Below, piece after piece: positions 1-64,000 of a stretch of DNA of 64,000 nt. Position numbers and translations under genes: made by a program. The stretch is from positions 10,903,983 to 10,967,982 of the forward strand of contig NC_087077.1 of assembly GCF_026151205.1 (NCBI RefSeq), read 5' to 3'. The DNA is from Bolinopsis microptera. Taxonomy: Eukaryota > Ctenophora > Tentaculata > Lobata > Bolinopsidae. The notes beneath the pieces are model-generated. The model ran no database searches, had not been told where the DNA came from, and saw only the letters and a list, made by a program, of their open reading frames with translations. Every line of letters starts with the position of its first letter. The first letter of the stretch is position 1.

Positions 1-2
1 AC

Positions 3-2327
3 TATTTCCAGTACTATGACTACTGTGCAAAAAATGTGGACAAATTTGTGGAAGTACTAGACAATGAATTAACTAGTGATCCACCAGAAGACTTCAGTAA
101 TTTTTTCACTGTATTTAATCATCAACTAGACAGTGCATGTAAACTAAACCAGCCTAAGTGTTCTAAACGTACTGCTAAGAATAATCCATGGATTACATCA
201 GGCCTGATTGCCTCTATAAATAGAAAACATGAGCTTTATGACCTGTATAAAAAGGCAGTTAAGAAGAAATGCCTCAACGCCTCTTCAACCAACCATGCAG
301 ACTGTCTTACCCTTTGTTTTAATTGTACAAATAAAGTAACACGTCATGAAGAATTTAAGGCACACCGGAAGTTATTAAACCACCTTATTAATTCTGCAAA
401 ACGTAAGTATCATGGTGTTAAGATTACAGAATGCGCTGGAGATAGTAAGAAAACTTGGCAGATAATTAATGAACTGCGTGGTAAGAAGAGACGTGAGATT
501 AAACCTAACTTTGTGATAAATAACGAGCGTGTGATTAATCGGCGTGTAATTGCAAATGAGTTCAATAAATACTTTGCCTCTATTGCAGCTAACTTGAACG
601 AAGCTTACTCTGGTGACTTCTTAAGAATAAATTCCCTGCCGTCATTTACTGATTACCTGCCCACATCAGTTACGTCCAGTATTTTTCTTTGTGATTGTGA
701 CTGTATTGAGATTAAAGAGATCATAAACGAACTAAAAAACGGGAAATCTAGTGACATACCTATTCATGTGATCAAGAAGTCGTGTCAAATTACTGCACCG
801 TACTTAGCTAGATACTTTAATAAATGCATGCAAGAAGGCCACTTTCCCGATGAATTAAAAACTGGGAGAATCAGCCCCATTTACAAAAAAGAAGATGAAC
901 AGCTTTTAGAAAACTATAGACCAGTATCAACTCTACCTGTATTCGGGAAAATTCTAGAAAAGTTAATATATAAGCGGCTATATAGTTTCCTTACTTCCAA
1001 GGGTATAATACATGAAAACCAGTTCGGCTTTAGAAAAGGACACTCCACCAGCCATGCACTGAACTACTCTGTAGAACATATAGAATCGTTAATTAGTAAA
1101 AAGCAACATGTCCTAGGGGTCTTTATCGATCTCTCAAAAGCCTTTGACACTCTAGACCACTGTAAACTAACTACAAAGTTAAACAACTATGGCATAAGAG
1201 GAAATGCTCTGAATCTTATCTCTAGTTATTTGTCTAATAGGAAACAATTTGTAAACGTTTTGGATACCAAATCTGATGAATTACCGGTTGAATTCGGGGT
1301 CCCTCAGGGTAGTGTATTAGGACCTCTACTTTTCCTACTGTACATCAATGACATATGCAATATAACTAAAAAGGGTAAATTTGTCTTATTTGCAGACGAT
1401 ACTAATATATTTGTCGCTGCCGATTCGAGAAATAAAGTATACGAATTGGCTAATGAAGTACTACAGGCCGTAAACAAGTATATGGGAGTTAACCTACTGC
1501 ACATTAATGTAAAGAAGTGTTGTTACATGTATTTTTCTCCCTCTAAACGTAATAATAACGAATTAGATGCCGATATAGATAGCCAAAACTTGTCCATTAA
1601 TAACAAAATAATTAAACGTGTAAGTCAGACAAAATTTCTCGGAGTAATCATGGACGATAAATTGAGCTGGAAACCACATATATCATCCCTCAACAAGAAA
1701 CTAAGAAGTGCTTGTGGACGTATCTACCGTATTAAGAAATGCTTACCAGAATCACTATATAAGCAAATATATCATTCCCTCTTTGAATCACACCTAGGTT
1801 ATGCTATTTCTGTCTGGGGAGGTATTCCCAATAATCAGTTAAAACCGCTATTTATTACTCAAAAGAAGTGTATCAGGATTCTATTTGGAGACTATGAAGC
1901 TTATGTAGACAAATTCAAGACATGTGCTAGAGCAAGACCAATTAATTCTCAACGTCTAGGATCTGAATTCTATGTTAAAGAGTCCACTAAGCCTCTATTC
2001 ACAAAACATGAATTACTTGTTACAGAGAACCTGTACCGATACCGTTGTTTAATGGAACTTTTCAAGATCATTAAGTCACGAGTACCAATTTCGTTATACT
2101 ACTTATTCAACATATCAAATAGGAAAGATAATCTGTTCATTACACCCTCTCCAACTAATCAATTTATTTATAAATCTGCATGGCTTTGGATCGAATTCCG
2201 TAAAGTTGGCCCGTTAAATTTCACCTCCACATGCGGATCTGTCAAGAATTTACTTAAACAGTCACTTCTAAGAGCTCAAAACCGGTATGGAACTGAGTGG
2301 TGTGACAGAAATTTCACTGAATTCTGA
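3..2327 (+). CDS. Non-LTR retrotransposon ORF2, reverse transcriptase (5' end outside window)
   Basis: The frame is open from base 3 to a TGA at 2325-2327, so the protein enters from the left; the endonuclease domain expected upstream is not in view. The first ~230 residues are the linker usual between endonuclease and reverse transcriptase. RT motifs follow in order: GRISPIYKKED near 870, QFGFRKGHSTSHAL near 1020, the first catalytic aspartate in FIDLSKAFDTLDH (about 1123-1161), GVPQGSVLGPLLF (about 1297-1335) and FADDTNIF (about 1389-1412). A thumb/C-terminal region typical of jockey/CR1-type elements runs to the stop. No internal stop or frameshift is visible, so this copy is comparatively young. 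It would copy element RNA by target-primed reverse transcription (family knowledge). The exact clade cannot be assigned by eye. Confidence 0.93.
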   Translation, partial: YFQYYDYCAKNVDKFVEVLDNELTSDPPEDFSNFFTVFNHQLDSACKLNQPKCSKRTAKNNPWITSGLIASINRKHELYDLYKKAVKKKCLNASSTNHADCLTLCFNCTNKVTRHEEFKAHRKLLNHLINSAKRKYHGVKITECAGDSKKTWQIINELRGKKRREIKPNFVINNERVINRRVIANEFNKYFASIAANLNEAYSGDFLRINSLPSFTDYLPTSVTSSIFLCDCDCIEIKEIINELKNGKSSDIPIHVIKKSCQITAPYLARYFNKCMQEGHFPDELKTGRISPIYKKEDEQLLENYRPVSTLPVFGKILEKLIYKRLYSFLTSKGIIHENQFGFRKGHSTSHALNYSVEHIESLISKKQHVLGVFIDLSKAFDTLDHCKLTTKLNNYGIRGNALNLISSYLSNRKQFVNVLDTKSDELPVEFGVPQGSVLGPLLFLLYINDICNITKKGKFVLFADDTNIFVAADSRNKVYELANEVLQAVNKYMGVNLLHINVKKCCYMYFSPSKRNNNELDADIDSQNLSINNKIIKRVSQTKFLGVIMDDKLSWKPHISSLNKKLRSACGRIYRIKKCLPESLYKQIYHSLFESHLGYAISVWGGIPNNQLKPLFITQKKCIRILFGDYEAYVDKFKTCARARPINSQRLGSEFYVKESTKPLFTKHELLVTENLYRYRCLMELFKIIKSRVPISLYYLFNISNRKDNLFITPSPTNQFIYKSAWLWIEFRKVGPLNFTSTCGSVKNLLKQSLLRAQNRYGTEWCDRNFTEF

Positions 2328-3530
2328 TTATGAAGTGATATTCATTTGCCCGTTATTCCCACTTAAGCACTTACTGACTGACAAGCTTATCTATGAATAC
2401 CATGCTTGAATTTAGGTAAACAACATACAACTCATTCCCAGTTACGCTGAGCGCAACCGCCGAATGACACAGTAATATGGGCACGCGCATAGCATTGCGC
2501 GCCGATGCTGTGCGCGTTGTCGGCCGAAACTTGGGAAGTTCCCGCTCTAATATTCAGACGACAGTGATGACTCATTAAGAGCACTAATTTCGACCACTTT
2601 CCCGGTCGAGCCATACCAAATCAAACTAATTGACCCACGTGTATAGCCAATGTCCTGGCGGTGCTGAGCCGATGTAAAACTCTTCTGTAAACTCTTTTGT
2701 CTCTTGTAACTTGTTTATATTTTATATTTAAGTTATACTGTGTACTGTGTACAATAGTTATAGCGTATATATAGTGTGTAGTGTGTAGTGGTTATTTTGT
2801 TGTGACGTGTCACTTTATATTTTGCTACCAACGTCAGCCTTGGCTTACCATTTATTGTAATTGGTACAGCATATATCAAAACTAAAACACTGTTTTCGAT
2901 CTGACGGGTGATGGGCTCTCTCTGATGGGACACGGTTCTAGGGGGTACCCGGGGTACGAGTTAACGAATAGTGTTCGTGTCCTTCCACAACCCCCTCTCA
3001 TTGTGTTTTTGACGGAGGAGAAGCCTAGTTCATCCGTCTGCATCGCTTAATCGAGTTGAAAATTTAGCCAATAACAAACTAAATTACATGTTATACTGAT
3101 AGCAGGTGTAGAGTTTATAACATACAAATTCTAAATTTTTGACGGCTGACGATGGTAAGTCGCTATGTTTAATTCGGGACGTTTATAGTCTAAAGTCTTG
3201 GAGCTCAAAATGTCTCGTGCTGTGGGCCGTATAAACGGCGCACACCACCGCCCCGCCTTACTGCTTACATTACTTCATGGTTGCAGGGCGGAGCTGGTGC
3301 CGTTTGTCTTGGCCTCGAGTGGCGAGTGCTTGCCCATCGAATACACAATTGAAACACTAATTATTTATTGGAATTCTACAGTTTCCAAAACGAAGTACGA
3401 GGATATATTAACTTTGAGCTTTGTTTTGGCGACTGCTTCATCAATGGGCGAGTAGGTATTTGTTGTTTAGCAGTGTTGAATATTGGAGCAATTATATTAT
3501 AATGCAATGTATATCTCCATCATAATATAT
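2328..3530. other. Probable 3' UTR of the retrotransposon, then unassigned sequence
   Basis: No convincing gene. The first few hundred bases probably belong to the 3' UTR of the retrotransposon, but I see no clear poly(A) or target-site duplication marking its end. The stretch at 2450-2540 is unusually rich in GCGC. The 85-codon ORF at 3198-3455 has no recognisable domain and lies among repeats. Confidence 0.4.
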
Positions 3531-3531
3531 A

Positions 3532-3576
3532 GTCAGTGTAATAAGCGCCAAGCGCGAGCACAGAATTTTTTTTCTC
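3532..3576 (+). repeat. Terminal inverted repeat, left partner
   Basis: About 45 bases starting GTCAGTGTAATAAGCGCCAA and ending in a T-run recur as an almost exact reverse complement at 11647-11690. A second shared block, CCACCGGGTAGCAAT, lies inside both ends (about 3631-3646 and 11586-11600). The base pair just outside each end is TA, consistent with a TA target site. The two may be the ends of one 8.2-kb element, or two separate solo relics in opposite orientation. Confidence 0.7.
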
Positions 3577-5090
3577 CGATTGTACAAAATTTTATACCAA
3601 TGTTTTAGTCAAGATGTAAATAATTTTTATCCACCGGGTAGCAATGTTAGCTCAGCGTTCATCAAGATCGCGATTTTTACGCCGCGCACTCGTAAAACGC
3701 ATGAAAAAATCGAATTGACGATAGAAATCGAGCGCTATGCGCATATTATTCGCTTTTTCACTGTTATTTTCTGGTTGATTTCATAAACGTTTTAATTTTG
3801 TTTGAAACTCTCGAAACCAAGGATTGTCCACTATTTTACTGCAATTATCTACTTGAAGTTTCTTTTGTTTTATCAAACAGTTTAAAGTGGAATATTTTCT
3901 GTGCTTGATTATACACTGTAATTACATGATAGGGCCTTGCTAATGTAAATTGGCAATTACAGATCACTTAAGTTTCCAAATTTATCGCTCAGGTTATGAC
4001 CTATCTTAAAGTTCAACTGCTTGGTTAAATTAAAGCTGGGCACATATATCATTTTTGCAAAGAATTCATTCAAAGACATTTTAAAGCAAGTAAAGTAAGT
4101 AAGTACAGCACCTAGAATATCCTAGAACTTAGAAGTATATTGTTATTCACTTGATCTTTGATTTTATTCTGTGTTTCGGAGTTTTTGTTAAGTAGCAGGG
4201 TCCCCTGTGTTTTACTGACCAAATTAAGCCGCAAGTCTATGACTGCCTACCTCATTTTAACTTAATTAAAGAAGTATAGAACTGTATGACGTATGTCTCT
4301 CTTACTTTATCCGTTTACCACGTCTGACCGGTTGCCATTTTTCACTCTATGGTTATATACTTCTCTATACATAATTCTGACAGCAAATATAAAAGTGCCA
4401 AGTGGGTATCTATGTAATTTTCGTATCATTTTGAATTTAATGGTTACCTTCATACCCAAAGTTTAATGTTAAATCTCACTGTACCATATTCATTAACTTA
4501 TAGCTTATAACATATTATATGTTTTGATTTTATGTCCCTATACTAGAAGGGTATTCTTCTAACAGTTTTTGACTGACTTGAATGTCCTGCACAGCAGTTT
4601 GAAGCTTCTTTAAATTATTTTTATTCTTATCGTATTGCTGTGTAAATTTAATTCTAATACTAATTCATTTCTAATTCTCACTTTAATTAATTCTCACTTC
4701 GTTACTTTTCATAATGAATGTTTTTGGCACATCAGAATGAGCAAATGAATCGGGAGAAATGCTTCCTCTGACTCTGTCAAGTAAGTACATTATTTCCAAT
4801 GTATTTGTTGTTTTGATAATCTTTCTTCGCTCTTATGAGTGGGTCAATCCTTTGTTTTGATGATATTGTTGACGAAGTGAGAATCTCCACTCAGTGTTTT
4901 GAAAACACTGAGTTGAGATTCTCACCTTGTCTCAGAATAGATAAAGGGAACCATCAGAAAGTAATTTGTCTTCGATGGAATGAGAAAATTCGAAACAACT
5001 TCTGGCCGGGGTTGGAGACCTGGAACGGTTCAAGGGATCCACCAGAAACAAATCTGGCTTTGGCAGACTTTCTGAATATCTAAACACACA
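3577..5090. other. Non-coding, AT-rich stretch with one long palindrome
   Basis: Apart from the 49-bp palindrome at 4877-4925 I see no gene, RNA or element. The 82-codon frame at 4835-5083 runs through the palindrome, has no recognisable domain, and I do not call it a gene. Confidence 0.5.
4877..4925. repeat. 49-bp near-perfect palindrome
   Basis: Two 24-base arms (GTGAGAATCTCCACTCAGTG plus TTTT, and its complement) flank one central base, with one mismatch. It can extrude as a cruciform or form an RNA hairpin. It could be two abutting terminal inverted repeats of a deleted transposon. Confidence 0.85.
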
Positions 5091-5104
5091 CACTCATCTC
5101 CACT

Positions 5105-6720
5105 TCTGATATAACTCGGTTTCTGTTTGGAGTAAGGAGCTAATTTTGGGCATCAGGCTGTTGAGTTATTAGCCCAAGACATATTTTTACGCTCTCGCGA
5201 GAAGCAATTACAACAGCTAAAATCAAATTAACTCGGTTTCTGATTGGACTTTGGAGTATAAAAGAGCTAAATTTGGGCATAAAATCATCATATTAAGTAG
5301 AGCGTAATTAACTCCTCAGACTTCAGGTTAATCAGTTACTACTGTTATATGACCACACCCTTTTGAGCTCTCGTGAGTAACAATAACAGCACTTACAATC
5401 AAAATAACTCAGTTTCTGATTAGAGTAAGGAGCTAAACTTGGGCATTGAAGTGTTCTAAATTATCACATTGAGTAGGTAGAATGTTATTTAAAAATCTCA
5501 GACATCAGGTTATTGAGCTATAATAGCCCAAAAACTATTCTTACGCTCTTGCGAGTACCTTACAAGACATTTTTGTGGCGGACCAATTTGCGACGACCGA
5601 AATTTTGGCGGTCCGAAAATATGGCGAAATTGAACAAAAACCGTCACATTTCGGACGTCACAGAAAATAAGGGTATTTTTCATCATTTTGTTTTCTGACA
5701 CAAAGGAAATTCAAAATTTTCTAAAAATCGGTAAAATCATGTTGAAACAAAATGAAACTTATAAATCGATTTCTTCATCTTCCTCTATACTTAAGGGGTC
5801 CGGCTCGACTCTTCCAGTTTCACGCTGTTCTCCAGTGTACTCCCAGGAGTAAGATTCTCGGATAAGCGTATTACTTGACATTAAATTCATCATGGAATAT
5901 TGTGTTTATTTGTCCCACCATCATATCACTAACTTTTCAAGAACAAAATGAATCGATGAAGCCACAATTATTGGAATAAGCTAAAAATAATGCGACGGAT
6001 TCTATTACGACGACCGAAATTTTGGCGGTCCGAAAATATGGCGAAATTGAACAAAAACCGTCACATTTCGGACGTCACAGAAAATAAGGGTATTTTTCAT
6101 CATTTTGTTTTCTGACACAAAGGAAATTCAAAATTTTCTAAAAATCGGTAAAATCATGTTGAAACAAAATGAAACTTATAAATCGATTTCTTCATCTTCC
6201 TCTATACTTAAGGGGTCCGGCTCGACTCTTCCAGTTTCACGCTGTTCTCCAGTGTACTCCCAGGAGTAAGATTCTCGGATAAGCGTATTACTTGACATTA
6301 AATTCATCATGGAATATTGTGTTTATTTGTCCCACCATCATATCACTAACTTTTCAAGAACAAAATGAATCGATGAAGCCACAATTATTGGAATAAGCTA
6401 AAAATAATGCGACGGATTCTATTACGACGACCGAAATTTTGGCGGTCCGAAAATATGGCGAAATTTCGGGAAAACCGTCGCATTTCGTACGTTATAAAAA
6501 TGTCTTGTAAGGTAGCAATTGACGCACTTCATACTAACTGTTCATCTTGGACATGAAATTGTTCAAAATTATCACATTAAGTGGGGTAGAGCATGGTTTT
6601 AAAGTCAACATGCTTTAGATTGTTGAGTTATTAGTCCATATCCTATTTTACGGATCATCACATTGAGTGTCGTAGAACATGGTATTAAAATCTTCAGACT
6701 TTATGCTGTTGCATTTAAGA
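5105..6720. repeat. Degenerate tandem repeat array, roughly 176-bp unit
   Basis: A diverged unit recurs: AACTCGGTTTCTGNTTGG (5113, 5230, 5406), then GGAGCTAAATTTGGGCAT, then a TCACATTNAGTAG stretch (5465, 6573, 6660), then CAGACTTCAGGTTATTGAG, then ACGCTCTCGCGAG and GCAATTACAACAGC. Units are unequal in length through deletions. A MITE (5558-6512) splits one unit, so the array is older than that insertion. Confidence 0.7.
5556..6514. mobile_element. MITE with TA target duplication and internal 417-bp duplication
   Basis: Ends TACCTTACAAGACATTTTT (5556-5574) and its exact reverse complement (6496-6514) bound the element. The outermost TA on each side is the target-site duplication, so the element proper is 5558-6512. 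The flanks rejoin as GCGAG-TA-GCAATT, matching uninterrupted units of the surrounding array (about 5195-5210 and 5370-5385), which serve as empty-site references. The body contains a 417-bp segment present twice (5591-6007 and 6008-6424), apparently identical, plus the start of a third copy. No transposase frame is present. Termini and TA duplication point to a TA-targeting cut-and-paste superfamily; which one is uncertain. Confidence 0.88.
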
Positions 6721-6872
6721 AAATATATATATTGAAATGTGGTATTTATATCCCGACAACACAAGTAAGGTGGTTAACCATGTCAGAGCGGCTGACTGTG
6801 AGTGATGTGAGCAAATGTGTAAAAGTGAACAAAAGTATTATAACTCATCATAAGGCAAATAATGTTTTAGAT

Positions 6873-7470
6873 AATTATATTAATATTATAAATCAAAGTC
6901 TTATGATATTGTTATTATCTTAACAGTTACTGTTGTAACTTACAATTTTAAATTTATATTCCTTGTATTCCTTGTATTCCTTGTATTCCAGTACGTAATA
7001 TAGGGTGTTCAAGCTGGTATTTCAATATTTGCTCAAGTTTCACAGATATCATCAATTGAGTATTGTGACAAAGTAAACTTATTTGTGCGACTGTATGAGT
7101 ATTAGTATGAGTATGAGTATTGCTGAAAGCACAGTGTAAGGCCTACACGGACCGCCTCTAACTATTATCATAATTCCCAGTACTTCCAGATCATCAAGTA
7201 ATCCTACTGCACTACTCAGCATTCCTTGTCAGGGTGTCCTAAACATTCCTCATATATTTTCTTAAATGCAACAGTATAAAGTCTGAAGATTTTAAAACCA
7301 AAATTGAGCAAATATTGAAATACCATGGCTTAAACACCCTATATTACGTACTGGAATACAAGGAATACAAGGAATACGAGGAATATAAATTTAAAATCTT
7401 AAGTTACAACAGTTACTTTTAAGATGATAACAATATTATAAGGTTTTGATTTATAATATTAATATAATTT
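6873..7470. mobile_element. Foldback element with ~165-bp inverted arms
   Basis: The arm at 6873-7036 is repeated in reverse complement at 7304-7470, with about 85-90 percent identity judged by eye. Each arm carries three copies of a 10-base ATTCCTTGTA unit and the block GTACGTAATATAGGGTGTT. A separate block just outside the left arm (6682-6725, ACTTTATGCTGTTGCATTTA) recurs inverted inside the loop (7250-7296), so the structure has been rearranged. No coding frame. Confidence 0.75.
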
Positions 7471-7480
7471 ACTGAAAAGA

Positions 7481-8396
7481 AAAAGAAAGATTTTGAAAAT
7501 AAATATTTAGTTTACAGTCCCCTGTTAATGCTTAATTAATTAACACTATAACAACCACGCACCAGTCACATAAATTATTATGTGGTTGTAATACGTTGAC
7601 AGTGCCACAATTGAAACATCGCAATACTGAATACATGGTAAAAAATAGATTGATTATGTCACCAAAAATATTATAACTCTGTTTACTCCTTGCTGGAAGA
7701 TAATTAGTTTGTCCAAATTTGTATGATGATAAAGTTAAATTGAATTCTAATAGAGGTATGGTGAACTACAAAATAGGGCATGCATTGTTAATTTCGTCAC
7801 ATAATTTGTTGTGAAAGTTTGTTAATTTTTCGTTCACATCCACATCCTTATTATTGTTGGAATTGATTAATACAAGAAATATAGTAGCCCATACCAGTTT
7901 TCTGCATTCAATTTATATTGTTGAGGCACAAAATGGTAATTCTGTCACATTTTTTGTGACTAAGCAAAATTTAAGGTAGCATTGTTAAACTTGAGGTTTG
8001 ATGTGCTGGACAATAATCTACCACTTATTTTTAAAAGAATATTGAATTCTAATAGAGGTATAGTTCTTCAAAATAGGCACAAGAAAGGTTGACTTCGTCA
8101 CATCATTTTTTTGACAATGTTAATATCAACTGTCCTCTCTTGGATCAATCTGACCAAACGTAAAACGAAGGCAATAGGTTTAAATCTCATATGAAATATT
8201 TTCAGGTACTGATTCTATAACGAAGTCTAATCGTCATCTTCTTACAGTGTTCGATGTCTGTGTGAAGGTAAAATGGTGACATCCTCTGGATCAGGCAGAG
8301 GTCGAGTGTTATCGGGATTACTACAGATTGATGATCCCGCTCATCGGAGAAGATAAAGGCCTTGCTCAGCAATGGGTAGGGTTTGCAGTTTAGATA
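7481..8396. repeat. Non-coding region with a pair of direct repeats
   Basis: A block starting TTGAATTCTAATAGAGGTAT occurs at about 7738-7805 and again at about 8042-8110, with the same order of short motifs (AAAATAGG, TTCGTCACAT). The copies are about 300 bp apart and diverged. No gene seen; a short open stretch after a possible acceptor at 8246 runs only 35 codons. Confidence 0.45.
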
Positions 8397-8457
8397 GCCA
8401 TGTGGCACGCTGCAACTTAATTATTCGAGATTCTTCTCGAATAATTTTCAAGACTTG

Positions 8458-9205
8458 ATGTCAATTTATTATTGGAGAAAAAGAAGATTTATGAAGGTGA
8501 ATAGATGCCAGGGTCGGATTGAGTTGACAAAGCTCAAGATGAAAAGGTAATTTAATACTCAGATCATAATGTTTTGTTGCATTTACCTAGAAGTTAATTG
8601 TTTTGGAAATATGCTGTGTAATAAAGTAGTTCTAAAAACATTGAATTAAAGTGGACGCCATCCTTTAGAGAAATTTAAATTTATTACCTTCCCAATCTCG
8701 CTTTAACTCTGTATTTTAATGTATTCTTGTGTAAAATTGTATTGATCCCGTTTGATGCGACAAGGTAAAATGCTCTTACCAGGAAAGGAATTTACTCAAC
8801 GTTTCAATGTTACAACATCGTATTCATGATCTCAAATTATTTGTTATATAGTAGTGTTGAAAGTATTAAAACTGTATGTTAACAAGCATTTAGTTCTTGG
8901 AAAGAATTGGCTTATATCTCATAAACTAACAATGATTATTTCAATTCAATCAGGATAAGAAGATTAAGAAGCACAAGTTCAACTCCAATACTTGTTAGAA
9001 CTGGAGAAAGAAGTACCACACCGTACTCAAAACCCAAACGAGATATCATTGATCTTATTGACGAGGAAGAAACGATGAAAGAACTGCAAGACTGCAAGAG
9101 CTCTTAGACAGCTCTCCCACAAAAAGTACAGCCAGCACAGACAGTTTTTGCAACCGAAACGATAACCATACATATCAATATCTTCAAAATCAGTATCTAG
9201 GACGT
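8458..9205 (+). pseudogene. Candidate two-exon gene interrupted by an 8-bp duplication
   Basis: I do not recognise the product. Exon 1 would start at ATG 8458 and end at 8546 (donor GTAATT); exon 2 starts at 8954 after a CAATCAG acceptor. Phases match (AG plus G), giving a basic stretch (ELTKLKMKRIRRLRSTSSTP) followed by an acidic one (RDIIDLIDEEETMKELQ). The frame then meets TAG because ACTGCAAG is tandemly duplicated at 9083-9090 and 9091-9098. Dropping one copy keeps the frame open to a good donor at 9206, through a serine/threonine-rich segment containing SSPTKSTASTDSF. That coherence on both sides suggests a real exon. It may be a pseudogene, an allele or a sequence error. Exon 1 is the weaker part. 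Confidence 0.4.
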
Positions 9206-11646
9206 GTAAGGTTAGGTTTTATATTTATTCGCATTTTGAGATGTAACGGCCTTTTCCACATTCAATAAATCTGTCGGAAATCCGAATTTATCTTACTGCA
9301 ATCACTTGCTAATATATATCAGTTATCTGCGCTTATCGGCAACGGGCCGTTATATTCTATTAATGCTTTTCAAACAAAGTTACAACGAATTCTTCATGTC
9401 GTGCATCCTGGGTTTGAACAGGATATGGCCGTTTAAAATATTTCCATCACGTTACATTACATAATTCTCAATAAATGTAATAGATGTTTAGTGTTGTAAT
9501 TAGTTTAAAGTTTTAATCGGTCTCGCAGCTCTATTCTATATTTGCCTAACTCATTTAAGAGTGAGCAGACGACAGTATAAAAAACAGCAGACGACATGGC
9601 ACCAATTTGGGGAGGACCAACTCCATTTCAACGGATCATACATCTTACATGTATCTTAAAAATCGTTTTTGATTTATTAGATTTGTTCCATTACATAAGC
9701 AAATAAACGGATAGTAATTGTACATCATGTTGCCAGTTATGATAATCCAGGATAACTGCACTGGATAAAGGGAATAAAGGTCACTTTTCCTTAACATTTT
9801 AAAAGCTTGCACATACCAAGGTAATTTATGTAGTTAAAGTGGAGACCTCCCGAACTACCGTAATTTTATGTACTGAACGGATTAAAAATCTTAAATACGT
9901 CCTTCGATGTCAAATTTCACAGGACAAAAAATGCCTACCCATTTTATTTGAATATTAATAAGTTATTTGAATATTAATAAGTCCGGCATTAACCTGAATT
10001 ATTCTTAATATCATAACTCGCAAGGTCTTGTGAAAGGATTAGGGAACGTATTTTAACTTAAAAACTTTATTGCTGATATCTAACTGAGAAGGAAATCTGC
10101 TGTATTTTTGTTATAAATTTATTCGAATCATAGTATATAATATTATGAGTAATGGTTTTTAAAATATTTCTTATCTGATGATGTGATAAAATTGTTTATG
10201 AGAAAGAAACCAGTTTTGAGGCGTAAAAATGAAGAGGACTTAAAGACTGTACATTTTTCACCGTTGAATAAAACTTAAATATATGGAATGATTAAAAAAA
10301 GCAGCCGCAACCTTGCTATTCAGCAAGTCTTGTTGTATGAAACAAATATTATATTGACTGCTAGTAAAATAGACATTTCAACTTTTAAATTTTAAACTGT
10401 AAAAGCATCTCTCGATTCGATTCGATTTAGGGTCTGATTATATAGCTTCATATTCGATTTGAGCTTCATATATGACTGTTAATGACTGTACATATGTTTT
10501 AATTGAAATTAAGTTCAATCAAATGAAATCAAATGCGCCGTTTATTTTTGAAAACACAAAAATAGCAGAGAAATTCCCTCTTCCATTAGACATGTAACTT
10601 AAACTTCAGTTTGACTTCTGTGCTGCTGTTACTGCTAGGAAGGCATTCTTTTTATTTTACATACAAGCTATAAATAATTGCTTATTTTACGGATGTAGTA
10701 TATCTAAGATTTTATCCAGTATGTATAATATACATGTACTGGATACAATGTTAGACCTTAACTTATGGCTCTGAACTTTTACTCACCGGCCTCACTATAG
10801 TTTAGCATGGTTTAAGTAGATAATTAAGCTAGTAGCTGAAAAAATAAGCATGAAACATATAGCTTAAAGTCCTTAAAGTCTGATAATAAAATTCTGGTCA
10901 AATACCGGACTTGGATATTAGAATTAGAATTAAATTTGGATATAAACTTATATTGCACCGAGTGCCCATTTCAGAAAATCACCGAGCACCAGCTCATGTA
11001 TAATTTAGGCATTTAACCGTTATTAAACGCGCTCATGCCACAACGTTCCGAAAGATATCGCTCTGTCAGAATAAGAAATTACTGAAGGGCAGTCGTCACT
11101 CACCAAATCATGGTGCAAATAGTATTGGATCTCATAAGAGTTGCAAAATAACAAGAGAGCTTTTCGAATATGTTGCAAGAAAATCTGACCGAAAGGATCG
11201 TGGCCGTACTGCAAAAAGAAAAGGTTCGCCATTTTGTTGTTTGCTGAGAATAAGAACCATATGCTTTTTGGACGAATTAGCGCTGGCGCGCGCGCCAAAT
11301 TTATTAGTTGTATGTAAAAAGTTGATGCGTTAACACTTAAATCTGAACGTGAACTCTTCGTAGCGCGGATCACTGGAATTTTCATTTTGAAATAACTCGC
11401 ATACCAATGCAGGAATTCATAATATGAAGGTGTAGGACTCATAACATATTGATGAGATAAATATTGGTATCAAAATTTTACCAAAAAACTCATCGGATGA
11501 TGGTAAGAAAACGTTTTTACACATTGACAGTCAAAAACAAAAAAAATAATATCAGTGTCAAATTAAGCGAGTGAAAATTGCTACCCGGTGGTTTTCGATG
11601 CTTCCGTATCCCCCGCACACTTTAAAAAGCATACAAACGATATTCG
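9206..11646. other. Non-coding AT-rich stretch
   Basis: No convincing gene. Small features only: GCAGACGACA occurs twice about 30 bp apart near 9560-9595, and a 16-base ATTTGAATATTAATAA unit is doubled at about 9950-9982. A 139-codon minus-strand frame at 11023-11442 shows no recognisable domain; it lies just inside the right terminal repeat and could be a relic. Confidence 0.45.
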
Positions 11647-11690
11647 GACAAAAAAATTCTGTGCTCGCGCTTGGCGCTTATTACACTGAC
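11647..11690 (-). repeat. Terminal inverted repeat, right partner
   Basis: Reverse complement of the repeat at 3532-3576 over about 45 bases, ending CACTGAC and followed directly by TA. The inner block CCGGGTAGCAAT is also conserved (about 11580-11600). Confidence 0.7.
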
Positions 11691-12670
11691 TAATAGGCTA
11701 GTGTAAACATATATAATCATTAATACAAACAAATGGTATTAGTAACTCGCTAGATTATAGATGTTATTTAAACACATATGTTTACGTCAATTATTACTAA
11801 AATTAATATTCTTTTTGCTTTAATATAATTACATGTCACATAATGGATTAGTTGAATGAAACGTGTGCTACATGACAAATGTCTACGCCTCACGCAAAAC
11901 TGCGTACCGCTTAGTACTTCATGCTTGAGCGGTACTGCGGTTGACAGTGGCGCGCACTCAATTTAATCACAAATAACGAGCGCGCGGTTTTTTGGAATCT
12001 CTCCATTATTATATTAATTAGGTCGCAGTGTTCACGGCCTGTACTGCGTGAACGACAGAAATATCTTTTAAATTATTTTGCTTCTGAAATTTTGGCTCTA
12101 GAAATTAAGAAATGTGACATGTAATTGTAAGATATGTATTGACATGTATTGTAAGATAACAATTAAATAGATCATGTGCGCGGCGCCTACAGCTGACCTA
12201 CGAATTTCTGAACAATTTTAAATTGTGGCTGTGTGCGCGGCGTACTGTATATTATGTGTTTGAAATTGAAATTTGAATTTATTTATGAATATAACATTAT
12301 GTATTGATTGTTTTGTGGTAAATAAAAATTTTTCTTTCAAAAAAATTTTCTTTCAAAAGTGGCCAATAGTGCTTCGTGCTACAAGTCCCGCGCCCGCGCC
12401 AAATTGCTATGCAATCCGTTGTGCGTCAACAATGTTTTAATAATCTAAAAATGAAAAAGGTGAAGCAAACATGATCAAATTATTCAATTTACAATTGAAT
12501 TAGAAAGTTAAATTTTGGCTGAGCGCCGCCCAGTAATTACTCCCACAAGTGACAGATCAAGAACAGTTGTTTTGTGTTTTGAAAAAGAACAACAGCTTCT
12601 TCTGTCAAAATCGAAACCAAAGTTTAATATAAATATAATTTTGTACACCACACCAATTTAAGTACTTAAA
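11691..12670. other. Non-coding stretch with GC-rich islands
   Basis: No gene seen. GCGC-rich patches near 11890-11990 and 12175-12240 contrast with the AT-rich surroundings and resemble decayed MITE sequence. A doubled TTTTTCTTTCAAAA unit sits at about 12325-12358. Confidence 0.4.
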
Positions 12671-12785
12671 ACAGTGATTTCTCTGCGTAGCGGGGAGACA
12701 GAGGTGCGAGAAGGAACTTTGTTAATATAAATACTTTAGATATTAACTTGGAGCCACAAGGCCAAGAAAAGGGTGATTTTTATAT
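12671..12785 (+). repeat. Direct repeat of the retroelement 3' end, upstream copy
   Basis: Matches 18834-18931: ACAGTGATTTCTCT, GGAGACAGAGGTGCGAGAA, TTGTTAATATAAA and ACTTGGAGCCACAAGGCCAA occur in the same order in both, with a few substitutions and small indels. In the downstream copy this is the last coding sequence plus the start of the 3' UTR. The upstream copy has lost the coding frame. Confidence 0.85.
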
Positions 12786-13020
12786 GGTTTTCCAATATTT
12801 GAGATAAGGGATATATTACGTTGGGTTTTTTGAATATAATACATGGTTTTTTTGCTTGAGCTGTAAAATCCTCTGGTGTTGAGACTACTCCATCAGATCC
12901 CAAATTTGGGTCCACTACTGTTAAGGAGACTCGTATCCAGTAGGGGCTGACAGCGGTAAGCTTCAGTGTCTGCTGGTAACCGACTCGGCAACAGTAGTGG
13001 TTCCCATTTTTTGGGTTGGA

Positions 13021-15001
13021 ATGCCTGACACAAGAAAAATGGACACTAGGTCCAAAGTAGGAAAGCAAACTGGAAAGAAAGCTGATATCTGTGGATTTTG
13101 TTCAAAGGAGGTAATATGTGATTGTATTCAATGTGAAGGAAAATGTGGACGATGGTTCCATGCGGCATGTAGTGGACTGTCGGAGTTGCAGTTTAAAGAC
13201 CTAGCAGAAAATGAGGATTCTGAGTGGTCATGTCAAAGATGTGGCAAGGAGGAGAAGAGCAGCGAAGACGAAGACGAAAACCCCATAACTGAAGCTATCC
13301 GAAAGTTGGGGAGACAGGTCGAAGAAAGTGTACAACCATCTACTCCAATATCAAAGGACCCTCATATTGTGGAAGAAGAGGGAAAGGAGTGCTGTTTCCC
13401 AGGTTATGAAAATGTAAGGGATCCATCTCAATTGAAATTAGGATCATGGAATAGTTGGGAAGTTCTAACACAATGTGAGGGAATATATGGTGTTGTAGTC
13501 AAATGGAGAATAAACATATTTCTGCTTCCCTCAGGGGCTGCAGGAAAAGCATTCATCGAGGAAATGACTTAAGTGGCCAACAATTTTTCAGCAGGCAGTA
13601 CTATGGAATCAGTGACCATGACCCTTTTGATGATAATGCCATCACTACTGTTGCAGAAACCCTCAAAGAGATCCAAAGCAAAGGAACACACTGAAGTGTT
13701 GAAGAGAAGGCTTGTTTTGTGGCAGGCAGGTAAGTTAGAAGAGTTGCTGCGAGAAGGACAGGAGATTCAGAGAAGAATGGGAAAAGGGAAACATGAACAT
13801 GGCCATGTTGAGAGAGTCTTCACTCGACTTATGATGAAAGGTAAAGTCAGTGCAGCAATGAGGTGGATTGGCGAAAATGCCACCGGGATTCTTGAACCCA
13901 CTCCAGATGTGATAAAAGTACTGAAAGAGAAGCATCCCAAGGCATCACCTGCATCAAAGGGAAGCTGTCTGAGTGGACCAGTGAGGAGAGTAGAGCCGGT
14001 TATCTTTGACAGTATTGACGGGGAATCGATAAGACAAGCAGCAAAGAGAGTACAGGGTGCTGCAGGGCCTTCAGGAATGGATGCGGATGCGTGGAAGAGA
14101 CTACTGTGTTCTAAACAGTTTGGTAAGAAGTGTGAGGATCTATGCAATGCTATAGCAGGGATAGCAAGGAAACTATGTGTCAGGAATCTGGATCCAACGA
14201 TGTTGACCTCATTGACAGCATGTCGACTTGTTCCCCTGGATAAAAGCCTGGCGTCAGGCCTGTTGGCATTGGTGAAGTCTTACGAAGGATAATAGGGAAG
14301 ACAGTGATGACCCTCCTACAGAAGGATCTGGTTGGTGCCACTGCTCCTATTCAAGTGTGTGCTGGTCTTCAGGGAGGAGTGGAAGCAGCTGTTCATGCTG
14401 CGAGGGACTGCTTTGAAGATCCTGAAACTGAAGCCATCATCTTAGTGGATGCAGAGAATGCATTCAACTTGCTGAACCGAGAGGCAGCTCTTAACAACAT
14501 GTATATTGTATGTCCAGAAGTTGCTACCTACATTATGAACACCTACAGAATGCCTGCTAGACTGTTTATTGCAGGAGAAGATGAACATCTTTTTAGTGAA
14601 GAAGGGACAACACAAGGTGATCCACCTGCTATGGGATTTTATGCATGTGGTACAATACCATTGATTGATGCAGGGAACATTGAGAGAAAAGTGACTCAGA
14701 TCTGGTATGCTGATGACTCTGCTGCTGGGGGAAAACTGGAAGAAATGAGGAAATGGTGGATAACCTCTGCATTAAAGGACCACTTTTTGGTTACAACCCT
14801 AAATCTTCCAAGACATGGGTGATAGTCAAGCCTGAGCACGAAGAGAAGGCAAGAAACTTGTTCCCAGATGTCAATGTGACAAGTATTGGTCGACGATATC
14901 TGGGCAGCTTTATCGGAACTGATGAAGGAAAAGGGGCTTTCATCGAGGAAAAAGTTCAAGAATGGTGTCGTGATCTTAAACAATTAAGTGATATAGCATC
15001 A
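13021..15001 (+). pseudogene. Retroelement ORF, 5' part: PHD finger and reverse transcriptase core
   Basis: ATG 13021 begins a basic leader followed by a PHD finger (CGFCSKEV ... CEGKCGRWFHAACSG ... SEWSCQRC, C4HC3 spacing) at about 13093-13242, then an acidic linker. The same frame meets TAA at 13570 and continues with MIMPSLLLQKPSKRSKAKEH, a region preceding the RT domain in this lineage. A missing base near 14244 shifts into the frame holding motif A (LVDAENAFNLLNR, near 14445-14485), motif B (GTTQGDPPAMGF, near 14605) and motif C (WYADDSAAGG, near 14703-14732). Another missing base near 14759 shifts into the frame that reaches IGRRYLGSFIG and LSDIAS, where the nested element begins. No endonuclease domain is recognisable. 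Confidence 0.85.
14988..15001 (+). repeat. Target-site duplication, left copy (nested Penelope-like element)
   Basis: GTGATATAGCATCA, identical to 17689-17702. Confidence 0.9.
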
Positions 15002-17428
15002 CCCGGGGCTGTGTGTGTACTTGGAAAAGGGTTGGGCTTTGTACCTACACCCTCTCTTGATGTTGAAGGAACAAGATTGGACATGCGTTTAACAACGAAC
15101 AGGATCCTTCAGTCTTCAAATCAGTCACTTAACAGCAATGACCAGTTTGAAACCCCGAACCTGCCCCAAATACCACCAAAACTCTATCAAAAATCATACT
15201 ATTCATCACAGTCATCAGATGACAGTAGTGTTAATGATATTGTGAAGAGTATGGAGGCGGACCTTGACCAGAGATTGACCATTCAGAAAACTACAAGAGG
15301 CGACACAAAGAAGAACTTGTCAAAGGAAGAGACTGAGGGCCTAAAATGGCTTGAGTGCATGAACAATGAGGGAAAACTATCCGTTGTTCAAGCTGATAAA
15401 GGAGGTGCAGTGATCATTATCAACCCAGAGACACTAAGGAAGAAGACACTTGAGAAGCTCCAAAACCCGAATATCTATACTGAACTGAAGGAAGATCTCA
15501 CCCAAACATTACACCATGAGTTATTCCTCAAATGGGTTGAAGGTAAAGAGAAAGGTTTTATCCATCCGATGACTGCAAAAAGTGTCATGGGTGTTTCTGA
15601 TAATGATAGCACAAAAGAGGGGAAAGATAAGACCAATGCAAAGAGCACTTCTTCATATTTCAAGCCAGGAAAAGCCTACTTTTACCCGAGTTTGAAGATC
15701 CACAAATTGAAGAGAAAAGACCTTGTGCCAGGCATAGAGCCCCCTGTGAGACTAGTCACTGCACTACAGGAAGGAATAGCAAAAAGGAGTGATGTCTTCT
15801 TGGCCAGTGAGTACTTCAAAAATCTTGAAAAGGACTATTGCGAAGACTTACTGACTGACTCAACGGAGGCACTGAGATGGCTTGAAGTATGCAATGAAGT
15901 TGAAACAGACAAACGAGCCCTCCGAGCTTTCACTTTCGACTTCAAAGCTCTCTACGACTCATTAAACCCTGAACTTGTCAAGGAAGCCGTTCATCATGCA
16001 ATGAATACCACCAGACCAGACTGGACACCAGCACTCTGTGATTGGCTGGTCGACCTCGTTGATATCAGTCTAAGATCCTCTATTGGATGCTTCGAAGACA
16101 AGTGGTACGTCCAAAAGAACGGAGTGCCTACAGGTGGAAGTCTGTGTGTGCAGTTGGCCAACATAACTGTATTTTATGTAATGAACAAATGCGTTTACAG
16201 TAACACTGACATGATGAAGAGAGTCAGGACTGTAAGACGGTACATTGACGATGGTGCAGGTTTCTTCTACAGCACTGAAAGGAAATTTGACCAGTGGATT
16301 TCCGATGTAAACAAATCCTTGAAAGAATATGGGCTACTCATTGACGAATCCCAATGGAAGGAAGTTGGCACGCCTGTGGCTTTTCTAGATATCGAGTTTT
16401 GTTTCGACCCTGAGGGAAACTTACAAACTGACCTCCATATCAAGGAAACAGATTCAAGGAGCTATCTACATTTTAGCAGTGCACATCCAAACCACATCTA
16501 TAGTGGAATAGTTTACAGCCAGTGTATCAGACTCAGGAGAATAATCAACTCACAAGAACGACTGGAAACCAGATTGAGTGAATTAAGCCAAGCATTCAAG
16601 GCAGCTGCTTATCCCTCAAAAATGGTGAACAACATTAGCAAAAAAGTTCTCAACTCAGAAAGAAACCTTGAACGAAGACCTCCCAAGGACAACACACTGA
16701 AGCCAGAGATCCTACCAATAAGGGTTGTCTCAACCTACGGAAGTGACTCTGACATTGTCACCACAGTGAAAAAGTATGAGGAGAACTTAAAGAAGACCAG
16801 AAGTTTTTGTAACCTGAGTGACTCAAAACAACAGAGTAACACCCTTGAAGAAAAGAAGAATGGCAAAAAGTTCTTCCAATTTGTCAAGAAAACAGGAAGC
16901 AACCTCAAAAGCCGGTTGGTTAAGGTGAAAGAAATAGCTCTGGGGAATAAGCATGGTCAAACAAGGCCGTGTAGAAAGAAGAACTGTGCAACGTGTGAGT
17001 CTATTGATAGTGCTACACAAATCAGCATCAATGGGAAACGGGTAAAACCAGCACCAGGTACATGCATCACTTACAACATCATATATTTGATCAGATGTAA
17101 ACTGTGTGAGAAACCATACGTAGGCAAATCCACCAGAATGCTACGGGTAAGGTTTGGCGAACACAGAAGAGCATTCTACAAGATCATCAGTGGGCAAAAG
17201 GTTGACACGGATGATGACTCAAACTGCGTAGGACTCCACCTCCATATAGAGCATGGACTGACTCAGAAGGAAAATTTTAACAATAGTGTTTCAGTGTGTA
17301 TCCTAGAAAATTCAAGTCCTAGTAGTTTAGATGTTAAGGAGCACCGATATATACATGCCTTAAATTCCCTCCGCCCCTCAGGAATGAATAGTACAAACCC
17401 TTTTAAGATTCCTTTATTGCATAATTGA
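15002..17428 (+). CDS. Penelope-like reverse transcriptase with GIY-YIG endonuclease
   Basis: The frame is open from the insertion point to TGA at 17426-17428, about 808 codons, with no damage. It begins with the Penelope N-terminal signature LGKGLGFVPTP; the first internal ATG is at 15083. RT motifs: QADKGGAVIII (about 15392), YFYPSLKIHKLKRKD (about 15680), motif A FDFKALYDSL (about 15938), motif B GVPTGGSLCVQLANI (about 16120) and the catalytic RRYIDDGAGF (about 16235-16264). A CCHC-like cysteine motif (RPCRKKNCATCES, near 16970) precedes the GIY-YIG endonuclease: IIYLIRCKLCEKPYVGKSTR with downstream RVRFGEHRR (about 17080-17166). Penelope-like elements reverse-transcribe their RNA at a nicked target (family knowledge). 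With no native start or 5' UTR, autonomous expression is doubtful. Confidence 0.95.
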   Translation, partial: PGAVCVLGKGLGFVPTPSLDVEGTRLDMRLTTNRILQSSNQSLNSNDQFETPNLPQIPPKLYQKSYYSSQSSDDSSVNDIVKSMEADLDQRLTIQKTTRGDTKKNLSKEETEGLKWLECMNNEGKLSVVQADKGGAVIIINPETLRKKTLEKLQNPNIYTELKEDLTQTLHHELFLKWVEGKEKGFIHPMTAKSVMGVSDNDSTKEGKDKTNAKSTSSYFKPGKAYFYPSLKIHKLKRKDLVPGIEPPVRLVTALQEGIAKRSDVFLASEYFKNLEKDYCEDLLTDSTEALRWLEVCNEVETDKRALRAFTFDFKALYDSLNPELVKEAVHHAMNTTRPDWTPALCDWLVDLVDISLRSSIGCFEDKWYVQKNGVPTGGSLCVQLANITVFYVMNKCVYSNTDMMKRVRTVRRYIDDGAGFFYSTERKFDQWISDVNKSLKEYGLLIDESQWKEVGTPVAFLDIEFCFDPEGNLQTDLHIKETDSRSYLHFSSAHPNHIYSGIVYSQCIRLRRIINSQERLETRLSELSQAFKAAAYPSKMVNNISKKVLNSERNLERRPPKDNTLKPEILPIRVVSTYGSDSDIVTTVKKYEENLKKTRSFCNLSDSKQQSNTLEEKKNGKKFFQFVKKTGSNLKSRLVKVKEIALGNKHGQTRPCRKKNCATCESIDSATQISINGKRVKPAPGTCITYNIIYLIRCKLCEKPYVGKSTRMLRVRFGEHRRAFYKIISGQKVDTDDDSNCVGLHLHIEHGLTQKENFNNSVSVCILENSSPSSLDVKEHRYIHALNSLRPSGMNSTNPFKIPLLHN

Positions 17429-17688
17429 TTTTTATTTTGCCTGAGGGGCTTTCCATAAATTATTTTTTTAAATAATTGGTCCTTTTATTGATGTTTCATA
17501 TTTCACGGCAGTTTCCTTTTCAGAGTTTGAGTTTATATTTAGAAACTAACCATACTATCTTTTAGATTTATGTCACTTATGATGGCTCCGGCTGAAAGTA
17601 CTATGACTCATTTTATCTAGAAGATTGTAGTTTCATTGCTTCTGAAGTAGCTATCAGTTCGCCGGTCAATGTTGGGTATAATACTCTT
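17429..17688 (+). other. 3' UTR of the Penelope-like element
   Basis: Non-coding tail of the nested element. CCTGAGGGGC just after the stop is complementary to GCCCCTCAGG in the last codons (about 17373-17382), so the RNA could form a short stem here. No poly(A) tail, as expected for this class. Confidence 0.7.
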
Positions 17689-17702
17689 GTGATATAGCAT
17701 CA
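17689..17702 (+). repeat. Target-site duplication, right copy (nested Penelope-like element)
   Basis: GTGATATAGCATCA, identical to 14988-15001. The host ORF resumes in frame at 17703. Confidence 0.9.
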
Positions 17703-18887
17703 AGAGAACCTCAAATAGCATACAGTGCATACATGTATGGGCTTAGTAAAAGATGGAACTATGTGTGCAGAACTACCCCAGGAGTTGCAGATAGGCTCAC
17801 TCCTCTGGAACAAGTAACACGCGATGAGTTTATCCCAGCTATCATCAACAGGCTGTTTAGCTGCACTGATGAACTAAGGAACATAATGGCTCTACCACCA
17901 AGATATGGAGGATTGGGTATACCAGTTATGATGGACATGGCAGACCGAGAGTACAAATTCTCATGTAGAGCCACAAAACCCCTTAAAGAAGCTATTCTCA
18001 AGCAGGTAGACAACTACACAGAGGACTGGAGAGTAAGCAAAGGAGTGAAAACTGAGATAACAACTGAAAGAAATCTCTTCTATCGACAAAAACAAGCGGA
18101 AATACGCCAGGAGCTCGAGTCAACACCACTGGCAAAGTTGATGTTCCAACTAGCTGCTGAGAAAGGGGCAAGTGCTTGGTTAACAGCACTACCTTTAAAA
18201 GAGTACGGATATCTGATGAACAAACAACAGTTCTCAGACGCATTAGCTCTCAGGTACAACCTGAACTTAAAGGACAGCCCTAAGACATGTACGTGTGGCC
18301 AAAAGTTCTCAGCAAACCATGCGCTTATCTGCAAACTCGGTGGATATGTGTCACTGCGGAACAACTCGCTGAGAGACACCTTTGCTGAACTAATGAGAAC
18401 TGTGAAATGCAAGGATGTGCAGACTGAGCCAGTTCTTCTTCCAGTTGATGGTCTGAAGTTGCCTAAGGGAACAGTACTTGGAGACCAAGCTAGGCTGGAC
18501 ATTTCTGCAAGATCGATTTGGAATGCTTCAGAGAGGGCATATTTTGATGTAAGGGTATTTCATGCCCCAGCCCCCTCCAATGCAAGCAAATCGATCCCAG
18601 CAATGTACCAGTCCCATGAAAATGAGAAAAAGCGATGTTACAACGCAAGGGTTCTTGAAGTGGAGAAAGGAAGCTTCACACCTTTAGTGTTCTCGACTTC
18701 TGGTGGAATGGGTAGTGAAGCTGAAAGACTGGTAAAAAAGCTGGCCAGTAAGATGGAGTACCACACTGGCCAGAGGTACTCGGATGCTGTAGGTTACATC
18801 AGAAAGCGCCTTCTCTTTGAAATCCTAAGAACAACAGTGATTTCTCTCCGTGGAGACAGAGGTGCGAGAAAAACATTGTTAATATAA
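17703..18887 (+). pseudogene. Retroelement ORF, 3' part (C-terminal half)
   Basis: Continues the PHD/RT element after the nested insertion: REPQIAYSAYMYGLSKRWNY, then LEQVTRDEFIPAI and LPPRYGGLGIPVM, as expected downstream of the RT core. Near residue 190 of this segment, CTCGQKFSANHALICKLGG gives a CxC...H...C pattern that may bind zinc; the motif is common near the C terminus of such elements. A conserved TVISLRGDRG end precedes the stop TAA at 18885-18887. This segment has no internal stop. ATG 17733 is only an internal methionine. Confidence 0.85.
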
Positions 18888-18931
18888 ACAGTCTAGATCT
18901 TAACTTGGAGCCACAAGGCCAAGGGTAATTT
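18834..18931 (+). repeat. Direct repeat of the retroelement 3' end, downstream copy
   Basis: Pairs with 12671-12785. Contains the last 17 codons, the stop and the first ~45 bases of 3' UTR. Confidence 0.85.
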
Positions 18932-19522
18932 TTGAGTGCTTAGGGAATTTTGTATATTCTTAAAGGTTTGATTTTATATAGGGTCATTGCTATATTAAGT
19001 GTATATTGTTTGAATAATTTTTTATTTAAAAAATATATTGAGTTTTTGAGGATGTCTATCCTTATAGTAGCTAGGCAATTACCATTGCTGAAATTATCTG
19101 TATACTGTTCGAAACATTTTCAAACAATTTAAGTTAAAATTGAATATTGAAACTCAGGGTTGAAAAGTAGTAGTGCAGTAAAAATAGCAGAATTAAATAT
19201 AAATTTGGAGCCAGTTCTTTAAACTGGCTTACTTATACTACTAAAAGGGTGTTTATAATTTTTATTTAGTTTTCTATTGAATTTATATTGAATTTTTATA
19301 TAGGGTAATTGTTATATTATGTGTATATTGTTTGAATAATTTTTGTATTGAAACTCAGTCGTTACAAGTTTGGTTTGAAACATAAAGGTTGACAGTTGAG
19401 AGTAAAACTTCCACAAACTTGTTGTTGACTGTATTTCTATCAATTTGGACACTGCCGCTCAGCTCAGGTAGCACGAATAAAATTCCTCTGATTGATGACA
19501 AAATATGACACTTTCGATCCTC
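18932..19522 (+). repeat. AT-rich 3' tail with a ~320-bp internal duplication
   Basis: TTATATAGGGT, ATTGTATATTGTTTGAATAA-like sequence and GAAACTCAG recur at about 18970-19150 and 19292-19360. This is probably the duplicated 3' UTR of the PHD/RT element. No gene. Confidence 0.5.
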
Positions 19523-19530
19523 CCTTAAAC

Positions 19531-19818
19531 CAGTGGCGTAACGTTGCCTGTTGGCGCCCCCCTGCCGAAAAAAGCGCCCCCCTGTTGGCGCCCCTCCCCT
19601 TTTGGTGCCCCTCCCTAAAATTGAACCAATTAGGTGATTTTAGAGAATACGCCGGTAAAATCTCTAAAAACGTGTGTATCTAGAGCAAAACGCGCAGTTT
19701 TGCTAGTACTTTAGTTAAGTTTTCGAAATTGTCCCACATTCAAACGACGATTTGGCGCCCCCCTAAGACGGCGCCCCCCTCCACAGCGGGGTCAGCAGGG
19801 CCTTTCGTTACGCCACTG
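19531..19818 (+). mobile_element. hAT-type MITE, copy 1
   Basis: 288 bp with 13-bp terminal inverted repeats CAGTGGCGTAACG and its complement, flanked by an exact 8-bp duplication CCTTAAAC (19523-19530 and 19819-19826). The 8-bp duplication and CAGTGGCG ends fit the hAT superfamily. The interior has GGCGCCCCCC-rich blocks near both ends and no coding frame. Confidence 0.93.
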
Positions 19819-19869
19819 CCTTAAACAGTCCCTTCTGTAAAATCAATCCATTGAAAGACCCGACAGATC

Positions 19870-20156
19870 CAGTGGCGTAACGAAAGGCCCTGCTGACCCC
19901 GCTGAGCAGGGGGGCGCCGTCTTAGGGGGGCGCCAAATCGTCGTTTGAATGTGGGACAATTTCGAAAACTTAACTAAAGTACTAGCAAAACTGCGCGTTT
20001 TGCTCTAGATACACACTTTTTTAAAGATTTTACCGGCGTATTCTCTAAAATCACCTAATTTGTTCAATTTTAGGGAGGGGCACCAAAAGGGGAGGGGCGC
20101 CAACAGGGGGCGCTTTTTTCGGCAGGGGGGCGCCAACAGGCAACGTTACGCCACTG
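19870..20156 (-). mobile_element. hAT-type MITE, copy 2, inverted
   Basis: 287 bp, reverse complement of copy 1 with few differences, flanked by its own 8-bp duplication GACAGATC (19862-19869 and 20157-20164). Only about 50 bp separate it from copy 1, so the pair forms a near-perfect ~288-bp inverted repeat. Confidence 0.93.
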
Positions 20157-20234
20157 GACAGATCATTGGTATTCTTGCTGTTCCGATTTCGGCAGCTCAT
20201 CCCATGTGTTCATGGGTATCCATAATCTGTCCCA

Positions 20235-20541
20235 CTAAATTACCCTCCAAGGATTTGGTGCGCCGTCTAAGGGGGCGCAATTTTCCTGAATTTTAGGCCC
20301 TTTCACTAAAAAAACGCCTTGTTTGTGTATTTCCCTGTCCAATTTAGCGTTCGGCCGACGCGAATAAAATATTTGGGGTACCTTTTTTGCTTCACGGGGC
20401 GCAAAAAGCTGTAGGGGGGCGAGAAAAAAAGTACCCAACTTTTTTTTTTTTTTTTTTTTTTTTTAGAGGGACACAAAAAATTTTAGGGGGGCGCTTTTCG
20501 TCACTGAGCGGGGGGCGCCAACAAGCAAAGTTTCGCCACTG
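20235..20541 (-). mobile_element. Degenerate relative of the hAT MITE with an internal poly-T run
   Basis: Blocks such as GCGCCGTCTAAGGGGGCGC, GGGGGGCGCTTTTCGTCACTG and a terminal TTTCGCCACTG resemble the two MITEs to the left, but the left terminus is gone. A run of 28 T (about 20439-20464) interrupts it. No target duplication found. Confidence 0.5.
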
Positions 20542-20583
20542 AAGTGAATTAGTAAACGCCATTCATAATCCATGTGCTTATTA

Positions 20584-21482
20584 CAGTAAAACCCAGATTT
20601 ACCGAGTTTGAGGAAAGGAAAAAACTGCAGTAAATCGGGGTTAGGGTGAATCGTGGTTTTTTGTGTACATCATGTATGTTAAGCCTCATTTAGGGAAAAG
20701 AAATGCCTGTGGAAAATCGGGGTTTGCGGTATATCGTAGCGCTAAATCGGGGTATGTCTTTTGGTATCACCCAAAGACTTAACTCTGTGTCGAAAACTCC
20801 ATTAAAATTCCTTCAAAAGGCGCTTAATGAATATCCAATCAGCTCGAAAAATATTTGGGGGTACAAGAAGCCCCAGCGTTTTTTTGACACCCCATATAAT
20901 ATTTTTTGATAAGACATGTTTTTTGCGTTGTTGAATAAGATTTACTGGAATGCCAAGTTGCTCATTTATTTGTTTGATATTAAAGATTTGAAAGTATCCT
21001 TTAACAGACCCATTATCAGATCCAAAGAAAGATTTTATGATTGATTTTTTTTAAGCAACCGGCTCTTTTATCAAACAAATTTGTGTTGCATTGCTGGGTT
21101 GTGGGAATTTTGTTATAATCAAATTGTTAGTTTATTGTTGATCAAATTAGATAGCACATCAACTAGCATCACAATTTCTAGTCATTGGTTTGTTTTGAAT
21201 ATGATTGAATTTACCATAATCTTTAGATAAGTTTTTAACACACTATTCACGTAGGTCAGTGGAAGTTATATGCTGTATTGGCTGACAGTTTTTTTAATAG
21301 CTTTATGTGATTATGCAGACTCCCGAACTCTAAGGTAATGATGATTTTGTTAACACATGTAACAGAACCTTAATATATGCTTTGTAATCAGGCAAATAAT
21401 GTTTCAAAGTACTACTAAAACATCGGATAGTGGCCGAATATGACCGCACTTTTTTGGTTATGAAGATATTATTATTTTTCAG
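20584..21482. other. Non-coding stretch, possible pogo-like MITE relic at its start
   Basis: CAGTAAAACCCAGATTTACC at 20584 and repeated AAATCGGGGT blocks to 20750 resemble the 34593-34689 element, but no matching right end is visible. The rest shows no gene; the 63-68 codon frames here have no domain. Confidence 0.35.
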
Positions 21483-22343
21483 TGGTGTCATAGAGCCATT
21501 GCAGTATGACTTCTATGTATTCTCCTTCAATTCTCCGCTGACCTTCGAGCTCTCCACTCACGCTGGAGATGCTGACTTGTATGTTACTCAAGGTTCTTCT
21601 AATCCTACATACTATGAGTAAGTAATTGTTTTGCTTTCCTTAACATTCACCTTTCGATCCAATTTGTTGTGTTTTAAATATGATTAAGTAATCATAATTA
21701 AAGTAATCATGAAATTCTATCAATTATATTTTAGCTAGACTATTTGCTGTTGGTTACATCTTCAACTGCACTGGCTATAGACCTGAAAACTATTAGCTAA
21801 GGATATATGGCCGAAACTATCTTAAATCTGCTGTTCCAGTTACGACATGATAAGTGCAACAACCGGTCTCGAAGTTATCCAAATACCAGAGACTTTCTCT
21901 TCTCCTGTTAGGGTTGGGGTCTTTGCTTCAGCACAATACTACAACACTTCATACATTCTTCAAGTCACATCAGGTTAGCATTCAGTTTTAATAGATACAT
22001 TGAATACAATACTTCGAGTTTTAAATGGTATAGTTAGAGAGAGAGGGAGAGAGAGAGAGAGTTAGAGAGAGAGGGAGAGAGAGAACAATTATTTTTATTG
22101 GTGAATTGTATTGAGCACATGCTGAACTAAAATCAAAATGTTGATGATTTTTTTTCCTTCTTCAAAGTTCAGTGGCTTTTTATATGTAACTCAACAGCCA
22201 CCATTTTTATTTTAACTCCGTATTTGATTTCAGATGAGCCCTTGATGGGCATTAAAAGACATCACAAAGATAAAGATGCATCTTGGACTTGGGGTGATGT
22301 TTTTTGGTTTATTTTAGAGATAATATTTGAACTCTTGGTTTAG
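21483..22343 (+). CDS. PPC-like extracellular domain protein, last three exons
   Basis: Three exons with consistent GT-AG junctions and phases: 21483-21617 (acceptor TTTTTCAG, donor GTAAGT), 21840-21973 (TTCCAG, GTTAGC) and 22234-22343, ending TAG. Phases 2, then 1, match. The translation (EPLQYDFYVFSF, AGDADLYVTQGSSNPTYYE, SSPVRVGVFASAQYYNTSYI) looks like a bacterial-type pre-peptidase C-terminal (PPC) beta-sandwich: the GDADLYV signature and aromatic pairs are typical. The protein ends with a hydrophobic helix, VFWFILEIIFELLV, which may be a membrane or GPI-type tail. The first exon here begins in phase 2, so upstream exons must exist; none are recognisable nearby, and the transposon cluster at 12.7-20.5 kb may sit in the preceding intron. 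Function unknown. Confidence 0.7.
22019..22084. repeat. GA-rich microsatellite
   Basis: Imperfect (GA)n with GGGA and GTTA interruptions, in the second intron of the PPC-like gene. Confidence 0.9.
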
Positions 22344-23590
22344 AAAGTTCAGAAGTACATACACAGGTATGCATTAACACGAATTAATCATGGACTGTGG
22401 TCTATAGTCCTTTTTACCCAAAGATATCAGATTTTGCAGTTTTTGAACCACTCCATAAATTATTTCGAGATTCAATATTAATTCAATTGGGCACATTACT
22501 ATTACTGTAATTTTTTTGCAAGAGGCTATTCACGTTTGGAACACTTTATTTTATAAATTTAACACTCATTTATTCTATCTTAGTGGAGATCAATAAGTTG
22601 CCAGTTCATTAGGGAATACAGTAAAACTTGCAATTTGATACGACTTTTAAAATTATCAAAACGTTAAGTACAAAGTTAAAAGCTTGTTGATGCGATTCAG
22701 CAAAGTTCTGATCACCTTCAATAAAGTTCTAAAATGATGTTTTTAAATCTAGGGTTGTTCAGCTTGGAATGAGCTAATGTAGGCCATTAATCAAGTGGGT
22801 ATTAAAACAGCTAACATAATAGTTTTCTTAAAAATCTTTGAATTAAATGCTTCCTCTACTCTCTCACAAACTTCCTCTAATGTAAATCAGTGAGCACTCT
22901 CCTAATTTATTTTGGTATGTTAATTGGCTGATGAGCAGGTGATTCTCGTAAATTTGATTTTTAATGAGTTTTAACAGCTGGAATGTATTTTAATGGTTTA
23001 CAGCCCACACAGTTTGCTTAATCTCTGGAATATACTTTTCTTAAGAAGATGTTATAATTATATTTTCATAGTGCGTTTCAAATGTCTGTTTCAATTAATA
23101 TACGTAATACCCTGAGAAAAGCTCGTTTGCTTGAATAAATTTCTTACCTAGAATTCGTTGGTTCTGGTCTTATAGTTTGCATGGTTATGCATATTATGCA
23201 TAGCGTACATATCGTGCATATTATGTATAGTATGCATAGTAAGCATGGTTACTGACGACACTAATGTTCTAAATGGATGGTTTTACGCTTTTTTATAATA
23301 TTAATTGGTAATTTGGTATATTATGCGTGTCTTTTTATCTAGTCACTTTGATATTTTATTGCTTTTGAAAATAATAAAATAATAATGCACTGAGTGCAAG
23401 TGAGTAAGTGCTGCGATCTACATGGATGATTCATGATAATTATTTGTTAGTGTAATCATTGTCAATGATAGTTTTTAATAAGTTTTTTTTGTATTTGGAG
23501 ACCAATTCCAACGTGTTTTCAATTCCAATTTCCAATTCTGTTTCTGAAAAACTTCAACAAAACAAAGTCTAGTTTTATCTAGATATTATT
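22344..23590. other. Intergenic stretch upstream of the F-box/WD40 gene
   Basis: No gene seen. A cluster of alternating ATGCATATTATGCATA-like palindromic words lies at 23178-23247. The promoter or 5' exons of the FBXW7-like gene may lie here, but I cannot place them. Confidence 0.4.
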
Positions 23591-25351
23591 ATGCAACTTA
23601 CGAATTTCCTTACTTTTGAGATAAATAACAATAACATGTTAATCTACCCTATTCCCCACATTACTAACAAACCACACTATCCAGTGAAATGTCCAGTCAG
23701 TGATATGAAAGCAACTAGAAAACGGTCCAGACATGCCCAGCCATCCAGCGAAGAGCCTCTAACCCCAGAGACACCAACCAAAAGAAAATCAAAGCTGCCC
23801 GAAGACATCCTGAAAATGCCCTGCACCAGAGATGTGAGTATAGTTGGGAAGAGAAAGAGGTTCTCGTCACAGTCCGACATGATCTCAAACGAGGTGATGA
23901 AGTGGGTGGAGGGGTTCAAACACTTTACAGATTCAGATAAACTGGGAGCCCTGGACTTGCTTAGTGATATGTGTGATACCGGCCAGGCTAGGTATATTCT
24001 CAAAAAAATCGAACCAAGATTTCAGAGGGATTTTATAACGTTACTGCCTAAAGAGCTGGCAATGTCGATCCTCCGGTATTTGGAACCAAAAGATCTGTTG
24101 AATGCTATGAGAACGTGCAAATCCTGGAAGGTCCTGTGCGATGACTCTTTGCTTTGGAAAGATAAATGTAGGTTGTTACCCGAAATTCCTAATCACTATT
24201 ACGATGACGATAGTGATAATTTGGATTGGAAGAAGATATTCTTGACGAGACAAGAGCTTGATGACAACTGGAAGACGGGTCGTAATTTTGTAAAGAAGGA
24301 GCTGAAAGGACACGACGATCACGTGATAACATGTCTGCAGTTCCACGGAGATCGCATTATCAGTGGATCGGATGACAGTACTCTGAAAGTGTGGTCCGTT
24401 AGTTCGGGTGAGTGTCTCCTCACTCTGACTGGACACACTGGCGGAGTCTGGTGTTCTCAGTTTGAGGGTGATATTATCTGTAGCGGGTCCACTGATCGTA
24501 CCATCAAAGTCTGGGATGTTCACACCGGACAAAGTCTCCACACCCTTTTTGGACACTCCTCCACCGTGAGATGTCTCTCCATGTACAACCAGATATGTGT
24601 CTCCGGCTCACGAGACGCTACTCTCAGAGTATGGGATGTACAAACAGGTGAGTGTAAACATCTCCTGATAGGACACATGGCCGCGGTACGGTGCGTGCAG
24701 TACGACGGAGTACGTGTTGTGAGCGGCGCGTACGACTGTCTGGTCAAGGTGTGGGACCCAGTCTCGGAGACTTGTCTCCACTCTCTAACAGGTCATAATA
24801 ACAGAGTGTACTCTCTACAGTTTGATGGGAGACACATTGTTAGTGGTAGTCTGGATACCACTATCAGGGTATGGGACGCAGTCACAGGGACGTGTCTCCA
24901 TGTACTCAGTGGACACAGATCCCTGACAAGCGGGATGGAACTCCGGGATAACATCCTGGTGTCAGGTAACGCTGACTCACTTGTTAAGATCTGGGATATC
25001 ACGACTGGAGCTTGTTTACAGACACTGGACGGACCTTCTAAACACCAGAGTGCTGTCACGTGCCTGCTCTTCAACAGTAAATATGTCATGACGTCCAGTG
25101 ATGACGGGACTGTGAAACTGTGGGATATCAAGACAGGAGAGTTTATCAGGGACATTGTAAAGTTAGACTCTGGAGGGAGTGGAGGGGTGGTCTGGAGGAT
25201 CCAACTGGATAAAACCAGGTTGGTTTGTGCTGTGGGCAGTCGGAACGGCACTGAGGAAACTAAACTGATTGTATTTGATTTTAGTGTTGGGAACGAGAAG
25301 ACAAAACAGGTCGCTTCCTGTTCCGCTAATTCTAACGAAATTATGTACTGA
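23591..25351 (+). CDS. FBXW7: FBXW7/Cdc4-like F-box and WD40 protein
   Basis: 586 codons without an intron. Order: a basic Ser/Thr-rich N-terminal region (RKRSRHAQ, TPTKRKSK); a dimerisation-like helix (VMKWVEGFKHFTDSDKLGAL, about 102-125); an F-box (DFITLLPKELAMSILRYL, about 147-195) that would bind SKP1; then eight WD40 blades from about residue 240 (HDDHVITCLQF, SGSDDSTLKVWS) to the end. Blades 3-4 keep VRC, SGSRDATLRVWD and VRCVQYDG, the arginines that read phosphorylated degrons in FBXW7. As part of an SCF ubiquitin ligase it would direct phosphorylated regulators (cyclin E, Notch, Myc in other animals) to degradation. The start is uncertain: ATG 23591 is the first in frame, but M39 (MKATRKRS) after a possible acceptor is an alternative, so 5' exons may exist. 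Confidence 0.95.
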   Translation: MQLTNFLTFEINNNNMLIYPIPHITNKPHYPVKCPVSDMKATRKRSRHAQPSSEEPLTPETPTKRKSKLPEDILKMPCTRDVSIVGKRKRFSSQSDMISNEVMKWVEGFKHFTDSDKLGALDLLSDMCDTGQARYILKKIEPRFQRDFITLLPKELAMSILRYLEPKDLLNAMRTCKSWKVLCDDSLLWKDKCRLLPEIPNHYYDDDSDNLDWKKIFLTRQELDDNWKTGRNFVKKELKGHDDHVITCLQFHGDRIISGSDDSTLKVWSVSSGECLLTLTGHTGGVWCSQFEGDIICSGSTDRTIKVWDVHTGQSLHTLFGHSSTVRCLSMYNQICVSGSRDATLRVWDVQTGECKHLLIGHMAAVRCVQYDGVRVVSGAYDCLVKVWDPVSETCLHSLTGHNNRVYSLQFDGRHIVSGSLDTTIRVWDAVTGTCLHVLSGHRSLTSGMELRDNILVSGNADSLVKIWDITTGACLQTLDGPSKHQSAVTCLLFNSKYVMTSSDDGTVKLWDIKTGEFIRDIVKLDSGGSGGVVWRIQLDKTRLVCAVGSRNGTEETKLIVFDFSVGNEKTKQVASCSANSNEIMY

Positions 25352-25440
25352 TATTTGCAGAACATTTGATTGATATCCGCTTATAGACGTGCTGTTTTAG
25401 AAAAGGGAAGAGTACTTTTTGTAGAGCTACAATCTGTACA

Positions 25441-25446
25441 AATAAA
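25441..25446 (+). terminator. Poly(A) signal of the FBXW7-like gene
   Basis: AATAAA, 90 bases after the stop codon. Confidence 0.7.
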
Positions 25447-26640
25447 TGGAGCTGAACTGCCTCTCGTTTTCTGTGTGTGTACGTGTCAACTTTTTTATCA
25501 AGGGTCAAGGGATCTGTTTATATAACCAATTTATTTAAGTTGGGGGTTATTTGGGCCGTCTTTTACAATTAATTAATATGGTAACTGAATTATCATAATG
25601 TTATTAATTATGATTTAAATAAGGGGTACACCGAAATACGTCATCACACCACACTGGATTATTTTCAATGGTTACGTGAATTTGTTCAGATGTTAATAAC
25701 ATCGTGTTTAGCTAATTTTACTCAGAGACCTTTTGAATTGCCCATGATGATTTTCTTATATGTATGTTAGCACACAAATTTATATAGGCTAGGTTTATAA
25801 TCGGTCGATTTAACTGATCGAAATTTTAATAACGAATTTCTTAATATATCGATGTGACGTATTAGGTTATCACATCTTGTGACGTGTAAATATAACAGTG
25901 TTTTAGTGTTCAAGGATCACACGTGATATTTTATACTGTTTTGACTATTACAGAATCCCATTATAAACGTGCGATGTATACATATTATAACTATGTTTGA
26001 TATTTTCAGACGTATTTTTCTCGAATTTATTTTCTGTTTCATACACCAAACAACAACTTCTTTTTTGTGGTTTATTGCAGGTTTGTAAGACATACTTTTC
26101 TGGGCTGAACCTTAAAATATTGTAACAACTTTGATTTTAATATGGTGAAGAGAATAGTTAAAATTCCTTGAATTGCTCACATATTTAAAGTAACATTATT
26201 ATTGTCGTTTCCGGTTATATTGGTTGGTTTTACTGCTTTACTTCAAGAATCAAGTCTAAGTTTAAATAAAGTTCGCAAATTATCACTTAACGGCTTACGC
26301 CTTAAGAAAATAAATTATCTGCTAATATTTGAATTAGACTTCGGCTGATGAAATGATAGCTTAGTACGATAAAAAATCAAACAGCTCAGGAGTCATCCCA
26401 TATCACCTGACTAAATATCCCATGATTGGGCAGTCATATCACGTGCCTAAACTTAAGGGCAATGTACATCTTCTTAATAGCTGATATCCTGTACCAATTC
26501 TCTCTGTTTGCTGGTACATGTGATTTCTAACTGTCACATGTATACTAATAAATAATAATTGTATCTGTGATTATCTGAATTTTAATCGTACATTATAATT
26601 GCCCTCTATATTATATATTTAAAGGCTGTATCTGATTAAT
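25447..26640. other. Intergenic AT-rich stretch
   Basis: No gene, RNA or clear repeat seen. Confidence 0.45.
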
Positions 26641-26665
26641 GTTTTGTTTCTAGCTAGCAGTGAAA

Positions 26666-27137
26666 ATGGAGTCCAACAAAACTTGTTGGTCAAATTCACC
26701 CAGCCCTTACCTCACCACACCATCAACTACAAACGAGGTTAATTCTTGTTAAACCAGTTTTAGAGAAAACACCGAATTACTTATACTCAATGATGTAACA
26801 TGATTACTTAACAGAGAACACCAGACCCACTCTCGTACACCTCATTAAAGTGGGTTCTACCAGAGTAACGACTAGATAATAATATATCATTATTGGAATC
26901 TTTGTTTATTGTTTGATACAATATTGACACGTGCCGCTCCATTATATGCAGACTCTTTGTGCGCTAATAACACAGACGCGCCCAAAAGTACAAACTTAGA
27001 AACTTACATCATTACATCAGGTTAAGTTTAGTTGTATCAAGGAAAATAGAGAGGTAATATAACTTAAAGTTTGACCCTCAATTAACATGCCCCTTACTCC
27101 TCACAGGGGGCCTCTCCTTACATCTTACTGTTTACCC

Positions 27138-27190
<53 letters not shown>

Positions 27191-27567
27191 GAGGAACCTG
27201 CCAAACCCCAGGACACCAGGAGGATACCACCGGCAAAGCGGCTAATAGTACCCTCCGGTCTGTGTTGTACCGAAGAAGCTGAGTTAATCGATCAAGACTC
27301 GGCTTACCAGCCAAGAGGCAAAATCTGAGCGGCACCAAGGCACTGTTTACCCACTTTACATGTAGTCCAGACTGTAATGTAGTATAATCTGATTCTAGGC
27401 CCCACCATGTTTCACATGACGTATTACATGCTCAGACAATATCACAGTTCACATTGCAGGACGATGACGACATGAACTGCCGAGTGGACGTTGATATCGA
27501 CGCGCTCCTTCATCAAATTCTTCTTTACACGCTCAGAATATCCAACACGCTTTCACTGATCACGTGA
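26666..27567 (+). CDS. Candidate small two-exon gene, product unknown
   Basis: Exon 1 (26666-26737, ATG in AAAATGGAG) ends at GAG before GTTAAT; exon 2 (27460-27567) follows TTGCAG and ends in TGA, with phase 0 preserved. The 59-residue product starts MESNKTCWSNSPSPYLTTP and continues with an acidic block (DDDDMNCRVDVDIDA) and a leucine-rich helix (LLHQILLYTLRISNTL). No family recognised. An in-frame stretch upstream of the ATG follows a possible acceptor (TTTCTAG), so this could be the 3' end of a longer gene. The donor is not strong. The intron contains a SINE-like insertion at 27143-27341. Confidence 0.4.
27143..27341 (-). mobile_element. SINE-like retroposon with long poly(A) tail, minus strand
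   Basis: A T-run of about 48 (27140-27187) is the poly(A) tail read from the other strand, followed by a ~150-bp body. The insertion is flanked by the direct repeat ACTGTTTACCCACTTT (27127-27142 and 27342-27357), a 16-bp target-site duplication typical of LINE-mobilised retroposition. The body has no ORF. I do not see clear tRNA A and B boxes or 5S or 7SL similarity, so its origin is unknown. Confidence 0.85.
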
Positions 27568-28196
27568 TTTTTGGAAACATGAGACCATGTGATCATCCTC
27601 ACGCTATAGAGCACTGTGCTCACACAGTCACACATACTACAGTAGTGTTATTGTCTCTTTATTGGCTAATCGTATTGATTTCTAGATTATCTTGATTGGT
27701 GGTTAAGTTTACTTGTTCTATCTTTTCAAATGATAATTCAGTTTAGAATCACTGCACAGGCTATAACATGAATGTATTGAATCTTAAAATAAAAACGTTA
27801 TGAACTTATGGCTTTTATTAGATTTGCCCATTTTTGTAATAATAGTAATCTTTCAAAGTATTGCAATTTGAAAGAACATCTCTGCTGAATTCTCAAATCT
27901 AGTGCACGCTCTGTAGGACATGTTATGTATGTATTACCGCTATATTGTATGGAGCTTATACCTAAAGTAGACATGTACACTGAACTGAGCAGTGAGATGC
28001 AATATATAACAATGCAATGTATAAGGTGCAATGGAGAATGTAGATTGCAGCGAAAACAATTAATTTTGTGGTGCGGTAGCGAACTTGAAACTCACCTTGC
28101 CAGCTTGATTATCTATTCAGAACTTTGCTATTCATCTGGCAAGATATTAGTCCCTGAGCTCCACATATGATAGTACAGAACAACATAACACAGATT
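27568..28196. other. Intergenic stretch before the minisatellite
   Basis: No supported gene. An 81-codon frame at 27925-28170 contains CIRCNGEC but no recognisable domain, and ends just before the repeat array. Confidence 0.4.
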
Positions 28197-30308
28197 TACA
28201 CAACTACACAGTACAGACTACAGAGTTACAGAGGATTGTACACAACTACTGCACAGTACAGAGTTACAGAGGATTGTACACAACTGCACAGTACAGAGTT
28301 ACAGAGGATTGTACACAACTACACAGTACAGAGTTACAGAGGATTGTACACAACTACTGCACAGTACAGAGTTACAGAGGATTGTACACAACTACACAGT
28401 ACAGAGTTACAGAGGATTGTACACAACTACTACACAGTACAGAGTTACAGAGGATTGTACACAACTACTGCACAGTACAGAGTTACAGAGGATTGTACAC
28501 AACTACACAGTACAGAGTTACAGAGGATTGTACACAGCTACACAGTACAGAGTTACAGAGGATTGTACACAACTACTGCACAGTACAGAGTTACAGAGGA
28601 TTGTACACAACTACTGCACAGTACAGAGTTACAGAGGATTGTACACAGCTACACAGTACAGAGTTACAGAGGATTGTACACAACTACACGGTACAGAGTT
28701 ACAGAGGATTGTACACAACTACACAGTACAGAGTTACAGAGGATTGTACACAACTACACAGTACAGAGTTAGAGAGGATTGTACACAACTACTACACAGT
28801 ACAGAGTTACAGAGGATTGTACACAACTACACAGTACAGAGTTACAGAGGATTGTACACAACTACTACACAGTACAGAGTTACAGAGGATTGTACACAAC
28901 TACACAGTACAGAGTTACAGAGGATTGTACACAACTACTGCACAGTACAGAGTTACAGAGGATTGTACACAACTACACAGTACAGAGTTACAGAGGATTG
29001 TACACAACTACACAGTACAGAGTTACAGAGGATTGTACACAACTACTGCACAGTACAGAGTTACAGAGGATTGTACACAACTACTGCACAGTACAGAGTT
29101 ACAGAGGATTGTACACAACTACTGCACAGTACAGAGTTACAGAGGATTGTACACAACTGCACAGTACAGAGTTACAGAGGATTGTACACAACTACACAGT
29201 ACAGAGTTACAGAGGATTGTACACAACTACACAGTACAGAGTTACAGAGGATTGTACACAACTACTGCACAGTACAGAGTTACAGAGGATTGTACACAAC
29301 TACTACACTGCACAGTACAGAGTTACAGAGGATTGTACACAACTACACAGTACAGAGTTACAGAGGATTGTACACAACTATTGCACAGTACAGAGTTACA
29401 GAGGATTGTACACAACTACACAGTACAGAGTTACAGAGGATTGTACACAACTACTGCACAGTACAGAGTTACAGAGGATTGTACACAACTACTGCACAGT
29501 ACAGAGTTACAGAGGATTGTACACAACTACTGCACAGTACAGAGTTACAGAGGATTGTACACAACTACACAGTACAGAGTTACAGAGGATTGTACACAAC
29601 TACTACACAGTACAGAGTTACAGAGGATTGTACACAACTACTACACAGTACAGAGTTACAGAGGATTGTACACAACTACACAGTACAGAGTTACAGAGGA
29701 TTGTACACAACTACTACACAGTACAGAGTTACAGAGGATTGTACACAACTACTACACAGTACAGAGTTACAGAGGATTGTACACAACTACTGCACAGTAC
29801 AGAGTTACAGAGGATTGTACACAACTACTGCACAGTACAGAGTTACAGAGGATTGTACACAACTACACAGTACAGAGTTACAGAGGATTGTACACAACTA
29901 CACAGTACAGAGTTACAGAGGATTGTACACAACTACTGCACAGTACAGAGTTACAGAGGATTGTACACAACTACTGCACAGTACAGAGTTACAGAGGATT
30001 GTACACAACTACACAGTACAGAGTTACAGAGGATTGTACACAACTACTTATACTACACAGTACAGAGTTACAGAGGATTGTACACAACTACACAGTACAG
30101 AGTTACAGAGGATTGTACACAACTACTACACAGTACAGAGTTACAGAGGATTGTACACAACTACTACACAGTACAGAGTTACAGAGGATTGTACACAACT
30201 GCTGCACAGTACAGAGTTACAGAGGATTGTACACAACTACACAGTACAGAGTTACAGAGGATTGTACACAACTACTACACAGTACAGAGTTACAGAGGAT
30301 TGTACACA
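28197..30308 (+). repeat. Minisatellite, 35/38-bp unit, nearly 60 copies
   Basis: The unit is ACAGTACAGAGTTACAGAGG followed by ATTGTACACAAC and a short spacer. The spacer is TAC or TGC (35-bp unit) or TACTGC or TACTAC (38-bp unit), in an irregular order. Two units have longer spacers (near 29300 and 30045). Cores are almost identical, with rare single changes (ACGG near 28688, GTTAGAG near 28770, CAGC near 28535 and 28648). The unit has no stop in any forward frame, so all three frames stay open across the array; these are not taken as proteins. Confidence 0.97.
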
Positions 30309-30558
30309 AACCACTGTCAACTTCATGTAATCTACATATCATTATCAGTTCATATTGCACAATCTATACTGCACTGGTGAAATGAGATGAGAGTTTGCTG
30401 CTACGTGTCCGAGAAATGCAATAAAAATTGATGCGCTCCATTGCTCCGAAATTAAACACAGCGAAACTGTTTACTTTCAGTAATAACTGTCAAAACTTAA
30501 ACTTAGGTATCGTAGTTTGACTGATATTACATTATATTTAGCTATAAATTTAATACAC
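30309..30558. other. Short non-coding stretch between minisatellite and WDFY upstream repeats
   Basis: AT-rich; nothing recognised. Confidence 0.4.
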
Positions 30559-30780
30559 GATGTGATGGTGGTCAGGTTGTAACCCAGTTACCTAGTAACT
30601 TAGTAACCTAGTTACCATTTTAGTAACCTAGTAACCTACCCTAGGTAGATGTAATGTAAGGCGATGTGATGGTGGTCAGGTTGTAACCCAGTTACATAGT
30701 AACTCAGTAACCTAGTTACCATTTTAGTAACCTAGTAACCTACCCTAGGTAGATGTAATGTAAGGTGATGTGATGGTGGT
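30559..30780 (+). repeat. 103-bp tandem duplication reaching the WDFY start codon
   Basis: CGATGTGATGGTGGTCAGGT begins at 30559 and again at 30662, and a third partial copy (GGTGATGTGATGGTGGT) begins at 30764. The third copy supplies the ATG (30773) of the WDFY gene. The first two copies carry the same ATG GTG GT context but read ATG GTG GTC AGG TTG TAA, a five-codon ORF. Each copy also contains several GTAACCTAGTAAC words. Confidence 0.9.
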
Positions 30781-33700
30781 TGGCGGCGCTCCCGCTTTAG
30801 TATCTCAATTAGTTGGACACACCAACTCTGTTAACAGAGTTATACTCGTACCTAACGATGCGGCCCTTATCAGTGTATCTGATGATAGGTTAGTTTAACT
30901 AAATTACATTTTATACGCTAGGGAGATTGTTTGTTTTTTAAAGATTTTGCTGTTTCAAAGCAATTTAAATCATATTTAATTCAGAAAATTGAAATAAGCT
31001 AGATCCAATCTGATTTGAAAGTATTTTAGTAACTGTATATTATTAATATGGCGATATCCTATTTGAACTATTCTAATACACACTGCCATGCAGGACGTTG
31101 AGAGTTTGGATAAAGAGGTCATCGGGAGATTACTGGCCTTCTATCTGTCAAACTCTGGAATGTAAGTCAGCTCTCCTCAATTCCTGTTAAATTCTTATAG
31201 TCAACTCTGAAGATTCCTGTTAAATTCTTAATAGTGTTATAAACTGCTTATAGTGTCATCAAGTACTTTTTATAGATATTAATCGTGTCTTTCATTAAAC
31301 TTCTAATAGAAACTACAGTAATTTTTTTCTGATTTCATTGTTTCGCTTAGAACATTTAACACAAATGTGCCAACTTTTATATTGTCTACAATACGTCAGT
31401 GTGCTTGCATTTTCCTTGTATCACTTATATCATGTTATGTTTCGCAGTGATTGCATATATTATGCATAGTCAGCACAATTACATAATTTGGAGATATTAC
31501 AAGAATGACTAATGAGAAAGAATCATACCATTTTAGATTGAAACACAATGTTATTACTGTAATATTATTACATGTCGAATATCCCGAAATAGCTTCACAT
31601 ATCTAACTATCTAATATCTTGAATTTCTATCAATAGACTGGTATTTTAGGGTGTGTCTCGGCTCTCAAGCAACCTAGTAACCTAGTAACTCTTAAGTAAC
31701 CTAATAACTCGAACTCTCACGTAACCTAGTAACTCTCAAGTAACTTAGTAACCTAGTTTCCTAGTAACCTAGATACCCCGAAATAACGCCATATATCTAA
31801 TATCCTGAGATTCTATTAATAGTCCGGTATTTCAGGGTGTGTCTCCGCGCTGGCAATGGAGAACTTCCACCTCTTCGTGGGTCTCGAATCAGGCAGCATC
31901 AACGTGAGTTACACACTAAACTCACAACTATTATAACCAGCTATTAAACAGTTCAGTAAACCTACAGTTTTCCAAATTATCTGATCACGTTAGTTACGGT
32001 ATTCCAAGAATGCGTGCAATAACCCCGCAAGCTTACACCTGTAATACCATTGACAAACTAACCAATCACGTGATCTCTAAATACCAGTAACATACTCCAA
32101 CACATATCATGAACACTGTGTATTATACTGTTACTATATAGGGAAGTTGTACAAAATACATTCTGGAATGTATACTTTACTATACATAGTACGCAGCGCT
32201 GTCTTTGGCAATGTTGTATTCTAATTTTGTTTGTAACTCTATTGGGGTGGTGTCTTCTGATTGGCTGAAAGTTAGACATGCAATTTGAGGGCATGTAATG
32301 GGGCGGTAATGGGTTTAATTGGGAGGTAATTGTTTAATGGATTGTAATTAGTGAGGTGTGTTGGGTTGAGCATTGAGCAATGAGCGAGTTGAAATTGGTA
32401 AACCAGTCACCATGGTTTTACTGGTTTTACTGGTTTTACTGGTTTTACTGGTTTTACTGGTTTTACTGGTTTTACTGGTTTTACTGGTTTTACTGGTTTT
32501 ACTGGTTTTACTGGTTCCACGTGCTGACTTGTTACCTTTTCAGCATTACAAGATAACAGAGGATTTAAACAGGATTACCCTACTTAGGATCTACAGCTGT
32601 AAGTATTATTTTGTTAATACTATTGTTGTACGTATTGTTGTCAATATTTTTATAGGTATTTTAGTAAGTATTTTAGTAAGTATTTAGGAAGTATTTTAGT
32701 AAATATTTTAGTAAGTATTTTAGTAAGTATTTTTGATAACATCGTTGGACTTATTACTTCGAGTACTGAGTTTTGTTTTAAGTGTTTTAGTTGGTATTAT
32801 TGTGAATAATGGACGTTGTACTAGTGAGTATTGTAGTAAGTATTTTCACGCACCAAGCACCTTCAATATTATACAAATATTATACAAATATGGTATAACG
32901 TGCCAATACAATACATTGTTCAACGTCCTTATAAATACATATAATAACATTGTATGTGCATAATTTGGAGGTAGTGTGTTAACATGTACTCATAGTTTCT
33001 AGTGCTTACCCTGAATACTACTCCAGGTTATAGTGACAATACATGCTATTATATAATGCTATTATGTAACATTATACATACTTAAATAGTATTATTCGGA
33101 TAATTATGGTACATAATATAATTGTGCATTTATAATATAATATCACAATATATTGTCACAACAACACGACTACTCGAGAAGTAGTTTATAATTTGTTACA
33201 CACTCGATTTTACCCACTTTATAATTTGATGGCTAAAAGATGTGTGTACATGTTGATATGTTCCTGTGGTGGAACTAACCACGTACAATCAGCTCAATGG
33301 TTGTTGTCTAATGTTTGTCTGTGTGTCTGTCTGTGTGAACTGTGTGGACTGTGAGAGTGGACTGTGAGAGTGGACTGTGCGAGAGACGGAAAGCTTACTA
33401 CTCGAGTAGATATTTTCTACTCAGATTGTGACTCTGTCATTATTGCAGATATCACACGTGAACCAACCAGTCATGAACCAAGTCAATTAGTGAGTCACTA
33501 ATCAGTGGGAGTTAATGACACCCAATTAGTGATAATTAGTTATAATTAGTAATAATCTCATTTCAGCTCATCAGTTGAGAGTATCAGATCTGATCTACGA
33601 TTCTACTCGAGATTGGCTGCTTTCAGTTGGAAAGGATAAGACTTTTCATTGGTACACTGGTAAGTTGTAATTTAGAGATAGCATCACATGTGTAATTTAG

Positions 33701-36700
33701 AGATAGCATCACTATTAGATATACCTACTGTAAATAATGTGAATTACTTAGTCTTGTTCAGTTATGAAATCATTGGCTAAGTATATACATAATTTAAAGC
33801 ATATAATCACAAATTAACAACTCCAATTTCTAAAACTTAGTCCAATAATTATGTTATTCAATAAATTAATCCAGTGGCATTAAATAAGCCACCTAGAAAG
33901 TTAGTAATTTATCACAATATTACAATTACAAGTAACCGAAGAGCTGTAAATTTTAAAACACCAACTTACAAATGATTTCGTGGAAAGTGTTCGGAGATTA
34001 ACTTTTCAGAGCACTTAGATAACACAGCCTAGTAAGCTAATCAATAAGCTAAAATTATCACTTTATAAAATAACGATATAAATAATATTAGAACGTAAGC
34101 TTTTACACCATTTTATTTCGCATAAAATTCATAGTATCTCATTACATTCTTGGCATCGGTTTAACTAAAAGGTTGGGACAGAAACGGTTCAAGTTTAGTT
34201 GTTGTAAGATAGCGAAAAGAGAGAGAAATGTGTAACATCAGGGTTTGAGACGACTCCTAAAGGACACATGAATAAATGAATACAAGATGCACCCCTTTCA
34301 ATGTGGCTGTATCACCTATAATATCTAGATAAGCTGAGTTTACACCGTCATATTCAGTTACCATGTACAATGTACATTGTACATTGTAAAATATAAACAT
34401 TACATAACCTTACACCTACACACCTAGTGTAATGTACCAGTGTAGTACACATCCACCTTATCTCTTCTTCAGCTAGTACCCATCTTCTCACACTTCTTAT
34501 CTCTTAATGTTGTACTTCATCTTATCTCCTCTCTTTAGCAGGTATCTAGCTAATATAAATATCGTGGCGTTGTACTTTTACGTGTACACTGCACAATAAA
34601 ACAGCGATTTACTGCGGATTTTTGGAGAAAGGAATTGAAAAAGCGGGGTTTGTGGTAAATCAGGTCACAGAAAATCGAGGTTTTACTGTACTTAGGTTAG
34701 CTCAGACAATTCTCCTGATGAATTTTTACATGCTATTACAGGGAGGCCAAAATTAAATTTAAATATTCAAACGCTAAAAATCATTTGATCAGGTAAGATA
34801 CCCTATACCTCTTCCTGTTAAACACAGCTCAAGTCAGACTCCAGTGTAGTTATTTCTGGCCCACCTTTCACGTATAACTAGATATTAAGCCCCTCCGGCC
34901 TCCATTGCATTGTGACATTATATTGGGTTGGTAGTGGTACGAAAACTGTAAGCCTTATGGCCTTATAGTATAAGGTAAATCAGGGTTAAAACAGCAGTTC
35001 CATGACCACTTTTGGATTACATACTCTACATTGTACAGTATGTAATCCAAAAGTGTTAATCATTTACTTGGGTATTTAATAAATTGACCGACACAGAATT
35101 TAATTACATCATCTAATTGTAAGGATTTGAATTTAACAAGAATTTGAAATATGTTGCGTGTTTACCACAAGGCAGACAAATTTCAAGGTAAGGACATTTA
35201 AACCGTATTTAGTCATGATCGTCGTGAGGACAGCGTCTTTTTGATAAATAAAGAATAACTGCCGACCCAAAGAAGCAGTGCTTAAAGGGAAAAGGTTGAG
35301 GTTTCGCGGTGACCTCAATCTTCTTTTGAAACTGTACGTGAAACGTTGAATTTGGTGGTTTACAGTGGTTTGTACTGTGTGCGTGACGGTCGAGTGACAT
35401 TTTAAACTGCACACTATTTGATTGCTATTTAGCTTAGTTATATAATAATGGCTTGAAAGACGCGTAGTCCCAGACTCTTTAGAGTCATGAGAAACTTTAT
35501 CCTATAATAATATTAATTATTATATAATCACCTCTTTACCCCATCATCCCCAGCTGAAGTATTTTGAAAGCTCCTGCTTAATAAACATTTCCACTTATAT
35601 GTTTTAAACACTCCCCTCCAGGCCATAATTGAAAGTTTGGGAAAATGTGAGCAGTTTTTCGTAATCTTTTGATGCCCATTTGTAAAGCATAGTCTTTTGA
35701 CAAACATTTGGACAAGAATGTAATGAAACTTAATTTAAGACGGTTGCTTTACTTATGCTGCACTCTTGGCAGAGAATGCCGAGTTAGGATATGAAACACC
35801 TGTCAGTCGCTGTTACCGTTTAACCATCAACACGACTACTAGTGCTACATGCCTGAAATAAACTACCTGACTATAGTTCCCATGAACTAGGTAGGTACTT
35901 AGGTTGGTACTTAGGTAGGTACTGAGTACCTCAAACGTCTCCAGACATGAGCTGGGAAATGCGGGGGATTCTATTTAGGTTAATAGCTAAATATAGGCAA
36001 ACCGTCAAATAGTGCAACTGTCGCACATTTCAACGTTCAGCAACGTCCCTACGTATATCATTTCAAATTCCCGTTATCCAAAACCCGTAAAGAAATCCTA
36101 CATACAGTTTACTGTTCAATGTGCACAGTTGTAACTCCTGGTACATGGCTGTTAGCCAGAGTTTTAAAAATATTGGCACCTTCTTCGTCAATTCCTTTGC
36201 AACTGTATAACAACGATACACGACATGGTACATTAGTGAATTATTCCATTTGAATGTGTGATCTACGTCAAACGAAAGAGGGTTATTAAGTGGGAATATT
36301 GAAGTTATTTAGTCTATCAAGTAGTCCTCTGACGTTAAACTTTAACAAGGTCGGGTTCATTCAATGCTAGGTCGTTGGGCACTATGTTAAACATTACGCA
36401 TACCATAATTAAAATAACTTAGTAGATTCAAAACATAACTTTGAATACCACTACAAAGTGAACATACTTTAAACGCATTCTATAAACACAGGAAATATGT
36501 TATATAATTTGCTAACAAACTATTTGTTTCAGGAGAGACAGGGAGGCGACTAGGAAGCTATGTGGCAGGAGCCTGGTGTCTGTGTCTCGCCTTCGACCGT
36601 ATCAGTAACTTTGCTTTTATTGGGGACTACGGTGGTGGTATTCATATGGTGAAGTTGGAGGAGGGGGAGGAGTTTAAGTTCGTTACAACCCTTAAAGGAC

Positions 36701-39670
36701 ACGCTGGTTTGTGATTTACAGTGACGTGTTAGTTTATGTTGTAAAGTGGTACTTCCACTGTTTCATTAAGTTATTAAATATTACATTTCATGTTATAACA
36801 TATTTAAGTTATGGACATAACTTGAATATTTAATTTATGCGGTAGATTTAAGGCTACTCAACAAATTTTCTTGTGTTATATCTTTAACTCTAGGAGCTTA
36901 GAAATTATTATTGCTCACTTAAGATCAGAGGCATGACTACAGGTTTCGTTTCCATTAAAATAATCTGTGCTAAATTTGTGTGTACCCTCAGGTTCAATCA
37001 GATCTCTTACTTGGGACGAAGAAAAACAGATTTTAATAAGTTGCAGCGCAGACAAGAGTATATTTATTTGGGAAATAGGAGAGGGAAAGGGAAATGCTAT
37101 CCAACTCAACTGTCACAGGTACGGTTATTTCTTCATTAACATTTCAGTTAACATCAAAGGTATGGATTTTGTTTTCAGTTTTAACATTATTGGAATTTAT
37201 GTGCATAATATGCAAAAGCATCCTGATATTATCATGATACTAATTGATTGGTAAAGCTGCATTTAGTTTAAAAGAAGGTGTTAATAAGAGAAGAAAAACA
37301 GTGCTTTCTTAAAAGAGTTTTAAAGGGCATGTTTAACCATGCCTTACAGTAGAGGAGAGGATTCAGTCTGATAAATTTACTCTCATATTTCAAGTTTGTT
37401 TCAATTGAGTCATAGCTCTGTGTTATGCAAAAATTAAGGCAGCTGTCAATTTTTACAGTTGTTCTGGCATGCATAGCGAATGAAATTACTGTCTATTATA
37501 TGGCATAATACCAGAATGTCCGCCATGTTTTATATCTAGCTTCTAGGTGCCTATTAGAGCTGTCAAAATTGCTTTTGCGGGACAATCTATAATTGTGTCA
37601 GTATTTATGGACCAAAATACTTTTCTATTTCTAGTCTGATAATTGCAAGTCAGTAAATTAAGACATGTTAACTAATTTTGCAGTGCATTTTAATAGTATT
37701 TGGTGTCTAGCATTTTCATGCTTGTAATTCGACTAGTAAATCTGGAGAGAACCAGGAAGGTTTCTACTTTATATCTGTATTGTACGGTGGCGCGAAACGA
37801 CATATCGAATTTGTCTGTAGAAATGGGATACGTCCTGGCGCAAAATTTGTGCCGCGCAATTTCAATTATTGCGTGCGCATTGTACTCTTTCAAAAACAAA
37901 GATCGCAGTTCTCGTGATTTGAATCATCAATTTCAGAAGGTGTTACAGGAAAGCATTTGATGTCATTCTTGCCCTAAATTATTCAAAACAATAGTTTAAC
38001 TTCCTGTTCTGTGGCCGGTCATAGAAATTTGTCACTTGTGGCGAGGAACAGAACAGTTCGGGTGGATGACGAAATTGTAATCTACGTTTGCCTCTTTACG
38101 TCATTGTAAACTGTGCAACTTCCAATTCCATTCCTTAAAATTTTGGACTTTATGCAATTTTGTAAGAAAATTTCATGGCGTTTGGAAGGAACCTCTCAAA
38201 TTCAAAATTCGTATGAACACAATTTCATTCCGTCAACATTGAAAATAGTCGGGCCCTAGAAATTGTAGGATATCACTTTAGATTTGAGACAACATTCTAT
38301 TATGATTTATGACAGTCTCTCAACTGTTTTGAATAGGTCAACCTTCACAATGTGTGTAGCACAGGTATTCCATTCATCGTTTAAAGCCTGTGGGCATTTC
38401 AAGGACATTTAATAACTTTTCCCATTTACTAGGGAGAGAGTTAACGACATAGCATATTGTGCACCGAGCAGATTATTGTTCAGTTTTGGTGTGGACAAGA
38501 AGATGACTGTGTGGAATCTGAGAACTGAAAGGAAACCGGTAATTGTTCTTCTACTTTGTTTCAAAATTGTCATGAATCATGATCATTCTAGAACAGCTGA
38601 TGACTGCAACATACAGTGTGGGTATTAATAAATTCCAAACCATTTATTTAAACTTCAACTCCAAGTTTTTTAAGGTTTAACTAAACTTTATTTAAATTTC
38701 AGTTTGCATTATGGCAAGAGAGTAACGAATGTCAGGAATGTAAACTACCATTCTTCTGGAATGTCCAGAGACTCTGGCAGGAGAAGAATGTCATGTTCAA
38801 ACGGCAGGTAGACAATTTTAACACTAATTTCAAAACAAACAAAACAAGAAATAGTCTCTTTTATTGTTTTCCGGTCCGTCACAACTGTTAACCGCGACCA
38901 TCCGTAGATCCCTAAGGTTTGTCAAAATTAATTTAAAAAACTGTAAATTTTAGCATCACTGTAGACGGTGTGGTAGGGCGGTGTGTGGGGAATGTTCCCC
39001 AAACGAGTCCATTCTGCCGAGTTATGGGTTCGAGTATCCTGTAAGAGTATGCAAACTATGCTATCAGGATATTTCTGAAGAAGAGTAAGTTTGTTTATTG
39101 TTATTTTGTTAAATTTGGTAATCTGGGGGGAATCGCCCACGTTCGAGATTCATCTCAGAAATGTTACTGTCTGAATATGACCAGTTTATTTAAAATGTTG
39201 ACATAAACTTTTAAAGCTAACGTAATTTTGGGTATCTTTTGTCGGGAATCTGTTGAAATTTGGACGTCATCCAATTTTATGTTGATGATCTCCCAATACT
39301 CCCATCAAATAAAATAGAAATTAGTTTAGTGCTTCCTGAAACTGCTATCAATTTAGTATTCTTGTAGAAAGTCACTGAGTATGAAAGTAAAATATAATTA
39401 ATCAGGTTACGCAGTAGCACTCTGACCCACAACATTCTTATCGAGCCTACTTGTGTTGATTTCGACTACTCCAAGAAACTCATGGCTGTGGGAGCTTCTG
39501 ATAATGTCATCCGGGTTTGAAGTTATCTTTTTTTACAGTATTACCATGTTGCTTATTATTTCAACCTTGATTTAGCGAAATTGAAGGTAAGTAAACGCTT
39601 GTCCAATCATTTTTATAATCCGTTGTACAACCTTTTATTCCAGTTATACGATGTGGCTGCCTGTCTCTGA
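30773..39670 (+). CDS. WDFY2: WDFY1/2-like WD40-FYVE protein, 12 exons
   Basis: Exons: 30773-30888, 31094-31161, 31836-31903, 32544-32598, 33567-33659, 36533-36706, 36992-37118, 38433-38538, 38703-38807, 38954-39084, 39406-39514, 39644-39670. All junctions are GT-AG and all phases agree; 1179 bp gives 392 residues, close to the ~400 of WDFY1/2. WD40 repeats run from GHTNSVNRVIL to KKMTVWNLRTERK. A FYVE zinc finger (CQECKLPFFW ... KRQHHCRRCGRAVCGEC ... VRVCKLC, about residues 279-340) is inserted before the last WD repeat (VDFDYSKKLMAVGASDNVIR), the arrangement specific to this family. The RxHHCRxCG motif binds phosphatidylinositol 3-phosphate, so the protein should sit on early endosomes. WDFY1 and WDFY2 cannot be separated by eye. 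Confidence 0.96.
31590..31850 (+). repeat. Duplicated intron/acceptor segment before WDFY exon 3
   Basis: About 60 bases ending TATTTNAGGGTGTGTCTCNG occur at about 31605-31672 and again at 31790-31850. The second is the true exon 3 acceptor (exon starts 31836). Between them lie many GTAACCTAGTAAC words. The first copy is a decoy acceptor followed by 14 exon-like bases. Confidence 0.8.
32414..32516 (+). repeat. Nonamer array (GGTTTTACT), 11 units
   Basis: Eleven perfect tandem units, ending 27 bases before the first base of WDFY exon 4, within intron 3. It makes a long T-rich tract just upstream of that acceptor. Confidence 0.97.
34593..34689. mobile_element. Short pogo/Tigger-like MITE in WDFY intron 5
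   Basis: Imperfect terminal inverted repeats: CAATAAAACAGCGATTTA at the left and CGAGGTTTTACTG at the right, about 97 bp apart, with AAGCGGGGTTTGTGGTAAATC between. CAGTAAAACCTCGATTT-type ends are typical of pogo-like elements. No coding capacity. Confidence 0.5.
35007..35055. repeat. Perfect 19-bp-stem hairpin in WDFY intron 5
   Basis: CACTTTTGGATTACATACT (35007-35025), an 11-base loop, then its exact complement (35037-35055). It may be the remains of a MITE or an intronic RNA hairpin. Confidence 0.85.
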
Positions 39671-39857
39671 GAACCAAGAATCTATGAGGAGATCTGAACC
39701 TCTTGTACTGTCCTGAAATACCTCAACTTCCTACAGATATTCCCAAGAATCATATAATTGTGGAATGTGAACTACGATCATGCCAAAGGACACTGATAAG
39801 CTGCCAAATCCCGTCATCCTATATCATAAAAAATATGTAATTTTGAACTCACTTCAA

Positions 39858-39863
39858 AATAAA
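39858..39863 (+). terminator. Likely poly(A) signal of the WDFY gene
   Basis: AATAAA, 188 bases after the stop. Confidence 0.6.
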
Positions 39864-40472
39864 ATTTTTGTGTTCGTGTTTTTTTGTTTATGTGTGATTT
39901 ATTATTTACAAAGATTGAAGTCCTGGAGACTGAATGGAAATTGGAATCGACGATGGTTCGAAAGTTTTGAGTTATGATTGTAAATGTAAACTCATTTTTA
40001 TTGTTAATTTTATTCTTGTACCTATGATAAAATGATAGCTTTTGGTTTATTCCGAGAATAGAAAGATGTTGTTGCAGTTGAACCTCGCCAATTATTATAC
40101 GGTTCGTGGTATAACAGATTCTCGTTCTACTTAATGCAAGCTCTGTCCTCTTCGTACTCGCTGAACTGTGAAATTGTGGTGATCATTGAACGTTATCTCC
40201 AGCTGTAGAGCAGAATAGCCCCGCTACTAGTACTACGTAATAATAGTGCAAAGTGTGACCATGGATGGCCTTGACACTTGATAGTGCTTTTATATGGCCG
40301 AAGACCGCAAACAGAATTGAAGGCTCGAACCCAGCACTAATATTGAGAATTCTGTTACTATATGGAGATAAGATATGAATCTTAATCATAGTCACGTTAA
40401 TAAAATATCAAGTTTGTTTGAGTATTAAATGATAATTCTAATTGAAGCTGTTTGTTTCTTTTTTGTTAATAT
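39864..40472. other. Intergenic stretch
   Basis: No gene or repeat recognised. Confidence 0.4.
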
Positions 40473-40483
40473 GGGGTCGTTCA

Positions 40484-40595
40484 TTTGACCATTGTTAATG
40501 GTCTGGCCCGGCGCGCGCTACTTCGTAGCACTTGCCGTCGAGAAGAAAGCGGCGCGCGCTACTTCGAAGAAATTTAGACGAGTAACATCCGTCAA
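40484..40595 (+). mobile_element. Short hAT-like MITE nested in the left arm
   Basis: Begins TTTGACCATTGTTAATGGTC, ends CATCCGTCAA and is flanked by the 8-bp duplication GTCGTTCA (40476-40483 and 40596-40603). Removing it restores the outer repeat GTCGTTCATATGTTACG. Rich in GCGCGCTACTTCG. Confidence 0.8.
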
Positions 40596-40905
40596 GTCGT
40601 TCATATGTTACGTAATCAATATTTTAGCAATTTTTACCCCCTCCCCTCCATAATCAACCGTAATCAAGACTCAACCCCCCAATATTACGTAATCATGGCC
40701 TGACCCCCCCCCCCCCCCCCTTGACTTTTTTCCCTAGAAAACACTTATCTCTACGTTTCAAGCTACCCCGATCATGCTATCATGATGATATCCGGCCAAG
40801 CCAAGCTACTTCTAAACTACTTACTATTATAGCTGGATATTCGATCAATTTCTAAATTTTATCACTATCAGAGTGAAATTGAGTGGAATTTGAACTAAAA
40901 TATTG

Positions 40906-40999
40906 TTGACGGACGTTACTCGTCTAAATTTCTTCGAAGTAGCGCGATGGCAAGTGCTGCGAAGTAGCGCGCGCCGGCCTGATCATTAACAATGGTCAA
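40906..40999 (-). mobile_element. Short hAT-like MITE, second copy, inverted
   Basis: Reverse complement of the 40484 element (TTGACGGACGTTACTCGTCT ... AACAATGGTCAA), flanked by the 8-bp duplication AAATATTG (40898-40905 and 41000-41007). Confidence 0.8.
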
Positions 41000-41156
41000 A
41001 AATATTGTCAAATTGTTATTATTCTACAGGGTAAAAAAGACAATTTTGATTACGTAATCAACGACCAAACCCCCCCCCCCCCCCCCCCCCGTAATCAACC
41101 GTAAGCATTTGGAAACCCCCACGACTGATTACGTAATATGTGAACGACCCGGCCCT

Positions 41157-41456
41157 ATAGAGTATAGCTCTAAAAATTGTCGGTTAGCCATTCATTTAGG
41201 TAGTGCACCATCGACAGTGAGCCGCGCGTGCCGACGCGACTGTAGCGACATGTACGATGTAGGATGATTTTTTAATTTCGGCCAGCACAACTTTCTTCAA
41301 ACAAATGCACATTGAGTAACCTTCCCTCAATCCAATTTCAACAAAAATTGGTATGCTTACTGATAGACTTATATTATGTATTACAAGGAAGCTGTCTGCT
41401 GTCCGAAAAATTTGAGGCATATCCAATTATCAAACATTATATTACTATAATAGCTT
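41157..41456. other. Short intergenic stretch
   Basis: Nothing recognised apart from a GC-rich patch near 41215-41250. Confidence 0.35.
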
Positions 41457-43062
41457 GATTCACGATGTCAATCCTTCGCAGCTCGGTGAGGCACAGTGGT
41501 GCATCTCGCCGATCTACCGAAGGTTGCGAGAAGCATTATTTGATGCGCGCGCGACCCAGTAGTGCATCGCGCTACAATATAATAGCTCAAAGCAACGTCT
41601 TTTGCCTCATTTTCATTTGCATTACCAATTACTATATTTTATGTCAACTCGGACATCCGTCATCCACCAAATTTTTCAAACACTTTTGACAGTCCGATTT
41701 TCACATAGCCATGTGCCTACGCGTACTGCGTAACGCGCTTGTTTCACAAGCGACCTCCGGCGGTCGCGCGCTACTGCAAGCGAGAGGGCTCTGGTTAGAG
41801 CAAAGTCCGATTGGAAGGTCTTTACGAATTTTCAGCATGACTCCATATCAGGAATTTGAGATGCAAGATGTAACAGAATTGATTTACGATGTCAATCCTT
41901 CGCAGCTCGGTAAGGCACAATGGTGCATTTCGCCGATCTACCGAAGGTTGCGAGAAGAATTATTTGATGCGCGGCGTGATCCAGTAAGTAATGCATTGCG
42001 CTACAATAACAAAATAATACGACCGCGACAAAAATTAACGAATTTCGTCAAATAACGCGACTTTTACAATTTACATGACGATGTCAATTCATCGCAGCTC
42101 GGCGAGGCCAGATCTAGCGTGTAGCGAGGCTGCGAGTTGATTGACGATGTCAATCCGTCGAGATCGTTGCTCTGCGAAGCAGAGCAACGATCGTCGTCGA
42201 CTAGCAAGAATGCTAGTTTGCGCGGCGCGTCGAAGCGGCGAAGTCCTCCAAGGCTGCGAGAAGCATAATTGAGTGCGCGGCCCATGCAGTAACGCATCGC
42301 GTTACAACTTTTACACTTACTGAAGCTCGAAAAGCCGCGCATCATCAAATATGGCACCTTTACTGGGCCGCGTTCAGCCTGTCATTCCGCCGAATCTCTA
42401 ATATTCGCGTTCGGAGCTATATGTTTATGAACATAACAGCCTAAGGTCCCCAAGTAAATGACACCTTTACTGGGCCGCGCTCAGCCTGTCATTCCGCATA
42501 ATCTCTATTCTATATGTTAATGAACATAATAGCCTGGGGTCTTCAGGTAAATGGCACCTAGGCGAAATTCATCAATTATTCCAAATTGAAAATCCGATAA
42601 GCAAGTTTATTTTGTTGTGCACTTCTTATATACTACTAATTCATTGTAGGTTACTGGTTAACTTGTAGGTTTATAACGTAGTACCAAGACGCGCGCCGAG
42701 TTGGACAACAAATATTTTACGACATACGAGTATCACCCGTTAAATAAAAGGTTAACATGATCCTATTTTAGAAATTTGAGGTATAGTTTGATTCACGATG
42801 TCAATCCTTTGCATCTCGCCGATCTGCATAAGTAGTTGCGAGAAGCATTATTGGATGCGCGCGTGACCCAGTAGTGCATCGCGCTACAAAGGTATAGTAT
42901 AAAGATTTAAATTATAGATTTGTGCACATTATGCTTTAATACTTTAAATACAAAATACTTACCATACAAATCAAAAAATAAAGTTTACAAGTGTACACAG
43001 AACGGTCCAAATCTAATCGCCACCTGTTGATTCACGAATCACGATGTCAATCCTTCGCAGCT
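41457..43062 (+). repeat. GC-rich interspersed repeat family, five copies
   Basis: The unit reads GATTCACGATGTCAATCCTT, then CGCAGCTCGG, GAGGCACAGTGGTGCAT, CGCCGATCTACCGAAGGTTG, CGAGAAGCATTATTTGATGC, a GCGCG block and AGTGCATCGCGCTACAA. Copies: about 41457-41578, 41880-42006, 42079-42306 (rearranged), 42788-42890 and a fragment at 43029-43062. The 114-codon frame at 41711-42055 is built partly from copy 2. No transposase or tRNA-like head is recognisable. Confidence 0.75.
42352..42560 (+). repeat. ~114-bp tandem duplication
   Basis: CACCTTTACTGGGCCGCG and CAGCCTGTCATTCCGC, then ATGAACATAA and AGCCT, occur twice in tandem (from about 42353 and 42467). An inverted related piece lies at about 43496-43560 (ATGTTCATAAACATA, GGCGGAATGACAGG). 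Confidence 0.7.
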
Positions 43063-44616
43063 AGTTTTCACTTAGTGAAACGACAATGGGCGGGTCATGA
43101 CGTGCCATGCAATACAAATAAATCAAGCATTACATTCATGCATTTTAGCCGTGCAAAATTAAAATGTCTAATTGATAAATGGTACTGCAATATATTAGTT
43201 GCTTAATGTGTGGCCAAATGACAACTAAATAAACAAAGAATAAACTTGATCATATAATACAAATTAATTCTGCTGAACCAAAACATAGCAAGAGCCACAT
43301 TAACGTTGGGGCCGTCAATAATGATCAGGGTGACAATTTTCTCGACTGACTGACAATGTTTCTTCTTTTCCTCATTTAGAATACAAAGATTAGTACATTT
43401 TAGCTTATGATTAATATTATATTTTTACCTATAGTTAACCTAGATGAACTGTGGATCGGAGAAAAGTAGAAAGAAAGGCAGTTTCCCTGTTTCTTACCTG
43501 GGGACCCTAGGCTATTATGTTCATAAACATAAAATAGAGATTCGGCGGAATGACAGGTTTAGTGTCGCCGAGTAACCCGCTTCCGAACTAGCTCGCACTT
43601 CATAGGGGAGTCCTGCCCTCCGAGATCGAATTACAAAGGGGAGCCTTGTAATTCCTGCCCCCCCTCTTCCTACACCCCTAGCTGGTGCATCCTAAGCTAT
43701 ATTTGATTAAATATGAGTGCTGAGTAGCAACTTGAAAAGGGAATATACGTACCTACTTAGCTATGTTAGCAATGATTCCAGCAGTTAGCAGCAGTCAGTA
43801 GCAGTTAGCAACAGTCAGCCGCAGTTAGCAGCAGTTTCTTTGCACTATAGTCCCCCTGTGAGGAGAGTCACATGATCAATGATCATATGCTGCACTGTGA
43901 ATCTGAGCTCAATATATTTCATATTTCGATCTGTCGTTGTTTTGTAGGTTTACAAGTTTTCAGGGCATCTCATATTGTTTGAAAGTTAACATTTAGCCTT
44001 GGCTATCAATCTACATTGTAAAAATGTGGAAAATGAATAAGAACGAATGTTCAATTTTTAATTTTTCAAATAACTGATAAAATGATATGCTGTTTGTCAA
44101 ATTTTATATCTTTCCAGTAACTCACATGTACAAATTATTTTAGATAACGTTAACCTTACTGCTATATCTATTAAACTCCACTTATCATCATGAAATAAGT
44201 GGCATGAAAAGGATTACCTTCAATTAATACCATATCGATTGTACTGAGCCTGCTATTGTTAATTCTGCACAATAGTTTCAGTACAATTTGTAATTTGATA
44301 ATCTAATCCATTATCATTGGCAATTCTCATGGGAAATGACTCATTTCCCATGAGACACATGATACACATATTATAGATAATTTACTTCTGCTGTTTTGCA
44401 CTTGCTCTAACTTCCATTAACCATAATTGTAAGTTGCTAGTAATATATCACACATATTCCATCTACAAAATTGATTGAAATATAATGCTGAGTAAAAGTG
44501 TACGCTTAATAGTGGTGTTTTTAAATTTCAATTTTAATTAATAATTAATGCCAGTTAAACTGCAATGAAATATAAAGCCAATTCTACCATTTCATTACTT
44601 GTGATAGAAAAGATAT
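43063..44616. other. Intergenic stretch with a short CAG/TTAGC repeat and two hairpins
   Basis: No gene. A CAGCAGTTAGCAGCAGTCAG-type imperfect array lies at about 43778-43838. An inverted repeat pairs TTGTACTGA (about 44237) with TCAGTACAA (about 44278). A perfect 14-bp-arm palindrome lies at 44326-44354. Confidence 0.5.
44326..44354. repeat. 29-bp perfect palindrome
   Basis: CTCATGGGAAATGA, one base, then its exact complement. Confidence 0.85.
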
Positions 44617-44681
44617 GCTCTCGGCTGGACTTGAACCAGCAATCTTTCAATTAACAGCCAAACCGATTGCGCCATGAAAGC
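44617..44681 (-). pseudogene. tRNA-Asn(GTT)-like sequence with deleted D arm
   Basis: Read on the minus strand: an acceptor-like 5' strand (GCTTTCA) and 3' strand (CGAGAGC) pair at six of seven positions. TGGCGCAATCGG matches a D-arm/A-box start. CTGTTAA gives an anticodon loop with GTT. GCTGGTTCAAGTCCAGC forms a full T arm with a good B box. About 8 or 9 bases between the D loop and anticodon stem are missing, so the total is only 65 nt. It is probably a pseudogene or SINE-head relic; it lies about 120 bp upstream of the EF-hand coding sequence. Confidence 0.6.
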
Positions 44682-44797
44682 TTATTGGCAATATGAAATG
44701 GATGAATGTTCTTAACCTTTTTGTAAGCTTCTCGATATCATGAAACATCCTACCAATCAAATTATCTAACATCACACTACTTACTATACAGGATTTT

Positions 44798-45280
44798 ATG
44801 GCTTACTCATTTCATGGGTTTTTTGGTGATGTGGAGACTCCTGATATGGTTCTAAGGAGCTTATTTTCGAAATATGATAAGGATAACAGCGGTACTTTGG
44901 CTGGCATAGAACTTAAACAGTTTCTGGAAGAAGATCTCGGAATGAATACAGAAGAGGCAGAAATCTATGCTATGTTAAGTGATGAAGATGGGTCAAAGAG
45001 CATGAGTTACGATGAATTCAAACAATGGCTAAATAGTGGAGAAAATTTCCAATATGTCAACGATTCCTCCAAATTCTTCATTGTACACAAAGCTGTTGAA
45101 ATGTTTCAACAGTATGACACTGATGGAAAAGGTAGTTTAGATGTCGGAGAATTTACGAAGGTTTTGACTGATCTGAATTATGAGGCTAATACTGCTGATG
45201 CTGCTGTCCTAGCACTGGACAAAGACGGAAATGGTGTTATTTCTTTTTCAGAATTTTTGGCATGGTTGCACTGGGTGTAA
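44798..45280 (+). CDS. Four-EF-hand calcium-binding protein
   Basis: 160 residues, uninterrupted. Four EF-hand loops: 27-38 (DKDNSGTLAGIE, canonical), 62-73 (DEDGSKSMSYDE, Lys instead of Gly at loop position 6, so probably weak), 107-118 (DTDGKGSLDVGE, canonical) and 141-152 (DKDGNGVISFSE, canonical). Each loop is followed by a Phe or Leu helix start (LKQFL, FKQWL, FTKVL, FLAWL). The two lobes are joined by a ~25-residue linker containing a possible N-glycosylation-like NDSS, of doubtful meaning in a cytosolic protein. Calmodulin-like in size, but not calmodulin: the N-terminal GFFGDVETPD and C-terminal AWLHWV are distinctive. It is a calcium sensor or buffer of unknown partner. An acceptor-like CTATACAG lies just 5' of the ATG, suggesting a non-coding first exon. 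Confidence 0.9.
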   Translation: MAYSFHGFFGDVETPDMVLRSLFSKYDKDNSGTLAGIELKQFLEEDLGMNTEEAEIYAMLSDEDGSKSMSYDEFKQWLNSGENFQYVNDSSKFFIVHKAVEMFQQYDTDGKGSLDVGEFTKVLTDLNYEANTADAAVLALDKDGNGVISFSEFLAWLHWV

Positions 45281-45970
45281 ACATTTAAACATAAAACAAT
45301 GTCTGATTTCTATTATATTATACCGATGTTACTTTTATCTACCACTTAGATAATTACTTTTTAAACTGAACTTTGATTACTTTCTGAAATACATTTTGAT
45401 TTAAGTTTAATTTACATTTTTCATTGATAAAATTTAAATTGATTGTTTTCAAATACTGTGTCCTTTATTTAAATAACTAATGTAAGATTACTAATGTTAA
45501 GCTGGAATAATTTATTCAAATTCATTTCTGTAGTAAGATGGCTAGTTTGATAAGCTTTTGTAATTTTATAAAGGTATCATTGATGGTTTAACCCCTGGTA
45601 ACAAATATGATATATATATAATATGGTAAATCTTTTTTATGTTTGAGGTTAGATTTTAGTTTTTGCAAGATCCGTTCTGTTTGAATTTTATCATTATTGC
45701 AGTATTCAAATTTAATCGTTTCCCTTCTTTAATTTGAAGCCCAAAAACGACAATAAGAGTAAATTGCATTATTTTAAGAGTATTTTCATAATATTTTCAG
45801 CATATTGTTGCAATTCAAGTTACAAGTATTGCCATTTGCATTGGTATTTATCTTAAAACATGAATGATCCGACTGGAAGCCATGTAGATTGTAGCTCATT
45901 ATATTTTGCCTTTTAAACTTAACGCAGTTCAGTATGATTGGCTGCAGTTTGGTGATGGGGAGCAGGGGTA
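45281..45970. other. Intergenic stretch after the EF-hand gene
   Basis: No gene seen. It includes the probable 3' UTR of the EF-hand gene. Confidence 0.4.
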
Positions 45971-46698
45971 ATGATTGAGTTCACAATGATGAGACATGCA
46001 GACCGTGACATAGAATATCGCATTACTGAAGTTGAGGTATTAAAAGAAATTTTGAAGTTTTAAACAATTCATTGGTATTTGGTAACGTAAAGACATAATT
46101 AACGTGGTGTGATTTCGAATAGTAATTAATTATGAATTAATAAATCATAAACATTTGATCCTCTGAATAGAAGTCGGCGAGTATCGATGAAGAGAAGGTA
46201 AAGCAGGAATTGTACGATGCTCTCCGTGACAAAAAGAAAGTTATAGAAGACCTTAGGGAGCAACTTGCCTTCAGGTTTCTTTACATTCCCTAAAAATCGG
46301 TCATAAGAGGCAAACTTAGCTTTCTAAACTGCAGAGCTATAAGCTACACTTGAGTAAATTTTGAACTGACTCGTACTCATAAACATAATTATTGATATAA
46401 TAGCGATTATTTAATATTCTAGTTTTTCTAGACATTGTGTGGTTCATACTTGCAACTATTTAATGCAACTGATTTTCAGAAACTCTGCTTTGGAACATGA
46501 GATCACACAAAGACAGTTGTTGGAGGATGACAGGAGAAACCTTGTCCTAAGATTGGAGGTTTGTCATTATCTTTTAGAAGTAAAGCGTTCAAAATACTAA
46601 ACATTTTATTGTCATTTCAGAATCAAATGTACCGGTTAAAAAACCCGACCAAAATTACCATCTTTATTTTTAACTTAAATTCGAATGATATCTGGTAA
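45971..46698 (+). CDS. Small coiled-coil protein, four exons
   Basis: Exons 45971-46036, 46171-46274, 46480-46558 and 46621-46698; junctions are GT-AG and phases agree (0, 2, 0), giving 108 residues. The start MIEFTMMRHADRD follows an in-frame TGA. The centre is strongly charged and helical (KVKQELYDALRDKKKVIEDL, REQLAF, EITQRQLLEDDRRNLVLRLE), a coiled coil of about 80 residues; the tail is KNPTKITIFIFNLNSNDIW. No family recognised. The tail frame could also be read-through into an intron, in which case the real gene is longer. No single exon exceeds 104 bases, so ORF-length searches would miss it. Confidence 0.55.
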
Positions 46699-47200
46699 AA
46701 TGTACCCAATTGAATAAAATGTGATCATCATTGTTATCCTGATATTCTTAATAAGCGTAACAAAACGAATTATAATTCTATCGATAAAACTTAGTTTATA
46801 GTTCAGGATACTTGTAAAGAGGTGAACCACATTTGTTTTGCCACGTGAAAGTGCACGTGTCAATGCTGGAATATGATTCGATTGGTTAATCGCTGTCACG
46901 TGTTTGAAAATGAATAGTTCGTCTCACCAGGAGTATCCATCGCTATCAATACTATACATGGTACGAAATACCATACAATTCAAAGGGGAAAATTTACAAA
47001 TGAGCGAACATTTACCAATTACCAGAATTAACATAACACTGACCCTCATGGAATGCCGTCAACGAATGTACACCATACTGAGTCACAGTATAATATATCA
47101 AATAACTATAATCTCCGTCCCAGCTGTACCACAGCTACAGCTACACTCTACAGGCAGTGCCCACAGTTTAACCTCCGTCTTGTAACTTAGTAATCTGAGC
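46699..47200. other. Region upstream of GalNAc-transferase gene 1
   Basis: No gene supported; the 93-codon frame at 46904-47185 shows no domain. It probably contains the promoter of the downstream gene. Confidence 0.4.
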
Positions 47201-49338
47201 ATGTTTCCGTACGTGAGCTTTATTCGATTGATATCTTTGTTTTGTTTGTTATCATTTGCAGCTTTTACTGTACTTTATGCGGTGTTATCTCTCGTTTCTT
47301 TGCCTGAAGCTGGTAATGCTTACGAACAGCTCAGTTTTACAAGGATAACATTATTGAACCAAGACGAATCTTCAGTTTACCATCAAGACACTATCAAATC
47401 GTATCGCAGTAGAATCATTACGGAGTGGTATTATAAGAACAAACTCTCAGAACTTTCTAAAGATGAAATTAGAAATATTTCCGAGGTTTTTCACCGAAAT
47501 ATAACAATTCAGTATCAGAGACAGCTCCTGCCACCCTCCAAACCTCTCTTTGACATCATGTGCTTTGATCACATTGACAATACCTACCACACAAAGGTAT
47601 CTGTTATCATCACGTACTACAACGAGCTTCCCATTCTTCTGATGCGAACACTTACTACAATCAAACACAGAACACTACCGAAGTATCTGAAAGAAGTTTT
47701 GCTTATTAACGACAACAGTTCCATAGACATCACAGAAGAGATAACCCAGTTTGCAAATGATCAGGATATTCCGTTAGTGTATTTACACAATGACAAGCAG
47801 CTTGGTATTGCTAACTCTCGGAGGAAAGGGATCTTTGCTGCAACTGGAGATATTTTAGTTCTTCTTGATAGTCATATGGAGGTGAGTTATTATTATAAGT
47901 ATCTAAATCTCGAAGTCTCTGTTGTTACAAAATTTATTACCAAGTTACCAGTAGTTAGGCAACGAGAACTGTTTTTACTTTTTTGTGATCTCGAAGGATT
48001 GACCTTTCACAGCTTTAAAGTGTACATTTTCTGCAAGGTTTTCTACAACTTATAAACACGTGTTTACAATGTTTACAGGTTAATGATGGCTGGCTGGAAC
48101 CCCTCCTGAACGTCTTGAAAACTAAACCAAGAGCTCTAGCTACCCCCCTAATCCACATGTCAGACGAACAAAAGTATTCCGCCCACTCTAACATGGTAGC
48201 GACCCCTTACTACATCAGAATGCAGAAAGCATTTGGAGTATTTGATATTATACATACAAGAGGTTCAGGGACTGGTAAAAGATGGGAGTCATACCCTTCC
48301 TCCAGTCTGTTAGGTGGTGGTATTGCCGGTTACAAGTCAGTGTTGGAGGAGCTGTATCCTGAGGGTGTGATGGGTAATGGATGGGGTGTGGAGAACAACA
48401 GATTAGCGTTCAGAGCCTGGATGTGTGGTGAAGGAGTGTGGATGTGCCCCTGCAGTCAGGTTTTATACTGATTATTTTCGATTTTGTGTCATTTCTGTTA
48501 ATTTATAGCCGATACTTTATTTAATCATGGGGAAGTTGCCGTTTTGAAATGTGAAAACTAACGTTTTGTTTTATAATGTTGATATGTTTTTCAATAACCT
48601 CCAATCTCCATTCCAGATTCTCCATCCCAATGGAAACGATGGAATTCTCCTGCGATACTTCCCCAGTGCAAAACATTTTCACCATCTCATGGGAGAATCT
48701 TTATCAGAGGCGATAAATTTCGTTAAAGAAGACAAAGAGAAAAACAAACTCGTTTTAAAATTCACAAATGACCCCGAATTCCAGGAGATTATTAAAAAGA
48801 ATGCCATCCGTATAAAATCCGTGTTTGATCCTGATAAACAGAAGTGTAAAGACTATTCCTACTACACCAACGACGTGTACGAAAATTATTTATCCTGGGA
48901 AAATGACCAGTTCTCAATTGTTGGTGAAATTCAGTCAGTAGCTAAACCTTATATATGTTTGGAGGCCATAAACTTTAATATCGTGCCCTATGCGTGCAGA
49001 CAAGAAACCACTACAGTGAACGATGGTCACACAATGGGATTCACTAAAAACAATAACATTAGAGTTGGCAGTAACGATAAATACTGTTGGGATGGACCTG
49101 GTTCGGAGATAAGGTTGTGGTCATAGTGTATCCCTGTCATACATCTTCAGCAACAGAAGGCAAGCCATTCGCATCTCAGCATTTTGAGTTCAACAACGAG
49201 ACTGAACAAATTATCCACGTTCCTACTAATAGGTGTTTAGAGATTGCAACTGACGATAAAACAGTTTGGCTTGTTAAATGTGATTTGGAGTGGAGGTTAG
49301 AGCAGAGATGGACCATAAAAGTTAGTGCATGGTTTTAG
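47201..49338 (+). pseudogene. Polypeptide GalNAc-transferase 1 of a tandem pair, frameshifted in lectin domain
   Basis: Exons: 47201-47881, 48079-48459 and 48617 onwards, both introns in phase 0. Type II membrane topology: short cytosolic MFPYVSFIR, then a hydrophobic anchor (about 9-33). GT-A catalytic domain: VSVIITYYNELPILLMRTL, EVLLINDNSS and the metal-binding DSH in LLDSHME at the exon 1 end; exon 2 has VNDGWLEPLL and the Gal/GalNAc-T signature GWGVENNRLAFRAWMC. Exon 3 encodes a ricin-type lectin domain. After DKYCWDGPGS the frame ends at TAG 49124-49126, while the expected continuation (VYPCHTSS ... LEQRWTIKVSAWF, ending 49338) lies in another frame. One base is missing near 49108. The family starts mucin-type O-glycosylation in the Golgi. 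Either a recent pseudogene, an allele or a sequence error; the catalytic part is intact (523 residues before the stop). Confidence 0.85.
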
Positions 49339-50983
49339 CGATTATATACGTCTGCATGATAATTTCCTAATTTGGCCATGTTGTGTTAGCGATGTTTATT
49401 TTACAATTTTATCACAAAACGTACTCATTTTTACTCGAATACAGTCCACTAATAAATGATTAATGTGAAGATATGCATTTTCGTTCCAGCTACCTACCGA
49501 TTTTAAATTTAAACTGTTAAATTAAAAGTTCAGCGCAATTATCAGTGCTCAATGTTCAGTGTTCACGACTGTTCGGGAATATAATTCTTGGAGAAAATAA
49601 TAATATATTATGCATGTTCACATGTTGGTCAACGTGGTGTTCACCAAAATATCACAATCTCCCCAAATCCATGACGCCAAATAAACATTTGATTTACCGG
49701 TTCTGTGTGTCATTGATTGAAAACGTGCTAGTAAACACTACCTCTGAACCATTTGACTGAAATTTCTAATCTTTATATTATTAGATTTAAAATATCTTCA
49801 AATTAATAAATTCAATATTAATTTAATATCCCGTTTGGGTCGGTTATTTTATCGGTAAAACTTTGTGAGGAAAATGTAGGAACTAAAAGTATATGACAAA
49901 CCCTTATTCCAAACTCTTTTTAACATTAAATTATAATGCCAAAGGATTGAACATATAGCATCAGCTATCAACTTATAATCAGTATAGTTTCGCATGAGAT
50001 TTCTCTAGTCTTGTTGCTTTGTAAATCTAATTAGTAGTTGTAGTATTGTCCTGCAATATAAAGTGGGTGATACTTTAAGATTGATGTTTTTGTAGAAGTA
50101 TTGTTAATTGTAACTAAAGTTTCATATATCCCGTGCACGAAACTCTGGCCCTCAAAAGCATAAAATTAAACTTAAGCTCACTAAAACCTCCAATTTAAGG
50201 GGCCAATACTTCGTGTGTGGGTTATTTGTTAAATTTCTCAAGACACGCTGGCAATTATCAGCGCTCGGTGTTCACGACTTTTCGGGGATATAATTCCCGG
50301 AAAATATTATAAGTTATGATATTATGTATATTAGTATATTATGCATATTGGTCAACGTGGTGATCGCCAAAATATCACAATCTTCCCAAAGGCCAAATCC
50401 ACTACAACCTCTACACTTTGGTGTATGCTCCCTTAAAAGGGCCTTCGTGTGCGGGTTATTTGTTAAAGTCGTGAGTTTAAATTAAATGAACAGTCTCACG
50501 AGGTGACTATTCTTTTTATTGATACTGGAGTTAACTGGTTTATCACTTGACAATTAAAGCAAGTCACGTGCTATCTACATTCTACAATAAAACAAAAAAA
50601 TGAAATTCCAGAACGAAGTGATGGGTAAGAATTAAGATTACGCAATTAGAATGTAACAGTCACAGATCGTACATTATGGCTCACTGTACACCTCAATACG
50701 TTCCCAGCCTCATGAGGATATGTGTATACCATAACTAGCTCCTACACACTCGCTCCTTTACTCTCTACTAGCGTTCTTCGTGTATGTTTGCAGATTGTAT
50801 CTGTGGACTTTGCGACTATTAGATGTTACTTTGTTACGTACCCAGGGAGTAATTTATGTATTAATAATATTTTGATTCGTATTTGATCAGACTGTTCCTG
50901 GTACTCCTGGTACTCCTCCTTCAGTGTAACCTGTAAAACTAGACTCAACACTCCAATCAGATACTACCCGAGACCACCAGACC
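49339..50983. other. Intergenic stretch between the two GalNAc-transferase genes
   Basis: No gene. A ~130-bp block recurs: CAATTATCAG, GTTCACGACT, TTCGGG and ATATAATTC, then TTGGTCAACGTGGTG and CCAAAATATCACAATCT, at about 49536-49665 and 50250-50390. It may be a MITE family or a remnant of the gene duplication. Confidence 0.55.
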
Positions 50984-53184
50984 ATGTTTCCGTACAAAAG
51001 TATGTTCAGACTGTTAGTGACCCTCAGTGTCCTCAGTCTCACAGTTATCTCCCTCCTCCTCGGTCTCCTTTCTCTCATCACCCCCGCTGATTACTACTCT
51101 GATCCTGATGCTCTAGATAAAGCTATATTCTACGGTAACGCCCTGTTGAGTAGTGAGCTGTATTATGTGGACGATGCCAAGTCTTTTAAGAGTAGGGTCT
51201 TGAAAGAATTTGAGTATAAAGAGAAATTAGCTTTGTTGTCGGATAACGAAGTGAAGCAACTGACAGAAAAATATTACAGAAATATTACAATTCAGTGGAG
51301 TCAGCGGGACCTATTACCGAAGTCAAAGCCCTTATACGATATTCAGTGTTTAAGCTATCTTGACAAGGACTACGATGTGACAGTCTCCGTTATAATCGCA
51401 TATAACAACGAACTATCAGTGCTTCTCCTCAGAACTATAACCACCGTCATTCACAGAACTTTACCTAAATACCTAAAGGAGATAGTTCTGGTAGATGATA
51501 ACAGTTCGTTAAATATAACAGAGGAGGTATTAGACTATGCAGCAGATCACCGCATTCCGATTAGATACCTCCGTAACAATGTGAGAAGAGGTATTGCTGG
51601 CTCCAGAATGAGAGGCGTGAGGGAGGCTGCTGGGGATGTTGTGGTTATACTTGACAGTCACATGGAGGTAAGATTTAAATTACATGATCCTGGATAATGC
51701 TTGTTTCAGGCGTACTTTTATTTGCTCATTCAATGCTTGGTTGTCTTTCCTTTCTAATTTCATATTCTAGTATAGCACAGTTAAGTTGTGCCCTTTTATT
51801 AGCCCCCACTTCATCAGGTTAATGATGTGTGGTTGGAACCTCTACTAAGTGTCATCACAACCCGCCCCAAATCAATTGTCGCCCCAATGTTACACATGAT
51901 ACAGGAGACTCAATATGAGGAGTATGGTGATCTGTTACCTAGCCCTTACGGAGTACAGCCTCAGAAAGGTGTGGGTATCATTAGTATGTATCCATATTCC
52001 GGGGATAGTGACCCAGATCGCAACAGATGGGACCCGTTCCCTTCTCCTGCAGTCATGGGAGGGGGTCTGGCTGCTTTCAAGTCTACTTTGTTAGAGTACT
52101 ATCCCGGTAGTATCCAGGGTAAATCGTGGGGAGTTGAAAACACGAGGCTGTCTTACAGGATATGGATGTGTGCTGAAGGTGCATGGGTAGCTCCATGTAG
52201 TCAGGTGCGTGGGATTTGTTTTGTTTGAGGGCAAATTGGTTTTACAATTTGTTCTTTGTAGGTTGTATTTCAATCTACTTAGCTTTCCGCCTTTCCTGTT
52301 TGTTATTGAATGTTTTAAGCTCTGGTTTCCATGAGATGAGATTAGGTTAATAAGTGAAGACTACTGATGTGATAAAGCACTATAACTCAGTGTTCTATTG
52401 CTGTTTATTCTATTACTATTAATAAGTATATAATTAATTTAACTAATAACCTCAGGTACTTCACCCTAACAGTTTTGACTGGAACCTGAACCGGTACTTC
52501 CATAACAAATCACAGGACTTATTTCCCAAGCTCGTCTACGAAAGTGCTGCTGAACTGATGAACTTTTCTGAACTTGACATAGAAAAAGAGAAGATAATCA
52601 GCAAGCTAACGTCTGATGAACAATACCAGAAGTTGATGTGGGATATGTCAGATGAGATAAGATCAGGGTTTAACCCCGATAAACACAAATGTAGGAACTA
52701 TGAGTGGTATAAGAAGGAAATTATGGTTGATTATGTTTCCTGGGAGGCTGATCAGTTTGATTTTGTTGGAGAGGTAAAGTCAGTGTACGACAACAAACTA
52801 TGTCTAGAACATGACAATGATAGGGTAGTTATACTGTACCCTTGTAGAGTTAAAACTCCAGATGTAGGCGATAACCATGTCCACGGTTTCACTAAGAATC
52901 ATAACGTTAGAAACGGTTACAGGGATGGTCTATGTTGGGATACTGCAGGATCGAGCGAAGAGAAGGGTGTCATCAAGATGTTCCAATGTCATGTAAAGTC
53001 AGCTTTTGAGGAGGAGGGCTTTGGCTCGCAGAAGATTATATATGACGAGACTTCGGCTCAGATAGTTCATCCTGATACAAAGAGGTGTTTGGAGTTAATC
53101 GATCATACGACTGTTTGGTTGATGAAGTGTGATAAATCTAAGCTTGAACAGCGCTGGGAAATAGATATAAGCCCCTGGTTCTAG
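50984..53184 (+). CDS. Polypeptide GalNAc-transferase 2 of a tandem pair, intact
   Basis: Exons 50984-51667, 51818-52204 and 52456-53184, both introns in phase 0 at the same protein positions as in the upstream paralogue; 599 residues. Anchor helix at about 9-33 after MFPYKSMFR. Stem about 34-130. GT-A domain: VSVIIAYNNELSVLLLRT (about 134-151), EIVLVDDNSS (about 166-175) and DSH at 224-226. Exon 2: VNDVWLEPLL and SWGVENTRLSYRIWMC, the Gal/GalNAc-T motif. Exon 3: HPNSFDWNLNRYF, then a ricin-type lectin domain (about 465-595) ending LEQRWEIDISPWF with its QxW. It should transfer GalNAc from UDP-GalNAc to Ser/Thr in the Golgi. Compared with the usual family motif, FHNEA is replaced by YNNEL and GGEN by GVEN, so this pair is a divergent branch. 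Confidence 0.93.
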
Positions 53185-54070
53185 AAAGTTCTAGAAATAA
53201 GGCACTTGTTTTTTTGATCCTTCATTTGTTGGAGGATAAGCAATTGAAATTCTCTCGATGATAATTTAGCCTGTTTATGCGTTCATCGGTGATTTGTTTT
53301 TCACTATAGTATTTAACTATTGATGATTTGATCACCGTGGATATTTTAATAATTCATTAGTATTTAATTTTAACTGTAGATGAAAATTTGCAAATAACAT
53401 TAAATCACGTGTTTCATTTATATTTTTATAAGTATTGCCACCACAATTAATGACCTGTAAATCCCAAAAATCTGGAAGTGGTCTTTTTCAAAGTTTTCAA
53501 ATGTAAAACGGAAAATGAAATTATTGCTATCTTACGATTGTTGGGAATTGTTCTCATTCTTGCGCCAACTTTTAATATTAATTCTCCTTCTCTACCCTTA
53601 ATTATTCTTCTCCTCGTTGTATAATAACTTAAACTAATAAAATGGAAGCTCGTGATACCAAATTTAATGACAAACGTGTTTATTATTAATGGTAGAGAGG
53701 CTCCAGGAGAAGGAGTTAAATACCCCATGAGTGAGAATCAGAGCTATTTCTAAGAGAGATCTAAATGGTTGCCATGGTATCGCATGCTCCCTCATGGAGT
53801 TCAAATTACCCACAATCTAAATTAGCCTGTAAACATCTTAATAACATGTCTGTCTCGAATAACTGAAATCATTCAGTAAATGTTTATCTTTTCATAAAAC
53901 ACCTGATCGTGGAAAACAAACGTGACCGCCAAGTTTAAAACATGCAGCTTCGCCGAGAATGTATCTGGAATCTAGATGTGCCCTCTGTTCACATTTACTT
54001 CAGTATTTATCCCCAAATTCGATCAAAAGTTTCAACTGTGTTGCAACTCACTGTGTTACAACTCACTACC
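53185..54070. other. Intergenic stretch
   Basis: 3' flank of the GalNAc-transferase gene; nothing else recognised. Confidence 0.4.
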
Positions 54071-54411
54071 ATGAACCACAGTCCACACATTTGGTGGCCG
54101 TTTCACATTCACATTACTACAGACTATAACATCACAGGACACACAGTAAGAACCAAGCGAGTATTCCCTATTTTAAACCATGATCTCACGTCACATTATT
54201 ACAGGAAGCGATCTGCACTGGTCCGAGTGTAATCCTGAGCTCGGAAGAAACCCAGACACCTCGCGTCTCTCAGTGTGGAGTGGGAGTTCAGACGTTACCA
54301 GGGAAACGGGCCATTACCCGTACTACTCACACCCAGACTTGGGACTCACCCCAGATCCATACAGGAAACAAAGGAAATACTGGTGATCACCTCACCTCGC
54401 AAGTTAAGAAG
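54071..54411 (+). CDS. Possible small gene with a 59-bp intron
   Basis: ATG 54071 opens MNHSPHIWWPFHIHITTDYN to a donor GTAAGA at 54146; a good acceptor (CATTATTACAG) precedes 54205. In phase 0 the next exon reads EAICTGPSVILSSEETQTPR to a possible donor at 54412, or to a TAA shortly beyond. The exon region is GC-rich compared with its surroundings and open in two frames; the other frame gives GSDLHWSECNPELGR ... KQRKYW and a stop at 54386. I recognise neither. The exon boundary looks real, but frame and gene structure are uncertain. Confidence 0.3.
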
Positions 54412-54749
54412 GTTAGATTTATTTTTTATTTATTGATTTAATAAATCGTATAATTATATATTTTAAGTCAGTCACGTGATGTTTCTTCTCGTTTGTAGAA
54501 ACTTTGAATTTTGAAATTTACTGAGACTCGGTTTACTCTAGTTTGAATTACATTGTGATTATGAAGATTACTGAGAGATGAACTTAATTCATACTACCTG
54601 ACTGTAAATATGTGATCGAGTAGGTGTGAATATTCACAGATATTGTTCTAAATTAAAAATTTGAAATTTGAGGACTCTGTCATAATTTACAAACTCATGA
54701 TAAAATTCCTTTAATTCACGAAACAAGACCCCTCCGTGCGGACCAAACC

Positions 54750-55039
54750 CAGTGGCGTTACGTTGCCTGTTTGCGTCCCCCTGTTGGCGCACCCTCCCCT
54801 TTTGGCGCCCCTCCCTAAAATTGAACAAATTAGATTATTTTAGAGGATACGCCGATAAATCTCTAAAAAAGTGTGTTTCTAGAGCAAAACGCGCAGTTTT
54901 GCTAGTACACTGTAGTCTGTAGGTAAGTTTTTCCAAATTGTCCCACATTCAAACGACGATTTGGCGCCCCCCCCCCCTCTTAAGATGGCGCCCCTCACAC
55001 AGCGGCCCGGAGTCGGCGGGGCCCTTCGTTACGCCACTG
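54750..55039 (+). mobile_element. hAT-type MITE, third clear copy
   Basis: Same family and orientation as 19531-19818: ends CAGTGGCGTTACG and CGTTACGCCACTG, flanked by the exact 8-bp duplication ACCAAACC (54742-54749 and 55040-55047). It differs from the 19.5-kb copy by small indels, including a longer C-run at about 54967-54977. Confidence 0.93.
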
Positions 55040-55047
55040 ACCAAACC

Positions 55048-56387
55048 CTCGGATTATCATTTACTGCTGCTCATTTCTCCTGCTGTACTGGATTTAATTC
55101 GCATAACTAAACGATATTGTGATCTACTTAAGTAAGATTTACATGACATGTTGACGTACTGTTCCGCAGACAACTGCTCTATTGTTTGTCTGGTAATCAT
55201 TCCGTACACGGTACAGACAGTACGGTGTTCGCTGTGGCACTAATAATGTCGTAACACAAACATGCTATAGTGCACAAACATGCTATTGTGCAGTCTGATG
55301 GAATTGCAAACAAATTGAATTTTCTTTTCAGACTGTAACCGAGTAAAGTACCCATTTTGTGAAGGGTTGATTCTTGAATCTTAATAGATTTTATACTAAC
55401 CTTGTCTGAATCAAGACAGAATTAAGATAAGTTAAAAATGCACACAGAATGTGCCCCCCCCCCCCACCCCCGCAACATCTCGGTTAGATTAAATGACTTG
55501 TAAACAATGCAACTAGCAATATTATAATCAACTTTGGGTCTCTGAGTACAGCTAAATGAGAATATCGTAGATATCTTATTATCTTCGAGATATTCAATAT
55601 AATCTCTTAGATATCTACGAGATATTCAATATCTCATAGCCACCTCCATTATGCCCTGATCGTCGGAGAAGATTGCTGCATTGTTTCAGAGCTTGTCAGG
55701 TGGGACCACGTCTAGCTGCTAACTGAACTTAGTGTAGTATGCGCATAATACACTGTGTGGTGGTATATATTAGCACTATGTTGGGGTGTGTATTGAGGGG
55801 GTTGTTGCTCCAGGAAGCTAATAGTGACGGGTACCTTTTCTACTAGTGTACAATGTGTGTGAGGTGGCACAGTGTGCAGAGCAAATACAAGTGTGTGCGT
55901 GCATGTTCTTTTCTGATATCTTATCACAGGGCAAACTTCATGTATGGTCATTGGTTTAGGATCAAGGATAGCCATAAATAAAACTCCGAGCATAACCGGA
56001 AAACAAAACGAAAATACTGCGCGGTCTTAGCTGTTCGGTGAAACTCAGATCAGTTTTCTATCTGCCACTCATTATTTGTGACTAGCTGGTTTGATTCGAA
56101 AATATTATTATGATCCGCCGTGATTTTCTGAGTATTGAAAGAGTTCATCTGATTGAACGGTTTTCTGGGAAAAGGTGTCGAGAAACACTGGATTTGATTC
56201 AATGATTTTAATAAATGATATTCTTACACAATATCTATCAAAGTTGAAAGTAGTGAATTTTCGTTTCTAGTGATTTAACATGCAGAGGACACCGTTCATT
56301 TATCAATTCAAATGGATAAAAATAAATACAAAATTAAGATTTAATAAAAACAAAAAATAAAATATCACAGTTGAACTCCTCAAAGCT
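55048..56387. other. Intergenic stretch downstream of the receptor gene
   Basis: No gene seen. A C-rich run lies at 55454-55471. A cluster of inverted ATATCTACGAGATATTCAAT words lies at 55562-55640. The 93-codon minus frame near 55712 has no domain. The right part contains the 3' UTR of the minus-strand receptor; TTTAAT at about 56339 (ATTAAA on the minus strand) may be its poly(A) signal. Confidence 0.45.
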
Positions 56388-59300
56388 CTAAAGATCAGAA
56401 CACTGCTGACCCGCCTCAATAACCCTTCTCTGCCTCACAGCACACATCTCCTGGACATTACCCCGCACCTCGCACGTCTCCCCGGATCCTATACTAAACA
56501 CAGTCTCTCTAACCTTACTAAACATCTGCCTCACAGCTCTCATCACAGAGACATTATCATACAACAAGGGGTTTATTATAGAGTTAAGTGGGAGGATGAT
56601 TATGGAGGATAGCGCGTACCACTCTGTTGCGTCCATGACGCGTGTGTAGTGAAGCGCGCAGAGGATGATAAAGGGAATCCAACAGATGGTGTCGGTTGTT
56701 ATCATGATTGTTATCTTTCTGTTCAAGACTGTGTTTCTAACATTTGATTTCCGTCTTGTTCCCTGGTTCAACCGTTTAGCCGATATGTGTGTTACAATGC
56801 TGATGTAGAGGTAACACGAGATAATGATGATAAAGCAGACCGAGTTGTTAGCTACAATCGCTAAACTAAAGAACTTCTGAGGGTCATCCTCTCTGACAAA
56901 GTATTTAAACAAGCAGACCCCATCATTACCGTAGAAGTTGAGTCTCTGTCCGGTGATGTGACCCCTGTGAGAGGAGAACATGTCTGCTACCAGCCTCCGG
57001 ATCATCCTCCAGGACAAGGTCCCTGTTTTGTGGGAAGTCTCGTAGTACTTGTCTATAATGTCGATATGCTGCTGTTTGTTGGGTGCCCCAATAAACATGG
57101 GGTTGTTTGTGTAAGTGAGGCCGTTCACAAAGATATCCTCGAATTGGGGGAGTACGGGGACGACAGCTAAACCCACTGAAACTACAATAACTGTGATGGA
57201 TACTCCTGCTAATAGCAGACGAGACTTCAGTGTTATATTGCCCCCAATTGAAGGGTTTTGTACACAGACAACCCTGAAAGCACTGAGGAATGTCATTGAG
57301 TAAAGAGACAGCAAGGATGAGAAAGTGCTGACAATACCAAGGATTACACAGGAGTCTCCAGTTAACCAGTGGAACCTGTCTTTACAATATGATCGGTTAT
57401 CTAGAGCCGAGTACCTCTTGTAGATTGTGTCCACGTGTGATATCCAGATTAGATACACACCAAGACCTAGATCACCCACTGCAATCAGGAAAATTAAAAT
57501 CAAGTTTACAACTTTGATACATGATTTGGTTTTAAACAGTTCGAATATTGATCTTGTGATTGCTAGAGTGTTGAGAATAACAGCTAATATCCCAATAATC
57601 CAAGCATAAACCGACATAAAACCTCCCTTGATGATTTGAGTTGAGCAGCGGTCGTTACACTCGTCTGATAGATCCTCACAGTTAAACTTACCGTCACAGT
57701 AACTAGACACAGGAATGTAAGTACGTGAGGAGTTACACTTGTAGCTGTTAGCACACACACCCTCATCAGCCCCATCCGGACAATCCTCCGCAAGATCACA
57801 TACCTTATCGTACCGGATACAGTGCCCATCAGGACACACAAACATGTCAGGAATGTGGTATATTGACTCCTCTTTCTTCTCTACAAATGTCAGATAAGGT
57901 GGTCTCTGAGGGGGTGATGCTACTGTGAAGGTCCTGTTTGGGTAGATATCTTTACAGGAGTTGTGAGGTACGGGAGTAAGAGGACATGATATAGAGGTGT
58001 CAGAACAGTGACCACTACACGCTGTATACACGTATAGTCCACCATACAGCGCGGTACAGTCCAGTGGCTTGTTAGGATGTACCAGATGTATCGAAGACTC
58101 TCCAAATATCACATCAGGATGATGATATTCACTCCCAGAACAGGCATTATCCTTACTGAAGTGTATCCCTGGCAGACAGTGACCTATCCTGATATCATCA
58201 GTATCCCACGTGACTTTAGACCACACCTCCACCTGATCACGTGATACCTCACACACCTCGTTCTCGTTCCCACAAGAGTTAATCCTGTCACAGAGATACG
58301 CCAGAGGTATCTTATCAGTGTTATCAGGCCCGCAGTTGTAGTAATCTAAACAATCCACACCCTCCTCCGTGTAACTATCCTCATCACAACTCTTCCAGTT
58401 CTCCAGTTCCTCATCACTGTTATCAACACAGTCCTGTAAACCATCCCCTATCCAGTATACAGGGAACTTCAAACTCTCCCCCCTCCTGGAAGGGAACCTT
58501 CTGACACAGGTCCTGTTCACGGTAAGCGAGCACGTATCCAGGGACTCGTCTCTACCATGCGCGCAATCCCTCACGTTGTCGCACAGTTTGTGTCTGTGTA
58601 CAACACAGCCTCCTCCTAGATCTACACAACTGCTTTCTATCCCGTCATCACAGATAGGGTACCCCGCGCAGATCACATGGTTTGACAGGGTTGTTGGGTA
58701 CCCGCGCACTGCGCATGTCAGCGCCTGATCATGTGTACAGTTCAGATAGTTACTGTACCCATCCCAACATAGCTGTCTGTACTCCAGTGTACCAGATCCC
58801 TGCTGTGTCATGGTTACAGAACATTTGTTCCTGTCATTGAGACCTCTGATTAGCTGACCTTTTTGGGTGTCATAGTGACTGAGGCATGTTTCATAGTACA
58901 CTGGGTTCTCTTCACAGTAACTGAAATCTTCAAAATTATTACAGTCTTTCACATCGTCACAAAGCTGATGGTATGCTAAAAGTTTAGTAAAATTCCGTAA
59001 AGTAGGAGGATTAGTCCAAACTTTGATGGTAACATTGCAGGTAAATCCACAGTTATCCTCGTCCATCCCATTCTCACAGTCTCTTTCCCCGTTACAGATC
59101 CTACTGGGATGTAGATAAGAGAACCTGTCAGAGCCTGGCCACAGTTCTGTGACACAGTACAGTCCTGTCACGTGATCTGAACAGTTGGACTCGTCCCTAC
59201 AGTTCCCACAGTCACAGATCCCATCACACACCTTGTCAGATCTGATCTTATCTGGCTCAAACTGATCTAATACCGTATCTTTATCACAGTGGTTATTAAG

Positions 59301-59743
59301 TTTATCATCACATTTACGAGATGTAGTAGGTACGGTAGTGTTGTCGCAGACGTACATTTCCAAGTCAATACCTTCACAAAACATCTCATCAACTTTAGTG
59401 TTCAAACAGTCGTCTTTCCCGTCACAGATCAATGACACGTGACTGCTGCTGTTAAACTTTCCTTGTGTTTCACAAACAATGCTCCCGCACAGACTCCGTT
59501 CATCTGAATTCACATGAAATGTTGGTGTCTCAACCGGATCATAGCTCACTAAGTGTCCACAAGCCTGGTAAAAGGAGCTATCATTCTGACAACTATTACT
59601 AAAAATAGTAAAGCCATGAGTGAAGCTATCACTAAGTATCTGGTAGCTCTGTGTGGCGTTGTTGTGGCAGATGTAGTGGTCACCGTGTAGCTTATCACAC
59701 CTTGTTTTTAGGAAGTTATTCTCCTCCACTAACCTACACTGGT
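56388..59743 (-). CDS. LDLa-repeat seven-transmembrane receptor (rhodopsin-like GPCR), last exon
   Basis: One exon of 1113+ codons. A splice acceptor (CATTTCAG on the minus strand) lies at 59744, and the frame is open up to it (QCRLVEENN), so upstream exons with the signal peptide are missing. The ectodomain (to about residue 700) is Cys-rich, with repeated LDL-receptor class A modules; the clearest are 192-227 (ICNGERDCENGMDEDNC), 632-659 (VCDLAEDCPDGADEGVC) and 665-691 (YCDGKFNCEDLSDEC). Their acidic C-terminal motifs bind calcium. Seven helices follow at about 703-726, 739-761, 792-818, 838-860, 953-980, 1005-1026 and 1037-1057, with NPLLY at 1053-1057. The DRY position reads AFRVV. The second extracellular loop is very long (about 860-952). 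There are no leucine-rich repeats, unlike relaxin-type receptors. Ligand unknown. Confidence 0.93.
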
Positions 59744-61276
59744 CTGAAATGGTAGTTATGTGTTAATAATATGTGGTCATAATAATTATAGCCTATACCA
59801 GGTACTAATACCGGGTTTTGCTATTTTCTAGTCCTGCTATCAGCTATACAATGTTCAGTTAAACACTCGTTTGAAATGGTAGTTAAATAATTTACAAAGA
59901 GTCTAATAAAAGGTATTAATATGCCTGGTCATGGTAGTGGTGAACATTATAATAATACCTTAAGTCTTAATTTAGATGTTGTTATGTAATGGTAGTTACG
60001 CGTTAAAAACGTTTGCTTAGAAAGAGACCATGGCTATTTAAATCAGAAATGACAGATATATTACGTTTTGATATCATATTTAGTTATCAGTATCTGCGAG
60101 AGTTAAGCTTTACCTGGTAGTGGTACTTTAATTTTGATACAGTGAAACGTCAATCTCCGGACCAGTTAATGCCGGAGCAATTAGTATATTACCAAACGAG
60201 TGAAGTTGGTTTATTAGAATATTCAATTTAATATTTTTAAGAAATTATGACTTGAAGTAGTTAAGTGGTTAATATTTAATGTGTTTTGATTGCAGTTCTG
60301 GGTAATAGTTTCAGTTTGGTGGTTTTAAAAGGGGTAACTTGTGCTACAGTGATTTTATGATATTATATCCGTTCGTTTTGCTAATAATAATCTATTTTAA
60401 GCTTGGTTGACTTTTTTTAAAATATAAATTTAACCGAATTGGCAATTTGGATACATTTTTTTAATCATGTATTGGACTGAGTCCAGAATTATATTATAAT
60501 CACTTCTTATCCTTTTTTTTTCCTTTTTTTTAAAAGAGAGGCTGGGCCTGGTTGGCCCACGAGAGGATAGCATATGGATGCTTTGCCTACCTCTGGGGTA
60601 TGGCAGTCCTGTGGGAAGATGCCAGTGGAATCAAGATGTGTAATCAGGGATGATGGTAAGTGTTGTGGGGTGTGTCATAGATAAACGCTTAAGTGGTGGT
60701 TCTTATCCTTGAAAACAAGTGATAAATATTTTGCTGTTTTTGAATACAGGTATTATTCCCCTGGCCCTGATGAGGATCTAGCCATATTTAAAACATAACG
60801 TCATTAGGTTTGAAATAGTATTTAAGTATTGAATTCAGTGCTATTTATTAAGAAGCGGAGACATGAGTCTTGGTCGCATAATAAGATACAAAATATGACG
60901 TCAGGCACTCGAGATTCTTTCCAGCCAGCGCTGAAAAGATATTGATATTTTATTAAACTGTTTACAAAAAACCAGTCAATTTAGTAACAGATGTTTCCAT
61001 TATATTGATACAGTACGACGAACGAAGATATATTATTCTGGATAACTTTCTACGTCTTTCTCATAACTCAAAACAAAAGGTTTCAAAATTAATAAATAAA
61101 ATAAGTAAACAGTCTACAGTACTTATCATGCCTTTTTATTGCTTTTGTCTTTTGTCTGGGGGCCACTACGGGCCAGTCCCCAGTCGATCAATCACAATGT
61201 CATGATCAATCACAATGTCATGATCTTAAAATTTCATTGGATAAGACGCTTCATGATCAAAACCAAACGCCGCTGA
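59744..61276. other. Non-coding stretch between two divergently oriented genes
   Basis: It should contain 5' exons and the promoter of the minus-strand receptor, but I cannot identify them. At 60507-60660 a T-rich run is followed by a GC-rich block (GAGGCTGGGCCTGG ... GGATAGCATATGGATG) that looks like a minus-strand retroposon, without clear duplications. An 18-bp unit GATCAATCACAATGTCAT is doubled at 61186-61221. Confidence 0.45.
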
Positions 61277-61318
61277 CCAATCAAACAGTTGTCTGGTAGT
61301 CTAGTCGTTCTTTATAAA
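61277..61318 (+). promoter_or_regulatory. CCAAT and TATA promoter elements
   Basis: CCAAT at 61277-61281 and TATAAA at 61313-61318, 57 bases before the ATG at 61375. This spacing predicts a transcription start near 61345 and a very short 5' UTR. Confidence 0.65.
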
Positions 61319-61374
61319 GCAACTCAGGGTTACTGTTAGCTTATTTTTCCTCGGTTTTATCAGTTTAAATAGTC

Positions 61375-61872
61375 ATGACAACAGCGACCGCAATAGAGGG
61401 GATGAATTGGGATGATAATATTGATTATTGTGACGTGCCCCAACATAGTAACGGTTTTATTTTCTTTCGACCTGGTATGCAGATTCGGGTTCAGCCACAA
61501 TATAAAATGCGGCCTGAAGAACAGTACGAATGCCTCCTAGAACAGCTAGAACAGCCTAGTTTCAAGAAACAGCCTCTATATCCAGGGGAACCTCATCATT
61601 ATGAAGGACAACCGCTATACCCAGAACTAGGAGAACTTCAGTACGAAAAACGGTATCTAAACAACAAAGAACACCCTCTAAAGAACGAAGAACACCTTCT
61701 AATAAATAAAGAACAGCCTCTAAATAATGAAGATTACCTTCTAAATAATGAAGAACACCCTCTAAAGAATAAAGAACAGCCTCTAAATAATGAAGAACAC
61801 CCTCTAAACGAAGAACAGCCTCAAGCTCATTCGGAAGATCAGGTGGGCACTGGGCATTTCTCTTTTCTGTGA
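61375..61872 (+). CDS. Heptapeptide-repeat acidic protein, unknown function
   Basis: 165 residues from ATG 61375 to TGA 61870-61872, just downstream of a CCAAT/TATA pair. The N-terminal half (MTTATAIEGMNWDDNIDYCD, then QLEQPSFKKQPLYPGEPHHY) is unique, with several QPLYP motifs. Residues 97-149 are seven tandem copies of a seven-residue unit, consensus NxEHPLK or NKEQPLN, encoded by 21-bp repeats such as CCTCTAAANAANGAAGAACA. No signal peptide or membrane helix. The codon after SEDQ starts GTGGGC, a possible donor, so this may be only the first exon. It is low-complexity and probably disordered; no family recognised. The last 10 residues may be intronic read-through. Confidence 0.65.
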   Translation: MTTATAIEGMNWDDNIDYCDVPQHSNGFIFFRPGMQIRVQPQYKMRPEEQYECLLEQLEQPSFKKQPLYPGEPHHYEGQPLYPELGELQYEKRYLNNKEHPLKNEEHLLINKEQPLNNEDYLLNNEEHPLKNKEQPLNNEEHPLNEEQPQAHSEDQVGTGHFSFL

Positions 61873-62365
61873 TTTTTAGGTGTCTGCACTATTTCTGTCA
61901 TAAACATTAAAAATTAAGCTTAATTAATCTATTAATGTTATGAATGAGGGCTGGATAAGGGTGGGGTCCCCAGGCCACCCGCCACATGAGCAGTAATTGT
62001 ACAGTTCCAGCGGGCACCACGGTTTATTACTACAGTGAAGCTATTAAAATCAAGATTTTGAATGTCTGAACAACCTTGACATTCCTGAAGAGTTAACCAC
62101 ACCCACCTTCGCTGAGCTATATCAATTAATCAAGTTTTATAGTTAAGTGGAGGTGTGTTTAAAATTTGTCACATACGATCTCAATTTTCTCTGAAATCGT
62201 TTATAAATACCTTCCCTCCGGAGAGAGATAGAGAGAGAGAGAGGTATTACGGTATTACTCTTGTTTTCTGCTTTACTTGTTAATTTAGACGAATGTCATT
62301 TTATATGTTTATTTTTAGCATTTAAATTAGTATAATATAACCCGGTCGTGTTATTAGTTGACTGT
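61873..62365. other. Intergenic stretch with a GA microsatellite
   Basis: No gene seen. A (GA)n tract lies at 62221-62243. Confidence 0.45.
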
Positions 62366-62366
62366 G

Positions 62367-62480
62367 AGGGGGGGGGGGGGCATGGCATAAAATGGAGAAT
62401 TACTCAAGGGTTTTCCATTTTCCCCATAGAAAAAGTCTCCATTTTATGCCATTGGCCCCCCGGCCCCCCCCCCCCCCCCC
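62367..62480. repeat. Inverted repeat bounded by G-run and C-run
   Basis: An 11- to 12-base G-run and CATGGCATAAAATGGAGA (to about 62398) face TCTCCATTTTATGCCATTGG and a long C-run (about 62437-62480). The structure is a short MITE-like foldback of about 115 bp. Confidence 0.75.
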
Positions 62481-62912
62481 CTCTATGAGTGTTGTTAACT
62501 TTAGTAAGCTTTTAAAAATAGAAACATTTAGGTTGTTAGTCTAAAGATGAACTCTTTCAATGTGGGCCGCCCTTTAGTGCATGCTTTGCATTCCTTTTAA
62601 ATGACTTAAAAACTACTTAACTCTCGCAATATGCACTGCACTAGATGAACCATCCCTAAATTTCTAAAAACTATCAAGATTGTATCATAAAATATGATGA
62701 ATTTACAATTAAATTGATTGCAGTTTATGTCGCCTTGCATTGGTTGGGAATCGATTAAGAAATACGAATAGTATTCAATTTCATGTGTCAACATATTTTG
62801 ATGCTGGTAGGAAGGTGAAACATATTTTTGTCACGTGCAAAATATATGGTTCACGTAATTTACCTTCCCAGTCTCCAGATAATAATATATATTATGGTCA
62901 ATAATATATATA
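62481..62912. other. Intergenic stretch
   Basis: Nothing recognised; ends at the truncation point of the retrotransposon. Confidence 0.4.
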
Positions 62913-62921
62913 AGCATCATT

Positions 62922-63872
62922 GGGCCTATATTATTTAGTATCTTCATAAATGACATCATTTATGCCTGTAACCTATCTAAGCCCTTTCTATTTGCAGATG
63001 ATGGTGCACTATTCTTTGATCAAACCTGCAGAAGCACATTTATAAACATGAAAATAGAACTTATGACAATCTTTAAATGGCTCAGTGTTAATAAATTATC
63101 ACTCAATGAAAAGAAGACTGAATTCCTATTGTTTGATTCTGTTGATCAACATGATGAATTAACCATTGAATGTAATGAGGTAACTTTCACAATCAAGGAG
63201 TGCAAAGAGACAAAATATCTTGGCCTCATTCTAGATAGTAAATTAAACTTCAAAAGCCATGTAGATTATATTATTAGGAAGGTCATGAAGAGAATTGGTG
63301 CCATGTATAGAAGTAAAGCACTGCTTCCCATTAAATATAGGAAAATGTTTGCCAATGCACTCATGTTGCCACAATTCGATTATTTAGACACGATCTATTG
63401 TAGAGCTGGCAAGACAAAACTTGCTGAACTTGACACTCTGTACAAAAAGGTAGCCAAAATAGCTCTCAACGTTCCACAAACAGAGAGCAGCCTTAATGTT
63501 TATAGAGACATGAAATGGTTACCACTCCATCTTAGACGACAACTCCATCTGTCAAATTATATGTTTAGAATCATCCATGACAATTGTCCTACAAACTTTA
63601 TGAACAAATTTAGCTACATATCAGGAGGTAGTAGGAGCGGCGAAAGCTGCAACCTATATGTTAATAGATCAACATCACATAACAACTTTCAATACTTGGG
63701 GGCAAAATGTTGGAATAATGTTCCAACAGATCTACGAAATCTGCCCGATGTTAAAAGCTTTAGTGATTCGTATAAGAAACAGCTACTCTCATCCATAACA
63801 ACAGACCCTAATTATACCGTCGACAATTCATATGACAAATTTTACACTGCAATCATAGTCGACGATAACTAA
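62922..63872 (+). CDS. 5'-truncated non-LTR retrotransposon, C-terminal half of reverse transcriptase
   Basis: Coding similarity starts abruptly at GPILFSIFINDI (62922), inside RT motif B/C spacing, and continues through LFADDGALFF (about 62991) into the thumb region (WLSVNKLSLNEKKTEF, KYLGLILDSKLNF) and a C-terminal segment (WLPLHLRRQLHLSNYMFRII, KCWNNVPTDLRNLP) to TAA 63870-63872. The endonuclease, fingers and motif A are absent, as expected of a 5'-truncated LINE copy. The remaining ~320 codons are open. ATG 63048 is an internal methionine. It is a different family from the element at the left edge: the YLG and C-terminal motifs differ. It cannot be active. Confidence 0.9.
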   Translation, partial: GPILFSIFINDIIYACNLSKPFLFADDGALFFDQTCRSTFINMKIELMTIFKWLSVNKLSLNEKKTEFLLFDSVDQHDELTIECNEVTFTIKECKETKYLGLILDSKLNFKSHVDYIIRKVMKRIGAMYRSKALLPIKYRKMFANALMLPQFDYLDTIYCRAGKTKLAELDTLYKKVAKIALNVPQTESSLNVYRDMKWLPLHLRRQLHLSNYMFRIIHDNCPTNFMNKFSYISGGSRSGESCNLYVNRSTSHNNFQYLGAKCWNNVPTDLRNLPDVKSFSDSYKKQLLSSITTDPNYTVDNSYDKFYTAIIVDDN

Positions 63873-64000
63873 GTATCTTCTAATTCTTTTAAATCTGAGG
63901 CATATATAATTGACATGTATCGAAAGGATATTCCCTTTTTTACCACCTTACCATTCTGATTGATTTTTCACATGACTGACATGTTTTAACTGGAGAAGGG
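63873..64000 (+). other. 3' UTR of the truncated retrotransposon, running to the window edge
   Basis: Non-coding; the 3' end is outside the window. Confidence 0.5.

Follow-up and report, generated by a model that had tools for sequence, protein, structure and literature searches.

Insertion of one mobile element into another is an ordinary class of event that has been documented before. In Adineta vaga, the Penelope-like element (PLE) Pen2_Av sits in a non-LTR retrotransposon, and its target is known from a related uninterrupted copy (PMC3846280, accessible part). Members of the Penelope/Poseidon and Neptune groups carry a reverse transcriptase (RT) followed by a C-terminal GIY-YIG domain in one open reading frame (ORF), and GIY-YIG PLEs form partial tandem units with pseudo-LTRs, are truncated at the 5' end, and leave short duplications in AT-rich targets. 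The available sections of PMC11167929 give a hammerhead ribozyme in the PLE pseudo-LTR as common, not universal, and describe reverse transcription in vitro by a Poseidon element of Anolis carolinensis, called there the first active PLE. The family described here resembles the GIY-YIG PLEs in domain order, unit arrangement, truncation, duplications and targets. Like Pen2_Av, the present insert is nested in a non-LTR-type element and shows microhomology at its 5' junction; however, the Pen2_Av case lacks a duplication, whereas ours has one of up to 14 bp (PMC3846280, same part).

A shortened Penelope-like element within a retroelement copy

The locus belongs to contig NC_087077.1 of Bolinopsis microptera (GCF_026151205.1); the window, that is, the whole 64,000-nt stretch of DNA that was analysed, corresponds to positions 10,903,983-10,967,982 of the forward strand. 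Here, a shortened PLE sits in a copy of a PHD/RT non-LTR-type retroelement as an insertion with a target-site duplication (Table 1). An inserted PLE flanked by a target duplication, with a relative age order, had been proposed in an earlier note made from the sequence, and this is supported by the empty sites, by the family's own ends and by the counts of private mutations. The insert, which is 5'-truncated and closes with a fixed 3' end, is younger than the host copy that it interrupts. The best explanation, which we consider nearly certain, is that a 5'-truncated endonuclease-bearing PLE entered a resident, probably already damaged PHD/RT non-LTR-type retroelement.

The sequence GTGATATAGCATCA is found exactly at 14988-15001 and 17689-17702, and the 14-mer is absent elsewhere in the window within 2 mismatches. 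A genome search with the joined flanks (at most 3 mismatches) identified 56 places, of which 55 are uninterrupted and the last is the right-hand flank of this very insertion. Because 55 of the 56 run straight across, the segment has inserted here and duplicated its target site, and is no component of the host family; at this point the insert is missing from all 55 other places. As had been claimed, removing the insert together with one repeat copy rejoins the host, and the uninterrupted copy L075 reads ...LSDIASREPQIAYSAYMYG... The junction is spanned in one piece, at 99.3-99.8% identity, by 10 of the 11 other fetched host copies; the alignment of L014 starts 120 bases left of the insertion point and crosses it, and beyond that, to the left, this copy bears a separate insertion. 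Since dozens of near-identical empty sites occur in the same genome, the nested insertion is unusually cleanly proven, and the locus offers both a junction that can be dated and a way into a young PLE family.

Some details of the earlier description had to be adjusted. The exact 14-bp scar holds as a repeat, but at most 14 bp are duplicated, since CA on the left and up to five bases on the right (GTGAT) are also element sequence. In addition, the ORF of the insert, previously regarded as undamaged, is open but not whole: about 210 N-terminal codons of the family ORF are missing, and longer copies extend further in the 5' direction (80 nt in L002, 111 nt in L006 and 494 nt in L007). The full stretch of about 630 nt of the unit that the insert lacks is present in L003, L004 and L005.

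Table 1. Features of the host retroelement copy and of the inserted element (window positions)
Feature	Position	Strand	Remarks
Left host part (PHD finger, first part of RT)	12847..15001	+	5' limit approximate
Host PHD finger, Pygopus-like	13090..13242	+	Pfam PHD E=2e-4, below curated cut-off
In-frame stop, private to the window host copy	13570..13572	+	0/13 other fetched copies covering the site; a separate count gave 0/10
1-bp deletion (frameshift), private	14243..14244	+	position approximate; 0/15 other fetched copies covering the site
Host RT motifs VDAENAFN ... QGDPPAMG ... YADD	14253..14720	+	Pfam RVT_1 E=0.003, below cut-off
1-bp deletion (frameshift), private	14759..14760	+	position approximate; 0/16 other fetched copies covering the site
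Target-site duplication, left copy	14988..15001	+	exact repeat; last two bases CA also match element
Inserted Penelope-like element	15002..17688	+	5'-truncated at about position 631 of ~3,323-nt unit
Remaining Penelope-like open frame	15002..17428	+	808 codons; family's start region absent
RT domain of insert (YIDDGAG)	15893..16387	+	Pfam RVT_1 E=2e-6, just below cut-off
Cysteine cluster between RT and endonuclease	16970..17107	+	six Cys invariant in 5/5 aligned sequences
GIY-YIG endonuclease core of insert	17075..17170	+	Pfam GIY-YIG E=0.005, below cut-off
3' UTR / pseudo-LTR part of insert	17429..17688	+	terminates in ATAATACTCTT
Target-site duplication, right copy	17689..17702	+	exact repeat; first five bases GTGAT also match start of next element unit
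Right host part (rest of protein, 3' tail)	17703..19021	+	3' limit approximate

The host retroelement and the order of events

For the host, 18 fetched copies were used as comparators, the joined-flank search listing 55 other places; similarity to most fetched copies starts at about 12847. Like LINEs, the host has a single long ORF with a probable RT, 5'-truncated copies, and variable A/T-rich tails and flanking repeats, these last two judged by eye. Unlike LINEs, it carries an N-terminal Pygopus-like PHD finger, which in an uninterrupted copy matched the Pygopus PHD finger in the PDB with E=3e-7, and a conserved C-terminal block (CxCG...H...C plus D...DVRV). When the C-terminal half, this block included, was compared with the PDB in search of a restriction-like endonuclease, as a single sequence and as a profile, no match was obtained; a single-sequence fold of the window piece gave a mean pLDDT of 34, too low, and was dropped. 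The RT of the host matched RVT_1 with E values of 0.003 (window piece), 0.06 (L075) and 8e-5 (the relative L083), all below the cut-off. A search mostly of literature outside subscription journals returned no report of a non-LTR retrotransposon combining a PHD finger and a restriction-like endonuclease. No LTRs were seen in the host element: a direct repeat at 12670-12766 and 18833-18923 was considered and rejected, its left member lying outside the element by the limits of the other copies. The repeat at 12670-12766 is the relic 3' tail of another copy.

The stop and the two frameshifts attributed to the host were confirmed against the other copies. Two more 1-bp changes are present: a third deletion at about 18,870, near the stop codon of the host, and an insertion at about 13,007, ahead of its first likely ATG. 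A 1,089-codon frame is retained in 3 of 11 host copies. Each copy entered the count of private changes with its longest left piece only (two pieces are present in L014, L080 and L082), L077 having no usable left part. Over 3,465 bp, the host carries 9 substitutions and 4 indels, versus 1 substitution in 2,687 bp of the insert (binomial p=0.004; substitutions alone, 0.03), although the nominal p overstates the case because the test also counts changes of the source lineage. Since 13 private changes in the host face a single one in the insert, most of the host damage probably preceded the insertion; the proposal that host decay mostly predates it is thereby likely, but not proven. That the host copy was still intact when the PLE arrived, and acquired its stop and frameshifts later, seems unlikely in view of this imbalance. 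Two observations favour such late decay: taken alone, the four private indels, where the insert has none, say little about order (0.563^4, about 0.10), and the three host copies with a whole frame carry 4-6 private substitutions themselves.

Copies of the inserted family and their junctions

The search for the PLE family listed 40 matches, 40 of the 102 candidates being scored. The set of 40 copies used for the analysis of duplications consists of 35 of the 40 listed matches plus L002, L010, L012, L070/L071 and L072/L073. It leaves aside L039 (5' end outside the fetched stretch), L066/L067 (5' stretch entirely element), the rearranged copy C8:12361530, and two upstream pseudo-LTR matches of L005 and L008; other known matches lie outside this sample, such as the broken copy C1:21604930-21607346. 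The main pieces of 11 other fetched copies are 95.9-99.7% identical to the insert, with a common 3' endpoint and varying 5' ends, and the same 3' end, within 3 edits, was observed in the 40 copies used. A flanking repeat of 10-14 bp is present in 27 of the 40, the commonest length being 12 and most falling at 11-13 bp, compared with 8, 9 and 10 bp in A. vaga (PMC3846280, accessible part); the remaining 13 have no repeat of at least 10 bp. Repeats of at least 12 bp were found in 20/40 true pairings of 5' and 3' flanks versus 0/1,560 mismatched pairings, and repeats of at least 10 bp in 27/40 versus 3/1,560. The earlier note had also expected the locus to yield the element's target sequence; the site is identified, but a single target is little informative, and the 40 copies give only an AT-rich preference starting with purine-T.

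These copies also bear on how the PLE reached its position. Recombination or template switching between two elements could have placed the fragment there, with the 14-bp repeat as a chance or repair product; the 2-base CA microhomology at the 5' junction and the extra bases seen between duplication and element in some copies would fit this, but the insert's 3' end is the standard end of its family, and up to 14 target bases are repeated, as in the 27/40 copies with at least 10, which makes it very improbable. Even less credible is a composite retroelement that regularly includes the PLE segment and whose short repeats are internal ones: a 903-codon frame (14717-17428) does pass continuously from the host into the PLE, but it is ruled out as a composite element by the uninterrupted host copies, since the segment is absent from 55 of the 56 joined-flank places, PLE copies elsewhere have their own flanks and duplications, and in-frame joining is expected for one of three insertions.

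The insertion was probably produced by target-primed reverse transcription by a GIY-YIG PLE that ended early. A PLE protein, from its own family or supplied in trans, would cut an AT-rich target that begins with purine-T; the PLE RNA would be reverse-transcribed from the fixed 3' boundary (...ATAATACTCTT), the copying breaking off early, near unit position 631. The CA microhomology would then serve to join the 5' end, and repair of the staggered cut would leave a duplication of 7-14 bp. Target priming, the use of multi-unit RNA and the source of the enzyme are what we infer within this scheme.

The 3' ends of this young family bear on where reverse transcription starts in PLEs. Of the 27 copies whose duplication is clear, 11 continue past the 3' end with 1-3 bases (G, GT or GTG) that the target lacks and with which the following unit begins. 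Tentatively, this suggests that the junctions record internal initiation on multi-unit PLE RNA; the window's own target already began with GTGAT, as does the next unit. Partial annealing of the target to the template is an additional possibility alongside internal initiation, and untemplated addition of G is a possible alternative source of the extra bases. If true, internal initiation would carry the in vitro finding for the anole element over to a further PLE lineage (PMC11167929, available sections). The anole element shows AT-rich cleavage and a start of reverse transcription inside the RNA; the present family would share both, the internal start being read here from junctions only. In the anole Poseidon the common start lies 111-118 nt inside the ORF (PMC11167929, same sections), whereas the endpoint of the copies here falls some 32 nt short of the first in-frame ATG.

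Protein domains, tandem units and ribozyme patterns

The insert carries the motifs LGKGLGFVPTP and YIDDGAG, which we take to be typical of PLE RTs. A PDB sequence search with its protein was negative up to E=1. Among four divergent relatives, RVT_1 was above the cut-off in one and was not listed for the other three. Four of 5 sequences, namely the window and 3 of the 4 relatives (E 0.004-0.03), have a GIY-YIG match in the same position, always below the curated cut-off; although individually weak, these matches support the GIY-YIG domain expected of a PLE. YVG, R717 and E780, presumably its catalytic residues, are invariant across the aligned PLE sequences, and the invariant cysteines (5/5) are C657, C662, C665, C688, C699 and C702. 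Partial tandem units with pseudo-LTRs were observed in L003, L004, L005 and L008, where part of a unit lies directly upstream of another unit; the L008 arrangement includes an internal deletion of about 94 nt. The duplications of at least 10 bp (27/40) and the variable 5' ends likewise agree with the habits of PLEs.

Unlike in GIY-YIG PLEs with a hammerhead ribozyme, none was found in the insert family with Rfam or with the exact core pattern in the unit, where one core-like site with one mismatch was present. For window positions 12400-19500, Rfam was negative up to E=1; it yielded no ribozyme in L003-L005 (only chance-level miRNA, snoRNA and lncRNA matches) and no match in eight 3'-side stretches of divergent copies. 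Minimal hammerheads can escape Rfam. A ribozyme is not claimed for this family. Among the divergent copies, L095 has a canonical-looking hammerhead pattern, and L094, L099 and L100 have one near pattern.

The insertion and its empty site

The earlier note had read a Penelope-like element (PLE) as inserted into a PHD/RT retroelement (the host) between exact 14-bp repeats. The two copies of GTGATATAGCATCA are indeed identical, and no further site with two or fewer mismatches was found elsewhere in the window. The genome (264.65 Mb, 232 contigs) was searched for empty sites and copies. A 599-base probe made of the joined flanks gave a single continuous alignment (99.3–99.8% identity) with 10 of the 11 other fetched host copies; in the eleventh, L014, the match starts 120 bases left of the insertion point and crosses it. 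With up to three mismatches, a 42-base pattern across the point occurs at 56 places genome-wide, 55 of them uninterrupted (45 exact), the remaining one being the window's own right flank, with two mismatches. A further host copy carrying the insert would be expected to show these two mismatches as well, and no other place did. The earlier note had named host copies sharing the insert at the same point as evidence against insertion; since none of the 55 other places carries it there, the result favors insertion. As also proposed, the frame is rejoined without the insert, an uninterrupted copy translating as ...LSDIASREPQIAYSAYMYG... In Adineta vaga, a PLE has already been described inside a non-LTR element whose target sequence could be read from a related copy (PMC3846280); the window case is a further instance. 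Host copy L014 (with L025; C9) has its own insertion of ~370 bp, left of and distinct from the window's insertion point, with a 7-bp flank overlap.

Coordinates of the features in the window
Feature	Start	End	Details
Relic 3' tail of host family, just upstream of host copy	12670	12766	86% identity over 97 nt
Host retroelement	~12847	~19021	limits approximate
GTGATATAGCATCA, left	14988	15001
PLE insert	15002	17688	open frame of 808 codons with RT and GIY-YIG matches
Hammerhead-like core (CTTATGA, 11 bases, GAAA)	17576	17597	one mismatch; PLE 3' UTR, unit position ~3211
GTGATATAGCATCA, right	17689	17702
Relic 3' tail of host family, just downstream of host copy	19293	19343	96% identity over 51 nt
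Inverted repeat	19558	20130	261-nt arms, 95% complementary, 51 nt between

Structure and family of the insert

The RT and GIY-YIG matches of the insert both lie somewhat under the Pfam curated cut-offs. Its protein has 59 matches in the genome, 25 at 95% identity or more (in some cases several pieces from one copy) and the remainder mostly at 47–61%; the DNA of 11 other copies from this search is 95.9–99.7% identical to the insert (main pieces). In L003, L004 and L005, copies of this family, a unit of ~3,323 nt follows a partial unit, the pseudo-LTR arrangement of PLEs, and L008 shows the same layout with an internal deletion of ~94 nt. The unit frame, whose first in-frame ATG is at unit position 33, spans 1,021 codons in both L004 and L005; in L003 it is broken. 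The window copy starts at about unit position 631 and therefore lacks the 5' region and ~210 codons; the reading frame previously called undamaged is open in what remains, but the element is incomplete. Four divergent relatives, 48–56% identical to the window protein, can be aligned with it from end to end, and six cysteines lying between the RT and the endonuclease are invariant in all five. Cysteines in this position are given as a Neptune group feature in PMC3846280.

Rfam gave no support for the hammerhead-like core. In another PLE copy, L074, two 3' ends in the same orientation lie ~765 nt apart, possibly a short internally deleted tandem.

Ends and target sites of the PLE

All 40 PLE copies used end in ...ATAATACTCTT (three edits at most). 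Directly beyond this end stands G in 27 copies, A in 12 and T in one, and the second flank base is T in 32. The 20 nt beginning at that second base have an A+T content of 76%, versus 62% in the window. Flanking repeats reach at least 10 bp in 27 copies and at least 12 bp in 20, as against three and none of 1,560 mismatched flank pairings used as a control. Among the 27 copies with at least 10 bp, 13 have a repeat that begins 1–5 bases past the element end. The intervening bases of 11 of these (G, GT or GTG) equal the beginning of the next unit, the exceptions being L047 (T) and L053 (microsatellite-like). For the anole PLE, PMC11167929 reports that in vitro reverse transcription began inside the RNA. 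GTGAT opens the window target as well as the next PLE unit, and CA is common to element and target at the left junction. Because these bases are ambiguous with the element, the real length of the target-site duplication is 7–14 bp.

The flanks of the 40 copies (up to 400 bases per side, often far less) matched the host family by DNA in two cases, the window and L040, which stands in a host-family 3' tail; L043 has a one-side protein match to a related element. Insertion positions differ among the three, and the PLE probably does not aim at the host family. At L035/L024 (C4, ~7331000), the 5' flank of a host copy appears by eye to encode part of the GIY-YIG domain of another PLE, so PLE/host nesting may go both ways.

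The host element and the order of events

The sequence flanking the insert is a PHD/RT element split into several frames. Its PHD matched Pygopus in the PDB (E=3e-7; 1e-7 by profile), its RT matches were weak (E 0.003 and 0.06; 8e-5 in a relative), and a C-terminal block conserved in seven sequences had no match among solved structures (PDB); this block may resemble that of restriction-like-endonuclease LINEs. An intact frame of 1,089 codons is present in three of 11 host copies, and the one stop and two frameshifts noted in the window copy occur in none of the 13, 15 and 16 fetched copies covering those sites.

The window host was compared with 18 other copies, several of them partial, of which 17 could be used for the left part and all 18 for the right. 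It has nine private substitutions and four private indels in 3,465 bp, versus one private substitution and no indels in 2,687 bp of the insert, compared with 11 PLE copies. Under equal ages such a split has p=0.004 (0.03 for substitutions alone; ~0.10, by our own arithmetic, for the four indels alone); however, this nominal value overstates the case, because the three whole-frame copies also carry 4–6 private substitutions. The proposal that most host decay preceded the insertion thus agrees with the 13 versus one private changes, but less firmly than the p value implies.

In many host copies (L014–L024 with L025–L035) the flanking repeat, judged by eye, is separated from the common body (CTTGAGCTGTAAAATCC) by tens of copy-specific bases, as if 5' ends had been added or captured; the last portion of this sequence is common to L022 and L023. 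Host copy L020/L031 is also placed after the 3' part of another host copy, and its 3' flank is similar, by eye, to that tail. The inverted repeat, with CAGTGGCGTAACG-like ends nearby, is possibly a miniature DNA transposon.
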